A DNA stretch of 64,000 nt, from contig OZ005689.1 in NCBI GenBank assembly GCA_963930775.1, forward strand, positions 34,581,235 through 34,645,234. The letters are read 5' to 3'. The notes beneath the pieces were generated by a model that ran no database searches, was not told the origin of the DNA, and saw nothing but the letters and a program-made list of their open reading frames with translations. The stretch is from Cliona cf. orientalis (lineage: Eukaryota; Porifera; Demospongiae; Clionaida; Clionaidae). Shown in pieces: positions 1-64,000 of this stretch (the stretch's first letter is position 1; every line of letters begins with the position of its first letter). Position numbers and translations under genes: made by a program.

Positions 1-405
1 TACAAGTTAAGGCCAGACAAACATTTAACTGCAGTTCAAGTTTAATTTGCCTCGCCTAAAGCTGATTCATGATACTTTTGTATCCCTGTAACTAGCTCTA
101 TAATTGGGGTGAGCCCCACACTAGTCAGTACTACAACAAATTTAAACCGCTGTACTTTTGTATCTATCAATCTACCTATAGCTCATAGTGCAAAATATTG
201 TGCATGCAGTTTTATTGCAGTAAGATCATCAATGCCGGGCCAATAATATTATAGCTTACAAGCATACTGCAGGACAGCTGGAAAGCGAGATAAAGTAAGG
301 CATCAGTACTAGGGGTAGGTAAATTATGCCAGCAAGATTTTGAGTATAATTGGTGTGTGTAAGCATTTGAGAATTATAATATCGTAGAGGCTCATACTGT
401 GTCAG
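1..405. other. Leading stretch without a recognised gene
   Basis: AT-rich sequence with no reading frame I recognise. Near 308-330 a motif resembling TAGGTAAATTATGCC recurs in inverted form near 2231-2246. The two may be the outer ends of an older repeat that now contains the nested elements between them. Confidence 0.4.
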
Positions 406-442
406 TAATAACAATCATATCTTCTTGAGCAGATAGACACAG

Positions 443-1098
443 TTAACCGATTATGGGCGATAGACGCCAATTGGCGTCATATACGTAATGTACGTTATAG
501 GCGATTGACGCCAAATGGCGTCAAAGCCGTTTTCTTCGCGTTTTTCGTGCATAGCGCTAGGCTACTACGCTCTACGTCCGGTTTGTGGTTAGCCGCTGAC
601 CGCCGCTACTAAGTTATGGCTTCAGGTCGCGCCGGTAGCAATTAAGTGGGTGTGACCGATACCGTTAACCAAGCCGCTCGATCGCCATTACGATCGACCC
701 GGGCGAAAGTTCGAGGCTATTATCGTTGAACCAACAGAGCTACAGCCATGGCGCTTGGTCCATAGCTAGACGAGTGGATAGCAACTACCTACGAGTAGCC
801 GCTTTGTGAAGCCAACCTTGAACGCGAGCGGCAGACTTGAAGACGGCGGCCATGATCGAGGTAAGAAGGCTTCTAAGCTTTTAGACGCTACTACAGCGTT
901 TAGTTCGATAGTGTACGGCGGGACAGAAGAACGTGAGGCTTCTGGCAACTTATGTAGTTGTCAACAAAGCCTTTAGAGGTAGCTAAGGCCTGTTACTTAG
1001 CTACAATAAGCTTGTCTATAGGACGCTTTATTTTCATGTTAAATATTTCGGAGTTCAAAGTTCAATTGACCCGTACAACCCCGCCCATAATCGGTTAA
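443..1098. mobile_element. piggyBac-type MITE, copy 1
   Basis: A 656-bp element bounded by TTAA, with terminal inverted repeats TTAACCGATTATGGGCG. Near the left end are two palindromes of the form GACGCCAATTGGCGTC, probably transposase binding sites. The same ends and palindromes occur on the autonomous piggyBac element at 59028-62857. Inside, on the plus strand near 850-862, is GCGGCCATGATCGAG followed by GTAAG. This looks like the end of a first exon plus a splice donor, and it is conserved in the two sister copies. There is no transposase gene. Confidence 0.85.
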
Positions 1099-1104
1099 TA
1101 CATA

Positions 1105-1189
1105 TAACATCAGGACGTTTCGGCCCTTGGGCCTTCCTCAGCTAAACTGAGCTGAGGAAGGCCCAAGTGTCCGAAACGCCCTGATGTTA
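1105..1189. repeat. Hairpin repeat with GTTTCGGCCC...CTGAGGA arms
   Basis: Arms of about 37 bp face each other around a short loop centred near 1146. Read 5' to 3' from the centre, each arm has the order CTGAGGA, then a GC stem, then GAAAC. That order resembles the conserved core of a hammerhead ribozyme. The minus-strand arm has the better GGCCC/GGGCC stem. The pairing next to a would-be cleavage triplet is poor, so ribozyme activity is not claimed. Confidence 0.6.
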
Positions 1190-1834
1190 TGTGACCGGAC
1201 CCTCCGTATGGGATTTTTTCAGAAAATTGAGTTTGATGCATGGTTGATGAGCTCTACCATAGAGCTAACCCACGTTCAAATCTTAGGCCGATCGCGCGCT
1301 TCATTGTGGAGATACAGCGTTTTGTTTATGATCGTGCCACACCCCCAATAATCGAGAAATTACGGTCTAAAGGCGTTGCTATGCACGTGTATGGCGTTTC
1401 CGCATACTACGCTTGCCCCAGAAATCAATTAAATGGACCTGGGCGGAGCCGTTCAAAATGAACGTGAAGATCGAGCAAGAGTTGAATTTCATTGTTGACG
1501 ACAGCTGATTGTTCTTAGATGCCCAAGAAGCTAAAAAGGTGAGCGAACGTACAGTAGATCGATGAATCTAGCTGTATCTAAGTAGAGAATTCTAATTAGC
1601 GCCCATAGCAACGGGCTCCGTGTACAGTGGCTGTGTCGACTAGGTCGGTCAAAATGAAGGCTTATTTCGCCTTTGTATAGCACGACTAGCCTGTGTAGAA
1701 GACGGCAACAGTTAGAAGGGTTGTTCGACATGTATATGACTAAATCTGGACTTCGACAAATTTCGACCTGAGCTACAAAAAAAAGCGCCTTGCGCGAATC
1801 CCATACGGAGGGTTTTCCCAAATCCGGTCACATA
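1188..1834 (+). mobile_element. TGTGACC-family MITE, copy A
   Basis: About 647 bp, flanked by TA, starting TGTGACCGG and ending CCGGTCACA, with the longer inverted repeat (GGAAAACCCTCCGTATGGG type) partly lost at the left end. Six copies of this family lie in the window. At 1458-1538 it carries a degenerate version of the family's short exon (ATGAACGTGAAGATC onward), with one codon turned into TGA, followed by AAAAAGGTGAGC. Confidence 0.85.
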
Positions 1835-1887
1835 ATATGACATTGTATTAACTGTGTCTATCTGCTCAAGAAGATATGATTGTTATT

Positions 1888-2758
1888 TGAGAATTATGCT
1901 AGCATTATAGGCATAATTTTAGGGTACACAATTGCAAGTAGCTGTTTAACATGAGTAAATGGACTTACCTAGACTACATATTATAGACTGGTAATTTAAG
2001 GGTTGATTAGTCAGCTGGTGCCCATTTTTCAACTCAAGCACATGGTAAAACTGATTCGAAATGGTTGCACTCGAGATAGCTTAACCGAATCTCGTTACGT
2101 CTCATATCGGTTTTTGTTACACATTTTAATTGGTTCAACTTGAGCATATTGGCAATGCTTTGGGAATTATAGGTACACTTCATGAGCATTATTAAGAATG
2201 CTTTTGAGCATTTGAGAATAGCAGCAAATAATTAGCATAATTTACCTACTAAAAGGCTTACGGTCCCCATGCCTATCCCTGACTACATTGGCCAGCTACC
2301 TTCAAGAACGCATTTAATTAGGGGTGTGGTTAATATTTGGGGGCGTGGCTAAAAATTTTGCACACACGCTTTGCACACGAATGTCTTAGCACCCCCTTCC
2401 TCAAATCCTGGGAACACCACTGAGCCACCATTGACTACTAGTCACACTCTTACAATTAATAGTTACCATCCAAATACAGCTATCAATATTAGAGTGAAGC
2501 CAAATAAATTTGTGGGGGGAGGACACCGCTGAGCTATAAGCAGATAAAACCATACACATACCTACCAAGTCTCACTCCTTGGGAGTGAGTCTCACTCCTA
2601 TCCACCTAATCTCACTCCTGACACCAGCAGAAAAATGTATTGTTTTATATTGGATCTCACTCCTGGTGCTCTAATCGTAAAGTATTGTACTATTGGTGGC
2701 GAGTCTAAATCTCACTCCTCACCATGTTGAACCCTTGGCAGCTATGCATACAATATGT
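1888..2758. other. Gene-free stretch with TCTCACTCCT motif cluster
   Basis: No gene recognised. From about 2570 to 2720 the words TCTCACTCCT and GGGAGTGAG recur at irregular spacing, five or six times. Near 2231 is the partner of the 308-330 motif, GCATAATTTACCTA. Confidence 0.5.
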
Positions 2759-2880
2759 AATAGTTATATCACGGGCGCGAGGGATGTATGGCATTTATTG
2801 CACCGAAGCCCGAGGGCCTTGTGCCCGAGGGTTGAGGGCAATAAATGCCGTGCATCCCGAGTGCGCGTGATATAACTATT
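2759..2880. repeat. Foldback (palindromic) repeat 1
   Basis: Two arms of about 45-55 bp are reverse complements. The left arm begins AATAGTTATATCACG and holds GGCATTTATTGC; the right arm holds GCAATAAATGCC and ends CGTGATATAACTATT. The short loop contains CCCGAGGG words. It is a MITE-like foldback with no coding capacity. Confidence 0.8.
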
Positions 2881-3330
2881 TTATATCCCGTGGGCATAGC
2901 TACCATGGATACGCATAGAACACTAGAAAATAAAGAAAAACAGGCTCGTCTCTTACTCGAAACAGACACACAAAGCCGCTCTCCGAGTGGGGTTCAGCTC
3001 GAACGCCAGTCGAACTTCTGATGGTCTCGTGACCGAGGGGTGTGGTCAAATCGACACGACCATCGAAGTGTGACCAAGCATCATCGACTTTAGAAGCCAA
3101 GAAACAAAGCTCGAGCTGTTACTTATCCTAGAAACAAGTCTACGCATTTCCATGCTATTTAAAGTGGCTATACGCAGTAAGCGTACCTTTCAATCGATAG
3201 ACGACTCCTCGAGCTGGACTCCGCCCTTCGCACCAAACCACTCAGTACTTCGATATCCTGCCGCCATACGCTCCTTTGAAACAGTTTACAGAGCACTGAG
3301 TCGCTGATCCTGGGACCGTTTTTCCTAGAG

Positions 3331-3420
3331 TACTTCATATTGCACTGTGGTTGCCTGTAGCTACTCATATTGCACTGTGGTTGCCCAAAGCTACTCATAT
3401 TGCACTGTGGTTGCCTGTAG
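3331..3420. repeat. Three-copy 30-bp tandem repeat
   Basis: Three tandem 30-bp units contain CATATTGCACTGTGGTTGCC. On the minus strand the unit length keeps a reading frame open and would give a ten-residue repeat of the form SSYRQPQCNM. I see no surrounding gene structure that makes it convincing as coding sequence. Confidence 0.75.
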
Positions 3421-3710
3421 CTATTCTATATGGATTTTAATGCACATAGCAACAATGTAGTAACGGGATATAACAACTTACGTACTATAATATTATTAGA
3501 ATATATGCAAATATCACAAAATATGCACAATACTATAATACATGTTCTTACTAAGGGATATCAACTCCGATTGGTCATTTTCGGGGATCCTCCTAAAAAG
3601 ATATAATTTCCTCTTATGCATACATGTACATGTATAGTAATATTCATAATAAAAAAATTCATACTCCCATATTACTCTAATAAGTATGCAAACATTAAGT
3701 AATATTTATA

Positions 3711-4130
3711 ACACACTTACCTGGCATTAAGTGATTTAATGTGTGCACGAGGATGATGCAATAACGCTCGAGGTGGTGTAATGCACGAGCCGAAGGCGAG
3801 TGCATTACTCCACCGAGAGCGTTATTGCATCATCCGAGTGCACCACATTAAATCACGCAGTGCCAGGTAAGTGTGTTCTAAAGGTTTTATTTCTGGTCTA
3901 AGTGACTTTTAACCAAGCTGATGCGTTGAAACTTACATGATTGTTGGTTCACGCGCTTCTACACTCAAGCGCTTTTGTTGGGTGACTTCATTTAGACTTG
4001 TTTCAAAGCTAGCTACATTCAAACTGTGCAATATCTATTTAATGCACACTTAAGTGTGCAATACGCGATTTAATGCACACTTTTCAATGCATCTGATTGG
4101 TTGAAAGTCACGTGACCAGAAATAATATCA
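3711..4130. repeat. Foldback repeat 2 with a second inverted pair
   Basis: 3711-3877 is a long hairpin: AACACACTTACCTGGC on the left pairs with GCCAGGTAAGTGTGTT on the right, with internal pairing through GATGATGCAATAACGCTC. Just outside, 3887-3932 pairs with 4084-4128 (TTATTTCTGGTC to GACCAGAAATAA). The two hairpins probably belong to one compound foldback element. Confidence 0.75.
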
Positions 4131-4139
4131 CACATTAAC

Positions 4140-4870
4140 TGGACTATTACTGTATCCTCCAAAAGAACAGCCTTAAACAGCTAAGTGTGTTCTGTGTGCA
4201 TCAAAGATGAAAGTCAGCAGCTTCATCACAATCAATCCCAAGCCAAGGGTATATCTCACCATAACTAGTGCTACAATGTAATGTGATACAATGTCAGAGT
4301 CTATGCTAGCTTGGGCCAATGATGTTTACAATACATGCTTCTTTTTAAACATCAGGGAAGTGAAATTGAACGGACTACCTCACTTCACAATCCTCATGCA
4401 CTACTTGCCGGATGGATGATGTATGTACAAATACATTTCTGCATTTAAAAGTTTAAACTGTCACATAAAATACTAATTTGGAAGGAATCCTGGTGCATTT
4501 GTTGGGTCCATGTCCCAGTGCACATTTCAGGACAAGTATTAAGTGTAGGCATGCACATAATTATTACTACGAGTATGGAAACACTGAACATTCAGTCATT
4601 GCTATGCAAGATCACACACAAATTGTACTTCGGAGGTGCCGGATACCTACGAACAACATAGTCAGTTAACAATGCGGTATATGCCTTGTATGCCTACACT
4701 CAGACAGCAGAGTTCAAAGTATAAATGATTACGTAATAATGACCTCATTCACCGATATAAAAGCTTGATGTACCCATCCTTCTCCCGCCTTTTTTCCTGC
4801 TCGAGACACCAGTCATTCTGTTTTGGTGGCAGAGCAAGCTTTAACAGTTTACCTGACCAATCCACTCATC
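4140..4870. other. Gene-free stretch upstream of a retroelement fossil
   Basis: No gene recognised. Near 4755-4765 is GATATAAAAGC, a TATA-like word about 110 bp ahead of the first retroelement reading frame. It may be part of that element's old promoter. Confidence 0.3.
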
Positions 4871-4874
4871 GCGG

Positions 4875-6925
4875 TTGAGAGCCGTTATGGAGGAGATAGA
4901 TCAGATCCTTGACAGTCTCCCGAGAGATGAAGAAGCGCGCGAGAATGGATCGAACAGACGACTGATCCTGAACAACCCGGGAATCAAGATGATACTCCTA
5001 GCCAAAGCGAGGCAGCTTCGTCTGAAGACGAGGCAGGAGACGCCTCCTCAAACAAACGATCGTTTGTGATTCGAGGAGGAGCGGAGACGGGAACACTGTC
5101 CAGCTCGGAGAGCGCTAGGGGAACCAGGCGGGTTATAGTCGCTCTCGGCAGACCCTATTCTGGTAATCTTATACCCCAAGGGTCGACAGCCGCTCTCGGC
5201 GGACCCTCAAAGTTAGGAGCACTGCCTATGGTGCCAGAAGGGGCAAGAGCCGCTCTCGGCAGACCCCGATCCAGAGAGTCAACAGAAGAGTCTACGGCCC
5301 ATAAGGGGCCCCATGGCAAATGGCCACTTTGTAGACCACACTACGCTAAAGGTGTGTCCTACTGACCACTTTGTGGGTATTATATTAGGTGTATCATAGT
5401 ATACACTAACTATTAGAAATGAAATAACCCTGCAGGCAAATCACTCAGGGATTCATTTTCAGAGGAGGAAATAGAAAGTACCTCCGGACACCGAACAAGG
5501 TAGGAAGATTAGACTATTAGGGGGGAGATCTATATTTACAGTGCTCCGACCCCTTACAGCTAGGATAAATTCATCAATAGAGGGTGATGGCTTGTCAGTC
5601 ACGCCCAGGAGAGGGTCAAAGAGGTCTCTAAAGGAGGCACTACAGCCCCAACAAAAGCGGCAGAGATTGGATGCAAACGGATCCCTGGACAACTCAGATA
5701 CAGAATCAGGGGACTTCACCAATTTTGACCCAACGGAACTAGTAAGAACAGGGAGGGTATGTTTGTGACCCTCAAATCGGTATCAACATACCTCTCCAAG
5801 CATGTGAGGCGTTGCCTAACCAAAGAAGAGAGGGAAGCTCTATTTAAGGAGCACCCGAGACCGGATGTTGAAGTGTGCACAGTACCCAAAGTCGATAAGT
5901 ACATGACAGAATTCCTTGGAAAGCAGCTTCCTAAGGATAATTAAGCTCAGCTGACAAAGATCCAGGCAGCAATTTTGGCAATTTTGAGACCACTGACAGC
6001 AGCCTGGCGGGATCTTCTTGAGGCGGGACTGAAGGAAAACTCAGATATAGCCGTCCCAGCCACTGATGCACTGGGGTTGATTCAACGCACCATTTGCCTA
6101 GTGGGAAACGCTGGCAAGTACGGGGACAGGCGGGGCAAGAAGTTTCAGCCGTACACACAGTATGCAGGCCAGAACAGGGATACAGTCAGAGGACCCTACC
6201 TGCAGTACAGTCAAACCAATTACCAACAATACAACCGACCAGGGCAGAAACCACTATTCCACGAGCCACGCCTCCCAGCATCACCGTCACTCCAAAAACC
6301 CCAACAGAAGTACTTGCAGTACTTCACTCCCTTCCTCAAACCCTGCTTCCGAACCTGGGCATATCTCTAGATATGGATATTGTAACACAGGAGGCCCACC
6401 GTCCAGTGGGAGCCAGACTACAGCATTTTCTACCGAATTGGCAAGCTATAACAGACGACTCCTGGATCGTGAACACAGTGAGGGGATACAGTTTAGAGCT
6501 AACATCAGCTCCAAACCAGCACCACCCACCTATACCCATAACCTTCGACCAGGAGAAATCAGCAGCACTCACGTCAGAAATACACAAGTCATTGCAGAAA
6601 CAAGCAATCAGTCAAGTCGAAAATTCGCCAGACGAGTTCCTGAGTCCGATTTTCTTGGTTCCCAAGGCCGACGGGTCGTGGCGCCCAGTAATCAATCTTC
6701 GAGATCTCAACTCACACATCGCCCACCACCACTTCAAAATGGAGGTAATCAAGACGGTGAAGGGGCTCATGAAGAAAGAGGATTGGCTTGCAAAACTGGA
6801 GCTGAAGGATGCCTACCTCTCAGTGCCGATGAATCCAGTACACACACATCTTCTGAGATTCCAATGGCAGAATCAAACATATCAATTCAACACACTTCCA
6901 TTTGGACTCTCCAGTGCCCCTCTGC
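4875..6925 (+). mobile_element. DIRS-like retroelement fossil 1
   Basis: Fossil of a tyrosine-recombinase (DIRS-type) retrotransposon. Parts seen in order are a gag-like region (about 4.9-6.3 kb, with CLTKEEREALFKEHPRPD) and the start of reverse transcriptase (about 6.4-6.9 kb, with ITDDSWIVNTVRGY, VINLRDLNSH and LPFGLSSAP). It is broken, with several disruptions, and is cut off in the middle of the reverse transcriptase where it abuts fossil 2. Family assignment rests on the gag type and the W..IT.D.W motif ahead of the polymerase. It looks moderately old. Confidence 0.75.
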
Positions 6926-9802
6926 TAAACTTGCTAAATGAGCAAGCCTCAGGTACCCAACCTTCAGTGGAGGATACCTCTTCCGCCGTTAAATGCTCCT
7001 TGAAATTGATGGGTAACATTTTTCCCGCTTAACAGATTATAGGCCAAGAGGTCATGACATCACACGTATTGCCAATGCCGAATTGTATTCAAGAAAGTAT
7101 AGTGACACAAAGTGTCTTGTACAGCATAGCAGAACAGCCAAACAGGCAGTACAGGCCTTCATGATATGTAAGACAGGTAGCTGCTACATTCTAGTACGTC
7201 GCTAGGGCGCTACTATACATACTATAAGCTACAAACATACACAAAAGCTTATAAGCTTACTAACCTCCATAATGGCCGCCGTCTTCAAGTCGCTCCCAGG
7301 TGAGCGCGGCTTGGCTCTGTTGAAAAGCTCGTCATATCTGTGTAGGTACAGACCTAGTCTAGCTATATACTTAGCGACAGAGCTGTAGTGGTAGAAAACG
7401 TACTGCTCTCGTACCCGGATCGATCGCCATTATCGTCGATCTTCACAAAAACGTTTGTAGTAGCGAGCGGTAGGTTGGGCCAACCGTGACCTCACGCCAC
7501 AGGTATGCAAGGGAGGCCCCCTAGTAGTAGTCATAGACAGGAAGCCAAAGTTATGGCTCTCATTCTTTGGAATGTAGGCGGTGCCATAGTTCTAATATAG
7601 CTGTACTGACGCCAATTGGCGTCAACGGTGGTTCGCGCGCATGACGCCAATTGGCATCAATGGCATATAATCGGTTAACCAAGGAAAGACGTCGCAAGGT
7701 CCTGGTGGGCATCCATAAGGATTTTGCTCACATGGCTGATGAGGAATTCAAACAGGCTGATATCCTCTTCGGTGAGGACGTAGTTGAGCAAGTTAAAAAG
7801 CGACATGATGCGCTAAAAACCTTGAGATCAATCAAACAGCCTTTTCAGAAAGGTGGCGCTCAAAAAAGGAACCAGTTTGCGCGTCAAGAAAACCAAGGGT
7901 TCACTCAACAAGGCCGGTACAAAACCGGACAGTTCAAAAAGCCAAGGTTCAGCTTCCAACAAAAAGGTCAATCAGCCCCACCCAAGAGGGATTAGGTGAT
8001 CTCCCACCTTGCAAAAGCCTAAAGATAGACTCCGCCCCACCCTCAGAAGCTGCGGGCAATTTAATCAGCAATCAAATACAGGTAGTTACACACGATCCAG
8101 TCCCAGACTGGGTAAAGGCAACACTAAGACCTCTAAACCTACACACCCCTTGTTCCGTCCCATTTCCACCCATCTCAATTCCACATCCAGTTCTTGCGGG
8201 CAGACTCCGCCTCTTTGTGGAGAACTGGAAGAAACTTACTCAGGACACATGGGTCCTGAACTGTATCCAGGGGCTCAAGATATCATTCAGTACGGATCCT
8301 TATCAGAGAGGAATCCCAAAATCTGTAATGAGCAAGGAGGAGGAGATTTTTATATCACAGGAGATCCAATCTCTCCTGCACAAAGGTGCAGTAATCCCAG
8401 CATCATATCACCCCGAGAATTTTTCTCCACAATTTTCACAGTTCCCAAAAAGGGTGGCGAACACCGTCCTATAATAAACCTGAAAGATTTGAACAGGTTT
8501 ATCCCTCATATCCATTTCAAGATGGAGGGTATACAATCCCACAGGGACTTTGTTCTTCCGGGGGATTTCATGATCAAATTAGATCTCAAAGATGCCTATT
8601 TTTCAATCCCTATACATCCTTTCCATTGGAAGTTTTTGAGTTTCAAGTGGATGCACAAGATCTTCCAGTTCACTTGTCTTCCTTTTGGTCTCTCCAGTTC
8701 TCCCCGAATATTTACATAAGTAATGAAACCAGCTATTACTTACCTCAGATCTCTAGGAATACGGATGGTTGTCTATTTGGACGATATGCTAATTCTAGCT
8801 CAGACCAAAGAGGAACTCCTCAAATGGAGATCAATGGTCCTGGATTTATTAGAAAACCTGGGTTTCCTCATCAACTACAAGAAGTCAGAATTGGAACCCA
8901 TCTAATATTTCTCGGTTTTCTAATCAACACAATGAACATGCAGATCAGACTGCCAAAAGACAAGATCAGTCAGGCAGTTCAGGAGGCTCAGAAGCTCCTG
9001 GAGGCTCAGCAAGATGCAGCAAAACAGCTAGCCCACCTGATAGGAGTTTTCTCCTCAACCCTTCCAGCAATCCTCCCAGCCCCCCTCCATTACAGAGGCC
9101 TTCAGCTTCTGAGGCATCAAGCCCTCAAGAAAGGAGGGTACGATATGATTCTTCCTCTCTCTCAGGAAGCAAAAGACGACCTGTTATGGTGGATTCAGAA
9201 TCTGAGTCTGGTGAATGGACAACCCCTGGTGAGAGATCAACCATCCCTCCTGATAGAGACAGATGCATCTCTGATGGGTTGGGGGGCAGTATGTCAGGAG
9301 TAGCGGATAGGGGGTCCCTGGACAGTCGAGGAGAAAGCACTCCACATAAACTGTCTGGAGCTGCTGGGAGCTACATATGCGATTCAAGCCTTTGCCAAGG
9401 AAAAACAAAACCTGGTAGTCCATGTGCGCATGGACAACACCACGGCTGTAGCATATGTCAATCATATGGGAGGAACGAAGACATCGAGGCTCTGCTGCAT
9501 GACAAAGAACCTGTGGGATTGGTGTCTTCAGCGACATTTAATCATAGTTGCATCCCACATCCCAGGGAAGCAGAATCCTCGCCAGGGTTTTAATCTCTCT
9601 GTATTGTCAGCTTCAAAGTCACGTTGTGATAAGGAGCCTGAAACTTCTGATATGTAATTGTAGAATGGCTAAGCACATACAATGTGTGCTAGCTATTCAA
9701 AATTGTATGAAGGTGAAGGCGGAGTATCACAACGTCCTACCATTGAGACCTTCAGTGGTCCCCATCACAAGGAACTTGTCACAGAATCTTTTTCATGCAT
9801 TG
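6926..9802 (+). mobile_element. DIRS-like retroelement fossil 2
   Basis: A second, different DIRS-type fossil. Parts are gag (about 6.93-7.03 and 7.68-8.0 kb, with LTKERRRKVL), reverse transcriptase (about 8.2-8.95 kb, with VVYLDDMLILAQ) and RNase H (about 8.9-9.6 kb, with ETDASLMGWGAV and MDNTTAVAYVNHMGG). The recombinase part is not seen. It is broken in several places. A piggyBac-type MITE (7029-7678) sits inside the gag region, and another begins at its right edge (9803). Confidence 0.75.
7029..7678. mobile_element. piggyBac-type MITE, copy 2
   Basis: A 650-bp element bounded by TTAA, left end TTAACAGATTATAGGCC and right end inverted TTAACCGATTATATGCC. Two GACGCCAATTGGCGTC-type palindromes lie next to the right end, the mirror image of copy 1. 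The minus strand keeps the exon-like GACGGCGGCCATTATGGAG followed by GTTAGTAAGC. It is inserted in the gag region of DIRS fossil 2. Confidence 0.85.
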
Positions 9803-10408
9803 TTAACCGATTATACGCGGAATGTAGATGACGTCATTACCCGTAACCGCTAAATTAATTTATGTAAAAATAGTGTACTAGTTATTAGTCTTTGTACAGC
9901 ATCCTAGAACAATTGTCATAGCTATGGACGCTTTATTCACACAAAGGAGTCATTGTACAACCTTCGTAGTTACTTTAGCTTCGTATGTACATATAGTACG
10001 CTATTTCTGAACATAAAAGCTTAAAAGCTTACTTACCTCCAAACCGTCGCCTCCTCAAGTCCATCCGTGGTTAATAGAACTCTTCATCTCACTTTGTCTA
10101 CACAGTAAGGTAGACATAGACCTAGTCTAACTGTATGCTTAGCGATATGTCTGTACTGCACGTACGGCGACAGAAAACAAGGCTACTTTAACGCTTAGGT
10201 CGATCGTGGCCATCTCGATCTTGATAAGTAATCTCGTTAGTACTTCCTTTCTGAAGGTCAACAAGTGACCTTGAAGCCACACTGGAGTAAGGTATTTCCT
10301 GTACTAACCTCAGACAGGATGCCAAGCCCAAACTAATCTACTATGGAATGATGGGCGTGGCTATAGCACAGCAATAATGGCGCTTGCGCCTTAAACGAGG
10401 AGGCGGAG

Positions 10409-10429
10409 TATAAAAGGGGAGTGGCCCGG
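10409..10429 (+). promoter_or_regulatory. K1 gene A promoter: TATA box plus GGCCCGG
   Basis: TATAAAAGG starts at 10409 and GGCCCGG starts at 10423, 14 bp downstream. The site lies 15 bp inside the left TTAA end and about 180 bp ahead of the gene A start codon at 10590. The same pair at the same spacing occurs at the other end of K1 and at both ends of K2. Confidence 0.75.
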
Positions 10430-13236
10430 TCAGAAAATGGCCGACAGGAAACGGATTGCAGCAAGATTCAAAAATGTCTGCGAGCTAGCTATACTATGAA
10501 TACACACTATACACACATCGCACTTTTTGAAGCGCAAAATAAAGCTATCAAAGCACAGAACACGTGGTATTTCTAATTAAAGAGCGAAAATGGCGAGTTC
10601 TTCGAGGAAATGTAAACGCAAACGCTACGGGTTTGACTTGAGTTTCGCGACCCTGGAGGAGAAAGCTTTTCTATAAAGGCTACAGAACGTCCGTAGAGTG
10701 ATGACACCAGCAGGAGCCCCTCTGCTCGAGAACCAGAACCTTGTCTATGCCCTACTTGATCTTGCTGAGTCTGGCTCCCGCCCGACCCCTGACCCCCATA
10801 GCGATAATGCTGGCCCAGCTACTAGGTCTTTCATGCGCAACAGTGGTAAGTTATGGAAAATGCTATGGCATGAGTTTACAAATACAGCAGTGAGTATAAG
10901 CTGCTATCAAAAATTTTAGGAATTTACACTGACGGTGCGGTGCGTCTTCTGAGGAGCAGTCTTTGTTTATTGGAGAAAGACATTGCTTCTCTGATTTAGT
11001 TGAAGGCCTGTCAACGCAATGCCCATGTGGAAAGACGAGCGCTCCCTGGGTACTAGAATCTGTTGTACAGGTATGAAGATCAATATGAAACTTTAGTCGT
11101 GTATGTTGATCCACTACTATCCCAGAAAGGGCACTCTATCCGAGCTCTTTTTTGTTGTCGCTGTAAGCAGCAAAGACGTACATGGTCTAGTTCCCGTGTA
11201 CTGGCAGGGCACTATATAGTGAACCAAAAGTATGTCTCATTGCCAGCTTAGAACATGAAATACATAATAATATTGTTTGTATAATTGCTATCATAGGATG
11301 GTGCATGCATTCACATGTGCGGGGATGTTGCCTTCTCTGTATACCCACTTGAGTATGTTTTCTGGCGTAGGAGTTGTTGGTCATGCTTACATCCGCCGAG
11401 GTTGTCTTACCCATGGTTGACAAAATATTATGTACAATTGTTGTCTACCTTTAGTGTATCAAAAGCTAGGGTACATTGAAATAGTTGGAAGAGCTGCTGA
11501 GATGAGTATGCGTGCTAGTGTAGAAGAAGTTCAAGCTCTTCCGGAGTATTCAACCAAAGAAGAGGTACAAGTGACTGCAAACCAAATGCTGTAATTTTAT
11601 TGTCTCCACCAACTTTAGTGGGTCATTACTGATGCACGGCATGCTTCCACAGCCAATGCATACCACAGTACAGTGCCATGCCATGCTTGTCTGGAAGTTA
11701 TCCATGTAGAACTTTTAGGGTTCTTGTCATCAGTTAATAGAATTTTTATGTGTCACAGTACGCACAAGATTGTTGGTATCAGCACCATCTCTCGAGCTGC
11801 TCATGCAGACTAGGGAGTTAGCTTGTACCAAAGATGTTCTGCCGCAGGTTATTGACCGAGGTTAGTTCTTGTGTGTGTGTCAAATTTCATGTCAATTGAG
11901 TATGTGCGATATAAATATAGGTCTCCATGTTTGTTGAAGTTGCTCATGATATCCAGGCACAAGTGGCCAAGTATATTAGAGAAACGCTTGGACTAGTTAA
12001 CTCTTATGATACTTGGCATGGTATGGTTGTATTTCAGCAACATACGTTGTTAGCTATGTTTATTATGATGATGCATAGGGACGAAGAATGTGGCCAGGGA
12101 GATGAAGAAGATCACTGAAGGCCGAGTGAAGGACAAGGGGAAAATGTGGTTCCCACAGCTTGTGGACAAACGTAAGGATGTCTGTGCTATTTGATATTTT
12201 GTATGTATTCACATTAATAATAGGAAGGAGTGTGAAGATACATCTCTACTGGGCCATGAAGAATTGCAGTGATTCACCCAGTAAACTCCAGGAACTGATT
12301 ATGAATATCCCCTGTCACTACCAGGTATATAATTTTGCACATTCACTGGGACGAGCCTAGCCTCACAACAGGCCTTGTACACCATAATAGCTATGACAGT
12401 GTACTTACAATTGTGTACATGTACATGTGCACACACAGGGCCAGCACTCCAAATGCCCATCTATCTTCCCTTGCCACACATCAGCCTACACACCGAGTAA
12501 GATCAAGCTGGATAATGAGAAGGCTATCGAGAGCTTACGCCAGCAGCTGAAGTCTACCTACATATACCGCAGTGCTGAAGATTTTTGCAGAGTGAGCACC
12601 ACACGTGTACAATGGGATTATTGTTTTATGTCTGTCTATTGTTCTAGTGTCATGACACCTACTGGGTAGTCCTTCAATCATCAGCTATTGACTTACTTAC
12701 CAAAGCGGATTCACTTCTCGACTGTGACGTTCAATATGAGAATGAATTTGGCAATTGTAGACTGGGTTAGGATGTTTGATACCTTCACATGACATTGTAC
12801 GTGTACACTTGACTAACTGCAGAACGAGAATGTGAATCGTGCTTACATCAGTGTACGCAAGGTGAAAGACCTCAGGAGACCAGATCGGCACACTCCCTTG
12901 AAGGTGCTGGTAAAGAAGAAGTACAGTTTTGTGGAATTGCTCTGGGCTATGTTTGTCACTCGAAACAAAGTTGACTTGATGTAAGTACTTTTGTGCCTCA
13001 CTTTAGAGATGACTTTATTGAAATTTTATAGGGAAATTGATGATGACGATAAGGTGGTGGTGACGATGGAGAGGAGTTTGAAGATGGGGAACAACTACCA
13101 CCTGAATCAGACTCAGATGAAAGTGAAGATGAGTGCTAAAGGTATGTATGCTAAATCTACTTGTATCCCCATGTACATGTATGTGGCATACATGTATATT
13201 TGTAGTCAACAGGCTCTGAGGGGAACTCTTGCTAAA

Positions 13237-13777
13237 TGTGACCGTCTATGGGAAAACCCACCATATGGGATTTTTTGTGAAAGTTGAGTTTGATGCATCT
13301 ATGATAAGCTCTACCATAGAGCTAACTCGCGTTCAAGTTCTAGACCGATCATATGCTTCGTTGTGGAGATACAGCGCTTTGTTTGCGATCGCGCCACACC
13401 CCCAATAATCGAGAAATTACGGTCCAAAGGCGTTGCTATGCACGCGTATGGCGTTTCCGCATACTACGCGTGACCCGGAAATAAATTAAATGGACCTGGG
13501 CGGAGCCGTTCGAAATGAACGTAAAGATCGAGCAAGAGTTGAATTTCGTTGTTGTACGGTGGCTGTGCCGACTAGGTGGGTCGAAATGAAGGCTTATTTC
13601 GCCTTCGTATAGCACGACTAGCCTCCATAGAAGACGGCAACAGTTAGAAGAAGGGTTGTTCGACATGTATATGACAAAATCTGGACTTTGACAAATTTCT
13701 GACTGAGCTAATAAAAACGTGCATTGCGCAAATAGCACGCGGATCCCATATGCCGGGTTTTCCCGTAGACGGTCACA
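13237..13777 (+). mobile_element. TGTGACC-family MITE, copy B
   Basis: A 541-bp copy of a subfamily whose ends read TGTGACCGTCTATGGG, inserted in the 3' part of K1 gene A. The flanks here are AA-rich rather than a clear TA. The exon segment is largely deleted after GAATTTCGTTGTTG. Confidence 0.8.
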
Positions 13778-14080
13778 AATAGTCACTACCCTGAATTGTT
13801 TTCCTTTTTCTTGCAAAAAATGTAAGTACACGTACACCAGATACGTCTTGCAGGACTAGTTGATATTACATGTACATGTACATACATGAATTCTGCTAGG
13901 AACTGCTGTCTCGTGTCACTCAGTTGCCTACAAATCGTCGTGTCTGTGTAGCCATAGTGGTTTTGCTGAATATGCACTGTTGTCCAATACATAAGATAAG
14001 TGTATACGTATTATTAAATTTTAGCATCATAATACACATTCTGTGACGTCACATTCATGTATCCATTCTCATTTACCATG

Positions 14081-14467
14081 TACCGTAGAATCCCGCGATT
14101 ACGCCCCCCCTTTGTGCATGCTAGGATTGGGCAAAAGTGGGGAGGGGGCTTATACGCGGGATCCTTACATTTCCGTGTGATGACCATTACCGACCGTCGA
14201 ATGCCACGTGGGCGCGCGATCTCTGTACTTTCTCTGGCTGTTTGGTAGGCAAAACTTGAGAAAAACGACAAAGCAAGGCATAATATGACACAAATAGCTA
14301 GTTTGCTAGCTGTAGCTACTGTTTTTGTTGATTTATGGGCTCCATTTTACAGTCAGGGAGGGGGGGGGGCTTATACGCAAGACAAAACTACCTATGCAGG
14401 AACTTGAGCTAAAAATGGAGGGGGGGCTTATGCGCGAGGGGGGGCGTAATCGCGGGATTCTACGGTA
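14081..14467. mobile_element. pogo/mariner-type MITE with CCGTAGAATCCC ends
   Basis: A 387-bp element flanked by TA, with perfect terminal inverted repeats of about 29 bp beginning CCGTAGAATCCCGCGATTAC. The inner part of each end runs into G or C homopolymers. The first eight bases match the ends of the autonomous pogo element at 37733-39911, so a related transposase may have moved it. It is inserted in K1. Confidence 0.85.
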
Positions 14468-15122
14468 CTATTATGCCTCCTTTTGCTAGAAACGCCTCTG
14501 GTGCCACTCCCCAGAAGTATCGTGTGTGTTTGATGTACCTTCTCTGCCGTGTGCTGAATGCATTTTAGGAGATCCTTGCTTAATGGCTCGTGGATATTTA
14601 TAATACATGTACGTGAAATAATTATTCGTATGCACACATACATGTAAATGTACATCTTGCATAATTTTACATGATTACTGGTACTGTGCACGAAATAGAA
14701 ATTGTTTTTGTATCATGTGTGCTTAGTCAAGCAGTATAAGGCCATGTACATGTACACTTACGATTATTGTACTAAATATAATTCGTACGTATATGCAGGG
14801 CAAGCAGTCTAAAAACTGCTCCAGCTCAAGGATGTTCAGAAGGAGGATTTGGCTGATCTGGATTAGGTTAGTGCTATTTTTATGCTCATGCTATTGCAGA
14901 ACCTTACGTATGTATTTATGCACGTGTATAATTATCACCTAATCACTCACTGAACACCAGGTACATGTGTAACCATATAGAAATTCCCCCTTGTGGATTC
15001 TATCTCTGGACTACGTCCGTCAATGCATGCAAGGACAGGTATCTAAAAGTTTACAATTTTTATGAATTTTTATAGGAACAAAGGGAGGGACTTTAGCTGT
15101 TCTTGTACTACTCTATTGCAGG

Positions 15123-15602
15123 CTAATCTTCTGCTGGGAACTCGGCCTCAGGCTTGTCATTCGCCATGTCTGCCTCGAAGGTGGACTTGTAGTCTCGATA
15201 ATTCCCATCATGGCTGGGGTACCTGGACCTGATCTCCTGGCGAGTGTAGAGAAAGGTAAGGATTTATGTAGTGTGGATACTGTAGTGTACGTGTACTTGC
15301 AGTAACAACACATTTGGGCATAATTTCCCTTTTATCATGAATGACGGTCTTTCCCTCCTTCCTCCGCAGGTACTCCTCATTCCACAGCCCAACGTCACTC
15401 AATACCTTCCAGAAGAGGCGGTAGAGCCTGAACCTCTTCTCATCGTTGGCCGGATGAGGACTAGCTGACCCACGGAGGAAGTCGGGAGGTAGCTGGATGA
15501 CACGGGGAGTGCAGAGACAGTGGTGGCAGTGATCCAGTCCTCGAAGCACTGGGTACCGAGGATTCTCCCGATATCCACAGGGGTGACTAGGGAAATAACC
15601 TA
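15123..15602 (-). pseudogene. K1 gene B: small Cys-rich accessory protein
   Basis: Minus-strand partner of gene A. Two exons are clear: about 15602-15307 (CHHCLC, then LPPDFLRGSASPHPAN and LFWKVLSDVGLW) and about 15255-15123 (EIRSRYPSHDGNYRDYKS, stop TAG at 15125-15123). The order matches K2 gene B, which looks intact. The expected first exon nearer the right promoter was not resolved. One cysteine of the C..C.C..C motif reads as R here. Its stop lies about 260 bp from the last gene A stop, so the genes converge. Function unknown. Confidence 0.6.
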
Positions 15603-16115
15603 CATGCAGTTGCAAATTTCAGCATCAGTACCAGGCTTCGTGGTGAACCTTTAGTAACTTATCCCCTACTTGAGGCATCCACTGGGTCAGGACTATCAGA
15701 GGCTGGAGAGATGCTGTGACTCCACCTCAAAGCAACAGAGGAGTTCGGAGGCTGATTTGCCATAAAAAAGTCCGTAAGCATGGCTACAAAGGCTGGAGGA
15801 ACCTGGGCTCCTTGACTCTCTACTCTCACCTATCAAATGTGGAAGACTTTACATGTAGTTTTTATGTTTTTATATTGAGTTACTATTCAATCTTACAGTT
15901 ATTTCAGTCTGTTCTGTGCCAGAAGCCATTGGTAGTAAACACACTAACAGTGGTTGCCAAAAAAGGTTTCAGTAGTAACCAAGACAAGTTGCCACGTGTT
16001 CAAGAGCTCTGACAGAGCTTACTGCGCGTGTGCATAGCTATGTGTAAGGGTGCATAGTGGAGGGAGTTTTGAAAGTTTGAGCCATTTGCAGGTGCATACT
16101 GACCAACTTCTGGTA

Positions 16116-16136
16116 CCGGGCCCTCCCCCTTTTATA
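16116..16136 (-). promoter_or_regulatory. K1 gene B promoter: TATA box plus GGCCCGG
   Basis: On the minus strand TATAAAAGG starts at 16136 and GGCCCGG starts at 16122, again 14 bp apart. It lies about 75 bp inside the right TTAA end and points at gene B. Confidence 0.7.
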
Positions 16137-16281
16137 CCCCGCCCCGACCTCGCGACTGCGCGATCTCCAAGTGCGCAATCTGGTTTATTTTATGCGCGCG
16201 CTCCTCGTTTAAGGCGTCTCTTGCGCTTAATGACATGCACGCGCATGCACCTTAAGGTGCATCTCGCGTATAATCGGTTAA

Positions 16282-17309
16282 TATTGCAATTATTATAATG
16301 CTGATTATATTTCAAATTATTATATACAAATATTATTATTAAGACAATTACCAGAACTTTATTGCTCGGTTCAAAGGCCTGTTAGGGCTGGGGCATGTGC
16401 ACTGGTGAAGGGGATTGAAGATACAGTCTACTAGAATTTTATCTTATTTTTCATATCAAAAAACGAGCAAACGAGCTCCTATGCAGCAGTAGCCAAACAC
16501 GATAAGTCAAAGTGCAAATGTTGTGCAAGATGTTCACGTGCACCTGTGGTAAAACTAATTGACCTTGTTTGCAGCTTCCCCACTAGCACTTGTACTCCCA
16601 GTTGTACATGTACAAGCATAGACTAGAGATTTGAACTCGGTGGCATGTACTAGCCAATGGAACACATGACCGACCAACTTGGGAATCGGTTGGCCATCAT
16701 GGCCACCCATTTTTGAAAACCTTATTAAGTCTCAGTTGTATTACAAGCCATGCAAACAACGTTCTCGTCATCCGAGTACGGGTGCCATGCATAAAAGTGG
16801 AAGTCGAGTCCTTTTTAACCCTTGGCACATGTGCAAGTGTTACAGTAGTCGTTCTGTGTGTCTGTTACCAAGCTACAGGTAGCTGCTCATTTGCAAGTCC
16901 AAACTGCAGTGTTACAGAGGACATGAGACGTTCATTATGCGCGTGGCTCTATCGTTTCACTGTTACATTCCATTCTATCATTCCAGTCCACCAACGTTTA
17001 CATCATGTAGTTTAGTGGCGTTAAACGTAGCTAACAGCGGGAGCCGGCCACATACGCCGTGCAGCAACGGTACAAGCGTGATCAGGCGCAGGCCGTGCCT
17101 ACCTGGTGTATATGGGCTGGCTCTCGGGCCCCAGTTGGGGGCCCTCGTTCGGGACTTCACCTCCAAAACAGGGGCCGAAGACCAGGAGCATGTGCCAATA
17201 CACCTACACACATATTACACTAGACTACCCAGGCGCCTGCAATATGCATGCATGCACAAATCACATCTGGGAGTTGCATGCAGGGGTGCTCACGTGACCT
17301 GTGGTTGCA
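16282..17309. other. Gene-free stretch between nested elements
   Basis: No reading frame recognised. A weak tRNA B-box-like word (GAGTTCAAATCTC on the minus strand) lies near 16630, without a convincing A box. Confidence 0.4.
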
Positions 17310-20300
17310 CGTACACTGGGGTGTCACTATTCGCTGGACTGGACCACTGGACTGGAATACTGGACTGGACTACTGGAATGTAATAAACACACGGAACTGG
17401 AATAATTGCGCATGCGCGTACGGAACATGTTGCCGTGCCACGTTGTCCATTTTCGAGCAATCATGGCTTTCAAGGTTAGTTGTGTATCTTCTCGTCCTTG
17501 TAGTTTAGTCTTAAATTAGTGGTTGATAATTGAGATATAAGTAAGGTTTTATGCCATTTTGTTATAAAGGATGGTTTAAGTCGCCAAACTGCGATCATAA
17601 TACCCGGTTCACCAGACGATCATTGTGGTAGCCCAGTTGAGATCAAAGGATCTCCGCTAAAAACTTTACAGCGTAGGAAGTATCGGTAAGTATAGATGCT
17701 ACTGTACTGTACATTTTAATACTTCGTTTATTACGATTTATGTCTATACTTGGTAATAGTGACATCATCAAGTTCATGGACGATAGTAGTCAGGATGAAA
17801 ATAGCATGGATTCTGACTGAAGGTAATAATCTCTCTCTGTGGGGAGTCACTAAAACAGAAGACATGATTCACCTTGTGTCCTTTTGACATAGATGAAACC
17901 TGCCTGGTAGATGATAATCCTAAAGCGAAGAAGCGGCTGAAATTCAGGTATTGAGGATACTATTTGCATGCATGATGGTCACTGGAGCATAATTAAGTCT
18001 TGTGTATATATTGCATGTGCGATCTAATACAATTATTATTATTATTATTAACTTTTTAGTGAGAATCCGCTAGAATGCCTACAACCAGTGTATGAGATCC
18101 CTCCCGCTAAGTATTGTGCAGAATACATCTTGAAAGTTCTTCTAAATCCTAAAATAGACAAACAAAAAATATGCAACCAAAAGCCATGCAATATTACCGA
18201 GAGCTCTACATTTGTCGTGGATGTACTTCGTCTGCAACATCCAGATGATATCAAAAAAGATGAATTTGGTATCTGGAAATATTCTGGATCACATTCTCAG
18301 GCTTACGTGTACAATGAGGACGGGCACCTTACTGTTGAGAAATGTGGTGGTGGTGCAACAGGGCCCAGTGTGGTGTATCTTAGACGCCTGCACTGTACTC
18401 ACCCATCTAATCCAGAGTTTAAACGGCTAATTTGTTTTGTGACTGGTAAGTAGCACAACTGTATGCATGCTCAGACCATAAATTAAATTATTATAGCATG
18501 CTAGCTAATTTTCATGGTACACTTTAAGATTAATTCTGAGGGCTTTCTCCGGATTTATAATCATCACATGTGTATGGTGTGCTTTAATTAGAGCGTTTTG
18601 GGGTTTGTACGTATACAGTGACCTTGTATGCATTGCATGCAAGTTGTATATAACCTTTCCGTAAGGTCACCTCTAAATTGGAGACATCTCGATTATACCA
18701 TCATACTATGTGCATGCAGCACGTCCCAACTACTACATACAGAATTAGCTATGTGAGCCTTTAGTCACAACACTTGAAGGGTTTGTCTGAATAAAGGGGT
18801 TCCACTAGTGCGTAGTAAGGGATGCACATACTATATTGGTCTATTATAGGCCAAGGGATTTCCTACATAAGCTTGTCATGAACTATGATGAGTTATACTT
18901 AATTTAAATTCTATAGATGGTTCTAATAATCCTCATCACCTCTGTCTCCTCGTCTATCGATTGCCTCATGGCTTCACTCCTCGCCTTTCTTCGCATGGTA
19001 ATTCAAGTGAAAAGAAGCCATTTTTCCCTACATGGCGCAGTGCCATGGAAAAAATCAAGGAAGATAGCTCGAACAAGGGCCCAAGAGAGATCGTGGAAGA
19101 TGTGTCTAGACAAAGCAGGTGGAATCGTGGGAGCTATTGCACCTGGTCAGCTACCAAGAGATGAAAAACAAATTAGCAACGTCAAACAAAGAACACAGCA
19201 AGGAACGATGGACAGTGTAGCTGATGAACTTTTTGTGGTAATGCAACGTGCATATGCTCAAGATACAACCAACAAGTTCATTCGGGATATCAAAATGGCA
19301 CCAGAGCCTGCAATTGTGCTTGCTGATGATCAACAACTGGTGGACTTGCAACGTTTCTGTACCTCTTCTCTAGATTTTGGTGTGCTTACAGTTGACCCTA
19401 CCTTTTCTTTGGGTGATTTCGATGTCACACCTATCACCTATAGACATCTTTTGCTTGAGACTCGCAGAGGTTGTCAAACACCCGTCTTCCTGGGTCCCAT
19501 ACTTGTGCATTATAAGAAGACGTTTGCTTCTTATTTATTTTTTGCTTCTTCACTTATTGGTCAGAACAAACAGCTAGAAGGTGTAAGGGCAATAGGCACA
19601 GATGGTGAACGGCCGCTTATAGATGCTTTTATGCATGAATTTGGATTTGCTCAACACTTGACCTGCTTTATTCATGTCCGCAGAAACATCAAGGATAAAC
19701 TTAATGAATGTGCTATTCCTTCTGAATTGACAGCCACAATCTTGAGAGAGATTTTCGGCCAAAGGCTTGGGTCTGTTTTTCAGGAAGGTTTGGTGGATTC
19801 AAGTGATACTGAAGATTACGACAAGAAATTACAGCATATGGTTGAGTCCTGGAGAAATTCAGAGATGCCAAGCATGTCAGATATTGACAAATTTGTTAAT
19901 TGGTTTATGACAAATAAGGCAGAAGTCATACGTAATACAATGTTGCGACCAGTTCGAGAGGAGTGTGGTCTTGGGAATCCTCCATCCATTTTCACAACCA
20001 ACGCGAGCGAGAGCATTAATGCTCTCTTGAAACAAAAGCTCGACTACAAAAAGCAAGAGCTTCCAGTGTTTATTGAGAAGATGAAGGAATTGGTGAGTGA
20101 ACAAAGACAAGATGTAGAACTAGCACTCGTAAATCGAGGAAAATTACAACTGAGATGTCAGTATCAAGCACTTGGAGTACGAGAGGGTGACTGGTTTACA
20201 ATGAATTCTCAGCAGCGTAAACAACATCTCGACAAACTTCATTCCATAACGGTAATGAATACCCACAACCCAGAAAAAGCAACCTCAAGTGAAGCAAATG

Positions 20301-21578
20301 AACCGCTCAACTTACCTGTTGATGCAGTGACAGTTTCTGCCTGTACCAATTTGCCCCTTACATGTGTTGAGGGAATGTGGATGAAAGCTATCAAGTTACT
20401 TCAAGAAGAAAATGCTATAGTTCCAGCTCCAGGGCAAAGTGCTGAGGCCAGAATGGTTCTAAGTTCCAGTTCTAAGACACCCCACATGGTGGTACCAACC
20501 AAAGGGGGTGGCTTCAGCTGTGATTCTAATTGCCCAAATTGGAAATCAATGGGATTATGTGCCCACTCAGTTGCAGTTGCCCACAGCAATGGAAAATTGC
20601 AGGAGTTCGTTAATTTTGTCAAAAAGAAAAAGAAAGTTCCCAATGTAACTGCTCTCGTCACAACCACTATGCCTAAAGGACGAGGAAGAAAGGGTGGAGC
20701 CCCTCCTCGCAAGCACTCCAGTCAACCAGCCGAGAGTTGTACCTGAATGTTGGAACACGGGTAGTATCAGATGTCCGCAGTGTTGGAACTGCAGCTGTTA
20801 TGTATCCACATGCACCTTCGTTTCCAGCTTCACTTCCACCTCCACCACAGCCACCAGCACCTCCGCAACATCCACCTCAGGCCAATTCTTTTCAGTACTG
20901 TGTACAACCATACTATAGTAACCCAAGTGGAGTCCATTTTTCACCAGGATCAACAAGAGACCCATGGAATTACAATCCATGGAGTTACCCTCTCTATTCA
21001 CAATCCTATTCACCAGCTGATGATGTCAATCCATTTTCGCTCTGTTTTATCAAGGGGAATATTTCTGTGTGTATTGGGTGTAAAAATCGCTACCCAAAAA
21101 ATGCTCAGCCTCCAGATGACCTATGCATTCGTCACCAGGAGTGGAGGGAGTTTACACCATCTGGAAGTGAGATTGTACAATCAAAGTTCTCCAATGTTTA
21201 TTATCACTGCAAACCACAATATGTGTGGTTGAGGTGCACCAATTTTGTTCCTGCTCAGTTAGACACCTCAGAAATCAAGGATCAACATGCTAATACGCAC
21301 AAGGAGTACTTGGCATTACATTTCGGAATTTATGTGTAGTACTAACTAATTTGGAAATGATTGTTTGCTTACTTTCTCAATAACATAAAATTGATTTTCT
21401 CAATAATAATATTATTATTATGGTAATGGTCGTTTTAATAGTGCGTGAGGGTGCAATGGTGACGTTTTTTCCATGCGCGCGCATGTGCAATTACTTCCGT
21501 TTTGTGACATTCCAGTAGTCCAGTCCAGTATTCCAGTCCAGTGGTCCAGTCCAGCGAACAGTGACACCCCGTACACTG
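17310..21578 (+). mobile_element. Mutator-like element (MULE) with 9-bp target duplication
   Basis: CGTACACTG occurs at 17310-17318 and again at 21570-21578, directly flanking inverted ends that start GGGTGTCACT. The inverted repeats are about 100 bp (17319-17421 and 21468-21569) and include degenerate CTGGACTGGA-type repeats. The element body is 4.25 kb and carries one spliced transposase gene on the plus strand. A 9-bp duplication fits the Mutator superfamily. Confidence 0.88.
17463..21339 (+). pseudogene. MULE transposase with SWIM zinc finger, slightly broken
   Basis: Likely exons: 17463-17474 (MAFK), 17570-17685, about 17759-17821, about 17893-17948, 18060-18445 (VYEIPPAKYCAEYILKVL domain) and 18917 to about 21339. 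The last exon holds the DDE region with VLTVDPTFSLGDF and AIGTDGERPLIDAF (likely catalytic aspartates), then HLTCFIHVRRNIKDKL and TTNASESINALLKQ. A SWIM zinc finger follows (FSCDSNCPNWKSMGLCAHSV). Beyond it is a proline-rich stretch and a Cys-rich tail (ISVCIGCKNRYPK). The reading frame changes near 19105 and again near 20730, and an early exon ends at an apparent stop. It would need only a few changes to be open, so the copy is fairly young, or some breaks are assembly errors. Confidence 0.8.
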
Positions 21579-22103
21579 GCCTGGGTCCCACTAAAGCGTA
21601 GTTATAAGATATGACCTGCTCCATACCAAACACTACATGTACCCGAACAGCGACCTGAGTATCGCACACTCAGCCACATTATTATCTAAGGTCTAGGTGA
21701 GAGAGTACAGCAGTGTCAGCATATCAGCCATAATTGTTGCGCAAGGGGGATATATTATATGATATGGATATTATACATGTATATGTATTTCTAGACACTT
21801 CAGACATTCTTGCCAGTTAGTGAATCTATGAAGATCAGTACAGTGATGAGTGGCTGTGTTTCACGGAATCATGTTTGAGAAACTTCCACTGAAAGTATAG
21901 GCCTTGAAGTTGGTGGTCTAAAGGAAGCTCCTTTGCCATTGCCACTCACACCAGTCAGATGTTCCAGTCTACACTTTCCACTGCAAATGAGTGGTGCTGT
22001 ATGATACAATTTTTCCAAAGGCTCACCAAATACATTGTAACCAGCAAGTGTCATGTGTCATGTCAGAAGTGCTTGCTATGTAACAAACCACTCCACTTGT
22101 AGC
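21579..22103. other. Gene-free stretch between MULE and K2
   Basis: No gene recognised. A 61-codon open frame on the minus strand (22054-21869) has no motif I know. Confidence 0.4.
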
Positions 22104-22189
22104 TTAAACGAGGAGTGTGCGCATATAATTTAATTTGTGCACGAACGCGTAGTTTGGGCGTACACCGCGATCGCTTCCATTCGCGAGAG

Positions 22190-22210
22190 TATAAAAAGGA
22201 AAAGGCCCGG
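22190..22210 (+). promoter_or_regulatory. K2 gene B promoter: TATA box plus GGCCCGG
   Basis: TATAAAAAGG starts at 22190 and GGCCCGG starts at 22204, 14 bp apart, about 180 bp ahead of the gene B start codon. Confidence 0.75.
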
Positions 22211-22386
22211 TCACGACCTTTGACCCTAAGCGGCACATTTGAATTTCAACTGTCTCTCTCGATGTACAAGCAAGCGCGCTATAACGCTAGCTCACGCTCT
22301 AGCTACCTACACGTGATAGTAAGCCACGAAGCCACGTGGCTTACTACTGCACATACAGTGTGCATACAATAGTGTTGTATTTGACC

Positions 22387-23108
22387 ATGGCCTCCAGCTC
22401 TTCAGCTAAGCAACAGAAACAAATTAAGGTGATTGATTCAAATGCATGACAAAGATAAGAGAGTGAAACAGTGTGTGTGCATGTATATTCAAAACAGGTA
22501 GCTGTTAAACATGATTCTGGGCTGCCTCCAAGCTTCAAATCCAAGCTGAGCAAGTTTCTTTGTGAGAATAAGCCACCTGAGTTTAGATTCTTTTTACGTA
22601 TGGAAGAGTCTGAGAGTGCAACTCCACCAACAAAGAGACGTAGGGTTTCTTCAACACCTGTAGATAGGCAGCAAATAGCTCGGGTACCCAGGGGCTACAC
22701 TAACGATTCCAATTTCCCGGTATTGATACTGGAGGATGACGATGAGAGATGCCCCCACTGCTTTTGTCGGTCATGTGTCATTAGCCAACCACCAGATTTT
22801 CTCCGAGGGTCAGCTGCAGCACACATCCGGAACCGTTCCAAGCGCTTCAATCTGTACGTGAAGTTTTGGGGGCTGCTATCGGATGTTGGGTTATGGTATC
22901 ATCCTGAGAACCTAGTGAGGAAGGCAACAATCACTGAAAGGGATGATCCGCGGAATATCATGCCCGAGTGTGTAAAAACGGTAATAAAAGACTATATAAA
23001 TGTAATTAAAATTAGAAAGAATTACTTCCAATTCAGGAGGTGCGTGGAAGATATCCAAACCCAGAGGGAATACCCTACACCGATTATCGTCCAACATTCA
23101 TGGCATAG
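22387..23108 (+). CDS. K2 gene B: intact 198-aa Cys-rich accessory protein
   Basis: Three exons in phase 0: 22387-22428, 22498-22980 and 23037-23108, each with GT-AG borders. Together they give 198 residues without a stop. The N-terminal half is basic and polar (TPPTKRRRVSS). The core has a C-x2-C-x-C-x2-C motif (CPHCFCRSC), then QPPDFLRGSAAAH and VKFWGLLSDVGLWY. The C-terminus is EVRGRYPNPEGIPYTDYRP. K1 gene B shares the last three blocks. I recall similar small proteins near transposons of this type but no assigned function. The Cys cluster may bind zinc; a role in transposition is inferred from conserved pairing with the transposase. Confidence 0.8.
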
Positions 23109-23130
23109 ATGGTACTTACTACACAGCTAG

Positions 23131-25756
23131 CTATGAATCGTCCATTTCATATTCTTCTTCACTTGATAGGGCATCACCATAGTCTGCCAAATCATCTTCA
23201 CCACCTTCATCCTCCTCGGTTACTAAGGGCCTGATAGCAATAAAATTATGTATATGCATATTAGGTTGTTGCATAACATCAAATTGAGTTTAATATTACG
23301 TGCATTATAGAATGTTGGTTGGATTGTACAAACCTGAGATCGTTCTTATTTCTCATAAAATACTCCATCCAAATCTCCTCAACGAAATGGTAAGATTTTT
23401 TCACCAAAACCTTCATGGCAGTCCGTCTGTCTGGTCATCTCAGATCAAACACGTAACGCTCACTGGTTGACAGTCGCTGAGAATTCTCATTCTATAATAA
23501 ATTTTCAGGATTATGACATGTACACGATACATGTATATTATGTGGTATCATTACTCACCCAGTCCAATACAGCCAGATTCATTCGCATGATGAAGGTCGT
23601 AGTAGTGAAATGTATCCGTTTTGGAGTATACGTGAGGAGTTGGTGGTTGAAAGATTCAACCCAAAACGTATCACGGCACTAAAGAATAATTTGATCCAAC
23701 TTAAACCAGTTATTTCAGAACACAAACTTACTCGACAAAAGTCCTCTGCATTACGGTGTACAAGAGTACTCCGAAGAACCTTCTCATACGCCTGAATAGC
23801 ATTTGGGTCGGTGAGCTGGATTTTACCCGAGTATCCAGGTCGCCTACACGACGACTCCTCATGACAGTCTGTGTGTATACCCTATCAAGAAAACAATAAT
23901 TATATATCAAATAATATTATAGTACATAATTATTGAAGGCTGATGTGGGCTATGCATTCACAGATTTACACACACACACACACACAGTAGGTGGATATTA
24001 CAGAAAATATACCTGATAATGCTTGCTTGTTGCCAACACATTCTGCTTTAGTTTGTCTGCATTACCACCCGAGTTCTTCATGGACCAGTAAATGTGGGTC
24101 TTTGTACCCTTCACTGTACATACCATAGTGTAATAAAATCAAGACTCATAATAGTTGTATCTATCACGCACTTTTGTCGGACACTTGTGCAAACCTTGTC
24201 TTCCCTTCATTTCTGACCCCACCCTGAGCTATTTTTTTCACCACTCTGGCTACATTTTTGGTGCGTGTACAGTGTACATGATGATATATAAGGAATGTAC
24301 ATGGAACTCTTACCATGCCAGGTATCAAACGAATTCACCAGTCCCAAATCCACAGCTTCATACGTCCTCAGCTGCGTGTTGTAGTCATGTGCCACCTCAG
24401 TTATGTTCAGCCCTACAATATATCAACAATATACGATGAACAATAGTACTCCTTGCACATGTGTGCGGGGTAGTATATTATATACATGACATTCTGTACC
24501 TCGTGAAGTAACATTAGACAGCACTTCCTTCGTACACGTTAGCTCACGAGTTTGGGCAGTCGAGTGCTCCTTTCAGGATAGTGTACATACACCAACAATC
24601 TTCTTTGTGCTGTATAAATATGTAATAATATTAATATATTACATGCTATGTACATGTACACACATGTCGTACCTTCCAGATAAACAAGGGACAGTAGTGT
24701 GATATGCATTCTTGGTTGAGTCATGTCTTGCATCGGTCATAACCCACTACAACAATTTGTAGCATCATGGCACAGATTTTACAACCACATAACATACATG
24801 TACCTCACCTTTAGATGGATACTCTGGATTTGCCTTTGCCTCCTCCACAGCAGCATTCATGGACTTGAGAGCCACAGATGACACGACATCAATGAAAGAA
24901 TGCAAGTGGTAAACTAGACAGAAAAAAATGCCATGTGAAATAATTATTGAGGTCATTCATGGGATCATTTACCTCGTTTTATGTACCATTTTCCAACCGT
25001 GCCTATCCCTGAAAACTGACTGAATCGAATGTACTGAGATGGGAGCATCCCAGCACAAGTGAAAGCATGAACAAATCTAAAAAAAAAAACCCTCATTCAA
25101 TAAATTATAGTGAGCAAGGGGAAAAAGCACCTTTGATTGACAAGATAGTGCCCTCCAAATATCCTTGAGCTGGCCCACGTTCGCCTGGATCTACACTTGG
25201 TACACCCAAACTCAAGACGAGCAACATGACAAATCTACACGTGGTATAAACTGTAATGAATGACCTATACTTCAATAAGAAATCTTCTATATTACTTGCT
25301 TCATTGACGCTATATACCAACTTCCATAGTTAGCACAGGAGCATGGTCGAACAATGGAAGTACACAGATTCTCTAATGCTCTCTTCTCGACAACATAGAG
25401 TTCCTGGTCAGTGTCTATGCTATCTGAAGCATAGACACCTGTCGGTATCACACAGCATGGAACATAGATACAATGCAATGACATGGATAGCACTATTTTT
25501 ATAGAAACACACCTGAATCTTCCAAAAAAGACCCAACTGTGTGAGTATGAGAGGAGGATCTACGAGCAGCCCCGTCATTTTCAGCCATATCGAACAGCGC
25601 GTACATCAAAGCGTTATTGTCCAAGGGAGCAGAGCCTAATGGCGTCATAAGATCCCTGATCGACTCCAGCCTTGTAACAAAAGCTTCTTTGTCTTCTTCA
25701 GTCCTGAACTTGATATCAAAACCAAAGCGAGTGCGTTTCCTTCCACCGGTCGCCAT
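23131..25756 (-). CDS. K2 gene A: Kolobok-like transposase, one in-frame stop
   Basis: Minus-strand gene of about a dozen short exons. Exon 1 is 25756-25513 (MATGGRKRTRFGFDIKFR), exon 2 about 25438-25317 (ending with CSCANYGSW). Further exons carry HAFTCAGMLPSQYI (about 25.06 kb), YHLHSFIDVVSSVALKSMN (about 24.88 kb), WVMTDARHDSTKNAYH (about 24.72 kb), EVAHDYNTQLRTYEAVDLG and NSFDTWHG (about 24.36 kb), KTHIYWSMKNSGG (about 24.1 kb), FWVESFNHQLLTY (about 23.65 kb) and AMKVLVKKSYHFVEEIW (about 23.4 kb). The acidic tail ends EEYEMDDS, with TAG at 23133-23131. TGA at 23437-23435 replaces the R codon seen in K1 (DLRRPDR). Apart from that stop the exons read open, so the gene is close to intact. 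TDARH and FDTWH likely hold catalytic aspartates. Confidence 0.7.
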
Positions 25757-25965
25757 TTTTTCTTCGAAGTAAAAAACCCACATTTGCTATTTCCATTTTA
25801 ACCCTGTAGGTACTGGGCATGTGCAGTGCAGTGGGTAGGGCTAGTTTGAAAATACGGCGGGAACGCCAGCGCCTGGCTTAGCTACTGGTACAGCGCTAGT
25901 TAGCGTACCCACGTGTATACGCAGCCATTTCTCGCTATGTAATTAAAATTCGAACGCCATACTGG

Positions 25966-25986
25966 CCGGGCCCCGCCCCTTTTATA
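25966..25986 (-). promoter_or_regulatory. K2 gene A promoter: TATA box plus GGCCCGG
   Basis: On the minus strand TATAAAAGG starts at 25986 and GGCCCGG starts at 25972, 14 bp apart, in a GC-rich context. It lies 15 bp inside the right TTAA end, as at the gene A end of K1. Confidence 0.75.
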
Positions 25987-26032
25987 CCCCGCCTCCTCGT
26001 TTAAAGAATAGGCTCCCAATAATATTGCCAGA

Positions 26033-26742
26033 TAGTCTGGGTGCCAGCCCCTTCACAAGAGGGAGGAAGGAAAGATCTGGTGCACTTTGCATCAACGACT
26101 TGTTCTGCTGAGTCAGCAAAAGTAGCTCTAACAAAGTGGGTGTGAACATAAATTCGGAGGTGCCAATTAAATATATAATATAGCTAGATGGAGCTTGATG
26201 GGGGTCGAGTTTGACTATCATTCTTTTATGAACGTGATTGAACGATATTTGTAGTCTCAGTTAAGAACATGAACGTTGCCCACTACTATTCTTATCCACG
26301 AAACGTGAGCACCAGGCCTACGCCTTGCAACGGTACAGCAAGTCTTGTACATGTACTTCCCACGGGCTGCGTATGAAATTATACAAGAGATGAACATCTA
26401 GACGAAGCACTTGGCCCTCAAAACATAACAGAGAAGCACAGCTGGTTGGCTATTCAGTCAGCGGGATCTTGGCAAAGAGCGCTGATGGTCGAATCCATGA
26501 CTAAGCACGAGGCGATCCGATTTTTCTATCCATTAGACCTAGCTAGCTGCACTCGAATTATTGGTATGGGTATGGCTATGGAATGCATGCACTTACGCAA
26601 GTATATGTCACAATACGCATGGATGACACTTTCACACTCAATTGTCGCCCCTCAGTACCCGTGGGGTGTGAAGAACAAGTTGTTGATGTGAAGTGTACCA
26701 GACCCTTCCTCCCTGTTGTGAAGGGGCTGGCACCCAGACTTA
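26033..26742. mobile_element. MITE with TAGTCTGGGTGCCAGCCCC ends
   Basis: About 710 bp. 26033-26100 and 26681-26742 are inverted copies of about 60 bp (TAGTCTGGGTGCCAGCCCC, then TTCACAA, then GGGAGGAAGG). A shorter palindrome of the same family (CACCAGCCC, GGGGCTGGT) lies at about 27897-27947. No coding capacity is evident. Confidence 0.7.
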
Positions 26743-28993
26743 TTACCAGCCCCTCTGCACGACAAAGAGATCAATGGTATACTCACATAATCACATTTGG
26801 TATAAACGTTCACTGCAGAAAATTTAGTCTATACAAACCATGTACCCACATCTGAGAAGTGACACAACACTATTATGTATATATAATAATATGCTACAGT
26901 GTAGTCAACTTACAAATCAACCCAAATAATTTGAATTAATGGAAAATTCGAATTACAGCAACATCCACGTAATTCGAATTTTACTCATATGAATGGTAAT
27001 TTTGAATTAAAGGGATAATAGCTACCACACATAATCTTTACATATTCTGAAGCAACAACCTTTTTCTTCTCTGGAGGCAAACTGTCCACTATACTATTTC
27101 TAGCTTTCTTTTAACAGTTTAGAACCTGATAGTGCTAGATATAGCTACTTCTGGCTAGTGCAGCTGCACTCAGCTGCAGCCATGTGATGCCCATGTGATC
27201 TACTTTCCATATACTATATGTGCATGTCCGTATACTAGACCTTGTGCGTGTTCTAATTAAGCGAAAGTGCCATTTCGAATTTCCGTATTAGCTCTATGTG
27301 GGGAATTGGAAAGACTTGGAATTAGAAGAAAATTCGTGGTATGCGGATTCGAACTAGGTGGACTACATTGTATATACTATGTGCTGATAATCTCACTAAC
27401 TATCATAGATATCAACACGTGAAATTATCCTTGCCCCACTGGAAAAATCATGTGCTAAACAAGGGGTAGTCACCACCACAATATGCCACGTACTTCCATC
27501 TGCGATGGCAATCTTGATCCCATTACACTGTGCATATAAAACAGAAATGAAATAATCTGTTTACTCTACAAAAATCTCCAAGGATCAAGGCTCTTCAAGC
27601 CGATCAAGCAGTCAAGGAGAGAATTACACAATCAAAGCCAATCTTTGTCTTGATTTGCAGTCGCAGATGCAGGTACAAGCCACCCTACGATGACTACTCC
27701 TGTAATCAGTCATTTCCGGGTAAAATTCGGTTGTGACGATGTGTAGCGCGAATGCGATCGATCGCGAGCTAGCGCTAACCATGTGCACGTGATCGTCACA
27801 GCCAGCCTAATTTAGCCTGCCCCCAATCCTCCCAAACCCATGTTGAGTTCTAGCATTCTATAAACTATAGTCACTACAAGAGGAGCCAGTACGCTAGTCT
27901 GGGGCACCAGCCCTTCACAAGAGAAGGGGCTGGTACTCGAGACTACCAGTACGTACACCAGACGGGAAAATTATACTCACAAGTAGACAAATCAATGCTG
28001 CTGACATTATGCTATTACGATAAAGGCACGCGTAGCCGCACAAAGCCCCATCTCGCGCTCAGTGTCTATTCTTCACACACACACACCATGCACACTTACA
28101 TGTACTTGATCTGCAGGAACTCAATGAACTTTGACCTTGTCACGTGGTGGCAGAGCAGATGCATATGTGCATGCACAGAAGGACAGGGGAGGGGCTGGGC
28201 AATAATACGCATGCGCATTTGGAAGGAGTGGGGCTGAAACCATGACCCTTGACCTTAAAACTAGCACCCCCCGGGAGATACGAAAATGACCGTTTAGACC
28301 GCTAAAAATGCTCCCCGAAGGGTAAGCAGCTAGAGTAGAGTTGTATACAAGCGTTTTAGAGGCAATTTGCTGATATAACTACCCACGCACGGTGGTATAC
28401 CTTAAATCTTAGCAGAAAGTGTGGGTGTACAAGAGACCAGTACAGTACCGATTGCTCATACTCACACACACAGAAGTCACCAATACCATGCTCATTCAAC
28501 TCTCAACGGTCCATCATTAGAAACACACACACGCTTTTTAAAGTTCCTATTATGCTATGCTCTATTTCTCATCACCTGCCAATTATGCTCATTGTTTTGT
28601 GCCTATTATGCTCTTATTTTCTCTCAATTTTTAATATTTTGTATATTCTTTAATAATTCATTCGGAAACTCACTTTATGACAGCTTTATTTCAAATCACT
28701 ACCCAAGCTATAGCCACTAGACCACACTACTCACTAAATATTAGAAAAGTACTATGTACTCGTTTAATTACCTGACTACCTCCTTTTTTAACCCTATTAT
28801 GCCAACATAACGCTGGCATAGCAAACCACCTATTATGCCTAAAGCAACACCAGCATATTATGCTTGTCTCTATCCATCATGAACTTTGTGTGTGCGGGCA
28901 AAATTCTTAGCCACGTCCCACACGTTCTTGTGCCTGACACGGTAGCTACCATGAGACTTGGGTTTTGGGAGAAATTTTAAGCTTTATTGGTAC
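26743..28993. other. Gene-free AT-rich stretch with microsatellites
   Basis: No gene recognised. AATTCGAATT-type words cluster at 26930-27010 and 27260-27350. CA repeats occur near 28075 and 28460. From 28545 to 28870 the word CCTATTATGC or a close variant recurs several times, probably remnants of a foldback family. Confidence 0.45.
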
Positions 28994-29773
28994 TGGCGCT
29001 AGCCATCAACCCTCGAGTAACACAAGAGGCAAGATCTGTTCTTTGTCTTACCCGAGTCCAGAAGCAATGTTCGAGCAGAGTGAGCCATTACACACTTAGT
29101 TGGAGCCAGAGCAGTTGCTTGCTGTGAGGGGTGTGGCCTCTGCAACTGCTTCAACAGGCATGATACTGTTATATTTTGTGAGCATGTGCTAGCCTCGTCC
29201 CCAGGCCACTCCCACGTTTTCAATGTTGCATGCAGAAAGGAGGGAGGGCCTGGCATCTAAAGTCACGTGCGTGACGTAGAATTACATTGTATCGCTTGCG
29301 CGTAGGCGTTGTGCAACTGCATGATGACGTTGCACATGGATCACCCACGCTCGCTCGTGCTCCAACGCGTGCTCGAACTCTAGTATCGCAGACTACCCGT
29401 GCCTGGAGGAGGAAAGTTCGAGGAGGTGACTCATGCTGAAACATTAGAGATCAGTTGCTGCCTTGACCAAAATTTACACCGAAGAATGACGACCCGACAA
29501 AGATCTCCCCGGCTTGAGTGATGCCATGAAAATCAGCAGAGTCTACCCAAGAAAATCTGTCTGCCGTCTATCACCTATATAGCGCTGTAAGTCCTATTGA
29601 GTAATTTATATCTGTTTATAGCCTGCAAGTGTACTCGCCAGAAACACGAGGCACCGTACATCAACATATCTATACTCAGTGAAATAATACATAATCATAA
29701 TAGTTATATACAAGTGTAGCTTTCTAAATACCATACAATATTCCGTTTGGCGGGCAAATTCAAACGGCGAAGA

Positions 29774-31857
29774 ATGAGCGTTGTGTGTTCGATTTCGAGT
29801 TGCGTGGGTGACGGTCAGTGTCCTGCTAGGATAAAACTGTATGCAACTTTACAACGGTTCTTTAAGTTTGCGGAATTTAGACCTGGGCAACTTGAAGCAG
29901 CTTTGGCAGTCCTGCATCACAAAGATGTTTTTGTCCGTATGGCCACTGGCTCAGGAAAGTATTTGTGTATATTTCTGCCACCCTTGGCTACCAATGATGA
30001 TTCTATGGGGCTGGTTATTACTCCACTAAATGTTTTAATGAACCAGCAGGTGTGTTTATTATGCAAAAGTATAGTATTATATGTTGTGAACGTGATTAAT
30101 TTAGATCAGCGTACTTCTAACTGCTGGCATTTCAGCTGTGAGGTTAGGAGAACGTTTTAGTGAGCTTCAGAGCATATCCGATGGGAAGTATAGGTTTTGG
30201 TAAGGGTGTGTAATGATTTGTCATGATGCATATCTTATAGATATGATTTACAGTGTTTGTCACCTGAAGTGGCAATATCATCATCTTGCCACTCTCTCTT
30301 CTCAAAGACTCGTATTAAAAAGAATCTGGCTCTGGTTGCAATTGATGAAGTGCACTGTGTTTTGGATTGGTTATTGACTTTAGTATATAATATTACCATA
30401 ATTATTAAGATGTCTTTCTATAGGGGGAAGGATTTTCGTACAGCATTTAGCAAGCTGGGGGGTCTACGAGCCTTGACAAATGCCCCATTCATGGCGTTAA
30501 CTGCCACAGCTAATGAAGATATGCAGGCATCCATTGAAGAATCGCTCAATATGGCAGAGCCAGTAGTGATATCACGTAGTATAGATTGGCCTAATGTGTA
30601 CTATTCTGCCAGTACCATTAAGAGCATAGACGCAAGTTAATCAATCCAAATTGCTTGGGTATAGGTTGATGTTATCCTTTTCTTTTAGAAAGATCTCAGT
30701 GGGATAGTGTCTAATCTGTCAACAGCTGTTTGTCCTGACGATATTCCCAAAACATTGATATTCACAAAAACAGAAAGATGCTTGTAGAGTTTATGGTAGT
30801 TTGGTGAGACATGCTAGAGACAAAAGGTATGTAAGCATATTCCATGCATCTCAAGCCCAGTCTACAAAGTCTGCCCGTATTAATCAGTTGACGTGTGGCA
30901 GCCTATGATGCCTTATCTGTACTATTGCATTTGGGATGGTAAGGAACTTAACATGAGTTTTCTGTACTGTACTGGTACGTCGTGTTAGATTGCATTAGGG
31001 ATGGATATCCCAGATATTGATCTAGTAATAGTGTATGGGGCACCTGGTAATATCCTTCAGTTATATCAGGTATGTTTTGTACAAATGTAAGGTATTATGA
31101 CAAGTGATAAGTACCCATTTTGCAGCTTTTTGGCCGAGTGGGACGAGGTGGCAGTATTGCTCGAGCTCATTTATTCTTTAATACTCGACAGAAGAACATG
31201 GATTTGGCGGTGAAGGCTTTTGGTTCAGAAAGCGAAAATTGTAGGCGCAAGAAATTATTAGAGGCTGTAGGTAGTTCAGAGATGATTCGTCCTGGCAATC
31301 TTTGCTGTGATGGATGCATCAGAGGTGGCCTGCCATTGAGATTGCAGTTTGAAAAAACACCTCCGATACGGACAGGTTCCAAGAGACGTGTGGCTGCGTA
31401 TGATGTATCGGATGATATGAAATTACACATAAAAGCCAACTTAGTGAGGGAGAGGGATGCATACATGCAGAGTCATCCGCATTATTACATGTCACATTAT
31501 AGTTTCGTATGTCTGGATTGCGTTATTGACCGCATATGTGAGCAAGCTCGCTTTATAAAGAGTGAGGAAGACCTTGATGTAGTTGGTTTACGACCTGAAC
31601 GGAAATCTATATATTTTGCTGCCATTATCAGTATCGTTTCAGTGCTCCTCAAGCTAAGAGATCTCGCTGTACCTTTCGTTGACACTTATAATAATTTAAT
31701 GTTTATTAATATACATGATTTTATTTTATTAACAAGGGGACCACACACTAAGCAGAAAAAAATGGTCCGAAAAACACCACACAGTCGAGCTGGGTGCATA
31801 GTAGAGCCATACAATGCAAGCAGGCACCCAAACAGCAATATGCACAATGTTTGGTAA
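29774..31857 (+). pseudogene. RecQ-like DNA helicase pseudogene
   Basis: Spliced superfamily-2 helicase. Exons: 29774-30047, 30105-30199, 30254-30369, 30424-30635, 30689 to about 30830, 30989-31069 and 31126 to about 31685. Motifs in order are RPGQLEAALAVLHHKDVFV (Q motif region), ATGSGKYLC (Walker A with Y where S or T is usual), AIDEVHCV (DEVH box), FMALTATAN (motif III), GMDIPDIDLVIVYG and QLFGRVGRGG (motif VI). The C-terminal part has CCDGC and RRKKLLEA, as in the multicopy RecQ-like proteins I recall from sponges and corals. The frame changes near 30785 and the segment around 30900 has a stop. It is therefore broken. It lies between inverted repeats and may be transposon cargo rather than a host repair gene. 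Confidence 0.75.
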
Positions 31858-31859
31858 AA

Positions 31860-32875
31860 GGTCGTCAACGTACCCCGCGCGCCCGTTAAATTTATCCTGT
31901 TTGCCCGTAAAATTTTTTTGGCAAACATTGCAAGTGAATGGCTTCCTATACAAACTTCAAAGAGCCATAACTAATTCTAGGGCGTGAATCAAAGAAGTTT
32001 CAAAGTTCGTAATTTGAGCCATTCATATAAAACTTACGGTCCCAGCCGCTCCCCAGAGTCCCAATAATTAAAATATTTTTTTCTACTTAGTGTGTAATTA
32101 GTGTGTAATAAGTCGTTGCGATTAATGGTTAATAGTTAAGAAAGAATACTTTGATCTTGCTTTGATGCTGGCAATTACCGGTCTTTTCTTCAGGGGCCAC
32201 TTCTGGTCGCTAATTACATGCGCATAATCATCCCTGGCCGATTCTGGACACGCCCACCTTCGACCAAAAGCACTCATATGGCCTCTTCGGCCACGCCCCT
32301 TCACGATTCACTAATTGAATTAGCCAATGCTCACGCTCACGCAATTTAATGGTATCTTAAAAACAATGTAATTGAAAGATGAAGTAGGAATGGCAGGGTC
32401 AAAAAGTACACAAACCAGATTTGTCGGGATCATCACATTACATCCCTACACTTGCTTTTCTCAACTGTTGTTTTATTAACACTGCTCTGTGTATCACGCT
32501 TTGGGAGCTATTATTACTGTATGAGCCTTCTGTTTTTAATCCTACTCAATGCCATGTGGTATATATTAAAGGGTATACTGGGAAGAATTAAGTTTGTGAA
32601 GGGTGCTAAAAATAAAATTATGTGAATATAAGGTGAAAACGGTATACATGTAGCTCTTCAATACTGTATATATATTATAGCTAACAGTACAATTAAGCTA
32701 AACACTGAAACTGAATGCATAATATTATTTTACATAATTATTATTACAAGTATGTTTAATGTCACAATCATGGGATAATGTGGCTAGCTTGCATGATCAT
32801 CGATCATCTAGTACATGCTCATAACAGCATCCTGCCTGGGCAAGATACTACCGTGCGCATGCGCAGATTGAAGTG
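31860..32875. other. Gene-free stretch with a dispersed repeat
   Basis: No gene recognised. 32365-32470 (GATGAAGTAGGAATGGCAG to ACACTTGCTTTTCTC) recurs in the same orientation at about 35660-35765. Confidence 0.5.
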
Positions 32876-33189
32876 GTTGTGGAGGCCACACCCCTCATAG
32901 CAAGCAACTGCTCTCTGGCTCCATCAATGGCGACGTTCTCGCCCTGCTCGAACATTGCTACCGGACTACTAACAGGTACGATAAAGAATAGACCTCGCCT
33001 CTCGCTTTGCTCGAGGCTTGGTGGCTAGCGCCAGTGCCTGCTTAGCAGGTCTCTCGAAGCACGCGGCGCTTTCGCGCCGATCATTCGACAATGCGTCTCT
33101 ATGGCCCGAGGCATTAAGGCCACTTTTCTTTGTGCACACGGCCCTACAGTTCTGAGTTCTGACCAATCCTGAGCCTTGTAGTGCGGACT

Positions 33190-33525
33190 TTTCTCCGCCC
33201 GCGCCGCACGTTCTGTGGGTTGGTGGTCAACTTCACCATTGGTGTTGATGGTGAGTGATGAAGCTACAGCTGCTTTGAGATGTGCTCTAAAAGCATGCAG
33301 CAGGAACTCATCACCTATGTTAAAGTTTTTGACTCCCTTATCGACTGAAGTACGTCGTGTTATTTCACGAACATTATATAAGGATCCAGGCTGGTTAGGA
33401 GCACCCCAAAAGATCATGAACACTACACGGAGGCATTCCCAAAGGAAATGGAAATCCCCTGTTGAAGTAAGGTATCCAATGTGCACACCTGCAATACTAG
33501 TTATTAATTTTACCTGGCATCTCAT
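33190..33525 (-). pseudogene. Fragment of a transposon protein, DUF6589-like
   Basis: The minus-strand open frame contains HFLWECLRVVFMIFWGAPNQ and VDKGVKNFNIGDEFLLHAF. I recall these blocks from multicopy transposon-related proteins, probably of the DUF6589 group. Only this piece is present, it starts without a clear exon border, and the frame loses resemblance after about 33190. The assignment is tentative. Confidence 0.4.
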
Positions 33526-33549
33526 TTACCCATTGAAAGTTGTCCATAC

Positions 33550-35269
33550 TTTCAACCTCTGTTTGCCTCCACAATTTGCTACTCCTAATATTCTTGAGAG
33601 TTAGCTGGTCACCAACTACAACCTATGTCATCGAAAGGTGTGCATTGTTGTTAAGTACATGTACTTACACACATGTAATACATCCACGGATTCGCTCACT
33701 CCAGTCTTCACCAACTTCTACTCTCACCATATACAAGCAGTGCCACTCGCCAACTCCTCTGATCCTCTCTACTGCAATACTTCCACCGGTACACTACGTC
33801 CTCTAGTTCCACTCCCTTGGTGACGCATTGTTTTTGATTCCATTCATGGCCTTTCTCGCCCTGGAATCCGAGCCACCCAGAAGCTCATTACAGCTCGATT
33901 TGTATTGCATGGTATCAACGCAGACGTTCATCGTTGGACTCACTCCTGCATACAGTGTCAACATATCAAAGTACAAAGACACTACTGCCCCACTCTCAGT
34001 CCCTGACACTCGTTTTGATGTCATCCACATCGATCTCATTGGACCACTTCCACCGTCACGAGGATTCACTTACCTTCTAACCTGTGTTGATCGTTTCACC
34101 AGATGGCCTGAAGCAATTCCTTTCACCTCGATTACAGCCGAAGCTGTAGCTCAAGCCTTTCTCGCTGGCTGGATTTCTTGCTTTGGTGTCCCCTCCCCTA
34201 TCGTTACTGATCGCGGTCGCCAATTTGAATCTCGTTTATGGACTCACCTCATGTCCCTACTTGGTTCAAAACGAGCTCGTATTACCGCCTATCACCCTCA
34301 AACTAACGGTATAGCTGAAAGATTTCATCGACAACTCAAAGCTGCTCTTAAAGCTCAACCCACTCCAGATGCATGGATGGATACACTTCCACTTGTACTC
34401 CTTGGATTACGCACCGCTCTCAAGGACATCTCAGCAACATCAGCAGATATGGTATATGGCACTACCCTTCGTCTGCCAGGAGAATTTTTCACCCCATCTC
34501 CCACCACCTCCCTGCCTGACCCTTTAGATTTTGTGATGCAACTCGAGTCACACTTTCAATCTATTCGTCCTCAACCACCTCGAATCGCTCAACGCAACAG
34601 TAGCATCCCTCACAATTTGTCTAATGCCACTCTACAACAACTGTTGTTTGTTAGACATGATGGTGTACGCAAACCACTACAACCACCATACGATGGACCA
34701 TTCCCCATCATCAGCAGAACTGACAAACATTTCACTATCGCTATCAATGGTCGAAGTGATACTATCTCAATCGATCGACTCAAGCCGAATCTTCATCCCA
34801 AAACACTACTCAATCACAATTTCATTCTTCACCTTCTCATACTCCACCCACCCCCACTCGCAGTACTCGTTCTGGACGACATGTTCAATTCCCTGCATAT
34901 TTATCTCATAACGTGTAATACACTGAGGGGAGTGATGTAGTGAACATTAATATTAAATTTCCTGTAGCTTCATCCTCACTAATTCAAACTTGTCCTACTG
35001 ATCAGTGATTTCTGTACATTACCTTAGGTGATAATTTTTGTCATTAGTAGTAGTGCGTGATTACTTGTTCACCCTCAGTGTCATGATCACACCTTTATCA
35101 CTTATCTACACCATACTTTGTCACGCACGCACACGCAATTCTGTACCACTTCACTGAAAATCAGTTGTTGTAGAGTGTATATAAGCTGCACGTATTCCAT
35201 GCAAAATCAGAGTTTGAGTTCAATAAGAGTTAAATAATAGTCGTAACAACCGTTTGTAGCACATCTACA
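33550..35269 (+). mobile_element. Ty3/gypsy-type LTR retroelement fossil
   Basis: Partial fossil. Parts seen are an integrase zinc-binding region (about 33.83-34.0 kb), the integrase core (about 34.0-34.6 kb, with FDVIHIDLIGPLPPSRG, VTDRGRQFES and YHPQTNGIAERFHRQLK), a C-terminal chromatin-side region, a purine-rich tract near 34925 and a 3' LTR-like segment. Gag, protease, reverse transcriptase and the 5' LTR are not seen. It is broken and truncated on the left; the integrase itself is little disrupted, so its age is moderate. Confidence 0.8.
34936..35269 (+). repeat. Likely 3' LTR of the Ty3/gypsy-type fossil
   Basis: About 334 bp starting TGTAGTGAAC just after a purine-rich tract and ending CATCTACA, so it has TG...CA ends. 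No second copy is in the window for comparison. The borders are therefore inferred. Confidence 0.5.
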
Positions 35270-36390
35270 ACACGTTTGGTAATCTGAGTCGGTGATGGAA
35301 AGCAACTCGATATGGCGAGCAAAGAATGACATTTTACAAGAACGCAAGGAATATGGGTGAAGCCATACTTTTTTGGTCTGAGTCTGAGTAGAGACTTCGC
35401 TTTGCTCGGAATAATGTATGCATACTCCTTGTTGCTGAGTTACACCAAGACTGAGATTTGAATTTACGCTGGTTTAGAAATTATTAGAATTTACTGCCGC
35501 TTTCCTGTAATGCGATTGATCAATAGGAAGTACCCGTAGCTTAGTTACAAGTTTGTAGGTTTCACTTAGATACACGTACTTGTAAATTCTTAGTTACTTG
35601 TAAATTTTGGATAATAGGATCCATGGTATTATAAGTATAAAAAACAATTGAATAAATTGAAGGATGAAGTAGGGATGGCAGTGCCAAAAAAACACAAACA
35701 AGATTTGTAGGGATAACATAATATTATCACATCCATCATACATCCCTACGCTTGCTTTTCTCGATAGTTTATATCATACACTTCTGATTCAGTATGCATC
35801 AAGTGTCGCTATAATAATAATTACTTTGATATTAATCCATGGGTATTATACAGTATTGATTTTCCATTCCTGCCCCATATATGTGTGTGTGTGCATGGCT
35901 ACTCAAAAAGCAAGCGTAGAGATGTCTAGATTGATATGTAATTGAAGCCACGCCCCTCGTTATCTCGATCCTGAAGCTGGCTGACCGGCAAATTTGAAAG
36001 AAGGCTGTTTAGAACCAAGTAGCGATGAAAACCTGTTTCGGGAGCATAGTTTATAGGTCAGTAAGCTTACTGTTGGTAAGTAGCCACCATAATCAATAGT
36101 TTACCAAGCTGATCAGCTGAGCACTTGCGCTCGATCTAGCAAGTCCTGGCTGGATGTGCTGGCGCACGTGCACCACTTACATCGGTCGCATGACTTCACC
36201 ATGGCAACACCGTATGAGCATGCCCATTATGTGATAGAATGGGTAATCAGACACCCACTCGCAAAATGCGCTGTACACACCCACAATAAAATCGCTATCC
36301 TGATAACACAAAACGAGCGGTCTGGTTTTTGGCTACGGGGAGTTAGTATAATAGTGGTAAGGTGTATAAAATTGACAAAAATGGCATCCA
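35270..36390. other. Gene-free stretch with a dispersed repeat
   Basis: No gene recognised. The repeat at about 35660-35765 matches 32365-32470. Its end ACGCTTGCTTTT recurs inverted as AAAAGCAAGCGTAGAG near 35908, so the unit may be a foldback of about 270 bp. Confidence 0.45.
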
Positions 36391-36490
36391 GCAGTGGCGA
36401 GCTGGGTGGCTGAGTGGACTAGGGCTTGGGCTGGATCATGGGTTTGAATCCTATGAATATTTTTTCCCCACTTTTGAAAATTTGTAAAAT
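36391..36490 (+). repeat. tRNA-derived SINE remnant
   Basis: TGGCTGAGTGG at 36407-36417 fits a tRNA A box of the Ser/Leu type. GGTTTGAATCC at 36441-36451 fits a B box. The spacing is short for a functional tRNA, there is no matching acceptor stem, and an ATTTTTT run follows. It is best read as the head of a SINE. Confidence 0.55.
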
Positions 36491-36570
36491 CTTTTGGCAA
36501 AATATCCAGTACTGGTACCGGTAGTATAGACACAGCATTGAATTTATCAACACTGACGATCGCTTCAAAT

Positions 36571-36711
36571 TACTGGAGTGTCCCGGGCAAGCGCCCGTGT
36601 ACCACGTTTTCTATACAAACATGGAATTTTGATCCCATGTAAGCACCCATGCAGGCCAAAATCGCGGATTATGTTAAGCACCCATGGGCGCTTACCTGGG
36701 ACACTACAGTA
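36571..36711. mobile_element. Short TA-flanked MITE (141 bp)
   Basis: Inverted ends TACTGGAGTGTCCCGGGC and TACTGTAGTGTCCCAGGT, each continuing into AAGCGCCC, with TA at both edges. The size and ends suggest a Tc1/mariner or pogo-driven MITE. Confidence 0.8.
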
Positions 36712-36837
36712 TGCACCTATCAGTGTCAAGCCCCACTACCCGATAGGGTGAGGGTCAGGCATTTCAACGTCCACTGAAGCTAATTTTGGCCGATATTGAT
36801 TTTGATCCAATAGGAGATGGCTGGGGCATAATTATTG

Positions 36838-37022
36838 TACATGTACATACATACATACATACATACATACATACATCAGTAATCATTGTCAATCCACAGC
36901 TCCTATAGAAGGGGTGATGGGGGGGGGGTGGCCCAGGGGGTAGAGACTTGAACTTCCCTGTCAAATCCCCACCCTATCCTCTCCTTGCCCCTATATTGTT
37001 GTGGGGGGGGGGGGTGGGGGGG
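36838..37022. repeat. Simple repeats: (CATA)n and G runs
   Basis: A CATA tetranucleotide array lies at about 36843-36875, and long G runs at about 36919-36928 and 37001-37022. Confidence 0.9.
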
Positions 37023-37916
37023 GACTTGACAATGATAGATGCATTATTTATTGGTGATATACCAAAGAGTAGTCAGCCGGTACCTCCACCTACACATACA
37101 GTGTACTAAACCTGAAATAGACTGCTATGTAGCTCCTGGCTAATACTCAGGATAGTGCCCTATTGGCTACCTATGGAATTTTTGATAATGAGACAGTAAC
37201 TGTAGTTCAGAGAATGAAAGCTCAGATGTATTGGCTATTGATGAAAATGAACAAAAATTCTCCCTCAGTTACTCTTTGAAACACTAAAGATGAGTGAGTG
37301 CAATTGGTTTGAACTGGTTGAAAGGACCGAAGCTGCAACTGAAGACACCTCTGACAACAATGCTAGAATGCTAGGAAAGAACTCGATGGATTTTACAAGC
37401 GTATTTCTCAATGTGGATTAACTGATATATGGAAAGTCAGAAAGTAAATATTATTTCATATGGTGCTTTTTTGGCTGCTGAGGATGACATGCAATCAGAA
37501 GAGAGAATATGTCGTATCATCAATGGAGAAGTGGTCACTGATACAGAATCAGATGATCCAGAATCTTACGTAGGACTCAAAGATGATTTTAGTAAGACTT
37601 CTCTTAGTAAAGCTTCTATTGCACTAGTCAAGAATAGAATTTCAATTTGTAGACGGGGAAGTAGGCTAAAGGCAAAGATGATAGCCGAAAGAAGATTTTT
37701 AAGCAGAAAATGTTCCAAGTGGCAGAATGAGATACCGTAGAAACTGGTTAAGCGCTGCTCGTTGTTAAGCGCATACTTTTTATTTAGCGCATAGTTTTAT
37801 GAGGGTTTTTCCCCACATTTATTAGGCGCATGCGCCTAATAAACGTATGTATTACGTGCAGATCAGTACGTATGATTATTGAGGTGTCAAAGTTCATTTA
37901 GTCGACGTCGATCGAG

Positions 37917-39266
37917 ATGGCGGAGCAACAAGTTCTCGTTGAATCCACGTTGAAGAAGGCAAGAAAGAGCTATAGCCGGGAGGAGAAGCTTAAGGTGGTG
38001 AGGTACTATCATGAAAACGGCAAAAATTTGTATCAAACGTGCAAGAGATTTTCGATGAACTCGAAGTCGGTGATGCGTTGGGTGAAGGACGAAGAAAAGA
38101 TTCGAGGCAGCAGCAAAGGAAGCAAGCGAGTGAAGTTCGATAGAAGAGCGCAGTACCCAGGAATGGAAGCGAAGTTGTACTTAGAGTACAAAGAACTGCG
38201 GAAGAAGGGATTGAAGGTGAAAGGATGGTGGTTTCGACTACGTGCAAAACAGATTCTCACTGAACTGGAGCCAAGCACCAATTTCCAGTTTTCCAATGGA
38301 TGGTTTTTGGGCTTCAAGAAGCGTCACAGGATAAGCATAAGACGAGCCACCAACACGTGCCAGAAAGAGCCAGAAGATAAGCGTTCAGCTGTACAATACT
38401 TCCATCGCAACATCCGCCGAAAAGCAGCTGAGGGAGAGCAGATTGGACCTTTGGGCCAATGGACTCCACGCCAAGTAGCCAACATGGATCAAACCCCACT
38501 GCCTTTCAGTTTCTGTGATGGAGAGACCTACACTGACACAGGTGAGCAGTCTGTGTGGGTGCGAGGTGGTGGTTCTGGGCTGGACAAACGCCAATGCACT
38601 GTTCAGCTCACACTCTTCGCTGATGGAGAGCAGCGTGTGAAGCCATTGCTCATCTTTCGCGGCAAGGGCAAACGAATCTCTTTCGCCGAGCAACTGAAGT
38701 ACGACAGGAGGGTGGTGGTGAGGTTCCAGCCAAATGCTTGGTGTGACGAGGATATCATGCGATTTTGGATCAAGAACTGCTGGAAACCATCCTGCTCTGG
38801 TCCCATGCATCTCGTTCTGGACTTACACCGGGCACAGAAGACACAAGAAATCCAAGACGTCCTAGAAGCAGAATGCAACACCAGCATCACCTACGTGCCA
38901 GGTGGTTGTACATCTCTTGTTCAGCCAGTTGATGTCTCCTTCAACAAGCCCTTCAAGAGTGCTGTAGAGCGACAGGCGACTCAGCACATGCAGGAGAATT
39001 TAGGCTCCTACGTACATGGTCAAATCAATGCCAGTGCTCGACGAGTTCTCTTCACCAAGTGGGTGGGCCAAGCATGGGAAGAAGTTAGTGCAGATAAGGA
39101 GTTGATCATCAGATCTTTCAAGAAATGTGGAATTTCCGCCCCTATTGATGGCTCTGAAGATGACCAGATCCACATCCAAGGCCTGGAAGAGTATACCGTT
39201 GAAGAGGAAGATGATGACTACACCGATGGAGATCCATTCTCCGATATTGAAGAAGAGTCAGACTAG
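37917..39266 (+). CDS. pogo-type (Tigger/Jerky-like) transposase, intact
   Basis: 449 residues in a single exon, with ATG at 37917. Residues about 15-62 form a psq/CENP-B-type helix-turn-helix (YSREEKLKVVRYYHENGKN). Residues about 78-146 form a CENP-B-like second DNA-binding domain (FSNGWFLGFKKRHRISIRR). The DDE domain follows with D191 (VANMDQTPLPF), D302 (LVLDLHRAQKT) and D339 (TSLVQPVDVSFNKPF), a pogo-like DDxD spacing of about 36 between the last two. The tail is strongly acidic (EEEDDDYTDGDPFSDIEEE). Length, catalytic residues and both inverted ends are present, so it may be active. It could also serve the CCGTAGAA-ended MITE at 14081. Confidence 0.92.
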   Translation: MAEQQVLVESTLKKARKSYSREEKLKVVRYYHENGKNLYQTCKRFSMNSKSVMRWVKDEEKIRGSSKGSKRVKFDRRAQYPGMEAKLYLEYKELRKKGLKVKGWWFRLRAKQILTELEPSTNFQFSNGWFLGFKKRHRISIRRATNTCQKEPEDKRSAVQYFHRNIRRKAAEGEQIGPLGQWTPRQVANMDQTPLPFSFCDGETYTDTGEQSVWVRGGGSGLDKRQCTVQLTLFADGEQRVKPLLIFRGKGKRISFAEQLKYDRRVVVRFQPNAWCDEDIMRFWIKNCWKPSCSGPMHLVLDLHRAQKTQEIQDVLEAECNTSITYVPGGCTSLVQPVDVSFNKPFKSAVERQATQHMQENLGSYVHGQINASARRVLFTKWVGQAWEEVSADKELIIRSFKKCGISAPIDGSEDDQIHIQGLEEYTVEEEDDDYTDGDPFSDIEEESD

Positions 39267-39396
39267 CACTAACTTAACTTAGCATACAGTATGGCATGCA
39301 CTCTTTATACATGTAAAATTCAATATTTAATAGGTACTGTTGTTAACATCATGATTTACATTCTATAAACATACAGTGCTAGTTCAGGGATGAGAT

Positions 39397-39743
39397 TTAA
39401 GCCTCTTTTTTGATGTTGTCAGACTTCATCTTTACAACTAATTCTTTCCTTCCAATTATTTTGTACAAACAAGGAACTTCCAGTCCAATACCATGCTTTC
39501 TCCTGCCAGTCACCTTGCACGAGATTGTTCCACCACGTCTTATGAAGTGGTAGTAAGCACTCGAGAGCTCTCGGGGTACGTGACCAACGATAGTACCATC
39601 ATTTTCATCACGCTGACAGCGTGTCTGTCATGACTGTTGCTGTTTTCTCTCTCAAGAGTAAGTTGTTCTCCCAGCACTGGATGCCAAACGCTTTTGTAGA
39701 CGTGATGTCCTCGAACGACACTCTCCATGACATACTCCTCCAT
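39397..39743 (-). CDS. HIRAN-domain protein in the pogo element (one likely 1-nt gap)
   Basis: Minus-strand frame from ATG at 39743 to TAA at 39399-39397, about 116 codons. Blocks are ESVVRGHHVYKSVWHPVLGE, LTLERENSNSHDRHAVSVMK, then NDGTIVGHVPRELSSAYYHF, IRRGGTISCKVTGRRKHG and GLEVPCLYKIIGRK. The pattern G...P..GE.L.L.RE..N..D..AV.V...G..VGH.PR is typical of HIRAN, which in HLTF binds 3' single-strand DNA ends. The two halves are one base out of register at a short A run near 39605, which may be a real break or a sequencing error. The gene converges on the transposase, with stops about 130 bp apart. Confidence 0.75.
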
Positions 39744-40582
39744 TGCGATCGACGACTTTTGACACCACGCGGTAGATGGCCCCGCCTTAAATGCCTACGC
39801 CCTTTTTATTAAGCGCACACTCGCTGTTAAGCGCATACTATTTATTAAGCGCCTAGTTTCTTGTTGTCAATTGTTATAAGCGCATGCACTTAACAACCAG
39901 TTTCTACGGTATTGTCTAAATGTTCAGATATTGGCAATGTTATTGAAGAGTATGTTAAGGACAATAACGTTGGTGCTGACTGCTGGAGACATACTGAAGT
40001 CCTTACATTCGATGGAAACATTAAGTTAAAGAGCAAAGTAACATATGAGAGTATCCGGCAGCACCTACAACATGTATACAAACATTTTTCATATGGATCG
40101 GTGGTTCAGTTATGTGTCGCACGGAACTGCCGACGACGTTCTGCTGCACGTTACAAAGGAGTCGCAAAAGTCACTACAAGAAGAGCAAGAAAAGGATTCA
40201 ATTTAAAATATAACCCTGACTCCCACTGGAGTAGTGCATTTTATCGTGGTTTAAATCAAGTTCAGTATGAGAATGGGGATATATCCTAAATATAAACGTG
40301 ACGATGCTAGTAGTTTTCATCTTGACACAATGACCACCTGCAAACAGTATGCAGCCCCGACAGTTCAAGGATGTGATGCGAATACTACAAGAACTGACTA
40401 TGTGAACAAACACCCTTCTGTGCTACAGACTACATCTTATAATTTTGCTGGCACTTGTACAACTGCAGAAGCCTATGTTGGGGTTAAGGCACAGCCTTTA
40501 CACGTATTTCTCAAGGGATCCAAGAAAAAGAAAGAGGAATTGAAAAGAGAAGATCCCGAGAACTTCGCTGAGTTTGATCGCA

Positions 40583-41250
40583 TATGTGACTGGATTTGGG
40601 AAAATCCTCCGTATGGGATTTTTTAAGAAACTTGAGTTTGATGCGTGGTTGATAAGCTCAAGCATAGAGCTAACCCGCGTTTAAGTCTTAGGCCGATCGC
40701 ACGCTTCGTTGTGGAGATAGAGCACTTTGTTTGCGATCGCGCCACACCGCCAATAATCGAGAAATTACAGTTGAAAGGCGTTGCTATGCACGCGTATGGC
40801 GTTTCCGCATACTATGCGTGACCCGGAAATCAATTAAATGGACCTGGGCGGAGCCGTTCGAAATGAATGTGAAGATCGAGCAAGAGTTGAATTTCGTTGT
40901 TGACGACAGCCGATTGTTCTTAGATGCCCAAGCAGCTAAAAAGGTGAGCGAACGTACAGTAGTTCGATGAATCTAGCTGTATCTAGGTAGAGAATTCTAA
41001 TTAGCGCCCATAGCAACGGGCTCTGTGTACGGCGGCTGTGCCGACTAGGTGGGTCAAAATGAAGGCTTATTTGCCTTCGTATAGCACGACTAGCCTCCGT
41101 AGAAGACGGCAACAGTTAGAAGGGTTGTTTGACCTGTATATTATGACAAAATCTGGACTTTGACAAATTTCTACCTGAGCTACTAAAAACGTGCATTGCG
41201 CGAATAGTGCGCGGATCCCATATGCCGGTTTTCCCGTAGACGGTCACATA
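40583..41250 (+). mobile_element. TGTGACC-family MITE, copy C
   Basis: 668 bp with TA at both edges, left end TGTGACTGGATTTGGG and right end inverted TGTGACCGTCTACGGG, so its ends belong to two subfamilies. The family exon is open here (ATGAACGTGAAG-like start near 40863, through LFLDAQAAKK), followed by GTGAGC. It separates two unrelated transposon gene remnants. Confidence 0.85.
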
Positions 41251-41254
41251 TAGA

Positions 41255-42783
41255 CAAGTGACAAACCCAGCAGGTGATTCCTGTGGAATGTCATTGTTTG
41301 CTAGAGTGACTCTTTTCTGGATGCAGTTTTCTCGTGCCAGGAATCGTGCGCGAGAGTTGAAAGCGTCACTCCAAACTACTCCGTTCCTTTGCATAATCTT
41401 CTAAACAGCTGGTACGTTGGCACATACCCAATCAAACAATTGGCGTGGTGTCATTAGCTGGTCATTATATGGCCGTTGCAAGCTAGCACGAGTTGACTGT
41501 TCCGCCCAGACCGTCACATGCCCCCTTTCCATGTGAAGTGGCTGAAAATGCTATTCTGCTTTGACACCAAAATGTGGTGACATAAATTTAGGAAAATTTT
41601 CCCGTTTTCGTACTGCGATGCAGCACCATCAGAAAAATACATTATATTGTTGGGGTGCAATCTAGCTGGCAGTAAGTCTTTTAGAAAGGTAATGAGAGAT
41701 CTTTTAAAAAGGTGGACAGCCACAGTATTGTGGTGCATACATTCAGAAATCACCACAGCTTAGATGGCATACCTCTCCTGAATCCAGGTAGTAGGCAACA
41801 AAGAGGTGCAGGGTTGCTTGAGAGTTATTCCAATGGAATCTTTGGGCAGCAGCTTGTAAAACAAAGGAATAATTTTCTGAAAATTCTGCTGTGACCAGGA
41901 ACTCTCCCGTCTTGAGTTGCCTTACGAGCTGCATAGAATGAAGCCCGCTCTGTTGCGATGAAGGAATGGGGATGTAGGAGTTCTACTTTCTTGCAGAAAG
42001 TATCAACAAATTCCTGAACTGGTGAATATTAAGTCTCGAGCGTGGATCTATCAGTGGAGACCCACTGTTTAATTGTAAATAGTTTGTTCAACGTCAGCCT
42101 CGTCAAAGTGAGTGAGCAGCTCTTCTTTTAACACCTCAGTCCCACGACAGACATCACATTCACCCAAATAATATCTAGCATGTGGAGGATTGCACATTAT
42201 CTTCGCTAAACAGTGGTGGTATGTTGGTAGCTCAGGTATCTGACATTTTGATATATTGTACACACACATACTGAGTGTGTACCACTCGTTCATGCTAAAA
42301 CACAATGTTTAGGTCTCAGTTCAGTAAATTTTGAGAATCCAACTTTGCAATCTGGAAATCTCTCCTTGAACTCATGGTGCACCTCCTTCAGATTGCTCAG
42401 AACCAATCGCTTTTGAACATGATGACATTTACCATCCTTTTTCACTCGTACAAAGTCTTTTTCTAGGCATACGACTGATATCAGATTCGTAGAACATACA
42501 AACAGTGTCTACTGTTTATGGTGGCAGTGAAGGTCCACGTAATGGATCAGGAAAGAGAAAGAATGCCTCTCTCCTCTACCAGCTTCTTTGACTGCTGTGC
42601 CAAATACTCTGAGACACCAAACTCCTGTTGTATTTTCTTCATTGACCAGCTCTTTGGCAACACTGTAGGCACTTGAACTTGCTCATTTCTTTTCTTTGTT
42701 TCCTGAAATTTCTCTTTCAGCTGCTGGATCATCTCAGTTCCATCATCAATAGGTGCCCTTGTGATAACTGCGCTGCAAAGCAT
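41255..42783 (-). pseudogene. Decayed transposon gene with (A/E)FSENY and SDGAASQY motifs
   Basis: Pieces on the minus strand, in order, are IQQEFGVSEYLAQQSKKLV (about 42.6 kb), ELPTYHHCLAKIMCNPP with C..C (about 42.2 kb), LVTAEFSENYSFVLQAAAQR and WNNSQATLHLFVAYYLDSG (about 41.85 kb), NIMYFSDGAASQYENGK (about 41.6 kb) and RPYNDQLMTPRQLFDW (about 41.44 kb). I recall this protein as a repeated, unclassified transposon family in Hydra, corals and aphids, usually with ADFSENY. Here that aspartate reads E. Frames change between the pieces and part of the middle is missing, so it is dead. Confidence 0.6.
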
Positions 42784-42839
42784 CAGTAATCTTCACCTTC
42801 TGTTTGGAGTAGTTCTTTGAACAGGCTTTACTCTGAGAA

Positions 42840-43478
42840 TATGTGACCGGATTTGGGAAAACCCTCCATATCGAATTTTTTCAGAAAATTGAGTTTGATG
42901 CATAGAGGTAACCCGCGTTCAAGTCTTAGGCCAATCGTTGTTGAGATACAGCGCTTGGTTTGCGATCGTGCCATACCCCCAATAATCAAGAAATTACGGT
43001 CTAAAGGCGTTACTATGCACGCGTATGGCGTTTCCGCATACTACGCGTGACCCGGACATCAATTAAATGGACCTTGGCGGAGCCGTTCGAAACAAACATA
43101 AAGATTGAGCAAGAGTTGAATTTCGTTGTTGACAACGACATTCGATTGTTCTTAGATGCCCAAGAAGATAAAAAGGTGAGCGAACGTACAGTAGTTTGAT
43201 GAATCTAGCTGTATCTAGGTAGAGAATTCTAATTACTGCCCATAGCAACGGGCTCCGTGTACGGCGGCTGTGCCAACTAGGTGGGTCGAAATGAAGGCTT
43301 ATTTGGCCTTCGTATAGCACGACTAGCCTCCATAGAAGACAGTAACAGTTAGAAGAAGGGTTGTTTGACATGTATATAACAAAATATGGACTTTGACAAA
43401 TTTCGACCTAAGCTACTAAAAACGCGCATTGCGCGAATCACGCGTGGATCCCATACGGAGGGTTTTCCAAATCCGGTG
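42840..43478 (+). mobile_element. TGTGACC-family MITE, copy D
   Basis: About 640 bp starting TGTGACCGGATTTGGG after TA. The right end reads CCAAATCCGG and then stops two bases short of the usual terminus, where an inverted copy begins. The start codon of the family exon is lost (ACAAACATAAAG). Confidence 0.8.
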
Positions 43479-44061
43479 TCAAAAGTCCAGATTTTGTCAT
43501 AGACATGTCGAACAACCCTTCTACTAACTGTTGCCGTCGTCTACGGAGGCTAGTCGTGCTGTACGAAGGCGAAATAAGCCTTCATTTTGACCCACCTAGT
43601 GGGCATAGCCGCCGTACACGGAGCCCATTGCTATGGGTGCTAATTAGAATTCTCTACCTAGATACAGCTAGATTCATCGAACTACTGTACATTCGCTCAC
43701 CTTTTTAGCTTCTAGAGCATCTGAGAACAATTGGCTGTCATTGTCAATGAATGAAATTCAACTCTTGCTCAATCTTTACGTTCATTTCGAATGGCTCCGC
43801 CCAGGTCCATTTAATTGATTTCTGGGTCACGCACAGTATGCGGAAACACAATATGCGTGTATAGCAACGCCTTTAGACCGTAATTTCTTGATTATTGGGG
43901 TGTGGCACAATCGCAAACAAAGCGCTATATCTCTACAACGAAGCGCACGATCGGCCAAAACTTGAACGCGGGTTAGCTCTATGCTAGAGCTTATTAACCA
44001 TGTATCGCTCAATTTTCTGAAAAAAAATCCCATACGGAGGATTTTCTCAAATCCGGTCATA
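43479..44061 (-). mobile_element. TGTGACC-family MITE, copy E, inverted and tail to tail with D
   Basis: An inverted copy of the same family joined directly to copy D. It lacks about the first 40 bp of its own end at the junction and finishes TCAAATCCGGTCATA at 44061. The pair makes a palindrome of about 1.2 kb. Confidence 0.8.
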
Positions 44062-44777
44062 ATTGGGTGTGTCTGATATACCATTTTGCATTATAATGTA
44101 CCTGCCCATAGTATGTTGCCATGGTGCAGTCATGTGACAGAACTTCAGAAGTTACTGCCCCCCACCTTACAGGGGCTGCTAAATCATTGCTATAGTAGAT
44201 GTATGCGTCGTCTGTCACTGGATTTAACTCCTCGCTGTTTGTCACCGGACTCAACTTTTCGCTATCGCCCAAACATTCCGCCTGCTATAATCTTTCGTGA
44301 ACACCATCAAGACAAGTTCATTCGGCCTGCTATTATCGTTGATGAACACCATCCAGATAATTTTCTGAACAGTTTGCTAACAAAACTTCATCCCCTATCA
44401 TTACACCGCTGAACCAAAACCTTCATTTACAAATGAAGTAACCAAGAGACAAGCTACTAACCCTTCACATCAAACTAATGGTATGATATTCACATGCTAT
44501 TTAGGCGCTACTTTTATCGTAACAAATTTATTGTGATACACTCAATTCTACCTAGTACTACCTGGCTATTGCAGAGTAACAACATAACTTTATTTACAGT
44601 AGTCACTGGTACTATTAAAGGGACTACTATTACACAGACCAACAGGTATAGCTACTAAAACAGCTATGCCTTCAGCCAGGATTTTAAGGGCCAAAAAAAA
44701 ACGTATTACGTGTATAATGCTGAGGAAGTCAAAAGAAAACATTAATACAAACAAATGGGAAAAGACAAGACCAATCT
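44062..44777. other. Stretch without a recognised gene
   Basis: A plus-strand open frame (44086-44412) contains two tandem 45-bp units (RPAIIFREHHQDKFI and RPAIIVDEHHPDNFL) but no recognised domain. The remainder is AT-rich. Confidence 0.4.
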
Positions 44778-45153
44778 TAACCCTTGATTTCCCACACTAT
44801 CTATTTACCATATAATTAAATGCTTTGTTTTGTAAGTACAATCTGCATGGTTCACATGATAATTCTAGGCACCAGAACAATGCAGATCACGTCAAACTTA
44901 GCCTGAAATATGCATGCAACCCAATCAATTTTTTTTGTGAGGTGCAGTGGCATGCCTATAACTCAGAACTACCTGCAGAGAACCAGATATTCCAGCTACT
45001 CATGTCATCCTGCTCTTTCTCCAACAACTGCAAGCATAATCAATGTAATGCAGTAAAGTGGGAGGGGCTGAAGGTGGGTACACCGCTAGCAATCATAATC
45101 AAACTATGACCTTCATGCCAGGCCATGTGCTGCATTCTAATTGAAGCCCGATT

Positions 45154-45444
45154 GTGGACAGTGTGCATGCTGTGGCTATGGACTACTTTTCAGGTAGCAA
45201 TTCTGACCAGGAGGAGGAACAGCACGTTTTTGGAGTCGTCAATGGTGTTTTTGTGAGAAAGTATCCAATAACAGTGAATACCTATCCTGACCTGCATGAT
45301 TTTGTGGAGAGACTGGTTGAGCTGCTTGAGCGGATCTATGAGCTTGCCTTCAGAAGGGGAACAGAGGTGGAGCGTCCAGGAATACTTGATAGCAAGGGAA
45401 AACCGTATGATGCTGGTCCTGATACCACCACTGAAGCCCCTTGA
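45154..45444 (+). CDS. Unknown 96-codon open frame in the 5' part of PB1
   Basis: The open frame begins MDSVHAVAMDYFSGSNSD and includes HVFGVVNGVFVRKYPI and DLHDFVERLVELLERIYEL, an amphipathic stretch. It ends TTTEAP. No domain is recognised. It lies between the left end and the first transposase exon, on the same strand. It may be an extra PB1 product, an upstream exon or chance. Confidence 0.35.
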   Translation: MDSVHAVAMDYFSGSNSDQEEEQHVFGVVNGVFVRKYPITVNTYPDLHDFVERLVELLERIYELAFRRGTEVERPGILDSKGKPYDAGPDTTTEAP

Positions 45445-45773
45445 CTGATTGAACTGGAAATTTCAAGCAACTAATATCACTATCATGACAGACTTCTGAG
45501 TGAAAGAATTGACTTGTGTACTGAATTTATGCTATCACTTGGTAATTTCATGCCTACTATTATGGCAAGCAGATGTGTTGATGAAATCAATATCTTTGTA
45601 TAATTCACAAATGATCATTTTTCCCGGTAAACATCATAATAATATCATTTATGGGACTTAGCTAGATACCAGTGGGTGTGGTTTTCCTCAGGTAAAAGAA
45701 CCACCCATATCCAAAGATCATGTGAATTGCATGTGATCTCTTTGGGCATGTGACCTTGCAGTGGTGAGAGCTA

Positions 45774-47094
45774 TGGCTACTTGTGCTCGTGTAAGCTCAG
45801 ATAGTGACTTAGAAGAATTCTCGGGTGGCACATTGCCCAGCCAAAGGCATTTTGATGTGCATGCAGTGAAAAGAGCACTAGATGTAAGTGATAGTGATGA
45901 TGAGGGTGATGCTTCAACCCCTGACAGTGCGGAGCCAATGCTGAGTCCCAGTGGATCTATCAGTGATACAGAGTCAGAAACGGTAATTTGGTTTTTCAAT
46001 TGTTTGCATCATAATTATATGTGACCGGATCTGAGAAAACCCGGCATATTGTCAAAACGCGCATATGGCGCAATGCGCGTTTTTAGTATCAACTGTCAAA
46101 AAATATCAAAGTCCAGTTTTTGTCATATTTATGTCAAAGAACCCTTCTACTAACTGTTGCCACCGCCTACGGAGGGTAAATGTAAGTTATCAAGGCGAAA
46201 TAAGCCTTCATTTTGACCTACCTAGTTAGTACGGCTGCCGTACACGGAGCCCGTTGCTATGGGCGGTAATTAGAATTCTCTACCTAGATACAGCTAGATT
46301 CATCGAACTACTGTATGTTCGCTCACCTTTTTAGCTTCTTGGGCATCTAAGAACAATCGGTTGTCGTTGTCAACAACGAAATTCAACTCTTGCTCGATCT
46401 TTACGTTCATTTCGAACGGCTCCGCCCAGGTCCATTTAATTGATTTCCGGGTCACGCGTAGTATGCGGAAACGCCATACGCGTGCATAGCAACGCCTTTG
46501 GACCGTAATTTCTCTATTATTGAGGGTGTGGCGCGATCGCAAACGAAGCGCTCTAGCTCCACAGCCAAGCACGCGATGGGTCTCAGACTTGGAGGCAGGT
46601 TAGCCCAATGATATAGCAATCCAAATATATAGCTAACTAAAATTTCATGGAATGATGAATATGGCGGGTTTTCTCAGATCCGGTCACATATTATGATATA
46701 GTGGCTAGCTCGATTTTTGTTCCTTATTCCAGAATACTTCAGGTAGTGATACACATCACAGATGACAGCGGCTTCGAAATATGGATGAAATTCAGAGTCT
46801 TATATTTGATCCAGCATTGGTGATAGCTCTACTTCATGTAGTGAGGAAGATTCATCATCAGATGATTCTGACTCGGAGTATGATCTTAGTGATCCCGATG
46901 TAGGCATGCATCAGTATTCAAGTGATAGTGAAGATGGATGCTCAGAAATAGACGATTAAGGGACACTATCGTATACTACATCAAAACCAAGTGCTGCACA
47001 CTCTACTAATCTTGAAGATGTGAAAGTGCAGAAACCAGGAGTAACTCAAGTGCAAGGACAAGGGCGAGGGCGTGGACGAGGACAAGGGCGAGGG

Positions 47095-47125
<31 letters not shown>

Positions 47126-48858
47126 ATGGACGAGGACAAGGTGAAAGATATGGTGAAGCGGGGGAGCAAGTAGGATCAACAAGCAGTCGAGGACGAGGAA
47201 AGGGCAGAAAGCAAGCTGCAAGAGCTGCTATTGAGGACAGTGAGTTGTTGGATATCTTTGATCTGAGTTGTGAGGATAAAAATGTTCCACCTTCCTTTCC
47301 TTTTGATCCTCCACGCCCATCTGGTGTCTACATACCAGAAGATGTTGATCCAAACTTCCCAATAGAACTCTTCAACTTGTTTTTTGATGCCGAGATTATT
47401 GACTACATCTGCAATGCTAGTAATGAATATGCCGAATCTGAGAAAGAGAAACGCCCAGCAATGTACCACTACTACAAATCGATGACCAAAAATGACTTCT
47501 ACAAGCTATTGGGGGTAATAATTCATCTGGGGTATCGAAGAATTCCAAGATATCGTCTTGTATGGAGTCCTTCTAGCTTGTGTTTTGATCCATTTCTTAG
47601 TGAGGTGATGAGCCGTAACCATTTTGAAAGTATGATGTCCTTTCTTCATGTTGTTGACGAGGATCAGTTGAAGAAAGAGGGTGATAAGCTAGCAAAGGTT
47701 CGACCACTCATCGACCATATCAACAAGAAATGTCAGCAATTGTATCAATCATACCATACCATACCGTGAAGTGTCCATTGATGAGAGGATGGTGCGTTCA
47801 AACGCTCGTTTCTCATTCAAACAATACATCCGCAACAAGCCAACCAAATGGGGCTTCAAGCTGTGGTGCCTTTGTGATGCACATAATGGCTATACTGTAC
47901 ATTTTTCTGTATATAGAGGATGGACCAGTGAACTTCAGAGTGGAAATGGGCTATCTTATGATGTAGTGATGAATCTCCTGGAAGGCTATTTGGATCAAGG
48001 TTACAGCATTTATGTTGACAATTTCTACACCAGTCCTACTCTTGGATCTCATCTCTTTGATCGTAGTACTCATATCACTGGAACATTAGATCGAACAAGA
48101 GTTGGCGTGCCAGATGAAGTAAAAGATCTATGGGCAAACATGTCACATAGAGCAACCACTCGTGGTTCTGGTGGGTACGTAAGGGTTGGCACTCTCGTGT
48201 ATGCAGTTTGGAAGGATACAAAACGTATCATCGTGATGTCTACTAGTCATCCAGGACATTCAATGAACACTGTGCTGCGCAACTGTAAAGATAGTGATGG
48301 AAAACGTCAGAAGATACCAGTCCCAATTCCTGAGCCAGTTTACCAGTATAATCGATACATGGGTGGAGTGACCAACTCATCAAATACTATAATGTTCTGA
48401 GGCAAACCAAGAAGTACTGGAAAACACTCTTCCTTCACTCGATTGACATTGCAGTTGTCAATGCGTATTTGCTACATCGAGAATTGGTTGAAAAGCCCAT
48501 GAGCCAGTACGAATTTCGAGAGTCACTTGTCAGAAGCCTTACCAACACTTGTACTCGGTCTGCCCGTAGGCAGAGTGATAAAATCAACATTGACCATCGA
48601 ATGGTAAAGATGGAGTCGATGCAAGCATGGGTCTTCTGCAAGATTGCAAATAAAGAAATTCATCGCACTACCAGGCAATGCTTTCAATGTCATGCTCCTC
48701 TCTGCTTCAAAAACCGCACCTGCTTTGAACAATGGCACAACAGGGACTTCAAAGTACAAACAGATACATGGTTGACTCAAGGAATCAAGCAGAAAACAGG
48801 AAGACCAAAAGGAAGTGTGAAACCAAAAGGTAGAGGAAAAAGGAGAAAGAATTGGTGA
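45774..48858 (+). pseudogene. piggyBac transposase of PB1 (broken)
   Basis: The first exon ends at 45981 (SGSISDTESET, donor GTAATT) and is rich in S, D and E. An intron holds a MITE and ends at TTCCAG near 46731. The next exon has an acidic stretch (SDSEYDLSDPDVG), a TAA at 46957-46959 and an RG/GQ repeat (47056-47140). The core then follows: VSIDERMVRSNARF, LWCLCDAHNGYTV and IYVDNFYTSPTLG hold the expected aspartates. RYMGGV is where the last aspartate pair should follow. Two frame changes lie near 47760 (an ATACC triplication) and 48370. The C-terminus has the cysteine-rich domain (CFQCHAPLCFKNRTC). It is a dead copy with nearly all parts present. Confidence 0.85.
46018..46690 (-). mobile_element. 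TGTGACC-family MITE, copy F
   Basis: 673 bp with TA at both edges, inverted relative to copies A-D, inside the first intron of the PB1 transposase. The family exon is fully open here (MNVKIEQELNFVVDNDNR, then LFLDAQEAKK) and is followed by GTGAGC. It has one extra codon relative to copy C. Confidence 0.88.
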
Positions 48859-49300
48859 GCTAGTTCAGGACATGCAGTGGTACCTCAATTCATGCAAAAA
48901 CTTTGGATATACTAACTTCAATTACTTTCACTGATATTTCTACCTGTAGCCATGCTTATATGCATTATGGAAAAAAAATTAGGGTCTATACTTCATCAAA
49001 AGCTGAACTGAAGCAGTTATTTGTTCCCGTTATGTATGTGTAAGAAAAAATTTTTTTATTACAGTGTGGCCAAGTGATAAGGGATATACAATCATTGCTA
49101 TAGCACACTTACAAGTTAAAGTTTATTGCTACTAAATAATACCAACCAAGAGTATCTGCCCAAGTAAATATCAGGCAAAATTTACCCAAAAATAGTGGGA
49201 AATCAAGGGTTAACTACCAAAAAAATTTGAAACAAAAAAGAGCAGCCTCACATACCATCTCAAAGGCTAGTTGTGACTGTGAGTCAGATAAGGCTGTTTC

Positions 49301-49510
49301 ACGTGCCTACTCAAAGGCTAGTTACTGCAGTCAGCCAGATAACAAGATGGCCTCACGTGCCTACTCAAAGGCTTGTTACTGCAGTCAGCCAAATAAGAAG
49401 GCGGCCTCACGTGCCTACTCAAAGGCTAGCTATAGCAGTCAACCAGAAAAAAGGTGGCCTCGCGTGCCTACTCAAATGTTAGCTATAGCAGTTCACCAGA
49501 TAAAAAGAAG
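49301..49510 (+). repeat. 54-bp in-frame tandem repeats (18 aa)
   Basis: Four units begin ACGTGCCTACTCAAAGGCT at 49301, 49355, 49409 and (one base shorter) 49462. They encode SRAYSKASYCSQP-type repeats. Two weaker units lie beyond the MITE at 49870-49970. Confidence 0.85.
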
Positions 49511-49530
49511 GCAGCCCCAAAGGCTACATA

Positions 49531-49852
49531 TACCGATGTTCCCGCTATTAAGTGCATGCGCTTATCAATGGATCGCTTCCACAATCATTTGTGTTGCTGC
49601 ATTCTGCCCAGCTCGAAATTGCGCTCATACTGAGCTCGAATAACCCAAGAATCGATAGTAGCCATCGTGATTTCAAGTAACTAGAAACGGCTGGAATCTT
49701 GGGCTAGCAAGAAAGCATACAGATATCGAGGTCAAGGGTCACATACGCGCTTATACTCAAAATGCACCTAATAACAAGTACTTAGGTCAGGAAAATGGCA
49801 TGTGCTTAATAATGAATATTCACTTATAAGCTAGATGCGAGAAAACACGGTA
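49531..49852. mobile_element. pogo-like MITE with TACCG ends
   Basis: 322 bp with TA at both edges, left end TACCGATGTTCCCGCT and right end inverted TACCGTGTTTTCTCGC. The subterminal TAAGTGC/GCACTTA words resemble those of the pogo element. It splits the 18-residue repeat array. Confidence 0.65.
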
Positions 49853-52800
49853 GTAGTATGCCAGAAAAAAGGTTGCCTCACGCGCTTACTCAAAGGCTAT
49901 TTATTTATAGCAGTTGACCAGAGAAAAAGAAGGTAGCTTCACGTACCTACTCGAAGGCACACTATAGCATTGAGCCACAGAAAAAAAAAAAATCTTCTAC
50001 ACGTGCACAATACTCTCCAAAAGAGGGAGCCTATGTGCATTCAAAAGCAATATTATGCACTACTGTGCTTTGCAGGTCAGTTGTCTAGGAAATTGGGGAA
50101 TGGCACCTGGACAACTGACTTGCAAAGCACATTATCTGAACCCAAGTCTGTTGCAGAGGATTCTTATATCAAGGACTTGAAAAACAGCCAGCTAGGCAAT
50201 CCTGAAGAAAAGTCAAAATTGATTGAGTCATTTAAGAAACAACAGAGACTGTAGTGAAAAGAGTGACTGGCAAAGCTGTTTGTAGTGTAGCAGTTAAGAG
50301 GCTGGTAACTAAAGCTTTACAGGTAAATAAAGAGCCATGCAGGGTCACTACTCAAGTCAGAACAGTTCAAAGCATGCAATCAAAGGAGCTGAAGATTTCG
50401 GAGAGGGTTGTCATAGTTTCAACTGAACCCTACTTTTATGATTCAGTTTACGAGCCTGTAAAGAGAGACTATGCCTTACCAATAGACCAATGTGAAAAGT
50501 GTGTGTTGGCCAGTGAAATCACTGATGATGATAAGACCAATAAACGCAGTAGCAAACCCTAGCCTAAGAAGCGGGCATGCACTATTGAATGCAAAAAACT
50601 CAGTGGTGATGAGTGCAAAGAAAGTCGTTTGACCAGCCCAGCCCGCCCGTACAGGAGGTGCGGCAAGCCTTAGACGTTTATGATGGTGACTGTCCCAATC
50701 TGCACTTCACAAAACGTGTACATACGGTTGTTCACCATGAAATTGATCCCTCAATTAGCTCTGACGATTGGGAGTGTCACAATGTATATGAGAAAGAGAT
50801 CGGTGTTGACCGTCAAGGTCATCCCCTGGTTTATTCCAATGATGGGGGGTGTCGCAGTAAACTACGTATACTCAGAGATGCTGCAACACATTACCCATTG
50901 TTGACTAAACTACTACCCTAATGGATATCACCGACTTGAATGATTTTGAAGCCATGCTTAGCAATGAGGTCGAATCCATGTACGAGCAGTGCGCAGATTC
51001 CGCTGACTCTGACCTAGTACAGCCTGGTATAGAAATGAAGCTGCTGACTAAGCACGCTCAATTAAACTAGAGAAAGAAAGCGAAGATGACCCTGAGCATG
51101 TGTGCTGTAGCTGTGAGTGCCTGTATCAGAGAAAGTGTGACACGAGTCAACTCTCTGATAATCTTAGTGAGGACATGTGGCCTACATTGAAGCAGTACAT
51201 ACTAGAGCTAAACCCTGCTGCTGATGACCAAACACTGTCACCGTACATGTGCAACTATTACAAGTCTAGCACTAGCATCAGGAAAAATAAATTCGCTCCA
51301 CGTTGTGTCCTCAATGCGCTAGAAACAGTCCCCATTCCACCTTAACTGTCGAAGCTAGTAGCCAGCTAATTCAGTGTGCTAAATGCTACCAGACTTTGAT
51401 CAGACTCGGTACATACCCTGCTAAGGTACCGGTCTACAATTCACTCAAAGCATGCAAGGGAACAATGTTCTTCCTTCCATTGCCATTGAATAAGACACTT
51501 GAAACTCTGGATCAGGTCAAGAGCCGCAGCAATGGGACATCGTCTTTGCCTGACCCAGAGTTGTACATCATAGTCAACGGAAAACCAACCACCTCTAAGG
51601 TTGTGTGGCGTACCCTGGTCAATGTAGACAGCGTTGGACAGCCCGTACAGAAGCTTAGGGAGATCAACTGGCTGTATAGTGAAATGAAAGATGACTCTAT
51701 TGACAATGTTTCGCGCTAGATGAGCATGACATATCTGGCTTTCAGGCATTCACGATCAAAAATCTTGACAAGCTATCGTCTGAAACTGATGTTGAACAGT
51801 ACTAACTGTTGAGTGTCATAGAAGATCCCATTGACAATTGACAGCAGCATCTCGATGTAATGTGCTTTCCCAAGTTGTATCCCACTGGAAAATTTGGTAA
51901 ATACTATCCATGATGTGAAAATCTCCCATAGTGAGTTTGACAAATCGATGTTGCTCAATAAAGATTCCCGCTTAAGAACAGTATGTTTTACTTACTGTGG
52001 CAAAAAGAAATGCGAGAGCTTTCTGCCTGTGTGTACAATATGCTGAAACGTTCTAGAAGCCAGCCTATGACTGGGTACACTCTTAGGAAACGTACAGGCC
52101 AACAATGAGCAACTTGAAGGGAATCTGTGCACAATGCTTCAGTCTACGCGGCACAAAACAGTACTGGTTTGTAGGGAGTGAACTGAGGTGTATGATACGC
52201 GAGTGGGGTTCATCCACACTGTTTCTCACATTTAGTTGTGCTGAGTACGAGTCCCCTGACATTGAAAACAACCTCAGAACGGTAAAGGATGTTCCCCTAG
52301 CTATAACGTAGGGAAGCTTTGCACAGAGGACCCAATATCAGTATCACCCAAGTTTAGTCAAAAATTCCACTCTTTCTTTCAAAGGATAGTGAAGAAAGGA
52401 GAGGTGCTTGGTACGGTAGACCACTTTTACTGGAAAAAGGAATACCAAGCGCATGGTGACCCACACTATTATGCCCTATTGTGGATCAAAGATGCACCAG
52501 CGATAGGTCAAAATGACCCCGACGAGGTGCTAGGATGGATTCAGGAGAGGATAACCTGTCATGTTCCTAATACTCAACGCGTACTAAGGCATGGGATGCA
52601 ATTTTCACGTAACTCTGCACGCGTTCGGGTCATGTGACATATATGTGCCATGCCCCTTGTACAATATACTTACAATATGTGGTAGGATATGAGAAAAGGG
52701 ACCTTATCGCGCAGAATATTATTTTTCAATAGGCGCCCGAATAGTCGCGTAGGTCATGCATATGATTAACTATTTTTATTACATCATAGTTAACTACGAT

Positions 52801-53000
52801 CCTTTACCTACCTTCTGGCTGAATCTGAGCCCCGGGGACCATCGTGTTCGCCTCGAGCGAGGCGTTTGAAGACGGCCGCTACCTTTCTTATCAACGCGTG
52901 CACGGACTTCACCCGGAAATGTAACACGGATAGTATCGCGGCGCATATACGGAGGGGCGGGAATTCCCCGTACCATACCTCATGCAATTATTACGTAGCT

Positions 53001-55414
53001 ATGAATATTACTATGGCAACGTTTGCTCTCGATCTCCCTCGAGCAACGATGGCTACAGCTGCTGCATCAGAGGCTGCACGAGCAGTGAATTCTTTGCTCA
53101 GGCTGAGCAGCAACGACCAAGACGCACTGCTGGAAGTCCTTGAGGACTACTTCACCTCTCCAGAAGACACACAAGACCAAGAGAACTTGGATGATCTGGA
53201 TGACTCTGACGGAACCTTGGAGGATAGCCATAGAGTAGCATTAGAAGGTATTGCATTACTATTAAAACATTATAAGTATCAAAAAGTACTGCATCATTTT
53301 GGAAATGATTCATTATTAAACATGAAAAGTAATAGCATTATTATTTAACATTAGAATCATACAATACTGCTTAACTTAAGATACAATACACAATAAATTA
53401 CATGCACAGAACCTGCTAAGCTAAGTGAGGATGGCTGCGGATATCATGAGCTTGATGGTGAGGATGAAGGTGGACTGGTCAATACCGAGGATCGTGTAAA
53501 TGAGGTACTAGGTGGCCTACATACCATCGCTGACGAGATTATCATCCCTACTGATCAAGATCTCGTCTCCGCCTTCATGGCCAGTGGTTGTGGATGCATC
53601 AAGCAGTGTAGCAAGCAGTTCTCCATGGAGTATATGACATCAGTGAGGGAGTCATATGCTGAGCTGACGAATACTGAGCTTGATATGGCCATACTTGGTC
53701 AGTTGATGGCCTCCACAAACACCAGCACCTCGGTATCCACAGTAGCACGACATCAAGAGGCTGAGCGACAGAGGGCTTACACTTACTTCTTACACCAAGG
53801 CAAGACACTTCAATGTTCCGGTTTCTCCATGGCATTGGCATTAAGAGGTTTAAAAACCTCTTGAAGAACTTAAAGGAGAACGGGCTAAGTCCTAGGGTGC
53901 ATGGAAACACCAATAGGAAGCCTAAGCATACACTGTCGTATGCCTTCACCGAGTATGTGATACGATTCCTGCTCACATACGCTGAACAGCACGCACTGCT
54001 CCTTCCAGGTAGAATTGCAGGGTATAGTCGCTCTGACATACAGTTACTACCATCTAGTATTTCAAAGCGGTCTGTTTGACGGGTGTATCATGAAGCTGCC
54101 GAAGCCATTGATACTGTCCATGCTGTACCATACACCACCTTTTGCTTGCTGTGGAGAACCCTCGTCCCATCTATCGTTGTCATGAAGCCACGTTCTGACC
54201 TTTGTTGGCAGTGCCAGCAGAACAGCACAGCAATCATGCGCAGTGCTAATGGTTCAGAGAGCGAGAAGACGTCCATTGTCAGTGAGGCTCTTGAACATCT
54301 ACGCGTTGTGAAAATGGAGAGGACGTACTACAAGTCCACATGTGATGAATGCAAGAGCAGTGTTCAACACTATTTAACCACTGACGGCGAGTTCACTCCT
54401 CCCCAGCTCAGCTCAAACACGCCACACAATTCGAACACCATCAAAGTACACTATTCGTTCGATTATGCACAGCAGGTGCATTATCCATCTGATCCTCTAC
54501 AGCCGGGTCCCATTTACTTTCTCACTCCGCGAAAGTGTACAGTGTTTGGAGTTAACTGTGAGGCTCTTCCGCGGCAAGTTAACTTCCTCACGGATGAAGC
54601 TGGTGACTGCGGTAAAGGCGCAAATGCTGTGATTAGCAGAATCCACTTCTTTTTCCAGCACCACGGCCTTGGAGAGACAGATGTTTTCTTGCACGCGAAC
54701 AACTGTACAGGACAGAATAAGAACAACGCTATGGTTCAGTATCTTGTCTGGCGTACATTAACCAAGAGACACACACACATCACACTCTCATTTCTCCCAG
54801 TAGGTCACACAAAGTTCTCACCTGACTGGTGCTTCGGTCTCTTCAAGCGCCTGTACAGGAGGACGAGGGTGGGAAGCTTACAGGCAATTGCTCAGGTGGC
54901 CAACAACTCCGCGGATTGTAACTTTTCCCAGCTTGTGTCACGCGAAGACGGTGGTACTATAGTTCCAACATTCAACCGGACCGATTTTTTCGCCACAAAG
55001 ATGAAGAAGATACCTGGAATTAAAAAACTCTATCACTTCCGGTTTGATTCTTCATCTCCAGGGAAGGTGTTCGTGAAGGAGCGGTGTGATACTCCAGAAA
55101 CGGAGCTCGAGTTGCTCAAAGAGCCATGGGAGCCAGATGTTGACGAGCTGCCGACAATAGTTCCACCCCACGGACTAAGTGCTGAGCGGCAATGGTACTT
55201 GTATGAGCAAGTATGTCCCTTTTGCCCTGAAGACGATAAGGATTCCACGTGTCCGTTGCCATCAGTTCCGAGGCCGGGTGGAAGCAGGCGGGGCACACCA
55301 TTTCCTGAGGACAGCGGAGGAGGAGCAGCAGACCCACCAGCACCAAAGCGTCCAAGACTATGCGGACACTGTCATCTACCTGGGCATGATAAAAGAACAT
55401 GCCCAAACAAGTAA
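53001..55414 (+). pseudogene. DUF7869-type transposase, two disruptions
   Basis: Exon 1 is about 53001-53247 (MATFALDLPRATMATAA, acidic end) and exon 2 is 53410-55414. Blocks are SAFMASGCGCIKQCSKQFS, FLHGIGIKRFKNLL, YSRSDIQLLPSSISKRSV, FCLLWRTLVPSIVVMKPRSD with LCWQCQQ, VNFLTDEAGDCGKGANAV, DVFLHANNCTGQNKNNAM and LPVGHTKFSPDWCFGLFK. A zinc knuckle closes the protein (CGHCHLPGHDKRTCP). The frame changes near 53815 and a TGA at 54077-54079 follows KRSV. I recall relatives with HADNC where this copy has HANNC, so a probable catalytic aspartate is lost. The superfamily is not certain; the DUF name is from memory. Confidence 0.7.
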
Positions 55415-56151
55415 CCTACATGATATCCCAGCCATCCAAGAACACCTCTCCCGACCCCCCCCCCCCCCCCCCCCCAAATCTCTCTCTCGCTCTCTCTATC
55501 TTCCATTAACTCTCCCATTAATTTTATATTATTTCATATGAAAATTCAGTAGGTTTATCTTCTACTACCAATCCAAACCTAAGGGGAAAACCATCTCACT
55601 GCCTGCTCAGGCAAACCTAATTCAAGCAAAAGGCAAAGCCACATAGGTGCCTAGCCTTGAGAACTAGGGGTGGTAGGTTGAAAAGCTCTTTTGTTCCATG
55701 GAAACTCTCCCTACCCACCTAAGTGGCTCATGGACACGGGCAGCATGCATATATGACCATAATTACACATTCAGGGAAATTAACAGAATCTCCAGTCAGT
55801 ATTGTTACTAGCTACTACATAATTTTGTAGGGGTTAACTCACGAATCCCGGGTGTTCATGCAGGAGCTGGAGTAGTCTACTTCTTTAGGCTCTGGAACTT
55901 TTTGTATTAGTTGTTGTAACCAATGGCCCTAGTTATATACGTTTAGGTTGCTATCAGTATGGTAATTAGTGTTATGATGTAACTAATTTGATGTCAGACT
56001 ATTGGCGCCCCTTAAACTTATGTACATCAACATGCAGCTACTGCTATGTACCCACTGTATACTATCAGTTTCCAACCAATGGTACACTAGGTTGCTTTAG
56101 CAACCTATCTCTACATGTCAACTAAAATCTACAGTATGTACTTACCGTTTT

Positions 56152-56344
56152 CTTGGTGTATTTCTAAATAGAGCCGGGCCCGTGCATGAAAATTATTTAT
56201 GTGTACTTGTCTGACATGATAGGCACGCAGAGAGCTGCAGCTTGCTCGATTGTTCGTGATTCTTGGACCATCAGTAACTGTCTCCAGACCCCTGCAGCAG
56301 TGTTGACCTCTCTCCCGATCATACAGGTCCACGAATTCTGAAGA
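56152..56344 (-). other. Possible minus-strand exon in the DUF7869-type element
   Basis: A stretch open in one frame (DLYDRERGQHCCRGLETV, SSLRAYHVRQVHINN) is bordered by an AG acceptor at its 5' side and a GTAAG donor at its 3' side. A further donor (AAAGAG, GTAAG) lies near 56445. It may belong to a second gene running leftward from the right end. No domain is recognised and no downstream exon was found. Confidence 0.3.
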
Positions 56345-56777
56345 GCACAGTTAACCGATAGCTACAGCCTCTCCTCATAAATTTAAGCTACTGTTGTTAC
56401 CCTGCTTAATATCTACAATTAGCTTAAACAATGAAAAAACTTACCTCTTTCTTTTTATTGTCCGTTTCGCTTATCAACAGTAGCTTGTTTAACAAAAACC
56501 ACACCTTGTTTACGCGTGCACGTGTGCGTATTGCGGATGCGAGGATATACGGAGTTCAATGAAACCACCCGGAAGTTAACGTTTGCACGTCGTTTTCTCA
56601 ATAATCGCGTTCCACGTGCTGCGCAAGTTCGAAGACGCATATCTCTGGAACAGAAGCACTTAGCGACGCGAAACAAACGCCAATATGAAGTGCAGGAAAC
56701 GTATATTTTTGTGGGGCAGTAAACGCAAAAATTAATTCTTGCGCGATAAGGTCCCTTTTCTCATATCCTACCACATA

Positions 56778-57558
56778 TACAGCATACACAAAGAACGCTA
56801 GCGCTGAACAAGACACTGCATGTGGGGTGAGAAAAGTGTATCTGATGGAGCATTAGCTCAAAATGAAAGGATGTTCGATAGATTCTAAGATCTTGAGGGT
56901 CTCTAGACTCAAAGGAAGGACAAGCAAAATGAACAGGTAGCTAAACGATTTATTACTTATGAGCTTGTGTGGTACATGTAAAAAGGATGAGTTTAGAGAT
57001 ACGTTAGCTGAGTTTTAGCTTCCACTCATGATGAACTATGGTTTAAATTCTCTTCCTCTTTCTCATTATGAGTGCTATTTCGGGAGGAATATCTTCTGGC
57101 TTGGGATACTTTTCAGAGGCTATGTATCCATTTTGCCAAGATTTGAACTCGCTATCCTGTCGGTTATATTCCTCTATCAAGCTTGCCTCACTTTAGCTGC
57201 TGCTCGCTCGTAGCGCTTATGTGTCCTATCTCCCTTTTCACATTCTTTGGCTGCCACTCGTAGTTTATCAAACTTGTGTGTCAATCTATTCTTCCAATAG
57301 TTGTACAACTTGCTTCCCAAGCATGCATAGTGAGTTGTTCATATTGCTGAGTATTGCGTGATGGCGGTGTGGAAGATACTGTTGTTAGATCGATAGTACC
57401 TGTAGTGAAGTTTTCAATTGTCTCCCTCACGTCCAGAAGTGTGGACTCTTGTTCGTCTATCCATTCTGGTGTTGGCCTCTATACGATCCCTAGTAAGGCT
57501 GTGCATTTCAGATCTGTTGTCAATGGTACTATTACATTGAACGTCTACATCCATATAT
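56778..57558. other. Stretch without a recognised gene
   Basis: No gene recognised. It may hold the decayed 3' end of the minus-strand transposon gene that begins at 63995. Confidence 0.4.
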
Positions 57559-58104
57559 TCACAGGGTACTTGTTGCACTAGCCTCGTTTGAGATGAGATA
57601 CGAAGCTTGATCTCCACTATTATTGTAGATTCTAAGTGTGGTAATTGGCATGCTTACCTTTGAATCAATACACTTCTTCATGTTAGATGAACGAAAGTGT
57701 TGCAAGGAGGGCCCCTGTTCTTTGAAATCTACCTCTACAGGACCATCGAAAAATTCTATGCTGTCACCATCGTCCTTCCACCAGATGCCAGGTCCACAGA
57801 GAAGAAAATCACTATGCATTCGAGGTGAGCTTGCCATGTATGTGGATGCCGTTTTATCCATTATGAGCTGAATTTGCTGTTGGTGAATTGTTTCAGTGAT
57901 GAGGCCAGTGATTGTATTTCCCCTTCTTGCTTTTGTAGGCTTGTATTGACTAGTTAAAGGGTGCTCACAGAGTGAGCAGTGTCTGGAGATGAATCAGTAA
58001 AGAAATGAAATCCCAGTTAGGCATAGACACATGAAGGTCATAGACCATATAGGAAGCTGCCCATAGGGCTAAAGATACTCCGAAAAAAAGTCAAGCTGTC
58101 ACAG

Positions 58105-58121
58105 CTGGGATTCGAACCCAG
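58105..58121 (-). repeat. Isolated tRNA T-arm-like sequence
   Basis: The minus strand reads CTGGGTTCGAATCCCAG, a perfect T-arm and B box. No A box or acceptor stem partner lies upstream. It is probably the end of a truncated SINE rather than a tRNA gene. Confidence 0.45.
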
Positions 58122-58395
58122 GTCTCTACTTGAGACTCCATTTGCACTCTCACAAGAATGTTGTTGAGCATACTGTTTGCTTGTCGATTTGAAGTTGTCA
58201 ATGTTATGTTATTGCAGGAGTTGAACATTAGCTCTGGAAGCTCAGTATTGATTGAACGAAGAGCCACTTCCCTATACAGAATCGCTGCATGGACAGAAAG
58301 TGGGTGAAAGCAGCCTCCAAACATTTTCTCTTTTGAAATACTTTTTGAAGCATAAAACATACCAACACATTGGACTGCATGCTGCACTGTGAGGT

Positions 58396-58952
58396 TACAG
58401 TAGGAGTAAAAAAAACGATGACGCTTCCGTTCCGTTCCGTCCCATTCAGACGGAAGTGAAACAGCCGTTTCCCATGCCCAAGAATGGAAACGGGACGGGC
58501 GGAGGCCGACGCGACGGAAAATGCAGTCGACTATTCCAATCGTAGCTAGCACGAAAATGACGCCTCAAAAGCCTAAGAAAGCCAAAAGAAGCATCGCTCT
58601 ATCCAAGCGATCACATTTGGAGGCGATCAGAGTCAATTGGCAACGCGAGATCGGTCGATTGTCGATAGCAGACTTCTAACCCAGTCGAGCCTCGATCGCA
58701 GAATTTGCTCAAAATGGAAGAGCGGCAGTAGTTAACTGCCCCAGAACAGTTTAGAAGACCGTAGCAGTATGAAACTATCGATTCTAGTCGGCGAGTCAAT
58801 GTGTTGGCCTTCCTTTTTTTGCACGTCGAAAGACCACGCCCAATTACTAATTATGCACGCGTGCATACGGAATGGAAATGGAACGGGTGCAACGGCGTCT
58901 GAACGGGACGGAATGGAACGGAAGCGTCACCGTTTTTTTTACTCTTACTGTA
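58396..58952. mobile_element. mariner-like MITE with TACAGTAGGAGT ends
   Basis: 557 bp with TA at both edges and inverted ends of about 55 bp (CAGTAGGAGTAAAAAAAACG, then CGCTTCCGTTCC repeats). It is inserted in the transposon gene at 57559-63995. Confidence 0.85.
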
Positions 58953-59635
58953 TGTAGTCAGAGAAGTAGTCATTGGCACCTGTTTGTTTCTCTGGAGTAT
59001 ATAATCTCACGAATTTGTACAGCAGTATTAACCGATTATGCGCCAAGACGCAATGCGCGCGCGTGACCCCGGGAAGCCGAATTAATTGAACGGTAACGCC
59101 CTCAAATGGAACCGCGTGACTAAAACCAGTTATAGCTGCCCATCGGTGAGGGGTTGCTATAGGCATGTTACTACCAGGGCGAAGGGCAATGCAAGAGCTA
59201 CACGATGGGATAAAGAAGATCGCGATCGCACAACCTGGGTTGAAGATACACCGGCAAACATTCGAATGGTAAGTAATAAATACAAGTAGTTAGCGTTCGT
59301 GACATAAAGCGATGGATTTTACTCTGAATTATTGCTGTACTAAGATAGATGTACTGTATAAACCTATCGCCTGGTTGATTTAGACAAGCTTAGCGCTGAG
59401 AGTTAGCGCAGTGAGTTAGCGTAGTATAAAGTTTGAGGTGGTAAATAAATATCGTTTCTTACCTTGTGCATGTACATGCATGTAATCGAGCGAGTTCTAT
59501 TTGATGAGCACCAGATGTTACCTACAAGCCTGACAGATCAATGAAGTATGTTAGTAGGTAACATGGTACTCATGCATGTGTATGATGACTGAATACTGTG
59601 TATCTGTATACTTGCATTTGTTAGATGGCAGTCAA

Positions 59636-59720
59636 TCACATAGCATACACACGTACAACACACATGCACACACGCACACACACACACAACACAACACACA
59701 TGCACACGCACACACACACT
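59636..59720. repeat. CA-rich microsatellite in PB2
   Basis: ACACAC runs interspersed with CATGCACAC and ACAACACA near the left end of PB2. Confidence 0.85.
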
Positions 59721-60040
59721 TTGAGTGAACCACTTGTCACAGGCAGATGGTTATTAGAGCAGGTATCACTACCTGCAGCTGCCATGGTTTTGATATTCAT
59801 TATACATGTACACAACTATTATCACTGTTCTCTATTCTTATGCCACAGGTAAAAATAGTCACTTGAAGTGACACCATTGTGACAGAGCCATACCATACCC
59901 CACACTCTTGGCAAAACCACTGAGAGTCAGTTCACTTATGATTTTGAAAGCATCGACTGCAACGTTGCGCCCCCTCTTGGTCTTGCGTGGTCCTGACTCG
60001 CTTGGAGCTGTGGTAGGAAAATGTTGAAGTTGTAGAGGGA

Positions 60041-62393
60041 CTATTGCACCACCATACAACCTGATCGCCGCCGACTGCAGTAGTCGCCAATAAGCTCTCT
60101 GGCAAGCTGTAGACGGAACTCCCTGATTGACTTGTACTTCGGGTTGGGATGGAAGTGCTTGTAGAGGATGAAAGAGTTGGTGATCGTCACGTCGAGAAGG
60201 AAGTGGTAGATATACTTATAAAATTTCCGACTCTTTGTGCGGCAGCTGTAGTAGCCACGCAACTGATCACCGTGATCCACTGCACCCATCCACCTGTTGT
60301 ACAGGATGACACTTTCCGGGCAGAACTGGGACTCGGAAGCCATCCTTCTTCCGCCTCAGCACAGTCCCCATAGCTGACGGTTGGGAGTTGGTACTCATGA
60401 CGGTCACCACCTTGTTGTCCATCCAAGCGTGGGCCGCCACTTTCCCCTTCTGTACTGTCTTCGACTCGCCTCTGTTGAAAGGTACAGTGTATTCGTAAGT
60501 GTACAAGATCACATTGGATATACAGGACAGCACAGTTTGCATTTGTAACAATGGTGAGAAAAATAGATACAGAAGTGCAAAATGGTATGTTTCTGTGTAT
60601 GCAACTTGAAATAATATAAGTTAGAGTGAGGGGGGGTGTCCAAGGGTGCATGTATATATAATATATACGCACATACATATATGTATGACATACATATATG
60701 TATGTGTGTATGTATGTATGTATGTAGTGCAGAAAATATCGTACCTCTCCTTCAATCCATGAACTCTTAGGGCTGGTGGAAAGCCTCTTCTATCTTTCCG
60801 TGCTGTGCCGCAACTGTAAATCCCATCCTCCTCTAGTTGCTCTAGCAGCTGCACACTAGTGAAAAAGTTGTCAAAGTACACATGGTGGTACTTGCGCTTC
60901 AAATCACTAGTGAGAGTCTTCACCACATGTGCACCCAGCCCTACTTCACGGTTCTCCTGTCTTCCCGTGTAGACTTGAAAACGGCTGAAGTAGCCGTTGG
61001 TACTATCTCCCAGTACCCACACTTTGATCCTATGCTTGATTGGCTTCATCGGCATGTACTGCTTCAAAGCAGAGCGCCCTTGAAACTTTATCATAGCCTC
61101 GTCCACTGCAACATCCTTAGACAGATCATAAAGCGAGCTGAACTTGCTGCTTAGATGATCTATCAAGGGGCGTACTTTGCCTAGCCGATCGTGCATGGGG
61201 TCTCCTCGAGGTGCAAGGTCTTCGTTGTTCACAAAGTGCAGGTACCGGGAGATTTCCTGGAAGCGCCAGCGAGGGATCCTGTTATAGATGGGGGAGTAGT
61301 GCAGGAGAGGGTCTTTGCTCCAATAGTCATCCACTGATGGTAGCCGGTTTATGCCCATCAAGATAGAAAAACCGATGAAGGCTTTCAGCTCCTCCCTGGT
61401 AATCTTTGTCCACGAGGTGTATCAGACATCACCCATTACCTGCTTGGCATAGCAGTTGGTCTCATCCACTATCTTCTGTTGCAGGTCAGCCGTGAAGAAG
61501 AGCTCAAACACCTCCAATGGGGAGTCCGGGATGGGTACAGTCGGTCCAATATGAGATGTAAATGGATGGATTGTTACAGGAGCCAGCTGTTCAGACCATG
61601 ACTGTGGAAGTGGAGCTACCATTGAGGAAATATAAGATAAGTATGTTGTCATGTATGTTTACTGTACAATTGACTTTACCAGTTTGTTGTGGGGTTAGAG
61701 TTTGTTGACTACCAGGGAGAGAGCTGAGAGTAGTAGTTGGAGAGGAGGGAGAAGTGGGAGGGTCTGGACTCGAGTGCTGCGAGAGAGAGTGGCCGGGAGA
61801 AGTGGGAGGGTCTGGACTCGAGTGCTGCGAGAGAGAGTGGCCGGGAGAAGTGGGAGGGTCTGGACTCGAGTGCTGCGAGAGAGAGTGGCCGGGAGAAGTG
61901 GGAGGGTCTGGACTCGAGTGCTGCGAGAGAGAGTGGCCGGGAGAAGTGGGAGGGTCTGGACTCGAGTGCTGCGAGAGAGAGTGGCCGGGAGAAGTGGGAG
62001 TGTCTGGACTCGAATGCTGTGGGAGAGAGTGGCCGGGAGAAGTGGGAGGGTCTACTCTCAGGTGTTGAGGGATAGGAGAGTGGGGTCGTTTGATTTGTGG
62101 CCTATTTTTCAAGGATTTTATGTATGATAAGAGAGTATAATTATACTTTCGAGCGATCAAACCTTGAGCCCCAATAGTGTCTATTGCACTGTCAATATCA
62201 TCCTCATCCTCTTCCAACTCCAGATCTGAAAAAACTCGTCGTCGCTGCCCTCCATCATTGGCTCATCATCCAGGTCTTCGTCATCAGAGAGCACGTCTTC
62301 TAACACCTCCTCCAAAGTGAAATGCAGCCTCTTAGTGATGCTTAGATCTATTTTAGATAGCCAGACGTTTATATTACCCTTTTGTAGTACCAA
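60041..62393 (-). pseudogene. piggyBac transposase of PB2 (few disruptions)
   Basis: An upstream non-coding exon ends at 62700 (donor GTAAGC). Coding exons are about 62393-61680, 61615-60746 and 60471-60041. The N-terminus is acidic (EDVLSDDEDLDDEPMMEGSD), followed by six 16-residue PTSPGHSLSQHSSPDP repeats. The catalytic core has DVAVDEAMIKFQGR, VWVLGDSTNGYFS and VYFDNFFTSVQLL (three aspartates) and then MGAVDHGDQLRGYY. Disruptions are a frame change at a T run near 62230, TGA at 61424-61422 (after KQVMGDV) and a frame change near 60340. The Cys-rich C-terminal domain typical of piggyBac is not evident. It looks recent, and some breaks could be sequence errors. Confidence 0.85.
61741..62060. 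repeat. 48-bp in-frame minisatellite in the PB2 transposase
   Basis: Six to seven tandem 48-bp units (GAGAAGTGGGAGGGTCTGG and onward) are nearly identical in the middle, with more changes in the rightmost units. On the gene strand each encodes PTSPGHSLSQHSSPDP. Because 48 is a multiple of three and the unit lacks stops, other frames are open too. Confidence 0.95.
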
Positions 62394-62920
62394 GCTAGCT
62401 ATTATGTATTATTTTTGATTATTTATTGCCTCAGGCAGGCTTCTGGAGCTAGTATCTAGCTAGCCATAATGCATGCAAGTGAAATTCACACCTCCAGAGG
62501 CCTGTGCTGCCTCTGCCAGCCTTCATTTATAGTGTAGGCAGCTAATACAGAGTGCTGCCTCACGTTCATGCAGTGTTTCATAGCTTTATGATAATATTGT
62601 ACTTGTATCTTCTTGTTGAATAATAGTATAATACATGCCAACTTTATTATGAAAAATTATTTAATAGTAAGTACCTACAATAAAGTACTCTATGCTTACC
62701 TTAGCGAGTATTCGAGACGCCGTCGACTCAGGAACGCAGCAGCTCCTCTCGGAAGTAATCACGAATAAGTAAGTCGCGTTCTAGCTGCTGCCAATTGGTG
62801 TCAACGGCGGTTCGCGCACGTGACGCCAATTGGCGTCATTGGCGTATAATCGGTTAAACAGGCAATGTAGTTCATCGTGTGGGCATACTCGATTGAACAC
62901 ATTACTTAACAGTACTGCAG

Positions 62921-63261
62921 CAGGCCCGTACGCAGCCTTCCTCAAAGGCGGGTTACATGGGGGCATGGTTCAGATAGGTATGATGTGGGCATTAGCCCAC
63001 AGCCCACGTAGGGGGATCTGGGGGCATGCTCCCCCAGAAAATTTTTGAAATTTAGACTCTTTGAGGGCAATTCTGAGGCATTCTGTTAAACACTGGCTAT
63101 GCAATCTATTGCACATCCGGTGTGCGTTATTCGGAAAGCAATACTTGGCTTTGCTTAGCTGTCATGTAAGTTACACCTAGATTGTTTCTAGTGTTACGCT
63201 AGGTGGCCAAAAAAGTGGGGTTCGTCCAAACCCCCTCGAACCTCCCCTGTGTACGGGCCTG
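62921..63261. mobile_element. hAT-like MITE with CAGGCCCGTA ends
   Basis: About 341 bp with inverted ends CAGGCCCGTAC, flanked on both sides by TGCAG (possible 5-bp duplication). The interior has CTGGGGGCATGCTCCCCCAG, a palindrome common in invertebrate MITEs. It is inserted in the transposon gene at 57559-63995. hAT is a guess from the CAG...CTG ends. Confidence 0.6.
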
Positions 63262-64000
63262 TGCAGCATTTCTGTAGTCAACTCCCCTGGTGGTGTCCTT
63301 TTTGAGGGTTGTAGTTTAGACATTAAAGGTTTCAACTTCCTCTTTGATTTTCCAGTTGCTTTGTGCCTTACTTCCGCTATGATATTTGCCATATGCCCCT
63401 TAAAATCATGCAGTGGTTCCACTGTATTTGCCATATTCCCCTTAAAATCATGCAGTGCTTCAGTTGGAGCCACTTCATATTGCTGAATATGTATTTCTGC
63501 CGGCTACCTTCTGGGTTGCTGGCGCGATCAATGCTGGGAAGTTACAGTACCCTTTTCTCAAATCCGTGAGCTCCGCTTCTAGCTCCTTTTTTGTCATGAG
63601 TGTGAGGTGAGGTGTTTAGCTAGTGGCTCTCTGGTGTAGCTACCACTCTGTACATGTGTGTTTAGCTCTGTTTGTAGCTTGAGCTTGTCTAGTCCTTGAA
63701 ATGGCCTAGTTCCACCCCTTTGCCAAGTTTTACCAGCTAGCATGAATCGTTGGCGGTCAACTAAAGTGATTGTTTTCATACGAAATGCGTGACTTAAGTC
63801 ATTGAATCGGTGTACATGTGTTTGACAAGCAGTGCATGGACAGTTACCACCTCTATTGTTACCTGCTTCAAATTGGCGTACTGGGGCATCACCATGAAAA
63901 AAGCACACAATATCTGTCACTTCATGATTTGAAGTTGTGATAATAGTACTATCCATGTCTAATAGGCTGTCAGACCTTGGCTCATTGTACATCATTTGTT

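Follow-up and report, generated by a model that had tools for sequence, protein, structure and literature searches.

Two diverged Kolobok-like transposons of Cliona cf. orientalis with convergent transposase and KolX-like genes and candidate core promoters in their subterminal repeats

Two elements with convergent genes

The window, that is the whole stretch of 64,000 nucleotides of Cliona cf. orientalis DNA analysed here (contig OZ005689.1, positions 34,581,235 to 34,645,234 of the forward strand), harbours two elements, K1 and K2, whose parts are listed in Table 1. They lie in opposite orientation and follow one shared plan, as an earlier note on this DNA had described: in each element a small gene with cysteines (gene B) converges with a spliced, transposase-like gene. 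Start codons, assigned by eye, are found 181-230 bp downstream of each TATA in K1 and K2; the TATA-type boxes that the note had assigned to both ends are upheld. K1 is a decayed, dead copy with a stop codon in exon 1 of its transposase gene and two nested insertions; gaps excluded, it is about 95% identical to the 4947-bp L080 copy. By eye, the K1 exon that should carry the catalytic glutamate looks frame-shifted relative to subfamily K5 (see below), and in K1 gene B an arginine replaces one cysteine of the CxxCxCxxC motif.

Table 1 Features of elements K1 and K2 (positions in the window)
Feature	Position	Strand	Description
Element K1	10391-16212	+	5822 bp including two nested insertions; transposase read from left end; TTAAACGAGGAG tips
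K1 left tip arm	10391-10415	+	pairs with 16188-16212; 25 nt, 80%; inverted-repeat search
K1 left inner arm, TATA + GGCCCGG	10402-10430	+	pairs with 16115-16143; 29 nt, 86%; overlaps tip arm
TATAAAA + 14 + GGCCCGG, K1 transposase side	10409-10429	+	pattern search of window
K1 transposase gene	10590-13140, ends approximate	+	many exons; broken (exon 1 stop); stop from L080 comparison, rest by eye
Nested insertion in K1	13232-13782		40-nt inverted repeats, 88%; gap versus L080
Nested insertion in K1	14080-14468		perfect 32-nt inverted repeats; gap versus L080
K1 gene B (KolX-like)	15120-15931, ends approximate	-	domain exon within 15301-15600
K1 right inner arm, TATA + GGCCCGG	16115-16143	-	44 bp from tip arm
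TATAAAA + 14 + GGCCCGG, K1 KolX side	16116-16136	-	pattern search of window
K1 right tip arm	16188-16212	-	partner of 10391-10415; inverted-repeat search
Element K2	22104-26004	-	3901 bp; opposite orientation; transposase end at 26004; from tips, repeats, ORFs
K2 right (KolX-side) tip arm	22104-22128	+	pairs with 25980-26004; 25 nt, 76%
K2 right inner arm, TATA + GGCCCGG	22189-22213	+	pairs with 25963-25987, 76%; 60 bp from tip arm
TATAAAA + 14 + GGCCCGG, K2 KolX side	22190-22210	+	pattern search of window
K2 gene B (KolX-like)	22387-23108	+	domain exon 22498-22980; last exon about 23037-23108; P2RX7_C 0.065
K2 transposase gene	23120-25756, ends approximate	-	many exons; by eye
K2 left inner arm, TATA + GGCCCGG	25963-25987	-	partner of 22189-22213
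TATAAAA + 14 + GGCCCGG, K2 transposase side	25966-25986	-	pattern search of window
K2 left (transposase-side) tip arm	25980-26004	-	partner of 22104-22128

Tips and subterminal inverted repeats

The tip sequence TTAAACGAGGAG occurs exactly at 10391 (+), 16201 (-), 22104 (+) and 25993 (-), and six more matches with two mismatches are present in the window. As a stand-alone family marker this 12-mer was ruled out, with 62 matches in the genome against 120 in the reversed control and hence no enrichment. Both tips of K1 and K2 abut TTAA while the outer flanks are unlike; TTAA is also found at most of the other ends that were read, the exceptions being the left tip of L014 (TTCA) and the KolX tip of L083 (TGCA).

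The combination of TATAAAA with GGCCCGG 14 bp later has just four matches in the window at up to two mismatches, one at each end of K1 and K2, and shuffled sequences contained 0.24 on average (none of 100 shuffles reached four). All coordinates that the earlier note had given for these pairs are correct. It had also taken the identical spacing at both ends as evidence of a shared module, and this argument is weaker than it was put: the inverted-repeat search reveals that the four end boxes lie in arms of subterminal inverted repeats and are homologous, and because of this homology the identical 14-bp spacing at four ends is not independent evidence. Four independent matches were therefore rejected as a description of the boxes. 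At the left ends the tip arm and the inner arm overlap in the TATA; at the right ends they are separated by 44 bp (K1) and 60 bp (K2).

Gene B resembles KolX

Gene B, hand-spliced from its domain exon and its last exon, features a CPHCxCxxC motif, a central KRFxLYxxFW and a final EIRxRYPxxxGxYxDY. An alignment of seven rows contains five cysteine columns, of which C17, C20 and C90 are invariant and two more are kept in six of the seven rows (by eye). P2RX7_C, the intracellular domain of P2X7, was the sole Pfam family to match all seven hand-spliced members, two of them K1 copies, at E values up to 1 (best 4.6e-5). The K1-type protein scored 23.1 bits, just below the Pfam cut-off of 23.5, and the K2 protein matched weakly (0.065). 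Gene B is a KolX-like protein. A His-Me nuclease, the partner in KolobokP, found no support as an identity of gene B (HNH_2 in one of seven members at 0.081, against seven of seven for P2RX7_C). For the domain exon, modelled with the last exon omitted, AlphaFold gave a mean pLDDT of 59, too poor to use; Foldseek found no match for this predicted fold in the PDB. Sequence searches of the PDB yielded neither a P2X7 nor a transposase match, and the profile search gave no match at all.

We know of no role that has been assigned to KolX in the transposon. Among the papers searched, the word KolX occurs in PMC9587614 alone. In the accessible text of that paper, Kojima and Bao describe KolX as resembling the P2X7 ballast, whose fold contains two zinc ions along with seven cysteines that are conserved, and propose KolX as the source of the cytoplasmic ballast of the P2X7 receptor.

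The transposase and the relation to Kolobok

The K5 transposase was hand-spliced from one copy, with one unresolved splice junction entered as X, and matched the Mutator-like Pfam family PF20700 (9.8e-7, 28.5 bits, cut-off 26.5). By eye, TDARHD, AHD, FDTWH and VESF were recognised in this copy, corresponding to a DDE arrangement with DxxH between the second D and the E. Identity as a piggyBac transposase found no support, as the Pfam result is Mutator-like and no piggyBac model in Pfam matched the hand-spliced protein.

A DDE transposase together with KolX is the gene content of the Kol0 lineage of Kolobok, according to the accessible part of PMC9587614. The TTAA ends and the KolX-like gene point to a Kolobok-like family. 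If a 4-bp TTAA duplication is assumed, the termini start with AC and end with GT, which departs from the 5'-RR/YY-3' rule of Kolobok; the palindromic TTAA leaves the exact cut ambiguous, and a 2-bp TA reading would give a start with AA. Because TTAA and KolX fit Kolobok but the AC start does not, we use the name Kolobok-like and leave formal membership aside. To this extent the Kolobok-like identity claimed in the earlier note is upheld.

The family in the genome

The genome searched comprises 217 Mb in 149 contigs. The left end of K1 has 25 matches, its right end 17 (some of them short) and the KolX side of K2 four. Exact pairs of TATAAAA and GGCCCGG at 14 bp occur 24 times, against three in the reversed control; 23 of them are located no more than 150 bp inside an end of the family, as listed by hand from the end-sequence searches (K1 ends, KolX side of K2 and tip). 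Searching with the gene B domain yielded 73 matches, and with a transposase piece 108; after merging of neighbours these correspond to at least 71 and at least 63 loci, both being lower bounds. Gene B was found within 8 kb of 52 of the 63 transposase loci, convergent in all 52 and in no other orientation; 11 transposase loci are without gene B and 19 gene B loci have no transposase in reach. This count is based on all 108 transposase matches, and a subset of 68 gives the same result. The earlier note would have abandoned its reading if gene B were missing from most copies, and the 52 pairings show the opposite.

Subfamily K5 accounts for 19 gene B matches (65-69% identity to the K1 query) and 19 transposase matches (90-92% identity to the K5 query). 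Three aligned K5 right ends are near-identical within the element and unlike outside, and the block-pattern search detected the same block in 19 right ends; these two observations suggest a recent burst of K5. Gene-less relatives are present as well: a derivative of about 389 bp (C1:31368441-31368829) has the block at either end, with CATAAAA in the left copy, and a 694-bp element in L057 has it at one end only.

Conservation of the ends

Among six left-end types, mean pairwise identity ranges over 0.81-0.96 between the tip and TATA+13, falls to 0.59 at +14 to +21 and 0.38 at +22 to +29, and is near background thereafter (0.26 beyond column 100). Among six right-end types the tip (0-23) reaches 0.51-1.00 and the next 48 bp 0.25-0.31; identity then amounts to 0.52 at TATA-8 to -1, 0.85 at TATA 0 to +7, 0.37 at +8 to +15, 0.58-0.68 at +16 to +31 and 0.40-0.44 at +32 to +63, and beyond that only about 0.2. 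Left and right ends alike have a conserved TATA region, and conservation fades at the left ends where a start site would lie whereas it continues past such a position at the right ends. The TATA begins at an offset of 18 from the tip in seven of the eight listed left ends, the eighth (L023) reading TATAATAGG there by eye. At the right ends the offset is 74-76 in five of six types and 86 in K2, across a stretch that is unconserved and of near-constant length; the right tips contain a second TATA-like stretch at offset 18.

The GC-rich box is more variable. In K1-type copies the exact TATAAAA+14+GGCCCGG is present at 9 of 18 left ends and in 9 of 16 right-end matches, and the looser GGYCNGG at 14 of 18 and in 11 of 16, two of the 16 right-end matches stopping short of the box region. 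By eye, seven of eight left-end types show GGYCNGG at +14 and six of six right-end types YCNGG. The K5 copy read at both ends, a single one, has GGTCAGG at both; the right-end box is TCCCCGG in K3 and GCCCAGG in K4, and the K4 left ends examined, four in number, all have TATAAAAGGGCCCGCCC or a close variant and no box at +14. The counts of exact and loose boxes speak against a fixed motif. The earlier note had named copies without the paired motif as evidence against itself, and it is affected in part: the pair is retained at the frequencies given above and is absent from the K4 left ends. AAAATGGCG follows the left box and GACCTTTGACC several of the right boxes; the factor names that go with them (YY1-like for AAAATGGCG) are our presumption. 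Covariation of left and right boxes was rejected as proof of an element-encoded binder: over five subfamilies, left-right matching within a subfamily is not above chance, 42 of 120 permutations reaching the observed sum.

The shared spacing could be a mere trace of the common descent of the ends, with a GC box that has no function. This would agree with the homology of the boxes and with their differences between subfamilies and among K1-type copies. However, identity in the box columns reaches 0.64 at the left and 0.74 at the right, whereas 2000 shifted controls averaged 0.25 and none was as high, a control that does not remove common descent. We regard such a functionless box as improbable. 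The block pattern of the family has 33 matches in the genome and none in the control, a comparison that is partly circular as the pattern was derived from the same family.

Possible functions of the subterminal block

The left end leads into the gene of a DDE-type transposase with a DxxH motif and the right end into that of a KolX-type (P2X7-ballast-like) protein. At each end a conserved tip, about 25 bp long, is accompanied by a GC-rich subterminal block with TATAAAA, which in most cases is followed some 14 bp later by a GGYCNGG-like box. Most likely this block acts as core promoter for the gene on its side, and transcription of both genes would run inward from similar promoters that belong to the repeats of the element itself, a layout known from maize MuDR. 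We favour a promoter because a standard TATA is found in nearly all end types with the start codons 181-230 bp on, and also because just 18 bp of the element lie upstream of the left TATA. From gene order, repeats and conservation, all of them directly observed, we infer that the block serves as transcription start, that both genes are jointly expressed and that the transposase possibly binds at the block. Promoter use and co-expression of both genes are plausible; the co-expression proposed in the earlier note seems reasonable, with homologous repeats and not four independent matches as its basis. Several observations speak against a promoter: conservation at the right ends is patchy (0.37 at TATA+8 to +15) and continues past a start site (0.40-0.44 at +32 to +63), the GC box varies (K4 left ends, K5, half of the K1-type copies), and the right tips hold a second TATA-like stretch at offset 18. 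The promoter may possibly lie between the TATA and the start codon instead, or the TATA-like stretch of the right tip may be in use.

The main rival to a promoter is a block that is chiefly a subterminal repeat bound by the transposase, with the TATA inside the binding site or incidental. It explains a good part of these data: the inner arms form inverted repeats whose distance from the tip differs between the two ends, one K5 copy has GGTCAGG at both ends, and the gene-less derivative of about 389 bp keeps the block at both ends (CATAAAA on the left). Inner sites of known transposons are also unequally spaced from the tips, namely in piggyBac, where a spacer of 3 bp on the left and 31 bp on the right separates the 13-bp terminal inverted repeats from the 19-bp subterminal ones (accessible text of PMC8151067), and in the P element with internal transposase sites at distinct spacings (accessible text of PMC7776569). 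Arguments against a binding repeat are the standard TATA in nearly all end types next to a GC box that varies, the missing box at +14 in four of four K4 left ends, left-right box matching no better than chance and the 694-bp gene-less element with a block at one end only; we consider it rather unlikely that binding is the chief role of the block. Both functions may be combined in an autoregulatory loop, in which the transposase (or KolX) would occupy the block across the TATA and thereby lower transcription of both genes. The overlap of the left tip arm with the promoter-like block in the TATA would suit such a loop, as would the terminal inverted repeats of MuDR that hold promoters and transposase site together (accessible text of PMC3440606); we take this to be possible rather than probable.

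The reading that we prefer explains K1 and K2 best as two members, now diverged, of a TTAA-inserting family of Kolobok-like DNA transposons, with convergent genes for a transposase and a KolX-type protein and an inner block as core promoter at each end; taken as a whole, promoter role included, we hold it to be moderately probable. By analogy with the cysteine-rich domain with which piggyBac recognises its own subterminal repeats, one may speculate that KolX is a DNA-binding partner reading the TATA/GGYCNGG subterminal repeat at both ends, which we think very improbable. If true, KolX would sit on both core promoters, and transcription of both genes would be coupled to the assembly of paired ends. 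With at least 71 KolX-like loci, with KolX always convergent to the transposase where both are found together, and with the apparently recent K5 subfamily of 19, this genome is a good system to ask what KolX does, and it also suits the question whether the KolX promoter doubles as a transposition site.

Comparison with known systems

The piggyBac ends (accessible text of PMC8151067) share the TTAA target, the short terminal repeat with an inner repeat and the unequal spacers with the present family, whose transposase differs in having no piggyBac match in Pfam. KolobokP (PMC9587614, accessible text) likewise has an accessory gene downstream of the transposase on the complementary strand, but this gene encodes a His-Me nuclease, and long direct repeats form the ends. 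Kol0 shares with the present family TTAA at both ends, a DDE transposase with DxxH and a second gene of the KolX/P2X7-ballast-like type. Differences to Kol0 are the AC ends, compared with 5'-RR on the 4-bp TTAA reading, and five aligned cysteine columns instead of seven; the accessible text of PMC9587614 makes no mention of TATA-bearing subterminal repeats or of the gene orientation in Kol0.

The convergent two-gene plan as such is already known, and the useful addition of the present analysis is the detail of the end structure. MuDR of maize is not known to carry a KolX-like gene and generates a 9-bp target duplication, not TTAA. Its terminal inverted repeats are about 215 bp long and, as far as the accessible text of PMC3440606 goes, contain the promoters and the transposase site within the same repeats. 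Two convergent genes (mudrA and mudrB in MuDR) are common to both systems, and promoters within terminal repeats, a feature of MuDR, are predicted here for the Kolobok-like family.

Probably recent copies and insertion sites

The search recovered at least 19 copies of the K5 subfamily (for example L082–L085). In the three copies aligned, the right ends, on the side of the KolX gene, are near-identical to each other and the surrounding DNA is unlike, and this combination suggests that transposition of K5 was recent. In one K5 copy, L083, TGCA is present in place of TTAA at the KolX end.

Two back-to-back tips at C12:8928874-8928893 have one TTAA in common, which resembles the outcome of an insertion into an existing element's target site. 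K1-type left ends (the transposase side) at C1:23212066 and C1:23217329 share an identical 12-base outer flank, and the pair perhaps arose by local duplication that included the flank. A further locus, L057, features only 694 bp between family tips (7842-8535), a length insufficient for both genes, and the TATA block, a candidate core promoter, is kept at one end only.

Element between K1 and K2

A distinct element with CTGGACTGGACCACTGGACTGGAATA-type inverted ends sits between K1 and K2. Its 609-aa ORF matched a MULE domain weakly (0.0018, below the cut-off).

Positions of features in the window
Feature	Position	Other loci
K1 left-end stretch with AAAATGGCG-like motif	10409-10450	
CTGGACTGGACCACTGGACTGGAATA-ended element	17320-21570	
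609-aa ORF of this element	18917-20746	
220-aa ORF of this element	20677-21339	
K2 right-end stretch with GACCTTTGACC	22190-22240	L081, L088, L093
K2 left-end stretch with AAAATGGCG-like motif	25940-25986	

Motifs downstream of the TATA block

At the left ends of K1, K2 and the family members L020 and L045, AAAATGGCG or a near variant lies about 23–27 bp past the TATA start; we take this motif to be YY1-like. The right ends of K2 and of the subfamilies K3, K3b and K4 carry GACCTTTGACC about 25 bp past the TATA start, which presumably resembles a nuclear-receptor DR1 site.
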